Source of the DNA: Siphonodentalium dalli
Lineage: Eukaryota > Mollusca > Scaphopoda > Gadilida > Siphonodentaliidae
Reading direction: 5' to 3'
NCBI GenBank assembly: GCA_032622095.1
Contig: CP136068.1
Coordinates: forward strand, 48,912,443 to 48,976,442
Length of the DNA: 64,000 nt
A program made the position numbers and the translations under genes. The notes below the pieces were generated by a model. It was not told where the DNA came from, made no database searches, and was given only the letters and a program-made list of their open reading frames with translations. This document shows positions 1 through 64,000 of the stretch, piece by piece (within the stretch, counting starts at the first letter, position 1; each line of letters starts with the position of its first letter).

Positions 1-81
1 ATATGTGAATATCACGGCATTAACAGTGCGTCGCAGACAGTTCGATTCAGTCAAATGTGACTGACTCGTGGTGGGTGACTG

Positions 82-144
82 CTGTTGTTGTTGTTTTTTT
101 TTTGTTTTTTTTTTTTGGCTGTTGTTGTTTTTGTTGTTGTTGTT
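82..144. repeat. TTG/poly-T microsatellite
   Basis: A run of TTG triplets mixed with T homopolymers in the first 150 bases. Positions 145-632 show nothing I can assign; they are intron or left flank of gene 1. Confidence 0.85.
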
Positions 145-632
145 AATATTGTCCCATAGTCCATATTGGTTGACATCAAAGCTCTTGTGAATTATTCTGG
201 TTCATGATGCTTTTTTGTGTGAATATATGTGTTTTGAAATAGTCACAAATAACAGTAGGTTCCACCATTATATACTGCATTAAACCGGTACATTTGTCCA
301 CCACTTTGGGCTCATGTTCCCATTTTGCATTAATAATGAATGAGATATGTTCTACTTTGCACTGGCTTACACGGTCACGTTATATAGTGTTAGATCAATT
401 TATGCTCGTAAAAATACGATGCTCCCTAATACAGACTCACCATAATTATATAAGATAATGCATTGGCAGAGGGTCTTCGCAAAAACTCAGGAAGCTCCAG
501 TCATGGAAGGCATAAACGTCAATAAACCACTGAATTGAAACTCACATATGAGAAGGGAATACATCCTCGAGGGTGTCTGCATTTGTTGACTTCCAAGAGG
601 GTGCCTATTTATATTTGTCTTACCATTCACAG

Positions 633-737
633 ACATTGACGAATGCGCCTCATCACCTTGTCAGCCTGGAGAAACCTGTCACGATGCTGAGGACTCATAC
701 AATTGTGAGACCCCGACGGGATTCTATGGCGTCACAG
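633..737 (+). CDS. Gene 1, exon a: truncated calcium-binding EGF-like module
   Basis: A 105-nt exon with AG acceptor (631-632) and GTGAGA donor (738). It opens and closes in phase 1, the usual phase of shuffled EGF exons. The translation starts with the calcium-binding signature DIDEC, continues with SPC and ETC, and ends with SYNCETPTGFYGVTG. The aromatic residue and the GFYG turn are in their usual places. Only four cysteines are present: the fifth and sixth, normally just after YNC and after the glycine-rich turn, are missing, and the next exon does not supply them. The family role is calcium-stabilised protein-protein contact in extracellular proteins. The module is either a true four-cysteine variant or a partly decayed one. 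Confidence 0.8.
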
Positions 738-819
738 GTGAGAAAATAGGCCGGTTCAGTTAGACGTGTGTGTGACGTATTGGTATATAAACTATACAGT
801 GATGTGACTGCATGGTCTT

Positions 820-850
820 TTTGGTACGCCCCCCCCCCCCCATATCTCAT
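820..850. repeat. Poly-C tract
   Basis: About 13 consecutive C at 829-841 in the intron downstream of the EGF exon. Confidence 0.7.
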
Positions 851-879
851 ATCTGTCCAAATTATTTTTCAACAGTTGG

Positions 880-1411
880 TATTGTTACCCAATAGTAGAG
901 TTTTACTTCGTAAATCATTGGGATTTAGAATTAACTGGTTGACCCCAAATTCGCGTTCGTAACGCCACAACGAACTGTTGCCCGCCCTAAATGAACTGTT
1001 GCCCGGTTTGCAATCACGGTGAGCTTTTGTGACGTCACGAGTGAACTGTTGCCCGACCCGAGCGAACTGTTGACTGGCTCCGAGCGAACTGTTGACTTGC
1101 CCGAACGAACTGTTACATGGTTTGCAATTTCCGTGACGTTTCGGCTATTTCCGGAAATTTCCGGTTTGGTTTTTTAATTATACTGGATTTCCGCATTGTC
1201 ACTGTCACCTGATTATATACAAGTAAATGTATTGGGTAACAAAGCAATTATTTTATGTGTATTTTGGGAACAGGCAAAATTGTTGTCCCTCTGTATCAGG
1301 AATGACTATCGGCCTTCGGCCTTGGGCAACAGTTCGAAATGTCATTCCTGATACCTCGGGACAACAATTTTGACTGTTCCCAAAAGACACATTAAATAAT
1401 TGCTTAATGTT
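880..1411. mobile_element. Non-autonomous repeat element with AACTGTTGCCC motifs, copy A
   Basis: A closely similar sequence occurs at 53885-54455 in the same orientation. The left part carries at least six direct copies of a GAACTGTTG motif. The right part (about 1246-1411) is a long inverted repeat: GGGAACAGGCAAAATTGTTG on one arm is mirrored near 1360-1385, as is ATCAGGAATGAC. A TTGTTACCCAATA stretch at the left recurs inverted near 1231-1245. This looks like a MITE-type DNA element. Superfamily and exact ends are not resolved. Confidence 0.65.
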
Positions 1412-2341
1412 ATGCCAGACACATGCAATATTATTTCAAAATGTTTGGACCAAACACAATATTGCCTACAGTAACTTCGGTCCTTTTTTTACTGAAAAAA
1501 TAATCAGTTGATACTCTGACCTTGTGTGTATTAGGCTGGCAATTATGTTCTGAAAGTGTGGTGTACCAGTTGGAAAATTCCAACCTCAGGCATTGCAAAT
1601 TGACTTTCTCTGGGACATTTCAATCGGGTTCAAATGGGAGGGATGCAATTGGAAATGCCCAATCGAAGTTCATATAAGACGACCATGTATCTATGCGATT
1701 GGTATAGGACTTGTTCGCCTTGGTATAAGAGTCTTAACAACAGTCAAAGTACTTTTCGGGGACTCAAACGTTTCTTACGAAATTATTACTGAATTATTCA
1801 AGATATTCAATGCTACCAAGTCGGTCCAAGAGATTCGAAGAATGACCTTTAATTGTACATTAAAACCTCAAATGGAGCTCTTACAATTGAGATGGATGTG
1901 TGGTAGAGAGTCCCTTCCTGTCGCCAGTGGATCACGGATGACGGTTTTTTCCGAATTCATTTGCTTTGATCGTTTTTGTATTGTGATGTAAATGTCATCT
2001 TCTGTATATCTATTATTTGTAACATTTGTAGGGAGAGGAGCAACTGTAAGTTTTGTAACTTGTGCCCCGATCCATTAAGCTGAGTTTAGCTTAATAAATA
2101 TGTTTAAACTTAAAAGTATAGGACCTAACTCAGGTGTATCACTACATGTAACTGTCCCATGCGACACTATATGGGAGTTTGCACCGCTGCATTCTGAACC
2201 ACATATCATGTCATGGATCTGCATTTTGCCGAAAACAACCATACTCCACCCGTTCTAAGCCTGGAAACTTGTTAACATTCTGAGATGGAAATTGAAACAT
2301 TGCACAAACAATGTAAGTAATAGACAGAACACAGCGCGCAT
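1412..2341. other. Intronic stretch, no recognisable gene
   Basis: It contains a 132-codon open frame (1593-1991, +) that matches no family I know and lacks splice or domain context. A short hairpin (AAGCTGAGTTTAGCTT) with AATAAA lies at 2076-2099, which would suit the 3' end of an old retroelement, but nothing else supports that. Confidence 0.4.
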
Positions 2342-2466
2342 CTTAATCGATAATCTTTTATCGAATGAGTTGCGGATGGCACAAGGATATATTTCTCGAG
2401 AGCGCAGCGAGAGCGAAATATAACTTTGCGCCGTCCGCAACGAGTTCGATTAAAGATTAGAGATTA
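2342..2466. repeat. 125-bp near-palindrome
   Basis: Arms TAATCGATAATC...GAGTTGCGGATGGC and GCCGTCCGCAACGAGTTCG...GATTA pair across a centre rich in CTCGAGAGCGCAGCGAG. It is a hairpin-type repeat, probably a small MITE. Confidence 0.65.
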
Positions 2467-3094
2467 TGATGCAAGTTGTGTTCAATCTATGAATGTCATC
2501 TCCATTGTTACTATGGCTACATTTAATTGTGATTTAAGTCTGACAAATAACCAGTAATTATGGGGGGGGGTCACCGGAAGCGGATGATCGAGGTAATGTA
2601 CGTTATCATTCTTGGCGACAACGTCAACAAGAATAGTCCTGCTTGTATTCCACTAGAGGTATACACTAATATGTATTCAATGGCTGGGATTCCGTTGAAT
2701 ACATGTGACTCACGTCAATGGGTGTGGAATAAATATATTCTTAATTAATACGTGTTACTTAACTACGTTTTCCACAGTACTTGTATGTGAAACTTCATGC
2801 TCGTGATTGCATTATTTTGGGCATTTTCTGTTACCAAAGTAACAAGCATCGTGCAATTTCGAGCTGAGTATTGGTTTACTAAGGAATTAACAAAAAATAT
2901 CATCGTTGTGTGTTCGATGTTATAAAGTTCCTCGTCAGAAAAAGTAAGACCATCATAAATGTTGGAACGGGCGAACTATGATCTCGACGGGCGTAAAGCT
3001 TAAAAGAAAGATTCATAGCATGATATACACTAAAGCTAATTGGACCGTTGAGTGATATAATCTGTCTAAACAATAACGCCGTTCACGTTATCGT

Positions 3095-3445
3095 GCGCGT
3101 GGATGTGTTATACGCCAGTATGTTATATGTTATGATAGAGTTGTGTGTGAACGCTCTTGTGTGGGTGCTGTTTGTCGAGACCGATTCGCCATTGTTAAGG
3201 AAGGACCACTACAAACCCAACACAGATAACGACAAGATCGATGAATTTATTCACGACAACATTGAACACATGCTTCAATCTGAAGTTGCACAATCACACG
3301 AACAAAATCGGTCTCGACAAAAAGCACCCACACAAGAGCGTTCACACACAACTCTATCATAACATATAACATACTGGCGTAATCGGTCTCGACAAACAGC
3401 TCCCAAACAAGAGCGTTCACACACAACTCTATCATAACATATAAC
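3095..3445. repeat. Inverted and direct repeat cluster, copy 1
   Basis: The stretch at 3108-3186 (GCCAGTATGTTATATGTTATG onward, without its last base in other copies) recurs inverted at 3308-3384 and again, shortened, at 3385-3450. The segment 3187-3383 is repeated almost exactly at 4838-5030. Open frames across it on both strands are consequences of the repeat. Confidence 0.75.
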
Positions 3446-3900
3446 ATACTGACGTGACTACTTTCTTCTTTCTTTCTCTCTCTCCCTCTCTCGCCCTATT
3501 ACTATACTTCCACTGGCTCTCTTCCTATACGCGCAACCACTCTTGCAACACACCAACTGGCGTGACTTCTTTCTTCTCTCTCTCTATCTCTCTCTATCTA
3601 ATGCACTCATCCTATACACACTACTGACGTGACTACTTTCATCTCTCTCGCTCTCTCTCGCTCTCTCACTCGCTTCTTATACGCTGACCACTCTTACAAC
3701 ATAACTGCAGGCGAGACTACTATTCATTCTCTCTCTCCCTCTCTCTCTATCTCGCTATCTCCCTATACACTCACCACTCTTACATCATAACTACTGGCAA
3801 GCCTTCTTTCTTCTGTCTCTCTATGCACTCTCTACTATCACAACATTACCACAGGGATGACCACTTTCTTCTCTCTCGCGCTCTCTTCCACACAACGTAC
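3446..3900. repeat. Pyrimidine-rich degenerate tandem repeat
   Basis: Four or five degenerate units of roughly 100-120 bp. Each consists of a CTCTCTCTC-type tract followed by 'ctatacactcaccactcttacaa' variants and 'ctggcgtgactactttctt' variants. Confidence 0.65.
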
Positions 3901-4837
3901 TACACGGAGAATAACAATGGAAATAAACAGAACAAAATGAATGTCTCTGAATCTCTGATGTGGTCATTGTAGATCATTGTCGGAATGTTCAGGTGTTCAA
4001 AGAAACATGGCTGGCAGAAAGTTAAATATGGAACTCTATAAACACTTCGATCACTGAAGGTTTTGTCAATGTCGATAGACTATCGGAGAATGTATCATTT
4101 CTGTGAAATAATCCAGAAATAGCAGTCTGCAAGCAGACCCATATCACATGTTGTCCATGAATCCAATTACACTTCCAATTCGACGGTTCTGAGAAATCTC
4201 TGGCAAGTGGTCATGCGACATCACTGACATGAGGTCCATTTTGAGATTGTCACTATCAGACAATAAAATGAAGAAATATGTAAGCACACGTGTACGTGCA
4301 CACTGCCACTGGTAAAGTAGAAAATATTGTGAAACTGTAACCGGTGGAACTGGAAGTGTTTGTAGATCATAGATAGTACTTTCAAATTCAAAACAATGTC
4401 CACTGTGAAATTGATGTGCATCCCAAATTGAAGGAGAAGTTGACGGTGATTCCAAAATTGTAATTAATACTAGTAGATAGGATTGTCCAAATGTCCACGA
4501 TGAAATTGAAGGTGAATCAAAATTTGAAGATAGTCTGTTTCGGTTTTAGCAACTGCATGAAGTTGTCGCACTGTCCCTAACAATGTTCAGGCAATGTAAC
4601 TGGACGGTGGACGGTGGAGTGTTGTTGAGTGGTGGACTGTGATCTCCCAAGTGAGGCATGTGCATTCCGTCTTCAGTAGGAATAAATCAGATGAATCAAG
4701 CTTTAACACCTCCGTGATGAGGCGGTTACCTGCCGCGAAGTAAGGCGATGTGAATTTTGGTGTTGCAACTCTCTGCCGAGGGTCATTGCGCCAGTTTATG
4801 AAATGAGACGTTTGCTCGAATCCGCAGCTGCCACCAC

Positions 4838-5030
4838 GCCATTGTTAAGGAAGGACCACACCAAACCCAACACAGATAACGACAAGATCGATGAATTTAT
4901 TCACGACAACATAGAACGCATGCTTCAATCTGAAGTTGCACAATCGCACGAACAAAATCGGTCTCGACAAACAGCACCCACACAAGAGCGTTCACACACA
5001 ACTCTATCATAACATATAACATACTGGCGA
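4838..5030. repeat. Copy 2 of the 3187-3383 repeat
   Basis: About 190 bp nearly identical and in the same orientation as 3187-3383, from CCATTGTTAAGGAAGGACCA to AACATATAACATACTGGCG. The 1.45 kb between the copies (3450-4837) may belong to one composite element. No transposase frame is visible in it. Confidence 0.75.
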
Positions 5031-6606
5031 TAGTTATCATGATGCATACATTGCGTCACAGGTGGTGACAACAGCGATATTGTCCAGCCCCCTCCTATAA
5101 TTCAGTTAAAAGCTGCAACATCATTCTGTTACCAGATGTATACAGTGCAATTTGCTAAATGTGCATGCATGGCGTGACGCGGCGTGGTAACTGTTTACAC
5201 TGGCTGGGCATCCAGTCATATGATATTTCTAAGATAATTAACGGCGGGTATTGTAGAGAATACTGAATTACCGATGGACTAGTATACATATACTATATTA
5301 TCATGCATGTGTCATGCTAAAACCAAGCACACAGAGGTGTTGATCCATGGCGCATGTATGTGAATTATCCGGTGAATGTCAATCGCGCAAATTTGGGAAA
5401 ATGAATGTATTTTAGTCAACTGCAGTTACCTTCACTATAGAGTTGAACCGGAGCACGTAATAATCGCTTCTACGATTCTGGATGTAAATTCCGTTATATA
5501 ATAGTAACGTGATGGGACTCTGTCCAAAACAGCATCAACCCAACCGATATCCCAATCTGTTGTGGGTCGAGAAGACTTGATCTATGCTAATCGGTGACAC
5601 CAAGAAATTCAGTGGGAGATCCCCAGAGGTTTCAGAAGATGGAAATTACCCTAATGTTCGCAAACACATAATATTGGCCCTGTATTGTATTAATAGTGTA
5701 CGGGTTCATCAGGTTCATTGATATACAATACATATATACAAAACTATACACTGAAGACAACCGGGTGCTCCTGCCTTCACATATTTACACATCATATATA
5801 TAGACCAGGGACACCTGGTGACACCGCCACCATCCATACTGTGTCCGTCCACAACGATGGTGACATATTTTGAAATCGTGCATTATAAATTATGAATTAA
5901 ATGCCTGGTGCATAGAGGCACATGTAATAAAATACCATAACCAATATATTAAAAGGAGTCAGTTATAACGGCATAAATTGTATAATTGTGAACTATACGA
6001 TGAATATCACGTAAAATGACAAATAGTGTTATAATCTCGGATTAATTTGCAACATCAAGCTAAAATGAAACTTACAGTACATCATGATTTGACAACAAAG
6101 CAGTTGTTTGAAAATAGGCAAATTAACACTGATTTTTGCGGATATCAATATTAGGGTGAACAAAGAATTTAAATGCAGCAGGCGATCGGCTCTGCCACTG
6201 AATGGTAGAACATATTAACTAATAATTATTTGATTGACAGTGGTGGAAACCACACCCCACCCTGGAGTTAAATTCGAAATTATTCCTTTCCATGACAGGT
6301 TTATTGCAATAAGTGTGCAACTGAGTACTCTTAGACTGACCCCATGGTAAGTGGTCTTGCTAATTTGGTATGTTTTTGGTGGGCCCTACTGCACTGATCA
6401 TGTTAAGTAAAAAGTGTCGATAGATTTACGAAAGTTGTCATTGTCACGGTCTTTCGCTGTATATAATCTGAACAAATGGAAGAAAGGGTGTTATGTACAC
6501 ATCAAATGCAAAAACATTTAATTATAGATTGCAAACAGTTAAATAGTGACATATTTGTTTGTTGCAAAGCGATCATAATAACAATTGATATTGCTGTCGT
6601 CGTTTT
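5031..6606. other. Intron sequence without recognisable features
   Basis: AT-rich intron of gene 1. I see no coding frame, clear tandem array or inverted repeat. Confidence 0.5.
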
Positions 6607-7029
6607 TTAACCCTTTACCCAACAAAGCGGCCAAAAACGCCCAAATAAAGCTTCAACAGCCTAAAATATCTTCGGTCTGTCTCAATAACACCATACAAAT
6701 ATGGATATCATTGGAACCAGTTCATTGACCACATTGTGATGGTTACAGTTATGCCCGGTGCCAATGCATTCTCTTATATATGCGAGTCGACCATAGGTCG
6801 CCTCGCATATATAAGAGAATGCATTGGCCTAAACAAAATTCTTTTTTAACACTTTTTACCATTTTTTTTACATTTTTTATAATATTTTTCTACATTCTTT
6901 GACAATTTTATCATTTTTAATATGTGTTAAGCCAATGCATTCTTTTATATATGCGAGGCGACCTATGGTCGACTCGCATATATAAGAGAATGCATTGGCA
7001 CGGGGCCGTTCTGTTGGGTAAAGGGTTAA
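6607..7029. mobile_element. piggyBac-like MITE, copy 1
   Basis: A 415-bp element (6611-7025) between TTAA target duplications (6607-6610, 7026-7029). The terminal inverted repeat is CCCTTTACCCAACA, mirrored as TGTTGGGTAAAGGG. TTAA duplication plus a CCC-starting repeat is the piggyBac hallmark. Inside are two palindromes of about 68 bp (6759-6827 and 6931-6999), each beginning GCCAATGCATTCT and ending AGAATGCATTGGC, separated by an AT-rich spacer. No transposase frame is present, so it is non-autonomous. It lies 272 bp upstream of gene 1 exon b. Confidence 0.9.
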
Positions 7030-7297
7030 AACACCTGAGCAGCTAGCTTTAAACTATTTTTAATTATATAATTTGAATGAATATTACATGCAGACATTTC
7101 ATTTCTCATGTCACTCATATATGGGCATATCGCTCATAGCAGAATGGTGTAACTTGAAGCATCACACCTCTATTTCATCGAAATTTTGCATAGATATACA
7201 ATTATGTTATAATAATTGTTTAATATACTTGTATTCTTTTGTTTCCCTAAGCCGAATAACCAGGATTAAAATTAAATCGTGGATATTTTCTTTTCAG

Positions 7298-7352
7298 ATG
7301 AGCTTTGGGTCGACAGCGTATATTCTTTTACAAGTCAGTGGAATAATGCAAA
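7298..7352 (+). CDS. Gene 1, exon b: start of discoidin-like domain
   Basis: A 55-nt exon after a TTTTCTTTTCAG acceptor and before GTGAGT. It enters in phase 1 and leaves in phase 2. It codes for DELWVDSVYSFTSQWNNA plus part of an asparagine codon, the FTSQY-like start of the FBXL4-type discoidin fold. The short exon is bracketed by two inverted piggyBac-like MITEs, only 45 bp to the downstream one. Confidence 0.75.
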
Positions 7353-7393
7353 GTGAGTATCGTCGAACGTCAGAATAGTAGACAAGTGTGCTA

Positions 7394-7757
7394 TTAACCC
7401 TTTGCCCAACAGAACGGCCCTGTGCCAATGCATTCTCTTATATATGCGAGTCGACCATAGGTCGCCTCGCATATATAAGAGAATGCATTGGCTTAACACA
7501 TTAAAAATTATAAAATTGTTAAAGATTTTTTTTAGGCCAATGCATTCTCTTATATATGCGAGGCGACCTATGGTCGACTCGCATATATAAGAGAATGCAT
7601 TGGCACATGGCATAACTGTAACCATCACAATGTGGTCAAGGAGCCGGTTCCAATGATATCCATATTTGTATGGTTTTATTGAGACAGACCGAAGATATTT
7701 TAGGCTGTTGAAGCTTTATTTGGGCGTTTTTGGCCGGTTTGTTGGGTAAAGGGTTAA
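7394..7757. mobile_element. piggyBac-like MITE, copy 2 (inverted relative to copy 1)
   Basis: A 356-bp element (7398-7753) with TTAA at both sides and ends CCCTTTGCCCAACA / TGTTGGGTAAAGGG. It carries the same two palindromes. Its right end is the reverse complement of copy 1's left end (the CTGTTGAAGCTTTATTTGGG region), so the two copies are head-on around exon b. Confidence 0.9.
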
Positions 7758-8520
7758 AGGCACGTGAGGCCTTAATTGTCGAAAATATTCATATTTGTTC
7801 CAAACACCGTAAACAGAAAAACATTAAAACGCATACAGTTTCGTTCATATATACCGTGACCATCGCGTAAACAGCATGTTATCATAAATACCTACTATAT
7901 TTTACATAAGCAAGAGTCTGATTTTGGTTACAGAGGACAGCACAATGCTACTGGCTAATCACACACAAATGGCATAAACGCTCTTTATCAGTTCCATATC
8001 AGGAATTCACCATCAAAGAACGCTCTTTATGTTTACCATCATAATATAAACAAACACCAGAAAAGTAACTGTTTATGCTTTTGTTTACATAACAATGGTT
8101 AAACATATGATAATAACATACTGTTTATGCGATATTTCTTATTTATATACGGGACAAAGTCTGTCTACATTTTGATGTTCTTTCTGTTTGTGGCGGTTTT
8201 TGACCGGTGGAAATATTTTCACATGATACCCACCGCCAAGGCTAACCGTGCCTTTAACTAACATGTATATGAATGTTTCAGGCCCACATGTCAATAAGAC
8301 GCCAATTGTCCCTAGCACATTGATTGATGGATTAATTTGAGGGTTTAACGTCGTTTTAGCCGCTGGGCCATATCACGACCAAGACAGAACCAGGCATCAA
8401 AAAGATCGTAGCGAAGCAACTGTGTAGCTAAATCAGACATTGGATTAGATTAAAACAATGCAATGATGAGCTATGTACAAATAAGAGCACCAAAAACAAT
8501 GCGTCATATGGTTTCTTTAC
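7758..8520. other. Intron sequence without recognisable features
   Basis: I see no coding frame or repeat structure that I can name here. Confidence 0.45.
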
Positions 8521-8524
8521 TTTT

Positions 8525-8787
8525 ACAATGTTCCTGGCCATGGCCGTACACCTGACATTTAATGCATCTTCATATACCCAACCTTTAATGTCGGTGGATG
8601 TTCGCTCTGATTCAATGTCAGAAGATAAATATTCAGAGGAACTTTTTGTCCATCAACTGTTTTTGTAAATCTGCGGACTTCTGTAACTCCATGTGGTGCT
8701 AACTCAGCAAATATCTCTATATCACGAGTTCTCAACACAGCTCTGCTACTGTTCATTGTGATGTGAGGAGTAATCAATACCGATGTG
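8525..8787 (-). pseudogene. LINE ORF1 (gag-like) remnant
   Basis: The minus-strand frame carries EIFAELAPHGVTEVRRFT, a dG/Q-V linker, LNIYLLTLNQ and LKVGYMKM. This is the pattern of the RRM-like ORF1 proteins of I/jockey-type LINEs, where 'hGV..vrrf', 'y.lTF' and 'ikiGY' are usual. After a frame change the stretch at 8525-8566 reads CIKCQVYGHGQEHC, a perfect CX2CX4HX4C zinc knuckle, where such proteins carry theirs. The segment expected between the two (a VRPYVPNP-like motif) is missing, so it is a decayed fragment. Its normal role is RNA binding in the retrotransposon particle. No matching reverse transcriptase is visible nearby. Confidence 0.65.
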
Positions 8788-8826
8788 TGTGTGTGTGTGG
8801 GTGTGTGTGTGTGTGTGTGTGTGTGC
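8785..8826. repeat. (GT)n microsatellite
   Basis: About 20 TG dinucleotides with one GGG interruption. Confidence 0.9.
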
Positions 8827-9630
8827 AATATATATTAATTGCACAAGAGCGTCAGCTTGAATTGTCCTTTGACATTCTATCAGAAGAGAGCCACTTAGTG
8901 GCCCAGTCCTGATCGGTTTGACATATTTTAATTATCCGGCTATGCTTTGTAGAGTTTTATCAATCACAAACACCGAAGGTCTCTTAACGTTCTGATCAAA
9001 ACCAAGTACCAAGTACTGGGGATAGACCTCAGCATCAGTGGAACTTGACTGGTGGTCATTCTTACGTTTATGTTTGTTATGAGTTGCCATATGAAAAGCA
9101 AATAATCGACAACTAGCTCAGCAGCCGCCTTGGACTGCCCTTCGAATTATGGTCGGCTTAAGACTGGTACATAGCTGAAGTGGTGACCCGTTTAGCCATT
9201 GCATATAACAGCCTCCAGGTCCCTCGCCACAGTGGGACATGCGTGAACCGTAATGGAGACGTGAAGACATGCAAACAGACATGACACGAAAGAAACATAC
9301 ATGAAATACAGAAGACCCAATTAGGCACCAGAAACATAATAGAGGAGATGACAGAAATGTACTCTGAAACACTGTCGAGAGGCGTGGCTAGCCGATTGAT
9401 TGAGCCGGGTCAACTCAAACACCCGTCTTCAAGTGATGTAGGACCAAAGAGGACCATGAGCTAAGCCGTATCCGGAGGTCGATGCCTCACGTGATACGGC
9501 CGCCCTAATACCTCCAGGACTCCTACGCCACACCTCAGATGGATGCACACCACGGCAAACAGGGTGCCACATTAGGGGATTCTTACCCCTCGCAGTGGGG
9601 CGGTAAGCCTATTCTACCTCGGGCCCACAC
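8827..9630. other. Non-coding stretch, repetitive in appearance
   Basis: The segment 9118-9630 is more GC-rich than its surroundings and reads like the 3' region of a retroelement, but I cannot identify a motif. Confidence 0.3.
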
Positions 9631-9935
9631 CAGGGTTGGGTCAATTACATTGCAATGTAATTAATTACAATTACAATTACATTGAAATATGTCAATTACA
9701 ATTACAATTACATTGGAAATGCAATGTAATTAATTACAATTACAAATACATTGGTTCAATTACAATTACAATTACTTTTGGTTAATGAAAATCGGGAAGA
9801 GCTTCAAGGAGGAAAGTCATTTGTGTTTGATGAACTTTATTGATATACATAAAATATAAAAGCAAATTAATGTAACACAGTGAAACAATGTAAACAAAAC
9901 AATAAAACAACAACTACATGTCGAGCACAAATTGT

Positions 9936-10140
9936 TCATTTGATGTGGTGGTTACAACTGACCATCATCATTCTTTCGAATGTGTCATCTGTCATTCGAC
10001 ACCTGTCGGGTCTGGATATTTTGCCTGCAATACTGAAGAGCCGCTCAACGGGTGCTGATGAGGCAGGGACACAGAGGTGCTTTGCAGCTAGCAGGCTTAA
10101 CCCAGGAAAGTTTGCACAATTAAGTCGCCAGTATGAAGAG
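9936..10140 (-). pseudogene. hAT transposase C-terminal (hATC) fragment
   Basis: The minus frame reads SSYWRLNCANFPGLSLLAAK, then HLCVPASSAPVERLFSIAGK, then a basic stretch and FERMMMV before TGA at 9936-9938. This is the hATC dimerisation domain pattern: W..N...fP.L..lA...L.vpaSSapvER.FS.aG. An in-frame stop lies seven codons upstream of the tryptophan, so the fragment is not functional. Part of the hAT remnant. Confidence 0.8.
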
Positions 10141-10750
10141 GGCGCTCATATTGATCCCTATGTTTCCGCTGAAACAAAAATAATTAACATTAAGATACAT
10201 CATTATGTATAATTTTCCTACATACAAATAGCAGGGATTAAAACAATCAAGCCAGCTAGGGTTGTAAATCACACACAATGACATAATCAGGATTATGAAG
10301 TAAAACAGGCCACCGGTGCGCATAATGCTGCCTTTGTTAGGGGATTAACGCATTGATAAAATACTGCAGTGGAGTCATATAATTAGGACAGCAACACAGA
10401 TTAAGTGCACAACACTGACCAGATATGGAGGTGAATACAGTTAAGCTCAAAACAAATAGATTAAATTAGGTTTTGTTATGAAGACAAAATGCATTTATTA
10501 TTAATGTTATAAAACAATTATTGTTTTAAAATGAATGTATTACTTTTAAAGATATATTCCGGGAATGTTCAGAAACAACAATAATGTTCATGAATTTTTT
10601 TTTTTTTTAAATCCAATACATGTACTTGTATTAATTATGTACATATTGTCATGATGATATACACATTATTGTATGTGTATTAAAACATATACATATAATA
10701 ATAACAATAACATATATAAATAATATAAAATAAAATTCAACATGACTTAC

Positions 10751-10906
10751 CTTTAGATGTGTGATGAAATTTGAAGTTGCTTTTGCTGAACCCGAAATCA
10801 GTGTTGGACAATGTTTACATGTAGCTTTGAATTTGTCAGAAATATCATTGGGCAAGGTAAAATGTTGCCTCATGAATGAAAAACTTTGAGAAGGGGTCCC
10901 TATCAT
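10751..10906 (-). pseudogene. BED zinc-finger exon of hAT transposase
   Basis: A 52-codon segment with FTLPNDISDKFKATCKHC followed by GSAKATSNFITHLK and H. The CX2C...HX4-5H spacing is that of a BED DNA-binding finger at the N terminus of hAT (ZBED) transposases. A GTAAGT donor at 10750-10745 follows the HLK codons, which fits an exon end. Its partner is the hATC fragment about 600 bp away. Confidence 0.7.
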
Positions 10907-11317
10907 AGTTATGGCGATACGTCGAATATCGTTCTAGTCCATGACAACATGATGCATACAAGGGGTGCGCAGATAAGCTAATTTTTATTAATAGGCACAT
11001 TACCTGTGTAACTAATTCTTTGAGTTAAGTTTCAAAATTGGCTTTAAAGTGACCAGGAACTAAAGTGTACATGTACGTCATAATTGTCTCTAAAATTGCG
11101 GCACGATATCAGGCCTGATAATTTAAACATTCATTGGTTTTATACTTTCATACAAACTTAGCAGCACGCTATCCCAACAACTCTGGCAATTTGCTATGAA
11201 CTTTAACGTAATCTTTATATTTGTACCAGGTGATATACATGGTAATATGATATCCTCTTCAAATTGTTATACTTGTTCACCCACAGTGTATGCTGTTTTT
11301 TTTCTTCTTTTTTGTAG

Positions 11318-11420
11318 TTATTCTGCCGATCAGGTTGTTGGGCCAAATGACCCAAACCTAGTTGGGAATGTACCGGGGACGTGGTGTCAAGGCACATTCG
11401 ATGCCAACCAGTTCTTAGCA
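11318..11420 (+). CDS. Gene 1, exon c: discoidin-like domain, central part
   Basis: Acceptor TTTTTTGTAG and donor GTAAGT. Phase 2 in, phase 0 out. It codes for NYSADQVVGPNDPNLVGN and VPGTWCQGTFDANQFLA. In FBXL4-type domains the equivalent is 'wsA.qvlG.p.v.p..gd..gaW......ggteFiel'. The Y-S-A-D-Q, G-P and F-L-A positions match that order. Confidence 0.8.
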
Positions 11421-12366
11421 GTAAGTCTTTATGTTACCACTTTAGTCATTATCACAATGAGAGAATACACGCACACATTAGAACGAGCTTTAGATAACAA
11501 CGAAATTCCTTTATGTTGCTATAAAAATGATGAGGGTTAACATATGTTCCATACACGCAGCCCGATATCATTTGGCTCATTTTGAGAACAATCATTAAAA
11601 CTGGGAAAATAAAGTTTGGGCCAGCGCACACTCTTGACCTGTGACCAGGTCAGGCACATCCTGTATTCCACTATTTTAGTGGTATATGACCATTACCGTT
11701 TTGTGAATTTGATAAAAGAGGGATAATCCAAAACCATATTTCACATAAATTATTCAAAATGAGTGTCGCACTAATTCGGTATCATACATATATTTTGTCC
11801 AGGAGATGACTAATCATGACGGCACACGATAAGCAACTCAATTAGGATTTAATTAGTTTAAATGTTCTTATGAAGGAGCGATTGTGTCATCATGTTATTG
11901 TCATTTAGAAAGATATATATTAGTAATATTATTGAATAACAGAGATGGCTCAAAAGATTTCACAAAGCATTTTATTGTAAGACTGTTCATCCGCTGCGAT
12001 ATTGTATATGGGTGAAATTTGATTGTGCACTGGCATGCGTCGTCTTCTATTCCCGACGCGAATAAATGAAACATGAATATGTTAATGTCATATACCACAA
12101 TAATAGTGGAATTCAGGGTGTGCCTGACATGGCGACAGTCTTCATGTGAATTCCTCAATTGCGTCGCATTGTGTCGCACGTCAATCTCGTTCTGAAGTGG
12201 GACTTTTGATACCGGACCACAGTCATGGCCATGTCGTCTCTGTGAACATACGTGTATGTTCAACCTATTCACTTGTGTAGTTGTTCATCGATGTGTGCAA
12301 CACGGGAATATAGACCAAGAGTATATCCGATATATTATCAGTGCATCAATATATATTATATTTCAG

Positions 12367-12555
12367 GTGAGGGTGGCGACACCTATATATTTACACTGGG
12401 TTGCGGTGTATGAGACCCACCATGCTGGTGGTGTGAAAGCGATCTATGCGCTGCGGAGATGCGGATACGGATTCGTAAATCTCTGGAGCACGTCGACGAT
12501 ACAAAATCTGGGACCAAACGAGCTGAGAGTTCTCAATATATCAATCATCCCACCG
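12367..12555 (+). CDS. Gene 1, exon d: discoidin-like domain, ligand-face strands
   Basis: A 189-nt exon (63 codons, phase 0 both sides) with TTTCAG acceptor and GTAATG donor. It carries VRVATPIYLHWVAVYETHHA followed by GGVKAI, the counterpart of the family's 'f..PVyvt.ieVYETy.pGavv.I', then FVNLWS and PNELRVLNISIIPP. The VYETHHAGG segment is the most diagnostic match in the gene. Confidence 0.85.
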
Positions 12556-13640
12556 GTAATGTAAATTTGATAGTATCTGATTAAATGTGTCCTGTCCAAT
12601 GTTACACCATAAACCAGCATCTGAACGTTGTATATACCGAAAGTAATTGGGTATATGGACATTAGTAGGAGTTGATAACGACTATTAATCTAAACATTTC
12701 AAAACCACTATCGTGAATAATCACACGTTTACCACAAAATAAAATATGTATACTATTACACTGGACCCAACATCCCGACATGCGTTACCTATTCCATGTG
12801 TGTTCAAAATTAAAAACACGATTAATCCGTAATGAATGCATTGGTATATGAGACCAAAAAACTCACACGGTCGATAAAACTATGAACACGTTTTCCAAAA
12901 TTGTTTGAGATTTAATCACCATTAAGAATACATATGTAGAAGGGTAGACAACTTGGATAACACTTTTAGAAACCTCAAACATTATATCAATATCAGAGAC
13001 ACGTAGATGCATTTGAAGACAAATTGTTTAGCGAAGCAATCGTTGAATATACAATGATAGACACATTGGACAACCAAACGCACAAACATACATGTATAGA
13101 ACATTAATAAGGCATTTCGAGACCCTTAAAAACCAAAGCAACTAGTTTAAGACAATATCAGTTATTAACCATACATTTATAATGACAGATAACTTTAATT
13201 TGTGTTAGTACATTCATGTGTGTATGGTATATTGCCGTCTCTTCAGATTTAGTTATCTGTGTCGTCGTATCTGTAACATTGTCTGGAAAATTATTAAAAC
13301 AAAACGGTTGACCCCCTATGTTAAGTTCAATCCGTGTTAACTATTGAGCCTACTGAACATCGATGACAACCTGAAAATCTGTACTTAAATAGTTAATAAA
13401 TAATTTGTGCAATGGCGATTGCGTTTACCATTTCACTGGGATATAAGTTACACGCGACAATATCACAGCAAACCAGAACATATCGCATGAATCAACATCC
13501 ATAGTATGCATGAACCAATATCCATTTGACATGAACATGTGTATGGCCATACTATGTGTACATAGACTGACACAAAACCACAAAATAGTGATGTAATAAA
13601 CTCATGCACACAATAGCAACGCAATACAATATTGCATGTG
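12556..13640. other. Intron without recognisable features
   Basis: AT-rich sequence. I see no tandem or inverted repeat. Confidence 0.45.
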
Positions 13641-13659
13641 GCAATGAGTATTAATGTAA

Positions 13660-14170
13660 AACTGTCTGTAGTAATACGAGTTAAGGTAATACTGTGTAGT
13701 AATTCGTGCTAAAGTAAAACTTTCTGTAGTAATGCTAGTTAATAAAATACTCTCTGTAGCAATGCGAGTTAAGGCAATATTATAGTAATGCAGGCAAATG
13801 TGAGATGGTATGTATTAATGCAAGCTAAGGTGATACTGTTACGTAACAATGCGAGCTAAGGAAAGACTACTGTAGTAATGTCATTTAAGGTAAACATGGC
13901 TGTAGTAATGCGAGCTAATGTATGAATGTGTGTAGTAATGTGAGTTAAGGTAGGAATATGTGTAGTAATGTGAGTTAAGGTAGGAATATGTGTAGTAATG
14001 TGAGTTAAGGTAGGAATGTGTGTAGTAATGTGAGTTAAGGTAGGAATGTGTGTAGTAATGTGAGTTAAGGTAGGAATGTGTGTAGTAATGTGAGCTAAGG
14101 TACGAAGTAATGTAACACATGCGAGTTAAGGTACGAAGTAATGTAACACATGCGAGTTAAGGTAAGACTG
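13660..14170. repeat. 30-bp minisatellite
   Basis: The unit is TGTGTAGTAATGTGAGTTAA plus GGTAGGAATA. It is homogeneous at about 13896-14105 and degenerates on both sides into 'gtaatgcgagttaagg' variants of differing length. A 79-codon minus-strand open frame across it is an artefact of the 30-bp period. Confidence 0.9.
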
Positions 14171-14586
14171 CATGTCTGTAGTAAGATCAGAAAGCTGTCG
14201 GAATAACCATAGTTCTATCACGAAACACTGATAATCCATGTACATGTAGAGTAATGCCAGAATTATAATTATACCACATAAATCGTAAACCACAAGTTCA
14301 ATATGATGAGCTAGCTGTAACTATGGATTAAACTATAGTGGTGTCGTGGTAAACATAGTAACTGCAGACAAGCATGATAGTATTGTTTTGCTACAGTTTA
14401 CTACAATACTGCTATAGTTACCATGCGTGTAGTCTATCAGAAGACACTGATATAATCAAACACATGTATGAAAAAACCACGCTAAAACAACGACATTGCT
14501 ATACATGTAGTTTAATATGATGCGCATTTAATTTGTATAAGGGTGATGTAGACGGTGTATACATTTTCTCACTTTCATCGTTTCAG

Positions 14587-14685
14587 GCTGCATTCAAGAC
14601 CACCGGGTTTCTTATATATGTGGACTGCTCAGTGGCAAACGACTGTGTGAACATAGATGCTATTCTGTTTGGAGGGAACCAGTGA
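14587..14685 (+). CDS. Gene 1, exon e: last exon, end of discoidin-like domain
   Basis: After a TTTCAG acceptor (14581-14586), 32 codons and TGA. It reads AAFKTTGFLIYVDCS and VNIDAILFGGNQ. The family closes with 'tktirieldts....nEIDAVeL.G', so NIDAILFGG matches the last strand and the protein ends immediately after the domain. The cysteine pair DCSVANDC is unusual here and could form a local disulfide. No AATAAA signal stands out before the TTAA element at 14764. Confidence 0.8.
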   Translation, partial: AAFKTTGFLIYVDCSVANDCVNIDAILFGGNQ

Positions 14686-14759
14686 TCGTGGTCTGCTAAT
14701 CGAGAAACATTAATCTGGACACGTGTGTTCATTGTGGCAACACATTGGACTATGTTTAT

Positions 14760-15028
14760 TTAACACTTTCATGACTGGGGCTTCCTGAAATTTTGCGTAA
14801 ACCCTATATCCAATACATTATCTTACATATTCGAGTCTCCCATGGGGAGCCTCGCATATATAAGATACTACATTGGCATGCCAATATTTACCTTGACCTT
14901 GTATGCCGGTGCATTCTCTTATACATGCAGGGCTACATATGGGAGACTCACATATATACGAGCATGGACTGGTACTGGATATTTAATTTAATGCTGCACC
15001 AGCGCTGCTCCCGTCCTGAAAGGGTTAA
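14760..15028. mobile_element. Short TTAA-flanked element related to the piggyBac-like MITEs
   Basis: A 261-bp element (14764-15024) between TTAA copies. Ends are CACTTTCATGACTGGG and the mirror of CCCTTTCAGGACGGGA. It contains two degenerate versions of the palindrome found in the other MITEs (about 14810-14878 and 14904-14972, with CGAG...CTCGCATATATAAGA). It lies about 80 bp after the stop codon of gene 1, probably in its 3' UTR. Confidence 0.75.
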
Positions 15029-15715
15029 TGATTTTTCATCATATCACCTAGCATATCAAAATTCATCGCAGTAGGAGGTTTCGCAGTGACGAACTTACAG
15101 TTAGGACTATGTTGGTCGCGGTTTGTTATCTATTTTGTGATACCATAGCCTAGTATGTTGTTCTATTTGCGTCCTCTTGTTGCATATACACACTATACTA
15201 GCCCAGTGCAGTTATGAAAACAAATGTAATACCCAGAACAATTTCCAACATAATGTGTTATTGCATTTTCGGAGATAGGATGCCATTAACAATCACTGTT
15301 AGGAAACCAGCAAAAAATATACCCAATTTTGTGATTAAATGCCCAAATTTGTGATTTGTGATACCCAATTTTGTGATTCGCAAACAAGTGGCAAACATTG
15401 GAATATTGTAATAAATGATAATAATACAAGAACATAAAGCCAGACAAAGTTTATAATTGCTACAAGTGTATGTACCTACTCCAATCAGATTAGAGGCAAT
15501 GTGGTTGTAACACGATAATTGTCGGTCAAAAAGATCAGTGTTTGTGGCAAGTATAGTCAAATAATGACAATATTTGTGAAATTTGGGATTGAAAGGCATT
15601 TGGAGATGCCATAGACGTAAAACGTACACTGACAATAGTTTTTACATCAACAGAAAGAGGATGCAATTAGTAAGAGACTCAGTTCTCGGCTAATCTGAAT
15701 ATATACATTGTATGT
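15029..15715. other. Intergenic sequence without a gene
   Basis: Three short 'cccaattttgtgatt' repeats lie at 15320-15377. Nothing else is apparent. Confidence 0.45.
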
Positions 15716-15820
15716 TACTTGTTAGTTTGGCAAGTGGACAGTCCTAATTTGCTAGTGCAAGTGAACGGAAATTTTAAACTATCTTTTCCGTTTTTATCTA
15801 AAATAAACAATGTAACATCT

Positions 15821-17605
15821 GAAAATATTTGTGTTAACAACTGATTTATATAAAGATATACATGAACCACGAAAATATCTGTGTTAAAAACTGATTTATA
15901 TAAAGATAGACATGAACCACGAAAATATATGTGTTAACAACTGATTTATATAAAGATATACATGAACCACGAAAATATATGTGTTAACAACTGATGTATA
16001 TAAAGATATACATGAACCACGAAAATATATGTGTTAACAACTGATGTATATAAAGATATACATGAACCACGAAAATATATGTGTTAACAACTGATGTATA
16101 TAAAGATATACATGAACCACGAAAATATCTGTGTTAACAACTAATTTATATAAAGATATACATGAACCACGAAAATATCTGTGTTAACAACTGATTTATA
16201 TAAAGATATACATGAACCACGAAAATATCTGTGTTAACAACTGGTTTATATAAAGATATACATGAACCACGAAAATATATGTGTTAACAACTGATGTATA
16301 TAAAGATATACATGAACCACGAAAATATCTGTGTTAACAACTAATTTATATAAAGATATACATGAACCACGAAAATATCTGTGTTAACAACTGATTTATA
16401 TAAAGATATACATGAACCACGAAAATATCTGTGTTAACAACTGGTTTATATAAAGATATACACGAACCACGAAATTATCTGTTAACAACTGATTTATATA
16501 AAGATATACATGAACCACGAAAATATCTGTGTTAACAACTGGTTTATATAAAGATATACACGAACCACGAAATTATCTGTTAACAACTGATTTATATAAA
16601 GATATACATGAACCACGAAAATATATGTGTTAACAACTGATTTATATAAAGATATACATGAACCACGAAAATATCTGTGTTAACAACTGATTTATATAAA
16701 GATATACATGAACCACGAAAATATCTGTGTTAACAACTGATTTATATAAAGATATACATGAACCACGAAAATATCTGTGTTAACAACTGGTTTATATAAA
16801 GATATACACGAACCACGAAATTATCTGTTAACAACTGATTTATATAAAGATATACATGAACCACGAAAATATATGTGTTAACAACTGATTTATATAAAGA
16901 TATACATGAACCACGAAAATATCTGTGTTAACAACTGATTTATATAAAGATATACACGAACCACGAAATTATCTGTTAACAACTGATTTATATAAAGATA
17001 TACATGAACCACGAAATGATCTGTGTTAACAACTGGTTTATATAAAGATATACATGAACCACGAAAATATATGTGTTAACAACTGATTTATATAAAGATA
17101 TACATGAACCACGAAAATATTTGTGTTAACAACTGATTTATATAAAGATATACATGAACCACGAAAATATTTGTGTTAACAACTGATTTATATAAAGATA
17201 TACATGAACCACGAAAATATTTGTGTTAACAACTGATTTATATAAAGATATACATGAACCACGAAAATATCTGTGTTAACAACTGATTTATATAAAGATA
17301 TACACGAACCACGAAATTATCTGTTAACAACTGATTTATATAAAGATATACATGAACCACAAAAATATCTGTGTTAACAACTGATTTATATAAAGATATA
17401 CACGAACCACGAAATTATCTGTTAACAACTGATTTATATAAAGATATACATGAACCACAAAAATATCTGTGTTAACAACTGATTTATATAAAGATATACA
17501 CGAACCACGAAATTATCTGTTAACAACTGATTTATATAAAGATATACACGAACCACGAAATGATCTGTGTTAACAACTGATTTATATAAAGATATACTTG
17601 AATCA
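15821..17605. repeat. 50-bp satellite array with 48-bp variants
   Basis: About 36 units of GAAAATATCTGTGTTAACAA, CTGATTTATATAAAGATATA, CATGAACCAC. A 48-bp variant (CACGAACCACGAAATTATCT then GTTAAC, lacking GT) recurs interspersed, mostly in the second half. Point variants (ATATATG, ATATTTG, GGTTTA) cluster in blocks, as expected from unequal exchange of multi-unit segments. Confidence 0.95.
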
Positions 17606-17811
17606 CAATATATTATGTTAGTGGTCAACTTGTCATTAATATCATAATTATACTCCCATGTCGTCGCAAGAAAGAATTCTAAAATTCCGGGCCAAAAATT
17701 TGACAAATCAGACACAGAAATTGTGTGAGAATTCACACCAGTGTTCGATATAATAAAACAAATAGTGCATGTATTATCATTCCGTGTGCCAATATAGTGG
17801 CCCTCGAGGAG

Positions 17812-17840
17812 GAATAGTACTATAAAACTATTCCTCTCAT
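17812..17840. repeat. Short perfect hairpin
   Basis: GAGGAATAGT and ACTATTCCTC flank an 8-nt loop. Function unknown. Confidence 0.6.
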
Positions 17841-18450
17841 CGGAGCTCTATTTTGGCAGTCAACTCCAACCATAATTATCTAGATAACAATACCCGAATA
17901 GCTGGCTTACAAACATACTAGGATGCGTATAGTTATAGTAACAAAATACTTTCGTTCAATCTGATTGACATCCGAACACACGGCCAATCTGAAACTATAT
18001 TGAACGTTACTTCTTGCACTATCGGATACTAATAGTATCTTGATAACATTGCCAATGACCTTAAAAGTTCCGATAGCTATCCAGTGTATTCAAACAGTCT
18101 GTCTATTAATATTTTGGTAAGCGGACAGTCCTACTTTTTGAGTGACTAATATCACTTTCTTTTCTAATTTCATCGAATAAAACAAATTCACCCTTTCAAA
18201 TTTTCCCGAAAGTTCTTTGTCAACGACGAATGTTTAAAAATAAATACATGAATCATAAAGAGATGATGTTATTTGTCACTAATAACACATAGTTAAACTT
18301 CCCTACAATCGTCAAAAGATCGCTGTAAATTGTAAAAACTGAGACGGATTTCGACAATTCGCGGTAAATAAAAATGTGACAAAATCAGACACAGAAATTG
18401 TGTGAAAATTGAAACCAATGTTTGATATGATATAAACAATATTGCATGTC

Positions 18451-19485
18451 TTGTCGTTGACTATGCAAAAAATAGAGGTAATCGAGAAGGAATATTCCTC
18501 CTTTCTTACCACTATTTTGATATAGTCATGCATTATATAATAAATACTAGTGCCCATTGCGGTGGGTATAATTCGCGACATGAAACGTGCCAATGACCAA
18601 TGTACCCGCATAGTCAACAACAAGACATTGTCCACTAATATATTTGACGGAACACTTCGAACTTGCAACATGCATGCTACATAAATTATATCCCACCATC
18701 ATAAATAGTTTGACTATTCATGAACAGTTAATGAAAATCAAGTACAAAATCTTTTTCTGAGAACAAATATGATTATCGCCTTGACCATGATGAGCAGCTT
18801 TAAGAGAAACATAATACAGTGTCGCGGAAATGACTTGAACTCTACACATTGTTCAATAAACCGAATTTCGTAGCATTTAATTTTTATTTTTATTGAACCC
18901 GAAACGTAACCAAACAATGCATTCAAGTGAACATTTCCGCTTCGCAACGTCGTCCATGTGAAAACTTGTTCACAGTAACGTTTTAATTTCACCTGCACAC
19001 GCCTTTGTATACTGGTGGATACATCTCCATATATATATTTGTTAGAGGTGTGTGTCTGGCCTTTGTTTTGCACGTATGAGTTTTTCGTAGTATTTTAGAT
19101 ATTATATAAAGATATAGTTGAGTGCTAAATTTAACATAGCACCATACCAGTATGCACGACACAGCTGTCGGCGACTCAGAATATATCTGGGTAAAGTGAA
19201 ACATGTTTTACTTGCTGTCGTCAATTACGATTCGCGTCTGGTACAATGTAATACTAAAGGTGTGGGGTGATAACCTCCAGTTTGTGTGTTATTGAGAGGT
19301 TGGGTATGTCCATATTGTATAGGGAGTGTTAGTACAATGCGCCTTTGTGTCCAGTCTGTCACGATTTCGCAAAATGGTTGACCAATATAAATGTACTTCC
19401 AGTACAGTAATGACGTTCACTTATGTACGAAACTTTATCATATTTAGTAGATTTACTTCACGTTTGTAGATCTTCAGAATCACAT
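18451..19485. other. Intergenic sequence without a gene
   Basis: I see no recognisable coding, tandem or inverted repeat structure. Confidence 0.45.
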
Positions 19486-20194
19486 CACTGAAGAAAAAAA
19501 GTTAGTCAATATGGCTAAATGATTGTCTACAGGATGACTCTTAGCTTAGTCATATAATAAGGACCAAGGCATACAATTAGTGACTATGGTGATGTTAGTC
19601 ATAACGACCAAGGAATGTTAGTCAAAACGACTAATCAGGCCATTAGGATTGAGTCATAATGACTAACTGTTCCGATTCATTGAGAAGGTGGGCATGTAGT
19701 TTGGTAGAACTTGTATGCAAATAATTCAGCTCGACAAGATGATATATTATACAGAATCAAATACCGAATTGAAGGCAGGACAAACTTTCAATCCATTCTT
19801 TAAACACATATTTCAGTACTGGTCTATTGAGAGGTATAATAGTCTGTGGTATAGGTCTGTTTAAGTAGTTATTTTTTTCCGAGATGTCTATGGTGTCATG
19901 AAATAAGAACTTTTTGTCCTAAGAGTGTAGCCTTTGCTGTTGGAGGGATGTTGTTATATATATGTGATTAGATCCTCCCATCACATTCGTTCATTTACAA
20001 ATCCAATAGAACTGCGATAAAATGGAAATTGAATATTTCGCAATGAATATTAAGCACAATTCAAGGCCATTAGAGTTATTTTCTTAGTGTAACTTAGTCA
20101 CTATGACTAGTTAGTCATAGTGACTAGCCGAAAGATGTGGGAAAGTCAAAGTGACCCCAAGTGTTTGTGACTTGACCCGAATTTTTTCTCAGTG
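19486..20194. mobile_element. Probable non-autonomous DNA element, CACTGA/TCAGTG ends
   Basis: It begins CACTGAAGAAAAAAAG and ends with the mirror of CACTGAGAAAAAATTC. The interior repeats AGTCAtaATGACTAA motifs, including a palindrome at 20096-20127 (TTAGTCACTATGACTA / TAGTCATAGTGACTA). No coding capacity. The target duplication is unclear. Confidence 0.55.
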
Positions 20195-20699
20195 ATCAAC
20201 CTGTATTATAGTTTACTACGTTTCTGAAAGAATGTACTTTTTTACTTTAAACATATTTTAATGTATCTAGAAAGATATACATAGGAATCGAGCCACAACT
20301 TACAAAACTTAAAACTTGCCCCTCTTCCAATGCACACATAGAACATACAAACAATTACATAGCAGATATAGCACAAAGTGTTTCTAAACTGCTGTATGTT
20401 TGTGTGTGTTTTGAGATCAACTTGTGTGTTAACTGTGGGAGATATACATCAAATTTTCATTACTTCTACCCTCTACTTCTGTTTGTTCTCCTACGAAATA
20501 ATGAATTAAATTCATAAGAAATAACTCTTGTTTCGATTAAGATTAGACGGATAGATAATCGATAATGTATTGACAAATTACACCCACTATGGGCATATGT
20601 TATACATAACAACATGTAAAATACAATCAACATCAATGCATATCAAATTATATATGAAATTGGTGGACATACTATAATTAATACAAGTAATTGTTTTAT

Positions 20700-20700
<1 letters not shown>

Positions 20701-20749
<49 letters not shown>

Positions 20750-20751
20750 CA

Positions 20752-20834
<83 letters not shown>

Positions 20835-20848
20835 CCTCTCCCTCTTCG
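20701..20848. repeat. (CT)n microsatellite
   Basis: About 145 bp of CT dinucleotides with a few T, A and C interruptions. Long Ser/Leu or Arg/Glu open frames here are artefacts. Confidence 0.95.
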
Positions 20849-21199
20849 CAGAATTCCCGGACCATCTTACAGACTTTAGTACAAACATCTTTGTTTTCGT
20901 TTTTTTCTTCTTAATTTGTTCATGCCTGACTTATTTTCGTCAAATACCAATGTTGAGCAATAGGGTAGTCATCGTGAAGCATGGCACCTTCGTGTAGAAT
21001 CGTATTTGATTCAGAGATGCCACCGAAAATTTCAGTTCGGCGCGTACCGCATGGTTTTATATTTATGCCTAGTGCGATTTGCAAAATTTCAAATGAGCCA
21101 TTTCACTCGGAACCGTGTCAAATTTATATAACTTGATATCAGATGACCAAATTTCGCTATACCATATAATATAATCGGTTGTTTTAGTCTGTCAAACAG

Positions 21200-21673
21200 T
21201 TTACACCATATTGGGATAGAGAAAAAAATCTTGTTTGCGCATTGCTGATAACAGCACGTACATATCTTTACTACATTTATTGCACATATTTACTTGAGCG
21301 TTTTCGAATTTACCATTTTCACAAAATTTGACACCTGGATGAATATACTCTCGAACATTATCTAACATTATATCATTCATTCGGACGACCCGCTGTTTCT
21401 TCATTGATCGTTTGCGAAAGACAACTGATTTAGTTTTTGCTATATTATATTGCTGTATTTGATTTTGTATAGCATTCCAGTTTATTTAAATAATTCTGCC
21501 TTATGTACTACTATTGTTTGTGACAACAAAACAATGTCATCGGCGAATAAAAGACAATTTATTGCCGGTTTGCCTAATTGCAGGATCGCACGAAGCGTGG
21601 AATTCATGTCCAACATCATCAATACATATGTTTAAAAGTCGGCGAAATGATGTATCCATGCCTCATGCCTGAC
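21200..21673 (-). pseudogene. LINE reverse transcriptase, C-terminal half (split by MITE copy 3)
   Basis: Reading minus from 21673, an RQG-like start and an NICIDDVGHEFHAS-like stretch lead to the catalytic box FADDIVLLSQ (about 21527-21552). Then come TKSVVFRKR and a ...REYIHPGVKF segment at 21201-21404. These match palm and thumb of a non-LTR reverse transcriptase. Frame changes and a stop make it inactive. It continues the N-terminal half at 23034-23721. Confidence 0.75.
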
Positions 21674-21806
21674 TTAACCCTTTACCCAACAGAACGGCCC
21701 TGTGCCAATGCATTCTCTTATATATGCGAGGCGACCTATATATAAGAGAATGCATGGGCTTAACATATTAAAAATTATAAAATTGTCAAAGAATGTAGAA
21801 AAATAT

Positions 21807-22565
21807 TTTATACCATAATTGGCTATGCTACTGTGTGTATAACACCTGTTCTATAAATTTCATCTTTACACCCTACTGTGGGTATAACGATTCCTACTAT
21901 TGGTATAAATTTCTACTGTTGTGTAAACGTTTCAACGGCACTTTATGTGTTAAAAGTTTATACCCATAGTAGAACGACCCGTCATTTGACCTCTGGTGAC
22001 CTCGCTGTCGAAATTTAGCTCAATTTTTCGTCACGCCCGCTTCGCGAAGTAAATACACAATTTTTCCGACTCAAAACACTCTGAAATGCGATAAGTGGTC
22101 CAAACACAGAGATATATACTAATCAATTCCATTTACTGGGTTTACTTGTCAAAAAATGACACATTAAAGTTAGTTTAAAGATGTTTTATGCTAGGTGCAT
22201 GCACCGACAAAGTACACGTTTTATACAGGTCGGCGATAGCTCAAAACAAACGCACGTGTTCGTCTGCCTTTCCGTGTTTGAAGCGAACGACGGCTTACAT
22301 TTTGACAACAACGTATAGATTGTTAATGGTATCTGCAATGTGGGAAATCTGAATGTGTATTCACATCAGCTGACTGATGCCCAAGAAAGTGGCGGATCAC
22401 CGAATTTCCTAGAAATATGTATTACTACGCGTCACCCACATTCATGATAGTTTAAGATATTTGGGTCACTCGGTGCACATACATGTTAACACTAACAGTC
22501 ACAGAGTCATCATCATAGTAGCAATACATTTACGAAGCGACCGAATAATAATAATTATGGTATAA
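21807..22565. mobile_element. Insertion inside MITE copy 3
   Basis: Bounded by an inverted repeat TTTATACCATAATT / AATTATGGTATAAA. It contains several short 'actRtgggtata' motifs and no recognisable coding frame. Confidence 0.55.
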
Positions 22566-22570
22566 ACAAA

Positions 22571-22710
22571 ATACACCCATAGTAGCCGAGAATAAAAACA
22601 ATTCACCACTCGTGGAATTGTGGTTTTAACCACTCGCCAAAGGCTCGTGGTTAAAACCACAATACCACTCGTGGTGAAAATTTGTTATTCTCGGCTACTA
22701 TGGGTGTATT
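22571..22710. repeat. 140-bp palindrome
   Basis: Arms from ATACACCCATAGTAGCCGAG to GGTTTTAACCACTCG are mirrored to CTCGGCTACTATGGGTGTAT, with a spacer of only a few bases. It adjoins the insertion at 21807-22565 and may be its terminal hairpin or a separate foldback. Confidence 0.85.
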
Positions 22711-23033
22711 CTATATATAAAAATTGTTAAAAAATGTAAGAAAAAATTATAAAATTGTTAAAGAATGTAAGAAAAAATGGTAAAAAGTGTTAAAAAAAAG
22801 AATTTGTTTAGGCCAATGCATTCTCTTATATAAGCGAGGCGACCTATGGTCGACTCGCATATATAAGAGAATGCATTGGCACAGGGCATAACTGTAACCA
22901 TCACAATGTGGTCAATGAACCGGTTCCAATGATATCCATATTTGTATGGTGTTATTGAGACAGACCGAAGATATTTTAGGCTGTTGAAGCTTTATTTGGG
23001 CGGTTTTGGCCGGTTTGTTGGGTAAAGGGTTAA

Positions 23034-23721
23034 GTTTGTATTGAATATGAACTTGAATTATATACATAGCTTTAACCATATCCAGAATGGTTCCCTTAAT
23101 ATGTTGAATTTTACTCGACACTATTATTGCTCGATCGACTGTATCAAATGCTTTACGAAAGTCCGCAAATACGGCATACAATGGTTTTCCTTCTGACATG
23201 TACTTATTTGCTACAGTTTTAAGTATAAAAGCGCTATCTATAGTACCTCGTTGTTTTCTGAACCCAAACTGTTTTTCTCTGATTAGATCATTCATATCCA
23301 AGAAATTCGCAATGCGTGTGTTGATTTTATTGAATAATTTGCCAAAGGAACTACTTAAGGCTATCGCTCGGTAATTATTTGGGTCACATCTATCACGTTT
23401 CTTCACAATAAAGTGAAGTGAACAAATGTATACATGAATCGAGATCAAGCTCATTACTATCACAAGATTTTCCACCCCGCATTTCCTGAATAAATGTCCA
23501 AAACTATCGGGGATATGATTCCATCGTCTCAAGTTTAGATTCAAAAGTTGGCGGAACAATTTAGCTCTAGATTTAGTTTCCGTTTTACATGCATTTTTTG
23601 CTGTGAAAAATATTTGGATACAATATCCATTTTTCAGATTTGTTAATTTAGAGGGCATTTTGCATATTAGTTTTAATAGCCTTACATTTACTATCAAACC
23701 AGATATGTTTTTTTTTACCAC
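23034..23721 (-). pseudogene. LINE reverse transcriptase, N-terminal half
   Basis: The minus frame contains NNYRAIALSSSFGKLFNKI, REKQFGFRKQRGTIDSAFIL and VFADFRKAFDTVDR. These are fingers and palm motifs 1-3 of a non-LTR reverse transcriptase, with the first catalytic Asp in FADFRKAFD (about 23112-23178). An upstream stretch rich in K/R resembles the usual linker behind the endonuclease, which is not visible. The frame runs into the end of MITE copy 3, so its last 30 or so codons are transposon sequence, not LINE. Confidence 0.8.
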
Positions 23722-24400
23722 ATCTCCCTAATTCACATTAAAGACATACTATGGACTTGTTTGGGTTCGTGAAATTGATAACTTAGCAGTCCGGCGCTAT
23801 GATAACCTGTGGAAAGTAGTATTCTAATAACTTCGCCGAAAATTTAAAAGAAATCGACCATACCACTCCATAGAAAACATCGCATGAAGTACACTCAATT
23901 GTAAATATTTACAAACAAATAACGACTTTGAGCAAGAATATTCTCAATTTCTATTTGATCACCCTACCGGAGTGTGTCACATCACTTTAGTAATTTCAGG
24001 TAAATCTGTAAAGTTTGTCACAGCATGTTCAGTATCCTCCTCGCTTTGCGTGTAATTAGCCTGCTTAAATTCTATGAATCTATTTTGAAAATCGTCGCTT
24101 CGCAATGTATTCATTGCTTTGTTCAAACTATCCTTTGTCAAGAATATTCAGGCTTGTTATATATGTACCGAAAACGATTACCATCACACCTAGACTAGAC
24201 TTAAGATATGGTCAAATAAACTAAGTCAAATTTCCTATTGGATAGGGGGCTGGGGTGGTTAGGGTGAGATTATTTCAAAACACTTCTTTAAATATCACCG
24301 TTTTAAGTCAATATTAATCACCGATTAATCCTAATATCAATAACGCGGGTTATATAATTTGTCTTCAAACCAAAATACTGATTCCGGAAAACAAATTAAA
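23722..24400. other. Intergenic sequence without a gene
   Basis: I cannot assign anything here. Confidence 0.45.
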
Positions 24401-24424
24401 CCGACTGCAACGTTTTGCTGCGTG

Positions 24425-24570
24425 TTTGTGAGATCCCGGCCCATCGGTACCGTAATCAGTGTGTTGTTGTTTTTTTGAGATCCTAGGTACCATATTCAGT
24501 GTGTTTTGATGATCATGGGTACCATTATCAGTGTGTGTTTTTTCTTTTAAATCCTAGGTACCCTGATCAA
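24425..24570. repeat. Degenerate ~50-bp tandem repeat
   Basis: Three to four units of 'gatcctaggtaccatattcagtgtgtt' type separated by T-rich runs. Confidence 0.6.
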
Positions 24571-24703
24571 TGGGGAAATGAAAACATTGCCACGTCAGCT
24601 CCAGATCAGACCCAATTATTGACAGGGGTGTGACTAGAGTATCTATGCTGCAGTTGGGGAGCTGATAGCCACCTTACAATTTCCATGAGAACAATCTATC
24701 ACA

Positions 24704-24729
24704 TGCCCCCCCCCCCCCCCCCCCCCCCC
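24704..24729. repeat. Poly-C tract (26 nt)
   Basis: An uninterrupted C homopolymer. Confidence 0.9.
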
Positions 24730-25073
24730 ATCTAGTGTTGGAATGTTCTAACTTTACAACTTTTAGAAATACAAATCTGACACCTATCTACATGAAAGGT
24801 AGGAAAAACTGACGGCCGTTTCAGTCCAACATTTTTACCAAAAGTTTTAGAAATATGCGAATGTTGGTCTGAAAATAACAAATTATCTCACCGGGTGGAA
24901 AATAAGAAATATGAGAAAATTTTCGATATATTTTTGGTGTGAAATTTCATCAAATATCAGTCATGACATTTCCAACTGTTGAAAAGTTTGACCAAATTTG
25001 GGGGGTGAGACATCCTCCAACCCCAACCCGCCCCACCGCCTGTCCTCACGTCCCTGTTTCCTGGTGTGAATGC

Positions 25074-25294
25074 TCACAAATCGATCTGACAAATGTATGT
25101 GGCTGGCGACCAGTCACAATTGGCGTCGTGAAGTCCGAAGTCGATCGGTGTGTTGGCGTCGGCATCCACGCACTCTTCTGTCGGTCCACCGGTCGGCTGG
25201 TTTGGGTACCAAGTGTCCCACGGTAATGCTTCTCCGTTCCAGAGTCTGAAGTCACTCGGTGCTGTGCGTCGCCTTCCATCAAGCCACACGTACC
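25074..25294 (-). CDS. Gene 2, exon 3: C-terminal half of C-type lectin domain
   Basis: Acceptor TTTTTCCCCAAAG, phase 1 entry. It codes residues 164-235: YVWLDGRRR, RLWNGEALPWDTWYPNQP, TEECVDADAN, HDANCDWSPATYICQIDL, then TGA (25074-25076). YVWLDG stands for the family's WIGL core, C204-C222 and C231 are the canonical cysteines, and YIC is the conserved last strand. The sugar/calcium motif is QPT instead of EPN or QPD, and the WND triad is altered (N-C-D-W), so classical calcium-dependent sugar binding is doubtful. A GTGAGC overlaps the stop and could act as a donor if a longer isoform exists, but the domain is complete without it. Confidence 0.85.
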
Positions 25295-25353
25295 CTTTGG
25301 GGAAAAATGGACAGGTGTAGATTTTAAAACACGTCTATCTTCACTGTCAAGCA

Positions 25354-25507
25354 GTCAATAGGGGATATTATTTGGTTGGTTTGATATTAGTCCCGATATC
25401 AGCCCGAGGTATAACCTCATATAAGCATGAGACCGAAGGTATATGATATGAGGTTACCGATGATTGATTTCAGGCCATTAATATCAAATCGACCAAGTAA
25501 TACTCTA
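25354..25507. repeat. 150-bp inverted repeat in gene 2 downstream intron
   Basis: GGGGATATTATTTGGTTGGT...GATATTA is mirrored by TTAATATC...GACCAAGTAATACTC. The centre has further pairing (ACCTCATAT / ATATGAGGT). MITE-like. Confidence 0.7.
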
Positions 25508-25885
25508 TCTATCAATTATATCGCCTTTTATTAACTGACAACTCTTTCGAATGTGTGAGGTCACAAAAATCTATATCTACATATTATTTAGCAGTGAAGT
25601 AGATTTACAGCATGTCGTAAAACCATATTACTCGGATTTGTGATGTCGTAAATTGATATTATTTGGATTGGCAATGTCGTAAAATGATATTAGTCGATTT
25701 AGGGGCATATTGAAGTGATATTCACATAGTTCGATGACAAACCGTCCTGGACAAAATGTCATATCTAATTAATAACAGACTAATATATCCCATGAGGTAT
25801 TACGGAAGATCATTTCCAGCGGTAGTTTGTCTACAATCTGCTGTGCCATTATCATTATCAATTATACAATGGTATTAAGAAAAAC

Positions 25886-26272
25886 GATGGTAGTATATAG
25901 ATAAACAAACAAGGTGGTAGTATATAGATAAACAAACAAGATGGTAGTATATAGATAAACAAACAAGATGGTAGTATAAAGATAAACAAACAAGATGGTA
26001 GTATATAGATAAACAAACAAGATGGTAGTATATAGATAAACAAACAAGATGGTAGTATATAGATAAACAAACAAGATGGTAGTATATAGATAAACAAACA
26101 AGATGGTAGTATATAGATAAACAAACAAGATGGTAGTTTTTAGATAAACAAACCAGATGGTAGTATATAGATAAACAAACAAGATGGTAGTTTTTAGATA
26201 AACAAACAAGATGGTAGTATATAGATAAACAAACAAGATGGTAGTATATAGATAAACAAACAAGGTCGCAAT
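25886..26272. repeat. 27-bp minisatellite
   Basis: About 14 units of GATGGTAGTATATAGATAAA plus CAAACAA. Because 27 is a multiple of three, both minus-strand frames stay open (FVYLYTTIL and LFIYILPSC repeats). This is not a protein gene. Confidence 0.95.
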
Positions 26273-26811
26273 GACGACGGTTATGATTACTTTAACAGAT
26301 CGAACAGATGAGGTCAATATGATATAACACTGAGTGTACGTTGTTACGACCACGTAGCGTTTTCGTTTAACGCTTTCTATACTAAATACTCATTGACGAG
26401 TAGTTATCCCTTTGGAAATGTTCTGATAATAATTTCAAAAAATGACCACATCTTATGTTGAACTTATTTGAACAATTCACTAAAATAAATTTAACTCCTA
26501 CGGCACTTTTCTTATCTTTCGTCTGTTTTATTTTTTTTATGAAAACCCATCAAGGTGAACAATAGACAATGTGTACATTCATAACTGAATAGGAGAAACC
26601 ATTTAGTAGAAAGGAAAGAGTTAATACGGATGTCTTACTGAATGACGACAAAAGAATCACATATGGAATGTTGAATGGACTTTGTTCGGAAATATAGCAT
26701 AGCTGTCACACTATATGATAATATATTCCCGCCCGGGCACATAGTGCTATAACCTGTGGGTACTTGTCGTGCAAAGTTAGAAAGTTATCAACGGTAAGTC
26801 TTAAATTGTAA

Positions 26812-27060
26812 AATGATAAACTTCAAACTTGTATCGCTATAATAAAGATGCATAATCCGATTTTAAAAGCGCCACTCAATTACTATTTATTTGGATTCGG
26901 GGGTAAAAACAATATTTGATTCGAGTCGAGGAACCCACCTATCAAAGCTCAGAGTTATAAGATATAGATTTTTTAAATCTAGAAATCTATTATTTTTCAC
27001 CGTCGAAACTTATTAATGGCCGAGTAAAAAGTCGACGAGCCGACTGTCTCGGACCAATTT
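26812..27060. repeat. Dispersed repeat family R1, copy 1
   Basis: It shares AAAGATGCATAATCCGATT, CGAGTCGAGGAACCCA and ATCAAAGCTCAGAGTTAT, in order, with 28575-28790 and 40980-41160, all in the same orientation. Non-coding. Class unknown. Confidence 0.75.
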
Positions 27061-27221
27061 GCGGATGAAGATGGATAACTCTAAAATCTAGAGGGTTTGT
27101 GTTGATAATAAGGCCAAATTTGGTCGAACAACATGTTGATAAATAGCAATTTTATACTATAGTTGACAGTGGTTAGCATTGTTTTTGGGCAATTAATCGA
27201 TTCTGAAAGCGGCATTTCTAA

Positions 27222-27241
27222 AAATGTTGTTGTTGTTGTTG
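27222..27241. repeat. (TTG)n microsatellite
   Basis: Short TTG run at the 3' side of R1 copy 1. R1 copy 2 also ends in a TTG run (28889-28935), so the triplet tail may belong to the family. Confidence 0.7.
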
Positions 27242-27344
27242 GAATTTGATTATATTGGGACCCGAATCGGATTGAGTACCTAGCTTTAATCTACCGACGG
27301 TAAACCGTTTCACGTCATCGCCAGACATTTCCGTTGTCAAGCCT

Positions 27345-27470
27345 GCAAACAGTATGTCTGTCATTTGCAGAATGGGATCCCCAGATGGTGAATTTAGTGA
27401 TGCTATCCCGCACAACTGGCTACCATCGCCAAATTCATCCCCTGGGGACCTCATTGTGCTCATCTTCTGG
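27345..27470. repeat. Self-similar GGGGA-type palindromic segment
   Basis: GATGGTGAATTTAGTGATGC and the inverted GGGGATGAATTTGGCGATGG are versions of the same sequence. A related segment lies at 28306-28395 on the other side of the mariner-type element, so the region seems to be a repeat interrupted by it. Confidence 0.5.
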
Positions 27471-27578
27471 GAAATATCAATAGTCTCAAATTAATATTGT
27501 TTTAGTTACTGTTTCCCTTCACCAACTTCAAATGGGGAACTTCAATATTATCCTAGGTCTCCCATAGCAGTTGAGGCC

Positions 27579-28303
27579 TACCTTACTCGTATTTAAATTC
27601 GCGCAGTACTATTTTTCACGCACCCGTCGGTGCGCGAATTTAAAACTGAGCGAAAAATAGTACGACTCTGAATTTAAAATATACCACAGGGAAAACAAGA
27701 GAGTTATGTTGATAAGTTACATACATTACGAAACGTTGGACACTGAATAGACAATTACACCTATACATACAATATCAAACAATTCAAAACCATTATTAAA
27801 TGCCAAGCGACATACAAATCATGGTAACATCGACGATGTTGAAATACTTGTAAGAAATGAACATATTCTAGATTGCATTTGCATGAAAGCACACACCTCC
27901 CCATTCACCAGCCTGGAATGACACCGTGGCTATACAGTCTGAGTTAGCTTTGTCATGACAATCCGAATCCAAGTGTTGATTTTTCTGAAATCAGTTGCCT
28001 TGATGTCCAGTCCATAAATATTTCAATATCAGAATCATTATTTGGAGCATATGAACATCCATCATCGCAACAAATTGATGGTGTATTTATGTTTTACACG
28101 ATGTAAATAGACTGTGATCGTGTTTAATACACACATATATCTTCAGACACGACTGAGAACTGAAACTGTCACCAGATCCAAGACTTTTACGAAAATAGTT
28201 TTGTCAGTTTTAAATTCGCGCAGATGGATGCGCGAATTTAAAGTGCGCGAATTTAAAACTGAGCGAAAAATAGTACTGCGCGAATTTAAATACGAGTAAG
28301 GTA
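27579..28303. mobile_element. Tc1/mariner-type MITE with 37-bp perfect terminal repeats
   Basis: It starts TA CCTTACTCGTATTTAAATT and ends with the exact mirror, AATTTAAATACGAGTAAGG TA; the match extends through GCGCAGTACTATTTTTC. TA on both sides fits a Tc1/mariner duplication. Subterminal GCGCGAATTTAAA motifs repeat in both orientations at each end. The 600-bp interior has no transposase. Confidence 0.8.
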
Positions 28304-28574
28304 TGCAGAATGAGGTTCCCATATGGTAATTTGGTGAGGCTAACATGCCGCGCGGGATAGCGTCAATAAATTCACCCTCTGGGGACCTAATTCTGCAAAT
28401 CACACACACACTAATTGCAAGCGTGTCTATTGTATCAAAATCTCTTTAGATAATTAAGAGCATAGTATATACGAAAACTTCGATAAATATTCAATGCATA
28501 TATAACCAGTCGTCAGAGTGTGTTTAATGTTAAGGTTTATACAACATATACATGTCACCAGAGAACAATTAATG

Positions 28575-28790
28575 ATACATAATCGGAATTAACGCTCCTA
28601 AATTACTATTTCTTTGGCTTTAGGGTAAAAACTATCTGATTCGAGTCGAGGAACCCATCAAAGCTCAGAGTTATTAGATATCGATTCTTGAAATATGTTA
28701 TTTATCACCACTTGGAATATTTGGCGGCCTAACAAATTTTCGACGAGCCGACTGACATACTCTCGATACACCAAATTGCGGTGAAAAAAA
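28575..28790. repeat. Dispersed repeat family R1, copy 2
   Basis: It is collinear with 26845-27060 (CGAGTCGAGGAACCC, CAAAGCTCAGAGTTATTAGA, CGACGAGCCGACTG) but more diverged. Confidence 0.7.
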
Positions 28791-28888
28791 TGTTGATATC
28801 TGACACGTTTTATGAAATTTTATACCATAGTTGACAGTGGTTAGCATTATTTATTGGATTATCATCACTGAAACTTCTTTTGAAGAAA

Positions 28889-28950
28889 TGTTGTTGTTGT
28901 TGTTGTTGTTATTGTTGCTGTTGTTGTTGTTGTTTGTCGGCGTCGTCGGC
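28889..28950. repeat. (TTG)n then (GTC)n microsatellite
   Basis: TTG triplets followed by GGCGTCGTCGGCGTCGTCG. Confidence 0.85.
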
Positions 28951-29004
28951 GTCGTCGTAGTATGAATCTTATGATACGGGGACTCGCATCGAATGTATAC
29001 CTTT

Positions 29005-29070
29005 AAAGGATTACACCGGTATAGTTTTTCTCAGTCATTATCGGTGCCCGCTAATCCACTGAAAATTTGT
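29005..29070. repeat. Dispersed repeat, copy shared with 44170-44230
   Basis: TACACCGGTATAGTTTTTCT and CGCTAATCCACTGA occur in the same order at 44170-44230. Only 60-70 bp are clearly shared. Confidence 0.6.
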
Positions 29071-29771
29071 ACATATGGGAAATTTGACCCAGGGAATATT
29101 ATTATATAGGTCCTGTTGACATCAGATTCTTAATATATAGGTCACCAATAATTAATTAAATTAATATTTAATTATATACCCAAAATGATTGCAATCTGGT
29201 CGGTTAAAATTGAAACACGGGGATAAATTGACCCGTAAAGTGTCATGAGATAGATGCCGTTGACCTCAGACTCGCACAATGGGATTTTCATTATTTTAAC
29301 GTTATTTGGGGCCATAGATTGTGAGGGGAATGGAAGAATTAATCGAATTATCACCTAGATGGCTAAAAAAAATCGTTTTAACCGTAAAAATTCCCGAAAA
29401 TGTATATGTAATTATACACACAAACCTACTTCCGATGTAACAGTTCCTACATAGTGATTCCTTCGATGGTATTCGAAACTGGCCAGGTGGAGATAGCCTG
29501 GAACTTCATTTAATCAGATGCGATGACCATAGTCCATTAATGTATTTGTCCAAATAATTCTGTTTTCACTTAAATCGAGAGCAGAAATTCTATGAAACTT
29601 ATGAAATTCACTTTATTCTGATATAAATCGACTTCATAATCTGTAGTATTGTGACTGTCTATAATTATACGAACGCTGCGTCCTATGAAAATATTTCCTT
29701 GCCATCGTTATGTTGAGCTTTAAAGTTTAAAGGGAGCATACGCGTATTCTAATTAAGTTAGCCTAATTTAC

Positions 29772-29978
29772 CAGGGTGGAGGGCTGGGTCGACATCTCTT
29801 GCCTGCTGGATGACGAATGCAAACATTTCTTTGCTCTCTATAACAAACAGATGGCCTCCCTCTTCCTGACACAGTTTACTTGCGGCGTCCCCGTTGATGG
29901 TGTCATTACTGTGGCGCAGGCAAAGACGACGACCTTCGTACTCAAGCAGGTTGTAACCTGAACTCAGAGGACAATTCA
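29772..29978 (-). CDS. Gene 2, exon 2: N-terminal half of C-type lectin domain
   Basis: A 207-nt exon, phase 1 at both ends, with acceptor TATTTTGTTTCAG and donor GTAAAT. It codes residues 95-162: NCPLSSGYNLLEYEGRRLCL, then AASKLCQEEGGHLFVIESKE, then FAFVIQQARD. The C-P...C pair marks a long-form lectin domain. A..LC..EGGHL..I is the first helix and second strand. N118-D-T is a potential N-glycosylation site. A piggyBac-like MITE ends only 33 bp upstream of the acceptor. Confidence 0.9.
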
Positions 29979-30007
29979 CTGAAACAAAATATAAAAGGCG
30001 ACACTCA

Positions 30008-30407
30008 TTAACCCTTTACCCAACAGAAGGGCCCTGTGCCAATGCATTCTCTTATATATGCGAGTCGACCATAGGTCGCCTCGCATATATAAGAGAATGC
30101 ATTGGCTTAACACATTCAAAATTATAAAATTGTTAAAGATTGTAAGAAAAAATGGTAAAAAGTGTTAAAAAAAGATTTTTTTTAGGCCAATGCATTCTCT
30201 TATATATGCGAGGCGACCTATGGTCGACTCGCATATATAAGAGAATGCATTGGCACAGGGCATAACTGTAACTATCACAATGTGGTCAAGGAGCCGGTTC
30301 CAATGATATCCATATTTGTATGGTTCTATTGAGACAGACCGAAGATATTTTAGGCTGTTGAAGCTTTATTTGGCCGGTTTTGGCCGGTTTGTTGGGTAAA
30401 GGGTTAA
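30008..30407. mobile_element. piggyBac-like MITE, copy 4
   Basis: A 392-bp element (30012-30403) with TTAA on both sides, CCCTTTACCCAACA ends and both internal palindromes intact. It is nearly identical in layout to copy 2. It lies in gene 2 intron 1, immediately upstream of exon 2. Confidence 0.9.
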
Positions 30408-30419
30408 CCAGGTTTAAAT

Positions 30420-30628
30420 TGGTACTGTACCCTAAATCCGGTCACTTATATAACCATGTCCAGTCATAAATTCATTTTCATTATAATTACCATCATTCAT
30501 AGAGAACTTCAGTGTATTTTTGCACTAATCCATGGCTCAAATTCATTCATGTGTTGCATATATTTTGTTGAGTATAAAAGGAGATGGTCCCATAAATGAC
30601 CGGATTTAGTGTACAGTACCCCTTTAAT
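30420..30628. mobile_element. MITE family M2, copy 1
   Basis: Terminal repeats of the type GTACTGTACACTAAATCCGG, inverted at the two ends, each followed by TTATGGGACCAT-like sequence. The interior has CATTTTCATTATAATTACCA. A second copy lies at 32970-33262. Confidence 0.75.
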
Positions 30629-30965
30629 CACATGGCAGTGTAGACGTATGCACACGTGACATAGGTCGATGCATGTATAGCCTATACCAAAGAAGGTAAA
30701 GTGGGAAAGTTGTTTTTTGCTAATACACGTATATACACTGTCGTTCTTAACCTTTTCAACCCGTAACGTAAAAAAAATTTGCGTAAACGTGAACATCGCA
30801 TAACAGAAGATGGGCTACTAGAGCAAATATGAGCCCGTTGGTACCAAGCTTGCATATTTCCATTGTGTTCTTTGTTTTTCGAAAGCCTGGTATCTCTGGC
30901 CTTAGGAAACGCATGATATTAAGCTGGATCCCACAGCTTAATTCCTCGATTATATGGGCGGAAGT

Positions 30966-32053
30966 ACCATGCACTCTTATGACTAATGTGTAGGTTTTCT
31001 ACACAAAATGTGTAGCCCTGCTACACAATCATTATTCATTTTTGATGTTAAACATATTTGTGTAGTATATGTGTAGTTTCATATACGTACACAAATTGTG
31101 TAACAATTTTTAAACAATAAATGGGTAAATTTATACACACCGGTATACATAAAATTGACATATATCCCCTATAGATTCTTACACATGCATATCGTAGACA
31201 AGAATGTAAGTTCAGTTTCCGACCTGTGGGTATATAGTATATTTATGAGATATTTCTGAATAGACACCATCCCCATAGAATACCGTTTTTTATAGCAATA
31301 ACCCACACGCTTCACTCCACTTCATCTTCTGTAACTTTCTTTTCCTCACTTCTTCCCTATGTTTTGTCTAAATCTCTCTATCTCTCTCCATCTCTCTCTC
31401 TCATATAGAAACCTAGAACAATTTACCATTTATTTTTTTGTATACCTTGTCTATCATTAACATGTTCTTGATTTCAATAAAAATATATATAAAAAAAAGA
31501 AAAAATATTGATGAGATATGGTGATTTATATGTTAAAACTTTCATGGCGTACAATCGTACTTACTATTTTGCTCTGTAATAACGTGTGAGTTTTTGTTTC
31601 AAATGAACAAAATGGGGTCAAGGCGTGGTTGCATACTATTAGTATTACCGCAATACAACAATCATATACAAGAGTCTAAGAGCAGTAATCGCCATAACAG
31701 TTTTAACAAATAAATCATATATATATATATATATATATATATCATTAATACTGTACCCACAAGTCGGAATTCTGAACTTACATTCCTTGCCTACGATTGC
31801 TGTAGATTGTATTCCGAAAAATATTTTCAAACAATATGGCCGTCATGTAGCAGACTATATGAAACTGCAGGAACCACAATGCGCATGCTCTACGTTCTTA
31901 CACAATTGTGTGTAACAAAATATATACAATATGTGTAGAAAGGCCCTTGATCCTTGTATTTGTATGTAAAACTACACATTTCTATGTGTACTAACCTGGT
32001 TTACACATGTGATGTGTAATCGTTTCTACACATTAGTTATAAGAGTGCACTAC
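30966..32053. mobile_element. DNA element with 20-bp terminal repeats and TGCA flanks
   Basis: CTCTTATGACTAATGTGTAG at the left (30974) is mirrored by CTACACATTAGTTATAAGAG at the right, with TGCA on each side. Subterminal regions are rich in TGTGTAG motifs in both orientations. The interior includes an (AT)n run at 31717-31742 and 3' poly-A-like sequence near 31480. No transposase frame is visible. Confidence 0.75.
31717..31742. repeat. (AT)n microsatellite
   Basis: About 12 TA dinucleotides. Confidence 0.9.
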
Positions 32054-32084
32054 TCTTACGAGAATAAGAGATGCCTAAATATTG

Positions 32085-32096
32085 GGGGGGGGGGGT
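32085..32096. repeat. Poly-G tract
   Basis: About 11 consecutive G. Confidence 0.7.
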
Positions 32097-32284
32097 TAAC
32101 AAGGCAATATATATATTTTGTTGTGCACACTTTCTTTCAAATTATGAACAGAATGTGAACTGTATTATCTCCAAGATGTGTACTTATTTCATCTCATGTT
32201 ATCACGTTTGCGTGAGGTCGTGACATTGAACTGTTCATGAATGCCAATGCAACATCTAAAATACCCTTTTCTCCTGACTCATTC

Positions 32285-32775
32285 CACAGGCCCTTGTGGA
32301 AAATTACTAAAATACCAATATAGACTATACCACTGACAAGGTTCAAATGATCGATCTTGGCTAAAAACCACACCAACTATCAAAACCATAATAAACTCTA
32401 GAAATTAATAATTGCAGCCACAATATCCTCAGGCAATAAAATTCCCTTTCTTTTGACAAATAACTCGGCGAAATTGGACGAAGCGAAGTCGAGATATCGT
32501 ATCGGAAACCACCGAAATCTACCGAAGAAATCGGGTCGTCGGCTCAGAGGCTTTTGACCTAGTTATAAAATCAATATTTTATAGCAATTCCGCCGAGTTA
32601 TATGTCAAATGAAAGGGAATTGTATTACCAATAAGACACACATGGGGATATTTTGGCTGCAATTATCGATTTCTAGAAGTTAATAGTGTTTTGATAGTTG
32701 GTGTGGTTTTAGCCAAAATCGATCATTTGAATCTTGTCACTGGTATAGTTTATATTGGTATTTTAGTAATTTTCC
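32285..32775. mobile_element. Foldback element, ~490 bp
   Basis: The arm at 32290-32475 (AAATTACTAAAATACCAATA, GATCGAT, CACACCAACTATCAAAAC, GAATTTTATTGCC-type) is mirrored at 32590-32775 over nearly its full length. The short centre carries the GGTTTCCGATACGATATCTC region. Two open frames on opposite strands share the peptide AKIDHLNLV, an effect of the palindrome. Confidence 0.8.
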
Positions 32776-32969
32776 CCAGGCGACTCATTCTTGGATATCT
32801 AGACAAAATAATATTATATTTACTTCTGATGAATTACATGACAGTAGAAGCATTTTGGTTTGAACTCGTATCCATATGGAACAAAACAATCGTTAAATGC
32901 ACACGGCGTGTTATTCCAGAACTCATTACTTTTGTAGATACTACTTAAATGCACAATTGAAATCGAGGT

Positions 32970-33262
32970 TAAAGGGAGACTCTACACTAAATCGGGCCAT
33001 TTATGGGACCATCTCCTATCAGACTCAACATAATATATGCAACAAATGAATGAATTTGGATGAATGCAAAATACACTCATGTGGACTCCGAGTCATAAAC
33101 TCATTTTCATTATAATTACCATGCTATTTATAAGTCGTTCATATATAATAGAGCACATGGGTGTATTTTCCACTCGCACATGGATGAAATTCATTTATTT
33201 GTTGCATATATTATGTTTAGTATAATAGGATATGGTCCCATAAATGGCCGGTTTTTAGAGTA
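32970..33262. mobile_element. MITE family M2, copy 2
   Basis: GACTCTACACTAAATCGGGC and the mirrored GGCCGGTTTTTAGAGTAC ends enclose the same interior as 30420-30628 (TCATTTTCATTATAATTACC, CAAATGAATGAATTTGGATG and its inverted partner). Confidence 0.75.
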
Positions 33263-33329
33263 CATATCATGCAGTCTGACTGGCTCCTAGTTCCGGTGCT
33301 TACGTATTTTACAATAACAAATTAGTCCA

Positions 33330-33810
33330 TGAATTCGACGTTAACTATTTGGTTAGGAAGAGCATTCCACACAGGACGGATTATCACCATTGTTGTAGCT
33401 AAAGAAAGTCCACTTCGGACACAAATATATCAAGGTAGTACCTAGTATCGCGTGTTGGTCTTGCTTTTAAGTTGAACGGTCTTTGTTAAAATTGTCCGAA
33501 CACTGTGCCTTTAAATATTTTCAAATTGCATGTCACAAGTAAGGTAAGAAAGTTCGATATGTTGAGTTTTTTTCCACGACAGCCCCTCTCGAAAACAATG
33601 TTGATAAGTTGGAAATAACATATTGTTGTCCATATGTCTCATGATGGTATCTCTGAAGAATAAGTCCAATATAATGTGTATAAAACGCAGGTAAAACTGA
33701 CTGGACGATAGTTTCCTGGGTCGCTTTTTGTGTCCTTTTTATATAGACGTGTGGCGTTGGCCTGCTTCCATATATCCGGAATTGCATTGAGAACACCCAA
33801 GCTATAGCAT
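33330..33810 (-). pseudogene. LINE reverse transcriptase fragment joined to its C-terminus
   Basis: At 33580-33800 the minus strand reads IPDIWKQAN, LYKKDTKSDPGNYRPVSFTC and, after a stop, LINIVFERGC. This matches the 'iP..Wk.A.v.pi.KKg...p.NYRPVSlT' entry of non-LTR reverse transcriptases. At 33320-33385 it reads RPVWNALPNQIVN, the usual C-terminal 'r.v..WN.LP..iv' motif. The palm and thumb between them are missing, so this is an internally deleted relic. Confidence 0.7.
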
Positions 33811-33839
33811 ATAAGTACAGGTTATAACCCACTTGGGTA

Positions 33840-36000
33840 TCTGTACAAGATACATAGACCTAGGCGCGTTCTAAACCGATTCTCACAACAAGGCAAACAG
33901 AATTGAGCCACTTTCAACATGATGATTGCGTATCAATTCCTATTCAATCAAAGGTTAATTGAATGTTGTGTGGTGTTATGTATATCCCTACCGCACAAGT
34001 CAAATGATCGGTAACAGTGGGAGCACTTGCATCGGGAATATTTATCAGTGTCGAAAAGTTTACTGTCTCCAAATTTAAAGCATTGTTTATTCAAATTCCT
34101 CCTTGCGACAATAAACTGTTGAGGATGTTAATGTTATTTTCATCTTGGTTCCCACAATGGATTTATCGTTCAGAACCCAGATGGCTATGTCCCGATAGTG
34201 TTCGAACATTCCGACTCCGAAGAGAAACTGTTCCACATTACAGGAAGTTTGTGTGTTAAAATATCTCCGGCATTCATGTAAAAAGATTAAATGAAATATG
34301 TGGTTTGTCGAATATTCTCAATGTTATTGTTAAACAGATATTGTTAAACATTCCAAACAAATGTGGCTTCACTCAGTTAACTTCCATGCACCCCCATGAG
34401 CGCTACGAATGGTACGATCAGTGTATTAACCCGAGTGACAGTGCGATCATTATGACTTCTGTCAGTCAATTGCAGACCTCTATTTCGATAGAAGTCAGAA
34501 CAAATAACAAAGAAAAGATACATGCCAGCCGAAAACAATTCTAATGTCGTATAAGAGAACCGAGAAAATAACAGTTTAATGTATTTGCCCAAAGCTGGCA
34601 ACACATCAACATAATAACATGTCAACCATCAAGTCGTTTGTCATTTTGTTGGCAATGGGTTTTTGGTTATAACCAATAATATATTGGTGTATCAATACAA
34701 TGGTCGTTGCATGTTTGGCGATGAACCTTTCAACCAATTGGAACGTATGCGCCCTTTGTGAAAACACCATACAGTTATGTGTGTACATATTTCATAATTA
34801 TCATAACTTTAGTTTGGCACGGTCCGATTTTTAAAATGTGTTCATATGCTTTCTCACTAAGCAGCTACTATACACATATACAAAAATACATATTATCAAC
34901 CATATATACACAGCCATTACCTATATAGACAATTTTCACAATCACTAAATTAAAGCTCCAATATATTTGATATATGCCTAATAATATGATCTAGATGGCG
35001 TTACCATTTCTGACTATGGTTTTCTTGTTATTATTGCGTGGAGGGAAGACGAAGGCTGTGACATTGTAACTCAAGAGCTATTGGCGCTTTTGTTGGTCGG
35101 ATTAAGAAGCACAATGGTGCTTTGGTTCGGAATTCTAGTGGTGCTCACAATGATATATTGTGCAAGAAACCGATGGGTGTAATGTCGAGTGTGGCTCAAG
35201 CACATTTACAAGTACCACGTTTGCAAACTAATTTGTCACTTCATCAAAGAAAGATGTTTTTCGATTTTGAAAATAGAACTACATTGTTCTGACTTCCTCG
35301 TTGATAGTTTTAATATTTCTGGAGTCAGTCATAAACTCCCTCACCTAGGCCTGTTTGTACTTCAACTTAATTCTGGAAAGTGCAATAATGGCTTATGTTG
35401 TGACATCTACTGTCTGGAAATCGATAGACAGACTACTCAAGATTTGATTCATTGTATAAGCTATCATTGATAATCGTTCAAGTTGATATGTTGTGTGTTA
35501 TAAGGGTAAGGAAGATGGTGGGTGAGATAGTAATGTGTGCCACATCCCTTCCTCGGGGAAACGCAGTTCATTGTCTGTATACTTTGGGGGCTATTAACTA
35601 TTGTGGTCTCTCACATCAGATTAGTGCTAATTATACATAGTCCATATCTGGGGCAATACTGCGATCTGCAACTGCTGTGGACACAAGTAACATCAAATTT
35701 CATCTAGAGAGAAATAGGGTTGTGTCGCTGCATTGAAGTGAACCTACGCATTCATGCTCTTGCAATCAGCTATCCCATAGAAAAACTGTATATGCCCATG
35801 CAAGTATGTTAGGTATTATCTAGTTGCAGAACCACAAGTGATTTCTCAAAATTAGCTGTTATTTCCAATCCATATTTTATGGTTTAGCATTTTTAAAACT
35901 ATAGAAAAGTGTAGGATTTTTTCAATGTTTTAATAATGTCTTCACTCAATTGTGCACACAATGATTAATTTATGCATCTATGATTGAGAAGACAAAATAT
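33840..36000. other. Gene 2 intron 1 sequence without assignable features
   Basis: Several open frames of 60-93 codons (for example 34305-34544 and 35189-35470, +) show no motif, splice context or repeat that I recognise. Confidence 0.4.
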
Positions 36001-36006
36001 TCTTAA

Positions 36007-37622
36007 ACAAGAGGTGGCATCAGAGATGCTGTGTCTCGTTTTCGGTGGCTTACCGCCGGTGGCTACCGCCGGTGGCTACCGCCAACTGGTGTGCATCAGT
36101 ATCGGTAGTAGGTAAAATCAGTAATAGGTAACATCGAAAAATGACTAATTAAGGGCCATAACTCTATCAAATTTTTATCGGGCCAGGCTGGTTTTCGAAC
36201 TCGTCCGAAATATTCTTGGCAAGTATGTCTATTCCAAATTTTAAACAAATCGGAGGACGTTTGTTGAAGTTATCGCGCTAACGAGCTAAAAATTCACGAA
36301 AAATGACTAATTAAGGGCCATAACTCTATCAAATTTTTCGAACTCGTCCAGGATATTATTGGAAGACACTAATATACCAAATTTTAGTTGAATCGGATGA
36401 CGTTTGTTGAAGTTATCGCGCTAACGAGCTCAAAATTCGTACAAAATGACTACTTAAGGACCATAACTCTATCAAATTTAATCGGACCAGGCCGGTTTTC
36501 TAACTCGTACGAGGTATTCTTGGGAGACACCTATATACCAAATTTCAATCAAATCGGATAACGTTTGTTGAAGTTATCGCGCTAACGAGCTGAAAATTCG
36601 TAAAAAATGACTAATTAAGGGCCATAACTCTATCAAATTTTATCGGACCTGGCCGGTTTTCGAATTCGACCGAGATATTCTTGGGAGACACATATATACC
36701 AAATTTCAAATAAATCGGATAACGTTTGTTGAAGTTATCGAGCTAACGAGCTGAAAATTCGTGAAAAATGACTAATTAAGGGCCATAACTCTATCAAATT
36801 TTATCGGACCAGGCCGGTTTTCGAACTCGTCCGAGATATTCTTGGGAGACACCTATATACCAAATTTCAATCAAATCGGATAACGTTTGTTGAAGTTATC
36901 GCGCTAACGAGCTGAAAATTCGTGAAAAATGACTAATTAAGGGCCATAACTCTATCAAATTTTATCGGACCTGGCCGGTTTTCGAACTCGATCGAGATAT
37001 TCTTGGGAGACACCTATATACCAAATTTCAATCAAATCGGATAACGTTTGTTGAAGTTATCGCGCTAACGAGCTGAAAATTCGTGAAAAATGACTAATTA
37101 AGGGCCATAACTCTATCAAATTTTATCGGACCTGGCCGGTTTTCGAACTCGACCGAGATATTCTTGGGAGACCCCTATATACCAAATTTCAATCAAATCG
37201 GATAACGTTTGTTGAAGTTATCGCGCTAACGAGCTGAACATTCGTGAAAAATGACTAATTAAGGGCCATAACTCTATCAAATTTTATCGGACCAGGCCGG
37301 TTTTCGAACTCGTCCGAGATATTCTTGGGAGACACCTATATCCCAAATTTCAATCGAATCAGATAACGTTTGTTGAAGTTGTTGCGCTAACGAGCCTAAA
37401 ATCAGTAAAAAATGGCAAAGGGCCATAACTCTGTAATAAATGTGCGGACGAACCCGATTTTTTGTCTGCAGCTTACGTGCATGGATATGTACTCACACAC
37501 CAAAAATTTTAATCCGTCGATAAACGGTTGAGTTATAAGCAAAACACGCCGCCCGCCCGCCCGCCCGCCCACCGTCCCTCATCAAACTATAAGTCGAGTT
37601 TTGGAGAAAAAAACTCGACTAA
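36007..37622 (+). mobile_element. Satellite-bearing mobile element (pearl/HINE-like)
   Basis: It starts AACAAGAGGTGGCATC, followed by three TACCGCCGGTGGC units. Then come seven to eight tandem units of 161 bp (GACTAATTAAGGGCCATAAC ... GCGCTAACGAGCTGAAAATT), a (CCCG)n run near 37552-37572 and a terminal hairpin AGTCGAGTTTT / AAAACTCGACT (37591-37620). Head, tandem core, microsatellite and hairpin is the layout described for molluscan 'pearl' elements and Helentron-associated elements. The family assignment is inference. Confidence 0.8.
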
Positions 37623-38150
37623 TAAAATGTGGGTTACAATTAAACAAGAAATTAATTACTGAATATTCTGTTAAGATATAAAACGTGATATCTAATACAA
37701 TCGCTTTGTTATGTTTAGTCAGTCATATATCTAACATCTTAATTCGATCTCCTCCCCACCACACACAGCACATTGTTGGTCCACTCCTTGCTGATATATG
37801 TATTATGTATGTTTATTGTCATTGTCTTTGAGCACTGATGTATTTTTTCCAAATGTGTGCTATGTTGTATACTATAACTGTAATGTGTACATTGATCCAT
37901 ATACTACTACTGAAATGTGTCCATAAATAAAGTCCAATTGTATAACCTGCATTCGAACCACTGAGTATGCAGATCTACGTCGCGTTTCCATCTGTCGACT
38001 AAATGACAGGCTTCGGTATATTTGTTCGCATTACTACACGTGACTTGACTGCAATGACGCTATCGTTTTGCATGCGAAAACCACAAGCAGTTAAAATGTT
38101 ATTAAATATTTCAAACTCCTGTTTCTCACATAAAGCTGTGCATTTGAAAT
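37623..38150. other. Gene 2 intron sequence, possible retroelement tail
   Basis: The stretch 37740-37945 ends in CATAAATAAAGTCCAATTG and resembles a retroelement 3' end. No coding motif supports this. Confidence 0.3.
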
Positions 38151-38159
38151 TGTTATCAT

Positions 38160-38692
38160 GCATTTTTGAATATGCTATTGTCACGGTGGGGAATCACGTG
38201 GTTTCAATGTGATGAGTATCACACATTCAAAATGGCCGAGGCGATTAAAAACGCGACCAGAAGCGAGAAAAAAGTTAACAAACTAAGATGACATATTACA
38301 TAGTGTTTTGACAGCTACGAGCAGATGCTATACTATTTTTCAAACAAGCTGATACCTCATTTATGTCCAAATTCACATTTGTTTGCTCTCACATTCTGAC
38401 CAAAGTTGTCAGTCGAAGGATTTTCCGAGATGTATGGACTTGTGTATTCCACGAACCTCCGACTGGAAACTTTGGTCAGAATGTTATAGAAACCACTTAG
38501 TATTTCCGAACAAATGAGGTATCCACTTGTTTCTAAATTAAACCAGCACATGCTCTAAAGAGTCAAAGTGCTATGTTTTGTGTCAGTTCCTCGTACATTA
38601 TGATTTTGTGCGATTGCACATTTTGAATGTGTGGTACTCATCAACCTCGAAACCACGTGATTCCCCACCATGATTGTGATGACTTTCAAAAT
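38160..38692. mobile_element. Foldback element, ~530 bp
   Basis: Outer arms (38164-38238 and 38608-38690) share GGTGGGGAATCACGTGGTTT and CACACATTCAAAATG in inverted order. Inner arms pair CATTCTGACCAAAGTTGTCA with its mirror near 38466-38486, and GATACCTCATTT with AAATGAGGTATC. Non-coding. Confidence 0.8.
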
Positions 38693-38840
38693 ATATTTGG
38701 TACCGACAAGTGTGTCGGGCCCATGCATAGACCATATCCGTAACGCAAAAATACTTGTATAAACCCACATGTGTTTTGTTTACGATATCGCTACAAGATA
38801 TAGATCGGCTTCCACCAACACTGGCGACAGCAGCTAATGG

Positions 38841-38853
38841 TGGGGGGGGGGGG
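38841..38853. repeat. Poly-G tract
   Basis: About 13 G; a second run of 10 lies at 39168-39178. Confidence 0.8.
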
Positions 38854-38899
38854 GTCATACTAAACAGAGAGCGCAAACGAACGAACACAAACGAAAACA

Positions 38900-40970
38900 A
38901 ATCAAAATAGTCTCAAATTTACGATCAATTTGGTGTGTGTGGTATATAGCATATTTTAGTTGTATACGTAATTTTATTCATTTATTATGTGTGTTTCAAT
39001 TTTTTTTTTTATTTACCGCAGTCCTGCTGGTGTTCGATTGTGTTTAGAAACTTGTTACAGTCTCAACGGCTCGGACATCTAGGCTTCCGCGTGGAAGTTA
39101 ACTCTACCATAGACACCATATCTCCTTGACTATTTAAATCACGTTATTACTCATGTGCATACTACCGGGGGGGGGGGGTGATGTTGAACTAATTGTTGCT
39201 ATATATTTACATAACATGTCAGCGATACACTAAATCCTGTTTGGTGATTGGACAACTGCCAATTGGGTCACCCGGTTTACATCCAATAATGGAGAGATCT
39301 TTCTAGTGTATCACGCACGAACAGGAAGTTACAAACGAGGTCAGCTATATAAATATAAAGAATGAATGTAGATCGTGTGTGTTATTGTGGGATGGCGCTG
39401 TGGTCGTTGGGAGCACATTTACTGTAAACCGCTTCGCGATTTTTTCCAGACAAAAGGCGGGGTGGGTTTCGTATGTCGGGGGTCTGAAAAAATGGGTAGT
39501 GCAATTCTTTTCCTACACTGATGCTTGTCCTCTATCAACCTTATATATAGACTCTTATCTATGCATGAATACATCATTTAGAACACATTTAGCTCCCTGT
39601 AGAGGGTCAATACAGTATGTAGTCTGATGTTCAGATATCTGTTCATAAGCGGGCATTATGGCAAACATAACTCGAAGTTGTCAAGTTTGTGTTTGCTAAA
39701 TCAATAACGTGTTTTATCTATAAAACTGAATACAAAACTCCCGAAACAAAACGGACTTTTCATGTTTGCGTTATTCCGTGTGTGTACTACAACTGTTAAG
39801 AACACGGGACTAAGTGTTATACGGGACTAAAGCAGTATTATTTCGGAATTATCTTGTCTAGGTGCCTTAATTGTTATCAGTCGTTGGACCCGATAAATGA
39901 TTACAAAACCATTTTAATTATATTTAATACTACACTTATAATAATAAGATTACAGGTAGGCAACCTACCCTCTATGCACGGTGCTCATGACAACGTGATG
40001 AACCTGTTTCTGGGTTAAATTGGAGAATTTACCACATTAAAACTCGATATCGTGGTCAGCATCCATGGGAAGATTGTTGGGCAGATTGAAAAGTCAAATA
40101 TAAGCCAGTAATAGCGAAGGTTTAATTGAGTAAGTTATATTTGGCACAAAATATCGGGTTAAAGTGCTACGATAGGTCTCCTAAATTGTGCCTTTATATT
40201 TTAAAGTGACGATATAATTTGTGAGCGACATGCGTACCACACAAACAGAGTAACGCAAAATGTAAACACGGGACTAAACCCATGACCGTAGTGCCAGACA
40301 TCAAACCATAGTTTCTAACATACTGACTGTCTGGCTCTGGACCTCCGATTAGTCACCACATTGCTATACAATACAATATTATTTCACACCAAAAAGGAAT
40401 GGACCTGGAAGTCACCTGGTATTAACACCGGATTGTACAACAATAACACCAAATAACACGTTCAAAATTATATATATTCAATAATTAATACGACTGAAGC
40501 AGATTTGGGATAGAATTGTTTCACGCCTTTTATTTTTATCAATAGTCAATAATAATGGTGAAGACTAAATGGTATGGTAAGATATGACACATGTAATTAA
40601 TGACTTGTAAAATAGAAAGAGGAACAGGATTGGAAAAACGAGTGAACAAGGAATACATTTGGGAAGGTATTGCTAATTAATAAAAAAAATAGTAAAAAAG
40701 CTGTGTCAAATAAGAGATACGTCTGGGTCCCAAATTTTGCCGAGGAAACAAATATTTTTGTTGCAAGTAGGGGGTGATGGGTACATTGAGATCGAAAAAA
40801 CATGCTTAGACCTCGTGTCTGCAAATGTGTTCTGGACCCCTCCTGTATATACAGGTAATAACGAGTCAAGGTCATCACCTTAATATCAGGGACGTGTAAT
40901 GTAGTCTTACACGAATATGGTGTGTATTTGTGGGAGATGTTATTTCCATGCGAATGTAGAAATGACTGGG
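38900..40970. other. Gene 2 intron sequence without assignable features
   Basis: I see no coding or structured repeat signal apart from the short poly-G at 39168-39178. Confidence 0.4.
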
Positions 40971-40979
40971 CCGTTGCAA

Positions 40980-41160
40980 TTTAAAGATGCATAATCCGAT
41001 TAAGCGCCCCTCAATTACTATTTATTCGGATTCGGGGGGTGGGTAAAAATATTTGATTAGAGTCGAGGATCCCACCTATCAAAGCTTAGTGTTATTAGAT
41101 ATCGATTTTTTAAATCTATTATTTTTCACCACCGAGACTTATTAGCGGCCCCGTTAAAGT
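40980..41160. repeat. Dispersed repeat family R1, copy 3
   Basis: AAAGATGCATAATCCGATTA, GAGTCGAGGATCCCACC and GTTATTAGATATCGATTTTT match the copies at 26812 and 28575 in the same orientation. Confidence 0.75.
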
Positions 41161-41729
41161 TAGATTGATGAGTTTGCAACTTCATTGCATTCATGAGTAA
41201 CGTAACGTTGTTTAATATTTAATTACCCATAAGAATGCTCTCCACCTAATCCCCCTTTACGTCTGCTGCTTTTCTTTTTCCAAGAATTGGTTTAAGCATT
41301 GTTTATTTGTCCACCAAATATATAATTATGTTACATAATATACATTGAACATGGGAATACACAAGAAACTGATATAATGGATATGGCAATGTGTGATATA
41401 TCTGGTAGAAAGGGAGATCGACAGTAAGCACATGGCTGTTCGGGTGTCGTTCTCCCCGTGTATCACCAAGGGCCCCTGTATAATATTTATATACATCATC
41501 CTGGGAGTTCACGTTACTACCTGGACCGGACAGTACTGTAGATAGATAATTCGGATATTACATGGGTCCTGGGATTTTTTGGGTATTAAGAATAAGAGGA
41601 GAATTCAAGAAAAGAAGACAAAGATGGAGGGGGAGATGATGGAGGGAGTGGAATGGAACGGATTCTTCGTTTTATTACACGTTAGGTATGAAGCTCTAGG
41701 ATGCTGCTGACCGATTTATAATTAAGCAA

Positions 41730-41938
41730 CTAAAATCGTTGTGTGTGGATAATAAATTTTTGGAATTCTTCAAAAATAGTTAGTTTCGTTTGTAGACTTA
41801 TTGTATCGTCGCCATTGAGGAAAATATAAACTGAGGGAACTATTGCGTCTGGGATCTTTCCAAGAAGAATTTGCCTATGTGAGCGGTAACGCCGATATTG
41901 GAATATGTAGTGGTAACTATCTTCTATTTGGCCACAAA
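41730..41938 (-). pseudogene. LINE C-terminal domain, downstream part
   Basis: The minus frame reads VCGQIEDSYHYIFQYRRYRS, then ILLGKIPDAIV, and stops at 41730. CG..ED..HY.F.C..Y...R is the conserved cysteine-histidine tail of many molluscan LINE reverse transcriptases. It continues the frame at 43490-43590, from which it is separated by the foldback element at 41939-43486. Confidence 0.7.
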
Positions 41939-43486
41939 CGGTGTGACTAAACACCGCCCGGTCCACCCATATGTGGAGTATAGGGGTTATTTTAAGGGCA
42001 ATATAAGTGCAGGTGTGTTATGGAAACCCACTCACACACGGACAGGGGTCGCGATCACACAGAATTGTCGCTATTAACCCTCAAAATGCCGGCATCGGCG
42101 AATAAGTTCGCCGCGAATGGAGCTAACAGCCCGGACTGCCCCTGTTGCGTCTAGGGGTGATTTTAGTGTCCATATCTGTGCGCGGGTGCCAGTGAAACCC
42201 ACACACGCACGGATGGTGGTCACGGCCAAACAGAAGTGCCGATATTAACCCCTAAACTTGCCAGATTCAGCCAGAATTACAAAACTGTGCCCCCAATAAA
42301 AAAAACTCACAGCCCGGACCCCCGTAATGTCCTCGTACTTCTAATAACTGCTTACATATGTGTTGCAGAAATACCATCGACTACACTCACGAAGAAACAA
42401 GGGCGAATCGCCCACGAAAGCCTGGAAATTAACCCCCAAGATGCCACCATAGCCGAATATGTTTACCGATAACGAAGCTAACAGCCCGGACCAGCCCGGA
42501 CCGCCCCTGTCCAGGGGTGATTTTAGTGTCCATATCTGTGCGCGGGTTTCAATGAAACCCACATACGCACGGATGGCGGTCACGGCCAAACAGAAGTACC
42601 GATATTAACCCTATGGCGGCATTTTGGGGGTTGATTGCCAGGCTTTCGTGGGCGACTCGCCCTTGTTTCTTCGTGAGTGTAGTCGATGGTAGTTCCGCAA
42701 CACATATGTAAGCAGTTATTATAAGTACGAGGACATTACGGGGGTCCGGGCTGTGAGTTTTTTTTATTGGGGGCACAATTCTGTAATTCTGGCTGAATCT
42801 GGAAAGTTAAGGGGTTAATATCGGCACTTTTGTTTGGCCGTGACCATCGTCCATGCGTATGTGGGTTTTCATGACACCCGTGTGCAGATAGGGCCACTAA
42901 AATCATCACTAGACGCCACAGGGGCGGTCCGGCTGTTAGCTTCGTTATCGGTAAACATATTCGGCGATGGCGGCAATTTGGGGGTTAATTGCCAGATCTT
43001 GGCTGGCGATTCGCCCTTGTTTCTTCGTGAATATAGTCGAGGGTAGTTCTGTAACATATATGCCAGGAGTTCTTAGCCGTACGAGGGCGATACGGGGGTT
43101 CGGGCTGTGAGTTTTATTATTGGGGGAACACGTTTGTAATTCTGGCTAAATCTGGCAAGTTTAGGGGTTAATATCGGTACTTCTGTTTGAACGTGACCAC
43201 CCTCCGTGCTTATTTGGGTTTCAATGACACCCTCGCACAGATATGGACACTAAAATCGCCCCTAGACGCAACAGGGGCGGTCCGGGATGTTAGCTGCATT
43301 CGCGGCGAACATATTCGCCGATGCCGGCATTTTGAGGGTTAATAGCGACACTTCTGTATGATCGCGACCCCTCACCGTGTGTTAGTGGGTTTCCATGACA
43401 TCCCTGCACTTATATTGCCCTTAAATCACCCCTATACTATACAGGGGCGGTCCGGGCTGGTCCGGGCGGTGTTTAGTCACACCCGC
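41939..43486. mobile_element. Large foldback element with 8-9 bp target duplication
   Basis: Ends GGTGTGACTAAACACCGCCC and its mirror. GCCACAAAC is present directly outside both ends (near 41930 and 43488). The arms (about 41940-42500 and 42600-43486) are complementary almost throughout and consist of repeated blocks: ACAGCCCGGACC, GATTTTAGTGTCCATATCTG, CACGGCCAAACAGAAG, ATTAACCCCTAAACTTGCC. Long terminal repeats and a 9-bp duplication suit Mutator-like elements; 8 bp would suit hAT. No transposase is present. Confidence 0.8.
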
Positions 43487-43489
43487 CAC

Positions 43490-43870
43490 AAACACAGCGA
43501 TCAGTTTCAGAGATATAATTTTGGTATTTGTGCGCGTTTAGGTCACTACAATAGTTTCTAAGACGTGTGTGGATTACTTGTGCTTTTCTTGTGTAACAAT
43601 ATTTGAAGCGTGAGTTCTTCTTTTTATGACTAGTGTTTATTGTTGTTCTAAATTCGTCGTGATTCACTATGTCGCGTGTGCTCATCGGCAGTGAATTCCA
43701 GAGGGCTGCTGTATTTAATATGAATGACCGGTCATGTGAATTGGCGTTAAATTGGGGTAGCCCAAATTTGTTGTGTTACGGGTATTTATTTTTCGATACT
43801 TTGGATACAAGTGGGGGCACTAAGTTTTGTTGGTACTCCGGGGCCGAGTTATAGATCATTTTGTGATATA
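43490..43870 (-). pseudogene. LINE C-terminal domain, upstream part
   Basis: The minus strand reads LVPPLV, YPLRNTTNLGYPNL and then, with frame changes, RKAQVIHTRLRNYCSDLNAH and ETDRCVCG. HtRLR..CS.LN.h and C.CG are typical of the LINE tail. It breaks exactly at the foldback element and resumes at 41938. Confidence 0.65.
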
Positions 43871-44164
43871 AATAAAGTTTTGAATTTTCACGTCTCTTTT
43901 TTAGAGTCTCCCAACCTGCTTCAATTATAAGGTTATTATTACTCGTGGTTCTGGTACATCCTGTTACGATATATACGCGCAGCTTCTAGTTGTATATTTT
44001 CCAAGAATTGATAATGTATTCTAAAATTTACGTATAACAAGTTGTATTGCAGCAGTGAATAAACGATTCATCGACCCAAAAGTCATTTTGACAATAAAAT
44101 GTTACTCTATATCCCATCATAGTGACTTAAATTGAGAATAATAATAGTTCCAGTCCAACCTACC

Positions 44165-44232
44165 TCTTAAAGAAGTACACCGGTATAATTTTTGTCAGTC
44201 AATATCGATGGTCGCTAATCCACTGAGCACGT
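44165..44232. repeat. Dispersed repeat, copy of 29005-29070
   Basis: TACACCGGTATAATTTTTGT and CGCTAATCCACTGA are in the same order and orientation as in the other copy. Confidence 0.6.
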
Positions 44233-44726
44233 TGCCAGGAACATCTTAAATAATACCAGGAACATCCACGTGTAGTTTCAGGTAGATAGCGCATTGATAA
44301 TAGTACTAACATCAGGCATATATGTGTCTATAATACAGTCGAACACATCCTGGCAGATCAGGGTATATATAGGTTCAAATCACGACAGAAAGCCAGCGTT
44401 GAAAGGGATAATGGCACATTATAGCGAAAGGACGCTTGCATCAGATTCGCAGGCCAGTATTGCTTGTGATTCGGTGGCATAGTCAGATAGGTGCATATAG
44501 GCTACATGTAGCTCATCGTGGCATGAGCGGTTCATCAGCTGCCACGATTCACGACAATTGCGGGGGAAGGTTATCTGCGCATGCATCTGGATAAGTTAGT
44601 CAGTATTAGTTGCTTAGTCGGTGGTTTCTACGTGACTATATAAGTACGCGTAACTGGCAATGTTGTGAAACGATGCTGCTTCTGGAATCAAACAACGTGT
44701 AGCCTTTGAAATACACAAATACCCAC

Positions 44727-45006
44727 CTTCTACATCCACCTCCCAAGATACGTCGGCATCAATGGGTGACGCTCCGGGTCCATAACTGCATTTTGTAAAC
44801 AACACACAGCGACCATCGTCATCAACTGAGAACCTCTTGCATCCAGACGTCCCTGAGCATAGATTGGCGCATTCTACGTCACTTTTGTTCGCCGTTATCA
44901 GCATGACGTCAGCCTTTGCTTGCGCGTCTGTCATTTTCCGGTATTTGATGGCTTCGCTTGATGCGGCTGCGAGGAGACACATTGTGGTGATTGTGATGAA
45001 GCCCAT
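44727..45006 (-). CDS. Gene 2, exon 1: signal peptide and PAN/apple-like domain
   Basis: 93 codons plus one base, ending at a GTGGGT donor (44726). The start is taken at the ATG of 45004-45006 because a strong acceptor (TATTTGTTTCAG, AG at 45036-45037) lies 29 nt upstream and no ATG intervenes. The longer open frame beginning at 45072 would be intron. Residues 1-17 (MGFITITTMCLLAAASS) form a signal peptide. The rest has ECANLCSGTSGCKRFSV and GRCVLFTKC, the C...C.....C..F.......C.L pattern of PAN/apple folds. N40-K-S is a potential N-glycosylation site. The PAN fold mediates protein or glycan contacts. Confidence 0.85.
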
Positions 45007-45036
45007 TTGACAACAACTCCAAGTATGCACAAAGGC

Positions 45037-47390
45037 TGAAACAAATACAAATGGGTAAACTAGATCTCGCATACCGCGAATCCGCTATAATCATGTGACA
45101 GTCTCTCTTAACTCTTAAACAACAACTCCACCAGTCAATAGTGTCAATCAGAGGTGAACTGAACGCAATTCCCATGTATTAATATGATGATACGCTAGCG
45201 TAACTAACGAACCAAAGCAAAACCACTCATATGAGGGTAGTTGTGGCTTGCTTTTTTTTTTATCAAAATCAGTTTATCGATTCTCTGGTATTCCGTCCAA
45301 ATAAGATTCACATAAGGCTGTATTTCATGGGTTCGTCGAATGAATGGACCCCAAATTGTAATTTCGAGTATAAATTAGGCAAATCAGGGTAGTCTACCTT
45401 GTCGAGAGGGGAACGGGAACATCTTTAATGAATTTAACCAATTTATTTCTTTTCTTGACGCTGGGTGAGCACTGTGGTGGATATACTATGCCGAGAAGCG
45501 TTCCAGTTCATAGCTGTTCGTGTCATTCAAAGGTGTCACCGTGTCGATTTCAACGAAAATCGACCAACAACGTCATCATGTAACTTTCCCCATTGACCGA
45601 GTTCGCCTGAATGTATCTTCTGCTTTGTTCATCATTATGTGTTCCTTTCGATTCCAGAACATAGTATATTTATGGATTATCACATGCATGTATGTACTAT
45701 ATAGTCTTATATTATGATAACAATTAATTCCTTATTAAATATATGTTATTTCGATTCGCACAGTCCGCACCGTACCAAATGCTGTGCATCAAATGCCCAC
45801 CTTCGCACAGTAAACTAACGATACGAATGAACTTACATTGTAATTCAATGTTCATAATTCTTATTTGCAATACCAGTAATCGAAAGACACAGTAACAAGA
45901 TTTTCCGATTACGACATTAATGCTAAAAGCCCACCGATCTATGCGACAAAAGTGCTCGCGAAATTCAAAACAGTCGCGTCGTATTAGATAATAATTGGTG
46001 ACGTCACAAAATCAGATATAGTCTATATACGACCCAACTCGTCCGGCTTTGGTTCGTTATTAATGTCCGAACTATTCGTCGATATGGCGCTGAAATTACG
46101 TGATTTATTTAATATGAATCGTACGTGACACATGGTGTGCCTCAAGTTTTCCTTTTATCGGCGACAGAACACTAAGAATAATGTATGTAAGAACAGGCAG
46201 TGGTCCCGGCGGCGACGACATGACAAGACTTGTCGTGGATTGTGCAATCTTATCTGGATTCTGGCCCACAGATCCAAACTGACGTAAATGACGTCAGAAA
46301 CTTTGTCATGACATCTTCGCTGGTTTTCATTAAGCTAACCAACGAAATTGTTCGAAATGAAACTAATAATATAGGCCTTTACCACGTGGGAATTCTTCGC
46401 AAGTTGTGAAGTAGCTAATTTAATTTTCATCGTGATGGTCCATTCCTGATTACGTGTTTGGTAATCTCCACACAATTGCTAACCGGAAGTCACGTGGCAA
46501 TTACTCCAAAATCCATACCCGCGATCTTTGAAAAATCACTGATGGATATAGAAAAAAGTATACGACGTCATTCACCTGCGCCTAAGGTATAACAACCAAG
46601 GGCGCCTGCGGCACGCTGCTGGTTGCTATAATATATTTCGATAAATTTGGGATCGTTTCGTCTGTGCCGGTTCGAATTTTTAAATCAGCCGTCGCGTAAG
46701 GGTACGTGCATACACTCGCTAATTTGCCAGGCATTATTTAGCACGCATTTCATTAGAGAAATATACAATGTCCCAGAAAGCGAATGCAAAAATGCTTATA
46801 AAATGCTTATAAAATGCATCTGTACCACTATATGAGAAGTAAAAAATATGTAGTTCTATTAGCAGCTATGTGTTATCGAAATTTTCCTGTAAATAGCATG
46901 CAAATTATCTCAGAAGAATAAATCATACAGGTATTTTAAAGGCAATCTGTTGGTAGCACCATTACATGTGGAACTGTCGAAATTTTACTTCTCATAGCGT
47001 TAGCTTTGTTAAATATGCATTTTATATGAATGTTGAATTTCATATTCTAGCACCATAGGGGATTCTATGAGAAACTGTCAGCAAAACATACCGTGCATAT
47101 TTCCCAGCGTAGCCGTGAGCGTACCATAAATATTGCACATGTACACCTAGTCCAAGGTTTGTTAAACATCAACCAGCTAGTGACTAGTGAAATCGATAGG
47201 GATTATACTATGGAGGGTAAAAATTGTCATAATTCTAAATGATATCCCAATTGTTAATTTAATACTTTCAATTTTTAATTTGTATCTTGCAGTGTTATTC
47301 TTAAACGGTTTACTGAAGATCCAGGTGCGGGTATTCATTGGTTTGGAATTTTCCCCACTTGTATCGTATGCTTTTCAATTGTTGTACATA
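45037..47390. other. Upstream region of gene 2, no further gene recognised
   Basis: It should contain the non-coding first exon and promoter of gene 2, but I cannot locate either with confidence. An imperfect hairpin (TATAACAACCA / TGGTTGCTATA) lies at 46588-46631. Confidence 0.4.
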
Positions 47391-47971
47391 CAAGATTTTC
47401 AAGATTCAAGATTCAATAAGATTTATTTCGTATTCAATATAATTATAATATATATATATATATCAACAGGACCCCACAAAAAAGTTTAACTTGCAAGGGC
47501 AGGGCCCTTATGATTGTATAATGATACAGTGTTATGTGTACGTATATTGGGTGTATATAGTGCGGGTGCGTATTTACAATGTGTGTATTATTGTATAGAG
47601 ATGGGCAAGAAGGGGTGGGGGCATGGGGTGGGGGAGGCGGGTCGGGTTGTGAGATGGTGATTATAGTCATTTTTTTAGTTGTTATGCTTTATCTGGTAGC
47701 CAATATGATTATCTTGATGTCTTTATGCTGAGACCTGCGCGATCGTCTTGCAATTTTCAATAATGTGGGGAATACCAGTATTTAAGGTGATCAATGAAAT
47801 ATGGGTGTGAATACTGCTTGATTTGGTTGAGGAATTGGTTAAGGTTATAGACAAGTTGATTATTTTTGTACTGTTGTTCAGATGAGTGACAAATAGTAAC
47901 ACATGGAGGAAAAGTGGCATAAATTTGGTTGACCTGTTCCTCACCGGGAGAGCTGGCCAGGAGAGGGAGGA

Positions 47972-50132
47972 TTATACTATGAGAATAAAGAGAAGTTCAT
48001 TAATTTCTGCCCCCTCTTCTGGACAGTCTCTGTCGTAAGGGACTGCTGGCTGGTATTGCCTTAGTATATATAATAGGGGAGAGAATACATACAAACTGGA
48101 TTGTTTTTTGATATTTGGGGTGTATTTATTAATGAAATGTGATTTTAGGTACTTATGATATTTGTCACTAGTTTCTACGCGAAGCTTACAATCACATGGG
48201 AGTTCATTCCTTAGACATCTGGCTCTGGTTGATATGACACTTCTTGCTTTTTTTGTTCTTCTGAATTCACAATACAGATTTGAATTTGCTTTGAACCGTG
48301 TATTGTGGTTATGGATATCATGTATATTAGTAAATATTGAAGACAGCGATGTGGGGAGTTTCTTTTGATGGAAATCATGTAAAATTTGTATTAGTTGCAT
48401 GTTTCCAATGTCATTCATCAATAGCAAATTGTGTTCCCTGCATATTTCTTGTATGCTTTTTTTTTTGTAAGATAGTGTGGCGATAGCTTTGTTTTGTATT
48501 TTTTCAAGATTTTCAAGGTTTTTCTTTGTTGTTGCACTCCATATAGCATTACAATATGTGAGATGTGGGATAATCAGTACAGAATAGATTGTTTTCATTG
48601 TATCTCTGGGTATGAAATCACTGATTTTTCTCATTACTCCTAAATTTTTTGACAGTTTCTTAGTAATAGATTCCACTTGCATATTCCATGATAAATTTTC
48701 TTCAATAATAATTCCTAGGAATTTAGTGCTTTTAACTCTTTGTATCTTATTTTCATTGATCTTGAGCTCGGATAGGACAGTTATTTTTTTGCATAGATCT
48801 GTATTCGTAAATATCATGTAATAAGTTTTTTCTAGGTTTAGAGATAGTTTATTAGCAAGAAACCATTTGTTCATTGTCTCCATTTCTTTGTTGACTACAT
48901 CATATGCCTTATTTATATCTTCATTAGAGTAAAATGCATTTGTATCATCAGCAAATAGTATTATATTCAGGTCCTTACAAATATTTGGAAGATCGTTCAT
49001 ATATATCAGAAAGAGTAGAGGGCCAAGTATAGATCCTTGTGGAACTCCACATATTATATCTGTTTGTGAAGACAAGTGGCCTTCATATTGTACAGATTGT
49101 TTTCTATTAGTCAAATAGCTTTGGAACCAGTTCAGTGCAATCCCACGACATCGTTTTCAAGTTTTCAAGTTTATTTAGCATTATATTATGATTTATTGTA
49201 TCAAATGCCTTTGATAGATCAAGGAATACCCCAATGGTGTGTTCTCTATTATCTAGGGCTTGGGTAATTTTCTCTAAGAGATCAGTTAGTGCCAGAATAG
49301 TTGAGTGATTCTTTCTGAAGCCATATTGACTTCTATATAGAATATTGTATTTGGTTAAGTATTTGTTCAGTCGGTTGTACATCATTTTTTCTAGGATTTT
49401 GGAAAATACAGGTAGCACAGAGACTGGCCTGTAGTTACTTAATGTGGTTGGGTCTTTAGCTTTGAAAATAGGTACAACTTTTGCTATCTTTATGAGGTCT
49501 GGAAAAATTCCATTAGCAAGAGAAAGATTGCATATATGTGTAATGGGTTTAATAATAAATTCGCTACAATGTTTCAATATTGAACACTTGAGATCATCAA
49601 TACCAGCAGCCTTTTTTGCACTGATATTTTTGAGAATTTCTATGACTTCAAGTTCATCTGTTGGTTGGATAAAGAATGAAGAACACTTAGGTTGATTAAG
49701 GTAATCTGCTGGATTCTTGTTAGATTTAATTTTTGAAGCAAGGGTTGGTCCAATATTGGTGAAGAATTCATTGAATTTGGTAGCAATTTCCTCTTTGTTA
49801 TTAATATATTTATTTTCATAAAAGAACTCTGTTACATTTTTGCTTCCCTGTTTCTTGTTGAGAATGTTTTTAATCAGTTTCCATGTGCCATTGATATTAC
49901 CTTCATATTGTTGGAATTTCCTATGATAATAGTGTTGTTTAGCAGTACGGATAATTGAATTTAGTCTATTCCTATACTTCTTGTATCGATCATTATTATA
50001 GTATGTTCTGTTCTTAATGAATATTTTATATAGTTTATTTTTTCTTCTAATGGAATTCAGTATACCTGCTGTTATCCATGGATTGCAATGATTAGAAGGT
50101 TTGATTTTCTTTCTGATGTTTGGAAAATTATT
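47972..50132 (-). pseudogene. LINE reverse transcriptase domain and C-terminus
   Basis: After a linker with KKAAGIDDLKCSILKHCSE, the palm and fingers show KVVPIFKAKD, NYRPVSVLPVFSKILEK, SQYGFRKNHSTILAL and FLDLSKAFDTINH. Then, after a one-base frame change near 49145, come GVPQGSILGPLLFLIYMNDL and FADDTNAFYS. The catalytic aspartates are in LSKAFD and FADD. The thumb has NKWFLANKLSLNLEKT and TKFLGIIIEENLSW. The frame ends at 47972. The family role is target-primed reverse transcription. This copy cannot make a full protein. Confidence 0.9.
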
Positions 50133-50135
50133 ATT

Positions 50136-51413
50136 TTAAATGTTTGTTAATGTTTCGTGGAAAGAATTGTAGGCTTTGTTGCAATCCTGGTTGTCTAACA
50201 CCATAGTCCAGCCAATTTTGGATATTTCGGTTATAAAATTTTCTTTGTTTCTTTTTGAATAGTCTCTTTGCCATATAAATACGTCTTTCTTATTCGTTGT
50301 TTTAGTTCCATTGCTCAAAAGGAGATAGCTAGGCATGTGATCTGTAATGTCTTCCACGAATATACCAGCATTGGTAGATGAGGAGAGGAGACAGTTGGAG
50401 AATATGTTGTCAATAAGGGTTGCACTGAACTCAGTTATTCTAGTGGGCTTCGTTATTGATGGCAAGAACATAAATTACTTTAGTAAGTTAAGGAAGTTGT
50501 TTCCGCTGGTGTTATTAGTATTTATGTTTATATTAACGTCTCCCATTAGGAAACAATCTTTTTTCTCTTTATGTATCTGGGTTAATACTGTTTCAAGTTT
50601 TTCAAGAAAGTCATCGACATTAGAATTTGGGCTTCGATATATACATCCTACTACATGTTTTTTTTATTTCTTTTTTTTCAGGAATTTCAATAAATAAGCT
50701 CTCAAAGTTCTCACTGAACAAAGACAAGTCTGATCGTACCTGTGCTTCAATGCTTTCATGTACATAAAGTCCAACTCCACCCCCACCTCTATCACTCCTG
50801 TGTTTCTCATATAAGCTATAGCTTCCCATTTTGGTTAGATCCACAGGAGATTCATCCTTAAGCCAAGTTTCAGTAACGCCTATTAGATCAAATCTGTGTC
50901 TACATGTATACAGGAAAGTGGATAACTTGTCCATGTTTTTTAATAGTGAACGTATGTTGAAGTGTATCATTGACGATGACACATTTTGGTTTATTATTTT
51001 CAATTTATCGTTAAATTCATCAAGGAGGGTATAGTTAGAGGAGTTTTCAGGATTGACTGGGTTTAAATTGTAGTCATCATCATCCATTTGATGTTCTTCG
51101 CGGAAGTCATCATTTAGAGTGAATGGGTTCATTAAAAATGATTTATTTGAATTTGTGTGAGTATATTCTTGTTTCATGTCAAATAATGCCAGTCGAAACA
51201 GTGCCTCTTCCTCCATGTGATTAAATGGAAATAACGTCTCATTACAATGGTAGCAAACCATGGGCTATCATCATTAGCTAGCTTCGTGAAATCTGTTTTT
51301 AGTAATTTAGAGCAGCGGAGGTGAATCCATTGATCACACAGGTCACAACATAACGCATCTTGATTTTTTCTCACTGATTTGTTGCATGTAGAGCATGGGT
51401 ATTTTAGAGGCAT
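50136..51413 (-). pseudogene. LINE PHD finger and AP endonuclease region
   Basis: It starts MPLKYPCSTCNK (ATG at 51411-51413). The C4HC3 PHD pattern is CSTC...CCDLCDQWIHLRC...W then, after a one-base frame change, CYHC. The endonuclease shows SSSMIHFNIRSLLKN, LIGVTETWL, DRGGGGVGLYVHE and, in a shifted frame, VVGCIYRSPN and CFLMGDVNIN. Near the end it has TRITEFSATLIDNIFSN and ITDHMP. These are the E, GD.N, L.DNI and DH catalytic stations of EEP nucleases. The role is nicking the target DNA. Confidence 0.85.
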
Positions 51414-51500
51414 GGTAATGTGGTTGTATGGGGGGGGGGTATGGAGGGGGCTACAAATGTAGCGGGTAGCCCATAACCGAAAGAAGGTCGTCAAAATGTG

Positions 51501-51890
51501 ACATAAAGTTATAATATCACCCTGGTTAACTGGTCCAGTTATTATGTAAATCCTTCTGATAAGCTATGATTTTTGTGGGCCAAAATTATTCTGTTATAAA
51601 TTAAGTACTGCAATTTAATATTTTAGCTTCATTTAAGGGGCGGGCAGTTGTTTGACACGTTCCTCCAACGAATAAATCTCTAGCTACGTCCCTGACATTG
51701 TCTACAATACTAAGTAGTGTTTACAGTGTTAGAGTTTGAGGAGAGCTTTCCGATGAATGGCAACAAGCCATATTTCCGACTAAATCCTGAAAAGTTACCC
51801 ATAATTCTGCTGTGTTTAAGGAGACGATTACTTAGGGCATTACTGTATATAAGAATAAAATAGCAAAATGAAACTTAAAATATTGAATTA
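51501..51890. other. Short spacer between LINE and Helitron
   Basis: I see no gene or repeat structure that I can name. Confidence 0.4.
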
Positions 51891-53447
51891 CTAGCGGGCT
51901 ACGTGGCGTTGCCAGGTTAAAGTGACCCTCTGCTGTGGATAATTGTTGGGAATAGAGAATACACTTGCTCAAAGTGTTACACGTATTCTCATAAATTGTA
52001 TATCCAAATGGATTCACAAAACGTCATTCTTATACATGGATTATAAGTAGTGTCTCACTTTGGCATTTTGAATGTCAACTTGGTTATCACGATTAATTCG
52101 TCTCACCAATAAAGAAGTATTTATGCATTTACAGCTGTGCGTACTTCAGACGTTATAAACTTTTAAATCGTAGAGTTGACGTGGTTGGATTTGATTGTTT
52201 TAGATATATTTTTTAAAATATTTGTTATTGGGATCAAAACATGAACACCATAAACAGGTTAGTTCGCAAAAATAAATGACGACAATTGGGTTTTACATCG
52301 AGATTTATAAATCGATCTTGTGGGTTAGACCATGCATGTTTCAGAGGACACCTGGTTGCCATATCTCCACGAGGATACAGATGTTTTAAAGAAATGTCAT
52401 GGTGCTATATTGGCTAATTATTCTAAGTTTAAACGAAATATTGCTATATTTCAGCTACATGTGCTGGACACAGCAAGATTTTAAGTTGTTTATTAGGGCT
52501 ATGAGTCTGTTCTAAAATAAAAGAAATCCCCTGTAACGGGCGTATACTATGTACCCTTGTCAGATGCCAGTATTGGAATATCTTGAAAAGTCATGTGCTA
52601 TTGGTTGTGTTTTCTTTTATCTCAGAAGAAACTACATTTGACTGCACACTGTGACGACTATTTTTGAACAGGCTTTCTATACATTTCCATCTGACAAATG
52701 GAATCTTTTTTGTGAAAAATATCTTGAATTGGACAGACTCAATTGTGTTATAATACATGAGCCATTCTAACATGCCACTCTCTGATGGTTCAATGTCCCT
52801 CATTTTGCAAGAACATCTGTATTTCTTAAATAGAATGATAAATATACTTTTAATACTTCATTCAATGTATCTGGGGGTTTTTTCTAGCTCACTATATGAA
52901 TTCCCTGATTCCAGTCCCCATATAAATATGACAGTTGAGAAGCTCTAATTGTTCAAGTGACTTAATTCGGTCACCTTTATGTTGAGGTTGGGAAATTTGA
53001 ATGCCAAAAACTAAGAGAACGAATTATGGAGATAACTGTATACAATTTTCGTGGATTTAGGCGACTGAGACATTCTTATCAATGTTAGTGCCCCTCCCAT
53101 CTCCAGCCCTGACACAAACGGCAGCAAATATGGCGTCAAAACCACATGAATTTATTCCTCGTATCACTGGAGAACGTGAATGAATTTCGTGGAAATTAGT
53201 GCTAAACATATTTGTGTCAGCTTTGGTACCCCTCGTATCCCCATTCATAATTCGAACGGCACAACTTTTGACATATGAGTATGTATAAGTTTGGTGGTAA
53301 TCGACAGCTAAACAAATTCTCATCAAATTTAGTGCCCCTCCCCCATCTCGCACAAAACGGCACCAATTTGACCTCTAACTCATTAGATTATATTATACTC
53401 GTACCATGGAGAAGAATATGTATCAATTTGCTGGAAATCGGCGCTAA

Positions 53448-54828
53448 GGGTGGATACACACATGCATGTAATCTCTGTATATGTCGTGTATTTGTCGTTT
53501 TACATGGATCATACAAACCATGTAATATGTGTCCGCTGACAATCCAATCATTGCGGCTATGTTTGATCACAGTGAGCCAAGCTCTGAACGTGCAGAGAGC
53601 CGTTGGCTGAACGAAGTCGTCAGGCCGCTTAACATAATTGTTCGCGCGATAACCCAAATGTTGGACTTTCTGTTTAAATCATTGTCAGTCTTCTCTTGAT
53701 TTTTATACCAGTGATGGCCCCAGGATTTCCACAACGCTATAATCCCCAACATGGGGGGCAATATTATCATATTTCCCTGACGCAGGGGCTATATATGGTC
53801 CCCGACTTGGGGCTATATATGACCCCGAGAGCTACCAGGCGGGGTGGCTAACTCTGAGCTAATTAAGTAAAACATATTATATTGTTATCCAATATTAGAG
53901 TTTTACTTCGTAAATCATTGGGATTTAGAATTAACTGGTTAACCCCAAATTCGCGTTCGTAACGCCACAACGAACTGTTGCCCGCCCTGAATTAACTGTT
54001 GTCCGGTTTGCAATCACGGTCAGCTTTTGTGACGTCACGAGTGAACTGTTGCCCGACCCGAGTGAACTGTTGACTGGCTCCGAGCGAACTGTTGACTGGC
54101 CCGAACGAACTGTTACATGGTTTGCAATTTCCGTGACGTTTCGGCTATTTCCTTTTTGCATTCAGATACATGGCGGTATATTCCAGTTAGTTCTCATAAT
54201 TCGAAATAACACTATTAAAGAGTGTGATTAATTAGCAATGACCTGATTATATACAAGTAAATGTATTGGGTAACAAAGCAATTATTTCATGTGTCTTTTG
54301 GGAACAGGCAAAAGTGTTGTCCCTCGGTATCAGGAATGACCATCGAACTGTTGCCCTCGGCCTTCGGCCTTGGGCAACAGTTCGATAGTCATTCCTGATA
54401 CCTCGGGACAACAATTTTGACTGTTCCCAAAAGACACATGAAATAATTGCTTATTGTACCTTCTTGCCCAGATTATTCCGACCGATACATTCAACTAAGC
54501 CCCTTATCGATTTGAAGCTTTCGAAACCCCACGCCAAACAAGCTTCATGGTCGAAAATGTTCTATATCAAGCCTGTATACGCCAGATGTGTCGCCAGATA
54601 TCGCACAGACTTAACTAATTTCCACACCCGTAAGAGAAGACATGTTTTGGACTGGCCTTAAATGTCCTGACAGCAGACAGTTTGACTTCGCTTGTCACTA
54701 CTCACTTGTCTGGCCTGTTAACAATGAACCGCTCGCGCGCAGGTGATTAATGTTGTCAATTATTGGTGTGGCCATGTAAAATACATGTATTTTACATACA
54801 GAGATTACATGCATGTGTGTATCCACCC
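53448..54828. mobile_element. PIF/Harbinger-type non-autonomous element
   Basis: TAA target duplications (53445-53447 and 54829-54831) flank inverted ends GGGTGGATACACACATGCAT, identical for at least 33 bp. Removing it restores a continuous H1 satellite unit (...CGGCGC-TAA-AATAG...). A 3-bp TAA/TTA-type duplication with a GGG start fits PIF/Harbinger. The interior carries the AACTGTTG element (53885-54455) and a 65-codon frame (54464-54661) that I do not recognise. Confidence 0.8.
53885..54455. mobile_element. AACTGTTG repeat element, copy B
   Basis: Same order as copy A (880-1411): AGAGTTTTACTTCGTAAATC, the GAACTGTTG series, CCGTGACGTTTCGGCTATTT, then the right-hand inverted repeat with GGTATCAGGAATGAC. 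About 100 bp in the middle differ completely between the copies. Confidence 0.7.
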
Positions 54829-55667
54829 TAAAATAGTTTTTTATCATTGTTGGTGCCCCTCTCCCCCTCGGTGAACCCCTGACACATATCATAGGGATGA
54901 ATTTGGTGGAAATTAGCGCTAAACATATTTTTTATCAGTTTTGATGACACTCACATGCCAATCGCTGACTCAAGCGGCGCCACTTTTGACATCTTTAAAA
55001 CACAAAATTAGACTCATTATGAAAATGACTATATATAAAATTGGTGGAAATCGGCGACTAACCAAATCGTATATAAAAAAATTATTTTATTTTTTTTATC
55101 AATTTTGATTCCCCTCTCCCCTTCAATAGAACCCTGACTCGAATGATGCCACTTTTGACAGCTTTAATCAACAACATTAGACACCTGATATCTTGGAGAT
55201 GATTATATATAAGTTTGGTGGTAATCGGCGACTAATCAATTTTTTATCAAATTTAGTGCTCCGCCTCAATCTCTCACCTAAACAGCACCAATTTGGAGTT
55301 TTTAAATAACACGATTAGATTTCTTGTGTATGTGTATGTGTATCAATTTTGTGGAACACGGCGCTAAAATTATTTTTTATCAATTGTGGTGCCCCTCTCC
55401 CATTGCGTGCACCGCTGACTCGAACGGCGTCAATTTGGGCACTTTAAACCACGCCTATAGATCCTCATACCATGGAGATGATTATGATTATGTATAAGTT
55501 TGATGGAAATCGGCGACAAAAAAATGCTGCCCCTCCCCTTTTCTGCCCCTGACAACAACATCGTCACTTTATAAAATTCTAACCCACACCATTATCTTCT
55601 TCGTAAAAGGTCACCCCTGTTATAACCGTTTGGTGCCATCTGGGTGGTCTCCCGTGAATTTCTATAG

Positions 55668-55705
55668 AATACAGACAGGCAGACAGATAGACAGACAGAC
55701 AGACA
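55668..55705. repeat. (GACA)n microsatellite
   Basis: The CTGT-type tetranucleotide run in the head of H1 copy 1, seen here as its complement. Confidence 0.9.
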
Positions 55706-56103
55706 GCCATTCGCAAATATAGATATATTGATATGTATATAAAGAAAGTAAACTGTATAAGAATACATTTGCAAGATAAAAAGATTGCAAGATCAATTAT
55801 TGAAATTAATTAAAGCATTAAATAGACAATTGGATATAGTATTATTATAGAAGAAAACTTGGGCTATGTGCCCAAGTGCAATCTTTACACGACCGCTGAT
55901 TTATCGAAAACTATTATAAACAAATCACATGTTTTCAGCGCTATATATCGACGAATTTGTCCGGACATCTTCCGCGTGTGTATGTTTGAGATATCTATGT
56001 AAATATATATTCTGGGTTCGAACGAGCAATGTCCGTTTATGAAAATATTTTTAAAAGAATGACGATTTAAAAAATGAACGGTACTTTTTCTTAACACCGT
56101 CAT

Positions 56104-56845
56104 ATTGTTTCACCCACATCATAGATAAATCAGCAGGACCCGCCAACATTATAGCTAAATCAGCAGGACCCGCCAACATCATAGCTAAATCAGCAGGACC
56201 CGCCAACACCATAGCTAAATATGCAGGACCCGCCAACATCATAGTTAAATAGGCAGGACCCGCCAACATTATAGCTAAATCAGCAGGACCCACCAACATC
56301 ATAACTAAATCAGCAGGACCCGCCAACATCATAGCTAAATCAGCAGGACCCGCCAACACCATAGCTAAATCAGCAGGACCCCCAACATCATAGCCAAATC
56401 AGCAGGACCCGCCAACACCATAGCTAAATCAGCAGGACCCCCAACATCATAGCTAAATCAGCAGGACCCGCCAATAACATAGCTAAATCAGCAGACCCGC
56501 CAACATCATAGCTAAATCAGCAGGACCCGCCAACACCATAGCTAAATCAGCAGGACCCCCAACATCATAGCTAAATCAGCAGGACCCGCCAATAACATAG
56601 CTAAATCAGCAGACCCGCCAACATCATAGCTAAATCAGCAGAACCCCCAACAACATAGCTAAATCAGCAGGACCCCCAACATCATAGCTAAATCAGCAGG
56701 ACCCCCAACAACATAGCTAAATCAGCAGGACCCGCCAATAACATAGCTAAATCAGCAGACCCGCCAACATCATAGCTAAATCAGCAGGACCCCCAACAAC
56801 ATAGCTAAATCAGCAGAACCAGCCAATATACCATATAGCATTATA
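56104..56845. repeat. 30-bp minisatellite
   Basis: About 24 units of CATAGCTAAATCAGCAGGAC plus CCGCCAACAC, with 28-29-bp variants (loss of G or C in GGACCCGCC) that recur as multi-unit blocks at 56380-56780. A 103-codon minus-strand frame over it is an artefact. Confidence 0.95.
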
Positions 56846-56879
56846 GTAGACCCGCCAACATCATATCATTATAGCAGGA

Positions 56880-57300
56880 CTACTTGACCAGCGTAAACTT
56901 ACCTTAAATGTGTTTCCAACGGCACTGTGATTATTCTCTGACACATTAAACGCGCGATATTTCTTATGGTGACATCTACACGGCTCAATGTATTATAGAA
57001 CCAGTTTTCAATAGATAGCTTTTTTCAATCAATTATCAGAAGCTAATCCTCGCTGCATACATTATATCCTACAACAACGTCTTTCTAAGCTAAAGAGTAT
57101 GATGTTATGTTAAATAAATACCATCAGAGGGTAGTTTTTATTAGCTCAACGCATTTTTTGTCTTGCAATGTTATTCTTATACAGTTTACTTTTATATGTA
57201 TTATGTATATTACAATATTTTAAGTTTCATTTTGCTATTTTATTCTTATATATTTAACTTTTTATAAAACTCAATATTCTAATTTCGATCTTGCTGTTTT
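56880..57300. other. Spacer without assignable features
   Basis: AT-rich, with a weak duplication of 'ttttgctattttattcttatat' near 57225 and 57290. Confidence 0.4.
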
Positions 57301-57302
57301 AT

Positions 57303-58135
57303 TCTTATTTGAGCTTGAGCTATTGCCATGGGTAATGTGTTGGTGTCCGTCGTCCGTCCGGACGTGTGTGCGTCCGTCAACGTTTTCCTTTGGCCCACCC
57401 TACAGGCCGCTTCTCTCATCCGATCGCCACCAAACTTCATATTGATCTTCGGGGTGACCTCTATGTGGAATCTATCGATTATTTCTGAAATTCGTTAAAA
57501 ACATGGCGGCCAACATCTTGGATTTTACTCTGTGCATGACTAAATCCTTCGGTAAACCCTACAGACCACATCCCTGATCCGATCGTCACCAAACTTCATG
57601 CTGGTCTTCAGGGTCACCTCTAAATGGCAGCGATCGATTGTTTCTGAAATTCGTAGAAAAACATGGCCGCCGTCTGCCATCTTGGATTTTACTCTTTGCA
57701 TGACTAAATCCTTTGTTTAGAGAATCGTTTTGAAAATTTTAAGGCATATTTAGGATCACCTCTAGATGGGAGCCATCGAATTTGAACAATTTTCGATGAA
57801 AAACATAGCCGCCGCCAGCCATCTTGGGTGTTATTCTTTGCATAACTAAATCCTTTGGCACAACCTACAGACCACATCCCTCCTCTGATTATCACCAAAC
57901 TTTATATTGATCTTCTGGGTGACTTCAAGATGGGAGCCATTAATTTTTTCCGAACTTCGTAGAAAAGCATGGCTGCCAGCGGCCATCTTGGAGATTTTCT
58001 ATTTGCATGACTAAATCCTTTGGCACACCCTACATGTCACATCACTCATCCGATCGTCACAAAACTGCACATGAATCTTCGGGTGACCTCTAAATGGCAG
58101 CCGTTGATTATTGCCATTCTATTCATTGCTGAGCA
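57303..58135 (+). mobile_element. Second satellite-bearing element (~160-bp units)
   Basis: The head is TTGAGCTTGAGCTATTGCCA followed by a GTCCGTCCG-type run. Then come four to five diverged units of about 160 bp with 'ccctacagaccacatccctgatccgatcgtcaccaaacttcat', 'aaacatggcggcc' and 'catcttggattttactctttgcatgactaaatcctttgg' motifs. The layout resembles the 36.0-37.6 kb element. No closing hairpin was found. Confidence 0.7.
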
Positions 58136-58261
58136 AACAAATTAACCCCTTCCCAAGTTGAGCTGCAGTATCATTGACACTTTCATCCTTTTGATATACG
58201 CAAGCTGTCGGTTGCATATAAGCAGCATTAATTCGTCAAGCAAAATCAACGGAGATCTGTA

Positions 58262-58335
58262 TAGTTGTGTCCCTGCACTCGACCTTCCATCTTTCTAGGC
58301 CAAATAGTTTATGCCGGAAGATGTCCCGAAAAGTT
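58262..58335. repeat. 75-bp direct repeat, copy 1
   Basis: CGACCTTCCATCTTTCTAGG through CCGGAAGATGTCCCGA recurs at 58838-58910. Confidence 0.85.
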
Positions 58336-58545
58336 GGTGTTCATACGTTTAGTATGGCACGGGTTAGCGACTTGCAACTGACGAAGATCTTATTGGCTTT
58401 TTTTTCCTTCTCTGGTGATATCATTTAAAAATTCTAAATTTTAAATTGTGGGTTTTATTAATTGAGATATTAAGGTGCGTACGTTCGCAATTCTTTTCCA
58501 AATTTTGCAAAACCGCTCCGGACCACTGCTCTCCACCCTAAATTT

Positions 58546-59290
58546 ATGACAAGTGAACGAGGAATCATGTATCTGAACAAAATTGGGTCACTGTTCCTTT
58601 ATTGTTTTCCCCTATTTCCATATGCTTTGCAGATTACCTCTTCTTTCTCTTGTCATCCTAATATCAAAACGCTTTCAAGCTGTCAGCCAGCATTTCATTA
58701 TGACGTTTTACTGTCCTTCCGAGATGCTATGTGTGATTTTCGCCAATCCTACATGGTGACATTGTGTTACCTGGTCAGACACCGACTTACCACTTACCAC
58801 TTATTGGTTACCTATAAAGCAAACTGAATGGAGTTCTGTAGTCGTGTCCCTGCAATCGACCTTCCATCTTTCTAGGCCAAATAGTTTATGCCGGAAGATG
58901 TCCCGAGATTGCAATATCATAAAGAATCGATTGAAAAAGCTTTGTCTGAAACTCGTATCGAATGAAGAATAAGAAGATCGTGTGTCCTCGGTGTGTCCTT
59001 CATCCTCAGAACAACCAATTTAACCATTTCTTTACTAAAATCTCATTGACGAGTAGTTACCCTGACAAAATTAATTTTCAGACAATAAGTTTGTTGGACA
59101 TGTTGTTTAAATCTGTCCCACCAATGATTAGGAATCAGTCTGCAATCTATCGCCTGATTCTATTCCCTGAACACATAGAATTTCAGGAAGCTCCATTCAT
59201 GGAAGGGTTAGACAGAACGAAACCAGAGCCACGAATTACGAACCCTTTCCATACTTTTCAGAAATTCACTGACTCGATAAACTGTTGAAC
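58546..59290 (+). other. Region with two unassigned open frames
   Basis: Frames at 58546-58827 (93 codons) and 58962-59288 (108 codons) carry no motif I recognise. The second has a CPRC start. The 75-bp direct repeat lies between them, so they are more likely part of a repeat than a gene. Confidence 0.25.
58838..58910. repeat. 75-bp direct repeat, copy 2
   Basis: Nearly identical to 58262-58335, same orientation. Confidence 0.85.
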
Positions 59291-59365
59291 AGGCATATAG
59301 GGTTAATATGGCTGGTGTGGTCGTTATAGTCTTGGTTACTAAGTAACACGTACAGATTCGCAAAA

Positions 59366-59930
59366 ATGGTACGTGTATATATGTTACTACTCAGATACAC
59401 TGGTACATGTATATATGTTACTACTCAGATTCACTGGTACATTTATATGTTACTACTCAGATTCACTGGTACATGTATATATATGTTACTACTCAGATTC
59501 ACTGGTACATGTATATATGTTAGTACTCAGATTCACTGGTGCATGTGTATATGTTATTACTCAGATTCACTGGTACATAGATAGATCTTTATTTGCACAA
59601 TAATATACAATACATTAACAGAATATTAAACAAAAATACATTATTGCACAGGAGCAGCATGACCTAGCTGGCCGTCTTCCTGCTGCCCCTGAATGATAAG
59701 TGCAATATGAACATATGATGGCGTATTTACAATTTCACACAGACTATTTGGTATTTGGTACATGTATATATGTTATTACTCAGGTTGACTGATACATGTA
59801 TATATGTTATTACTCAGATTGACTGGTACATGTATATATGTTATTACTCAGATTGACTGGTACATGTATATATGTTATTACTCAGATTGACTGGTACATG
59901 CATATCTGGTATTACTCGGATTCGCTGAAA
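59366..59930. repeat. ~30-bp minisatellite interrupted by a LINE tail
   Basis: Units of ACTCAGATTCACTGGTACAT plus GTATATATGTT. Six or seven lie before 59577 and about five after 59757. 'TTCACTGG' units dominate on the left and 'TTGACTGG' units on the right. Confidence 0.9.
59578..59756 (-). mobile_element. 5'-truncated LINE 3' end
   Basis: On the minus strand it ends in TTGTGCAAATAAAGATCTAT then CTATG: a polyadenylation-like AATAAAG followed by an ATCT tail. It is about 180 bp, inserted in the minisatellite. No coding sequence remains. Confidence 0.6.
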
Positions 59931-60529
59931 CGGGTATTTTGTTACCCAGACTGAGAAAATATAATGGAAAAATAAAACAAAGGTTATCCCTCTTCATTTG
60001 GGTAGTCGAGATCAATGCCACAGTGACCGATACAATCCGAAATTATAATCACCGACTTACTGAGGAGATACGCACTTAGCCGAGTGCGAAGGTTACATGT
60101 TATCAGTCAGTTATCGTACGTTCTCAGTAACCTAACATGAAATGAAGACGTACGTATCCCATAGTGGTAAATAAAAGTAGATGCTCAGATGCAAGAATTG
60201 GGAGAGATGGAATTTTATCCGAACGTTTGCTTCTCGTTTAGGAGTGAGTGATTTAGTCTTCATTGTAATATATGGAGATATTTAAAAAACACCTTTCCGG
60301 TAAGTGAATCGTGGTTTGCACTCCACAAGTCAGAGAACAATAGAAAGTCGCTCTCGTCGGCATAGGCGTCCGTCTGTCCGTCAGGGCGTCCCTATCCACC
60401 GAGGGTACCTTATGTGTGTGTTTCCTTGTTTTGTTAATTTCTTATGTGGTCAGTTCTTAAGTGGTTATAATTGTGTGTTCATAAGTGGGTATAAGTGGAA
60501 CTTGAGAAAAATGTGTGAGAGGATCTATA
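59931..60529. other. Spacer before H1 copy 2
   Basis: I see no recognisable gene. Confidence 0.4.
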
Positions 60530-60543
60530 TCTATATTTGCGAA

Positions 60544-60544
<1 letters not shown>

Positions 60545-60573
<29 letters not shown>
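60545..60573. repeat. (CTGT)n microsatellite
   Basis: Seven CTGT units in the head of H1 copy 2. A similar run lies at 61900-61928. Confidence 0.9.
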
Positions 60574-60574
<1 letters not shown>

Positions 60575-60699
60575 GTTCTATAGAAATTCACAGGGGACCA
60601 TCTAGATGGTGCCAAAGGGGTCTACTAGGAGTAGCTTTTAACGAGAAAGATAATGGTCGGGGTTAGAAATTTCTAAAGTGACGCCGTTGTTGTCAGGGG

Positions 60700-61890
60700 C
60701 AGAAAAGGGGGAGGGGCAGAAAAAAAATTGTCGCCGATTGCCACCAAACTTATATATAATCATCCCCATAATATGAGGAATCTAATGGCGTGGTTTAAAT
60801 ATGGCAAAAGTCGCGCCGTTCGCGTCAGGGGTGCCCGGAAGGGGGGAGCAGATATTTTTTTTGTCGCCGATTGCCACGAAACTTACATATAATCATCCCC
60901 ATGATATGAAGAATCCAATGGTGTGGTTTAAATATGTCAAAAGTGGCGTCGTTTGAGTCAGGGATGAACGGAAGGGGAGAGGGGCACAAAAATTGATAAA
61001 ACTAATTTTAGCGCCGATTTCCACCAAATTGATATATATTCTTCTTCATGATACAAGGAATCTAATTGTGCGATTTAACAAAGCCAAATTGTTATATTTG
61101 GATGAGAGATTGGGAGCGGGTGGGCACTAAATTTGATAATAAGTCGCCGATTGCCACCACACTTATATAAAATCATCCCCATGGTATGAGGAGTCTAATT
61201 GTGTGGCTTTTAGCTGTCAATGTGGCCTCATTCGAGTCAGGGTTGTATTGAAAGGGACAGGGGCACCAAAATTGATGCACAATTTTTTTTAGCGCCAATT
61301 TCCACCAAATTGATACACGTTCTTATCCATGATACGAGGAATCTAATCGTGATTTAAAGACGCCATAGTGGTGCTGTTTGGGTGAGAGATGGAGAGGGGA
61401 GGGATTGGCACCAAATTTGATAAAAACAACTGTTTAGTCGCCGATTATCACCAAACTTATAAACAATCATCTCCATGATATCAGGAGTGTAATCGTGTGG
61501 TTTAAGGATGTCACAAGTGGGGCCATTCGAGTCAGTGGTGTATAGAGATGAGAGGGACACAACAAATTATATCTATATGTTTAGTGCCGATTTCCACCAG
61601 ATTGATACATATTCATCTCCGTGATACGAGGAATCTTATCGTGTGGTTTAGATACACCAAATTGGTGCCCTATCGGTGAGAGATATGGGGAGCTTAAATT
61701 TGATACGAATTTGTATACTCGCCAATGTTCACCAATTTCATATATATGCATATATAATCTCTAACGAGTCTTAGTGTGTGCAGCTTGAGTCCGAAATAGG
61801 GACGGGAGGGTCACCATAATTGATACAAAATATTTTTAGTACCAATTACCATCAAATTCAGACACGTTCTTCTCAAATGATACAAGAAAT
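60700..61890. repeat. ~150-bp tandem repeats within H1 copy 2
   Basis: Seven to eight diverged units with 'gccgattgccaccaaacttatatataatcatccccat', 'tatgaggaatctaat' and 'gtgtggtttaaa' motifs, reading opposite to those at 53060-55570. Confidence 0.85.
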
Positions 61891-63361
61891 AAAATCGTGT
61901 TGTCTGTCTGTCTTTTTGTCTGTCTGTGTGCGTTCTATATATAACTTCACGCGGTACAATCGAGATGGCACCAAGGCGTTCTAAGAGTGGTAACTTTTTA
62001 CAATGAAGATAATGGTGCGGGTTAAAATTTTCTAAAAGGACGCTGTTGATGGGAGGGGAAATTTAAAAAATAGGGTGAAATAGTTTTGTCGCTGATTTCC
62101 ACCAAACGAATACATAATCATCTTCGCAATATGGCGTTGTTCGAGTCAGCGTTGCATCAACAATTGATTTAATAAACTAAATTCCACCAAATTCATACAC
62201 GTTTTACTCTAATGATATACCATGAATTAAATCACATTTGGTGTCGTTTGCTTCACGGGTGGTGAGCGGATATGCACTATCATTGATAAGATTGCTATTC
62301 GCCGATATCCACATATAAGTTATATACAGTCACCAGGCCATCTCCATATCATTTTAAGTAGTTGGGCGTTCACATTTCACAATCCCGACATATGGTGACC
62401 CACATAAGTCACTTGAACAATTATATCTTCTTAACAGTCATATTTATATGGGAATGGCAATCAAGGCATTCACACAATGAGCTAGCAAAAAGAGATAACA
62501 AGAAGAAACATTAAACGTATATTTATCATTCTATTGAAGAGATACATATATTCGTGCAAACTGAGAGAACTCGAACCGTCAGATGATTGCATATATATAA
62601 AATAACAACATTTAGTCTGTTCCATTCAATACAGTTTCCACAAAAACTTACAATTTGTCAAGAGATATGGAAGGCCTGTTCAAAAATAGTGGCCACAGTG
62701 TGCAGTCAAATATAGTTTCTTCCGATATACAATAAAATGCAGTTAGTAGCACAAGACTTCTCAGGATCCTACCAATACTGACATCTGACAAGAGTTTTAG
62801 AACAGACTCATCGACTGACATAAACAACTCAAAATCTCGCTCTGTGCCTGGCACATGTAGCTGATATATCTGCGCAGAAACATTTCGTTCAAACTAAGAT
62901 TATTTAGCCAACAAATAGCACCATGAACAGAGGAGCACCTGGAAATTTCTTTGAAACATCTGTATCTTCACGGAGATATGATAGCCAGGTGTCCTCGAGA
63001 TTTTAGTCCAACCCACTAGATTGAACGATACATCTCAATATGTAAAACCCAATTATCATCTTTTATCGAACTAATGTGTTTATGATGTTCATGTATCATA
63101 TTATAACGTCTAATGTATACGCAGTTGTAAATAAATAAATACTTCATTATTGGTGGAACGGATTAATCGCGATAAACAGAATGACAATTGACAAGGTGAG
63201 CCACTACTTATATTCCATGACTGTAATAATCATGTTTTGTGATGCTATTTGAATATACAATTTATGAGAAAACGTCTAACACTTTAAGCAAGAGCATTCT
63301 CTATTCCCAACAAATATCAACAGCATACATTAACCTGGGCAACACCGGGTAACCCTGCTAG

Positions 63362-64000
63362 TATCCTATATACGCGGTACAGTGACAATGTCTTAAGAGG
63401 TTATTAACTTCCAACAACATAGTATATTGCTAAGATTAAAGGCTTGATATTTCAAACAAGAAAACCAATGTCAGAAATGGTAACGCGCTCAAGATCTTAT
63501 ATTATATACCCATGATTGTAATTATAGAATATAAAATATATTTGTTTCACGAATGACCAACTCAGAATTCCGTTAAAATAACAATAAAACAACCATCACC
63601 TAATTAACGAACCGGCGGCGGACTCGGACGTCTCCGACCACAACCCCCAGTGGGCTGCAGAACGAACGAAAAATGTCTATAAAAGTTGAAATATAAGACT
63701 TACAAATTATCTTTTTCATTTCTTTTATTTGTAATTGACATAGCTTATCACAAACCAAAAATCAACATTATTGACATAATAATGTAAATGACAATAAACG
63801 AAATTGAAATTCCCAACTACACCTTTTACCGGACTCGTCCTCCGGGTCGCAGTTCGACTGTTAAATCTGTCCCAAAAATTCCCATTTCTATAAATAAAAC
63901 GCCCATGCATCAACTGTATACCAAGAATCAGCGAAACATGACATTTGTGCTCATCAAACTTTATGTTTAGCAATAGTATTGCATTTTCGCCAGAATGTTA
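63362..64000. other. Right edge, no recognisable feature
   Basis: AT-rich sequence with short open frames and no motif or repeat that I can identify. Confidence 0.4.

Follow-up and report, generated by a model that had tools for sequence, protein, structure and literature searches.

The window analysed here, 64,000 nucleotides of contig CP136068.1 from the scaphopod Siphonodentalium dalli, contains two related elements, A and B, which lie inverted relative to each other, as the first-pass annotation had proposed. They are 65-81% identical over the aligned blocks, and each strand of the window has a single occurrence of TCTATATTTGCGAATG, one in A and the other in B. The 16-nt head is present in 4,878 exact copies in the 2.23-Gb genome (2437 + 2441), while the reversed control gave 0 + 0, showing that it is far above chance. 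A and B are very probably copies of a high-copy and apparently non-autonomous family of canonical Helitrons, with 5'-TC and CTAG-3' ends and inserted between a host A and a host T.

Element A (60524..63361, forward strand, 2838 bp) appears to be a complete non-autonomous copy. Its boundaries were set by comparing 89 distinct copies at the 5' end and 18 at the 3' end, and it is preceded by a host A and followed by a host T. The 5' terminus leads into a (CTGT)n microsatellite head at 60544..60574, identified by TRF, and this is followed by a tandem array at 60728..61900 with units of about 133-148 bp, delimited using TRF and unit alignment. A second, internal CTGT head, found by self-similarity at 61901..62133, is related to the first (73% over 237 nt) and lacks the TC terminus. 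Similar internal heads are found at about 1.0-1.5 kb inward in many other copies. The 3' region (62134..63332) is conserved among copies and contains no recognised coding frame.

Element B (51891..55731, reverse strand) is the more diverged copy. It spans 3841 bp between its ends, again with a host A before and a host T after, and its (CTGT)n head is found by TRF at 55671..55706. The microsatellite heads and tandem units noted earlier are present in both copies, the units being mostly about 133-148 bp long. B is interrupted by a TIR transposon of about 1.38 kb (53448..54828), recognised by 34-nt perfect inverted repeats, GGGTGGATACACACATGCATGTAATCTCTGTAT, so that only about 2.46 kb is B's own sequence. 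The flanks of this transposon, read by eye, display a 3-bp TAA duplication. B itself is inserted in a host repeat at 51846..57252, the inverted arms of which pair 51846-51890 with 57208-57252 and 55745-55782 with 57155-57192.

The Ends of the Elements

The ends delimiting the family are TCTATATCTATATTTGCGAATG (5') and GGGCAACGCCGGGTAACCCTGCTAG (3'). When 89 distinct copies are compared, conservation ends six nucleotides upstream of the 5' start first suggested for A, and that exact start was rejected for this reason. The 5' terminus of A at 60524..60545 (forward strand) is TCTATATCTATATTTGCGAATG, and this is also the usual 5' end of the family. Slip variants are found as well, including TC(TTC)nTATATC, and B begins with the variant TCAATATATC, eight nucleotides further upstream than had been suggested. 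The type of start that had been proposed, A|TC, was however confirmed: 79 of the 89 copies have it within 14 nt, of which 65 in the usual position and 14 in another, while 10 are without it. Some of the 14 will be due to chance, since a search over 12 positions meets ATC fairly often. The base preceding an exact TCTATA is A in 64 of 74 copies (p = 7e-23 against a frequency of A of 0.31 in the window). The number of uninterrupted TCTG units within 44 nt ranges from 0 to 11 among the 89 copies, longer runs being cut off at that length. Nine of the heads have no such unit; the microsatellite is common in the family.

The CTAG|T ends were exact at 63361 in A and 51891 in B. In A, CTAG occupies 63358..63361 on the forward strand and is followed by T, as established by comparison of the 3' ends of 18 distinct copies. 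Sixteen of these end in CTAG and two in CTAT, a count that is biased upward for CTAG because these four letters were part of the motif used in the fuzzy search for the ends. The following T, which lies outside the search motif, is found in all 18. A candidate 3' end in copy L020 was dropped as a chance match, as it contained seven errors. Both ends were found in 18 of the 26 distinct loci that were read at length, while the other eight had no 3' end within the 3.9-6 kb examined.

The hairpin noted about 11 nt upstream of the 3' end is found in A at 63333..63350 (forward strand), with a 6-bp stem including one T.G pair and a 6-nt loop, and stops 11 nt short of the end. All six pairs of this stem, ACCTGG-6nt-CCGGGT, are kept in 14 of the 18 distinct tails, A among them. 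In B, however, the stem is broken in the register of the family, and by eye only a 4-bp TGGC/GCCA stem can be formed. Folded as single-stranded DNA, the stem-loop was no more stable than shuffled sequences (z = 0.16 for A, -0.02 for B, and 0.16 for the consensus).

Insertion Sites

Clean empty sites were found for four copies, designated L021, L029, L026, and L051. L021 is inserted in a 509-bp satellite, and three intact neighbouring monomers match its joined flanks at 98.8-99.75% over 325-400 bp, with the junction CATCA|TAGCAT. The empty site of L029 is represented in the window itself, at 7709-7393 and 30359-30007, that of L026 by L016/L008, which are one place, and that of L051 by L051:3654-3818. 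For B, the host repeat provides an internal comparison. The joined flanks are 87% identical over 98 nt to the opposite arm (57155-57252), which is diverged close to the junction but consistent with an empty site. Further spanning matches were not clean: L027 matched at only 77%, L054 lacks a base at the junction, and of the two L051 matches one has a gap there.

All five sites, the four clean ones and that of B, show insertion between A and T with no duplication of the target, which is the behaviour of classical Helitrons. The proposal of a Helitron-like element with classical borders is thus supported by the shared ends and by these sites, and apart from the shift of 6-8 nt at the 5' end, neither target duplications nor ends elsewhere were seen. 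A RepHel protein encoded by an autonomous relative and acting in trans presumably nicks the element at the 5' TC. One strand would then be peeled off by rolling-circle replication, which would stop at the 3' stem-loop and CTAG, after which the copy would be joined between A and T. As passengers inside the element, the (CTGT)n head and the block of ~140-bp tandem units would have become fixed in a progenitor and been copied along with it since. A Pfam scan of seven ORFs of the elements gave no family at its cut-off, Rfam gave nothing at gathering scores for the whole window, and exact patterns of both ends were absent from viral contigs.

Inheritance of the Tandem Array

Rolling-circle transposition has been discussed as a process that amplifies internal sequences, in the part of the literature consulted (PMC8268682), and the array could have been made anew by slippage at each transposition. 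The number of CTGT units does differ among copies. However, when the tandem units of eight copies were aligned, 59 of 62 had their nearest match in a different copy instead of in their own. The best match in another copy is mostly 89-100% identical, against mostly 70-88% within the same copy. The array is therefore copied as a block, and regrowth at each insertion was rejected. Regrowth is thus mostly contradicted for the 140-bp units, though not for the CTGT run, and as a general explanation it is very unlikely. Local duplications do occur in some copies, namely of units 3/4 in L021 (97%) and in the head of L061; that in L021 is the one recent within-copy duplication of tandem units seen.

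These duplications, together with the tandem core and the microsatellite being the most conspicuous parts of the elements, might be taken to mean that satellite DNA has spread by itself or by recombination, for instance through extrachromosomal circles, the terminal similarity then stemming from shared flanks. This is hardly credible, as the ends are fixed in unrelated flanks, the precise empty sites already contradict it, and in 59 of the 62 cases the units match across copies by position and not by neighbourhood.

Relation to Other Helitron-Like Elements

The internal plan of the family resembles that of the oyster Cg_HINE/Pearl elements. As far as it is described in the source (PMC7492417), Cg_HINE has a left module, a GTCY-type tetranucleotide microsatellite, a centre of satellite-like tandem repeats akin to the Cg170/HindIII satellite, and a right module with a palindrome. 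The elements studied here might thus be associated with Helentrons (HINE, Pearl, or DINE-1-like) and moved by a Helentron with an endonuclease, the CTAG end being incidental. HINEs are, however, described as preferring T-rich or TT sites and having subterminal inverted repeats some 11-15 bp long (PMC4067079; PMC7492417), while the elements from S. dalli are found at A|T, have TC/CTAG ends, and display no detectable subterminal inverted repeat. When the 22 5' nucleotides of the consensus were compared with its last 130 nt, the best inverted repeat was 7 bp, and 548 of 2000 shuffles did as well; of 13 single copies, 12 were unremarkable and L017 lay at 4%. Thus, of the traits of HINE, DINE-1, and Pearl, the microsatellite and the central tandem repeats are present while TT or T-rich insertion is not, and membership of this group, which is very improbable, was rejected.

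The canonical Helitrons include a closer counterpart. The lepidopteran Hel-2 elements (BmHel-2/OnMITE01) are described as having 5'-TC and 3'-CTAG/CTRR ends, A/T flanks, a 3' hairpin, a variable (CTGT)n close to the 5' end, and internal tandem arrays, the latter named in a figure legend (PMC4344730). The order TC - (CTGT)n - tandem array - putative hairpin - CTAG between A and T is found also here, as far as can be judged from that description. Hel-2 is described as carrying an inverted repeat at the 5' end as well as subterminal ones, and the subterminal type was not found here. It also differs in size: the source gives 339 bp for a two-element consensus and 1006 bp for one baculovirus insertion, while the copies from S. 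dalli are mostly 2.5-4 kb. A set of Helitron-like elements with mixed features from Crassostrea gigas likewise shares TC/CTAG ends, a 3' palindrome, and A|T insertion (reported for 86% of cases). Subterminal inverted repeats are reported for 257 of the 751 elements in that set, and of those screened that carry them only one had a microsatellite, as far as described (PMC7992393), whereas here these repeats were not found and the microsatellite is common.

The combination of classical borders with a satellite-bearing layout, pointed out in the first-pass annotation, is present, but it is less unusual than suggested, since Hel-2 (PMC4344730) and the mixed oyster elements (PMC7992393) are already in print. 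It is well supported that this is a new Helitron family with a layout already known from moths and partly from oysters, the comparison with Hel-2 being by description only. Among the literature matches listed for the terminal motif TTTGCGAATG, none concerned transposons by title, and searches combining Helitron with GCCGGGTA, or with the CTGT motif, microsatellites, and satellite DNA, found nothing.

It is conceivable, if rather doubtful, that the Helentron-type plan, a tetranucleotide head and a satellite core, was adopted by a lineage of canonical Helitrons without the subterminal inverted repeats. If so, selection would favour this plan, or it would be readily gained, with no need of the Helentron machinery, and the RepHel of the partner could be chimeric or proto-Helentron-like and recognise mixed ends.

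Another known element, proto-Helentron-Pi from Phytophthora, as described in the source (PMC4067079), shares the CTAG end and A/T insertion within a lineage having Helentron traits. It starts with TT, is about 14 kb long, and encodes protein, while the elements studied here start with TC and the seven ORFs scanned gave no Pfam family at its cut-off.

The family shows that a plan of microsatellite plus satellite can occur without Helentron ends, and it does not overturn current views. Being well delimited, with thousands of heads in this one genome and base-exact empty sites, it lends itself to studies of how rolling-circle transposons maintain and spread such arrays. In the copies examined, the array moves with the element as one block and has seldom been rebuilt.

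Family layout and sampling

The genome that carries the window comprises 2.23 Gb in nine contigs, with the window on contig G000:C8. Two inverted copies of one Helitron-like family are found there: element A at 60524-63361 on the forward strand (2838 bp), and element B at 55731-51891 on the reverse strand (3841 bp, including a later TIR-transposon insertion of about 1.38 kb at 53448-54828). Both start with a TC head followed by (CTGT)n, tandem units that are for the most part about 133-148 bp long, a 3' region of about 1 kb without recognised genes, and a terminal CTAG. They are 65-81% identical across aligned blocks. A second CTGT head is found inside A (61901-62133) and shares 73% identity with the first across 237 nt; internal heads resembling it are found about 1.0-1.5 kb into many other copies.

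The transposon within B, presumably Harbinger-like, displays perfect inverted ends of 34 nt, an internal palindrome of 177 nt and, by eye, a TAA duplication at both flanks. The window contains a related fragment at 880-1410 (85%). The host repeat of B (51846-57252) contains two inverted arm pairs, as well as a 30-bp tandem array of 24 copies (56116-56826).

The genome contains 2437 + 2441 exact copies of the conserved 16-nt head and none of the reversed control. One hundred listed heads, all from the first 52.5 Mb of contig G000:C1, were combined with the two window copies; the 102 heads thus represent part of one chromosome plus the window. Thirteen had flanks in common with another head (for instance the loci L013/L014, L011/L015, L022/L023 and L074/L075/L076), located 10 kb to 14 Mb apart and some of them inverted, and their removal left 89 distinct heads. 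Two such pairs compared over the element were 99.8% and 99.4% alike; shared-flank heads are either recent duplications or haplotypes left unmerged in the assembly.

Termini

The 5' conservation among the 89 distinct heads reaches position -6 from the start placed by the first-pass annotation, and ends there. A is found at -7 in 71/89, T at -6 in 80/89 and C at -5 in 76/89, while farther upstream the composition is that of the background. Among the 74 copies with an exact TCTATA, 64 have A in front of it; the others have T (6), G (3) or C (1). ATC occupies -7 to -5 in 65/89 copies, and A|TC is found elsewhere within 14 nt in another 14/89, eight of which carry extra TTC units; some of these 14 may be due to chance, since the search spanned 12 positions. 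Ten of the 89 have no A|TC start within 14 nt. At L021 and L026, the empty sites show that the extra TCT is part of the element. The A|TC start proposed earlier is retained, but its exact position moves, as conservation runs 6 nt further upstream.

Long sequence was examined at 29 loci (27 fetched and two in the window), 26 of which are distinct, L014, L015 and L023 being repeats of other loci. The 3' ends were sought with a CTAG-terminated motif, allowing fuzzy matches and leaving the following base free, and were located in 18/26. As the motif itself ends in CTAG, the termini (CTAG in 16, CTAT in 2) are partly set by the search; the next base is T in 18/18, in agreement with the CTAG|T ends first described. 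The span from the originally placed start to the 3' end is 289 to 3950 bp, with 15/18 within 2.5-4 kb. No 3' end was found within 3.9-6 kb in L011, L012, L018, L019, L020, L024, L028 and L052; some of these eight elements are interrupted or cut short, as parts of the tail are still matched in L018, L019 and L024.

A stem-loop, ACCTGG-6nt-CCGGGT, closes 11 nt short of the terminus. Its six stem pairs, one of them T.G, are all present in 14/18 distinct tails, while L009 and L010 keep four, L050 keeps five, and the stem of B is broken in the same register. Folded as single-stranded DNA, A, B and the consensus were no better than shuffles, of which 106/200 (A), 86/200 (B) and 97/200 (consensus) were as good. 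The hairpin noted earlier thus holds as to place in most tails, though not in B, and it has no stability above shuffles; its position suits a Helitron, and its structural role is putative.

Empty sites

Joined flanks from 20 copies (15 + 5, L014 and L023 being duplicate loci) were searched against the limited sequence collected, and spanning matches clean at the junction were found for L021, L029, L026 and L051. The host of L021 is a 509-bp satellite in which three adjoining intact monomers match at 99.75%, 99.5% and 98.8% over 400, 400 and 325 bp, the junction reading CATCA|TAGCAT without gap. L029 lies in a palindromic repeat with intact window copies at 7709-7393 (90%) and 30359-30007 (82%), where the indel differences are away from the junction. 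The L026 site matches one other place, covered by both L016 and L008 (88% over 122 nt), and that of L051 matches L051:3654-3818 (86%), where a TA run adjoins the junction. The joined flanks of B match its own host repeat, in the opposite arm (57155-57252, 87% over 98 nt), with no block added or missing; substitutions and small gaps lie near the junction, so this match is supporting rather than clean. All five are consistent with insertion between A and T without target duplication, and the check for empty A|T sites suggested in the first-pass annotation thus came out in its favour. Spanning matches were unclean for L027 (77%, poor by the junction), L054 (junction one base short) and a second match of L051 (junction gap), and the other joined flanks had no spanning match within the limited sequence compared.

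The satellite at L021:3890-5541 consists of near-identical monomers, one of which bears the Helitron insertion. L029 and L054 are two family copies inserted at almost identical positions (CCAATGCA|T) in a common MITE-like repeat of palindromic structure, also found in the window at 7393-7758 and 30007-30407.

Tandem array and age of the family

From 8 of 15 both-ended elements, 62 units of 90-200 nt were compared, other lengths being dropped. For 59/62 the nearest unit comes from a different copy, mostly with 89-100% identity and from the equivalent position, against mostly 70-88% for the closest unit within their own copy. The array thus dates from an ancestor and is passed on as a block. The three exceptions are units 3 and 4 of L021, which are 97% alike and represent a recent local duplication, and unit 9 of L013 (0.72 vs 0.73). 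In L016 the first unit is missing, and unit 9 matches poorly everywhere (0.76). In L061 the 5' head is tandemly duplicated, 145 bp apart, which may be how an array starts to grow.

Between distinct loci, pairwise identity across the best aligned stretch is 66-96%, so the family is a long-lived one with subfamilies. Higher identity is limited to short stretches shared with L026, and the closest pair over full length is A and L027 (95.7%).

Coding content and transposition

No open frame above 215 aa was found in the 15 elements scanned, and seven of the longer element frames matched no Pfam family at its cut-off. The 25 longest listed open frames of L001-L029 include retroelement-like ones, and no RepHel was recognised among them by eye. 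As far as seen, the copies are non-autonomous.

In the established model, Helitrons move by a rolling circle driven by RepHel, starting at TC, stopping at the stem-loop and CTAG, and joining between A and T. The ends, the target and the missing duplication fit this model. RepHel would then be supplied in trans, with initiation at the 5' TC, termination at the 3' stem-loop/CTAG and joining of the copy between a host A and T.

Relation to known elements

Several similar systems have been described. Hel-2 Helitrons have 5'-TC, 3'-CTAG, A/T flanks, a 3' hairpin and internal tandem arrays, with a variable (CTGT)n after the 5' subterminal inverted repeat (subTIR), a layout like that of the present family (PMC4344730). 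Oyster Cg_HINE, a Helentron-associated element, has satellite-like central repeats, subTIRs of 11-12 bp and a microsatellite (in several cases GTCY and alike), and TT sites are suggested as its preferred target (PMC7492417). In oyster, elements that have TC/CTAG, insert at A|T (86%) and in part show HINE features are described as possible intermediates (PMC7992393), and in proto-Helentron-Pi a CTAG end goes together with A|T insertion (PMC4067079). Satellite arrays borne by Helitrons are also described in bivalves (PMC8268682, PMC5139131). The layout is therefore already known from the Hel-2, oyster and bivalve descriptions.

The internal plan of HINEs resembles that of the present family. Mite HINE subTIRs are 12-15 bp (PMC4067079), while the best inverted match between the first 22 nt of the consensus and its final 130 nt is 7 bp, with 548/2000 simple shuffles as good; HINE membership is therefore not claimed. 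Copy by copy, 12/13 were unremarkable and L017 reached 4%. Compared by published descriptions only, this is a new Helitron family, well delimited and apparently non-autonomous, with tandem repeats at its core, and is ordinary in kind. The first-pass observation, classical Helitron borders joined to a satellite-bearing layout, was sound, and most of its interpretation stands, namely the Helitron ends and the A|T target, the layout being a known one.

Other repeats in the window are a tandem array of 36 50-bp units (15821-17620), another of 6.8 161-bp units (36335-37432), and, on the reverse strand at 47972-51264, open-frame fragments which by eye resemble the endonuclease and reverse transcriptase of a non-LTR retrotransposon.
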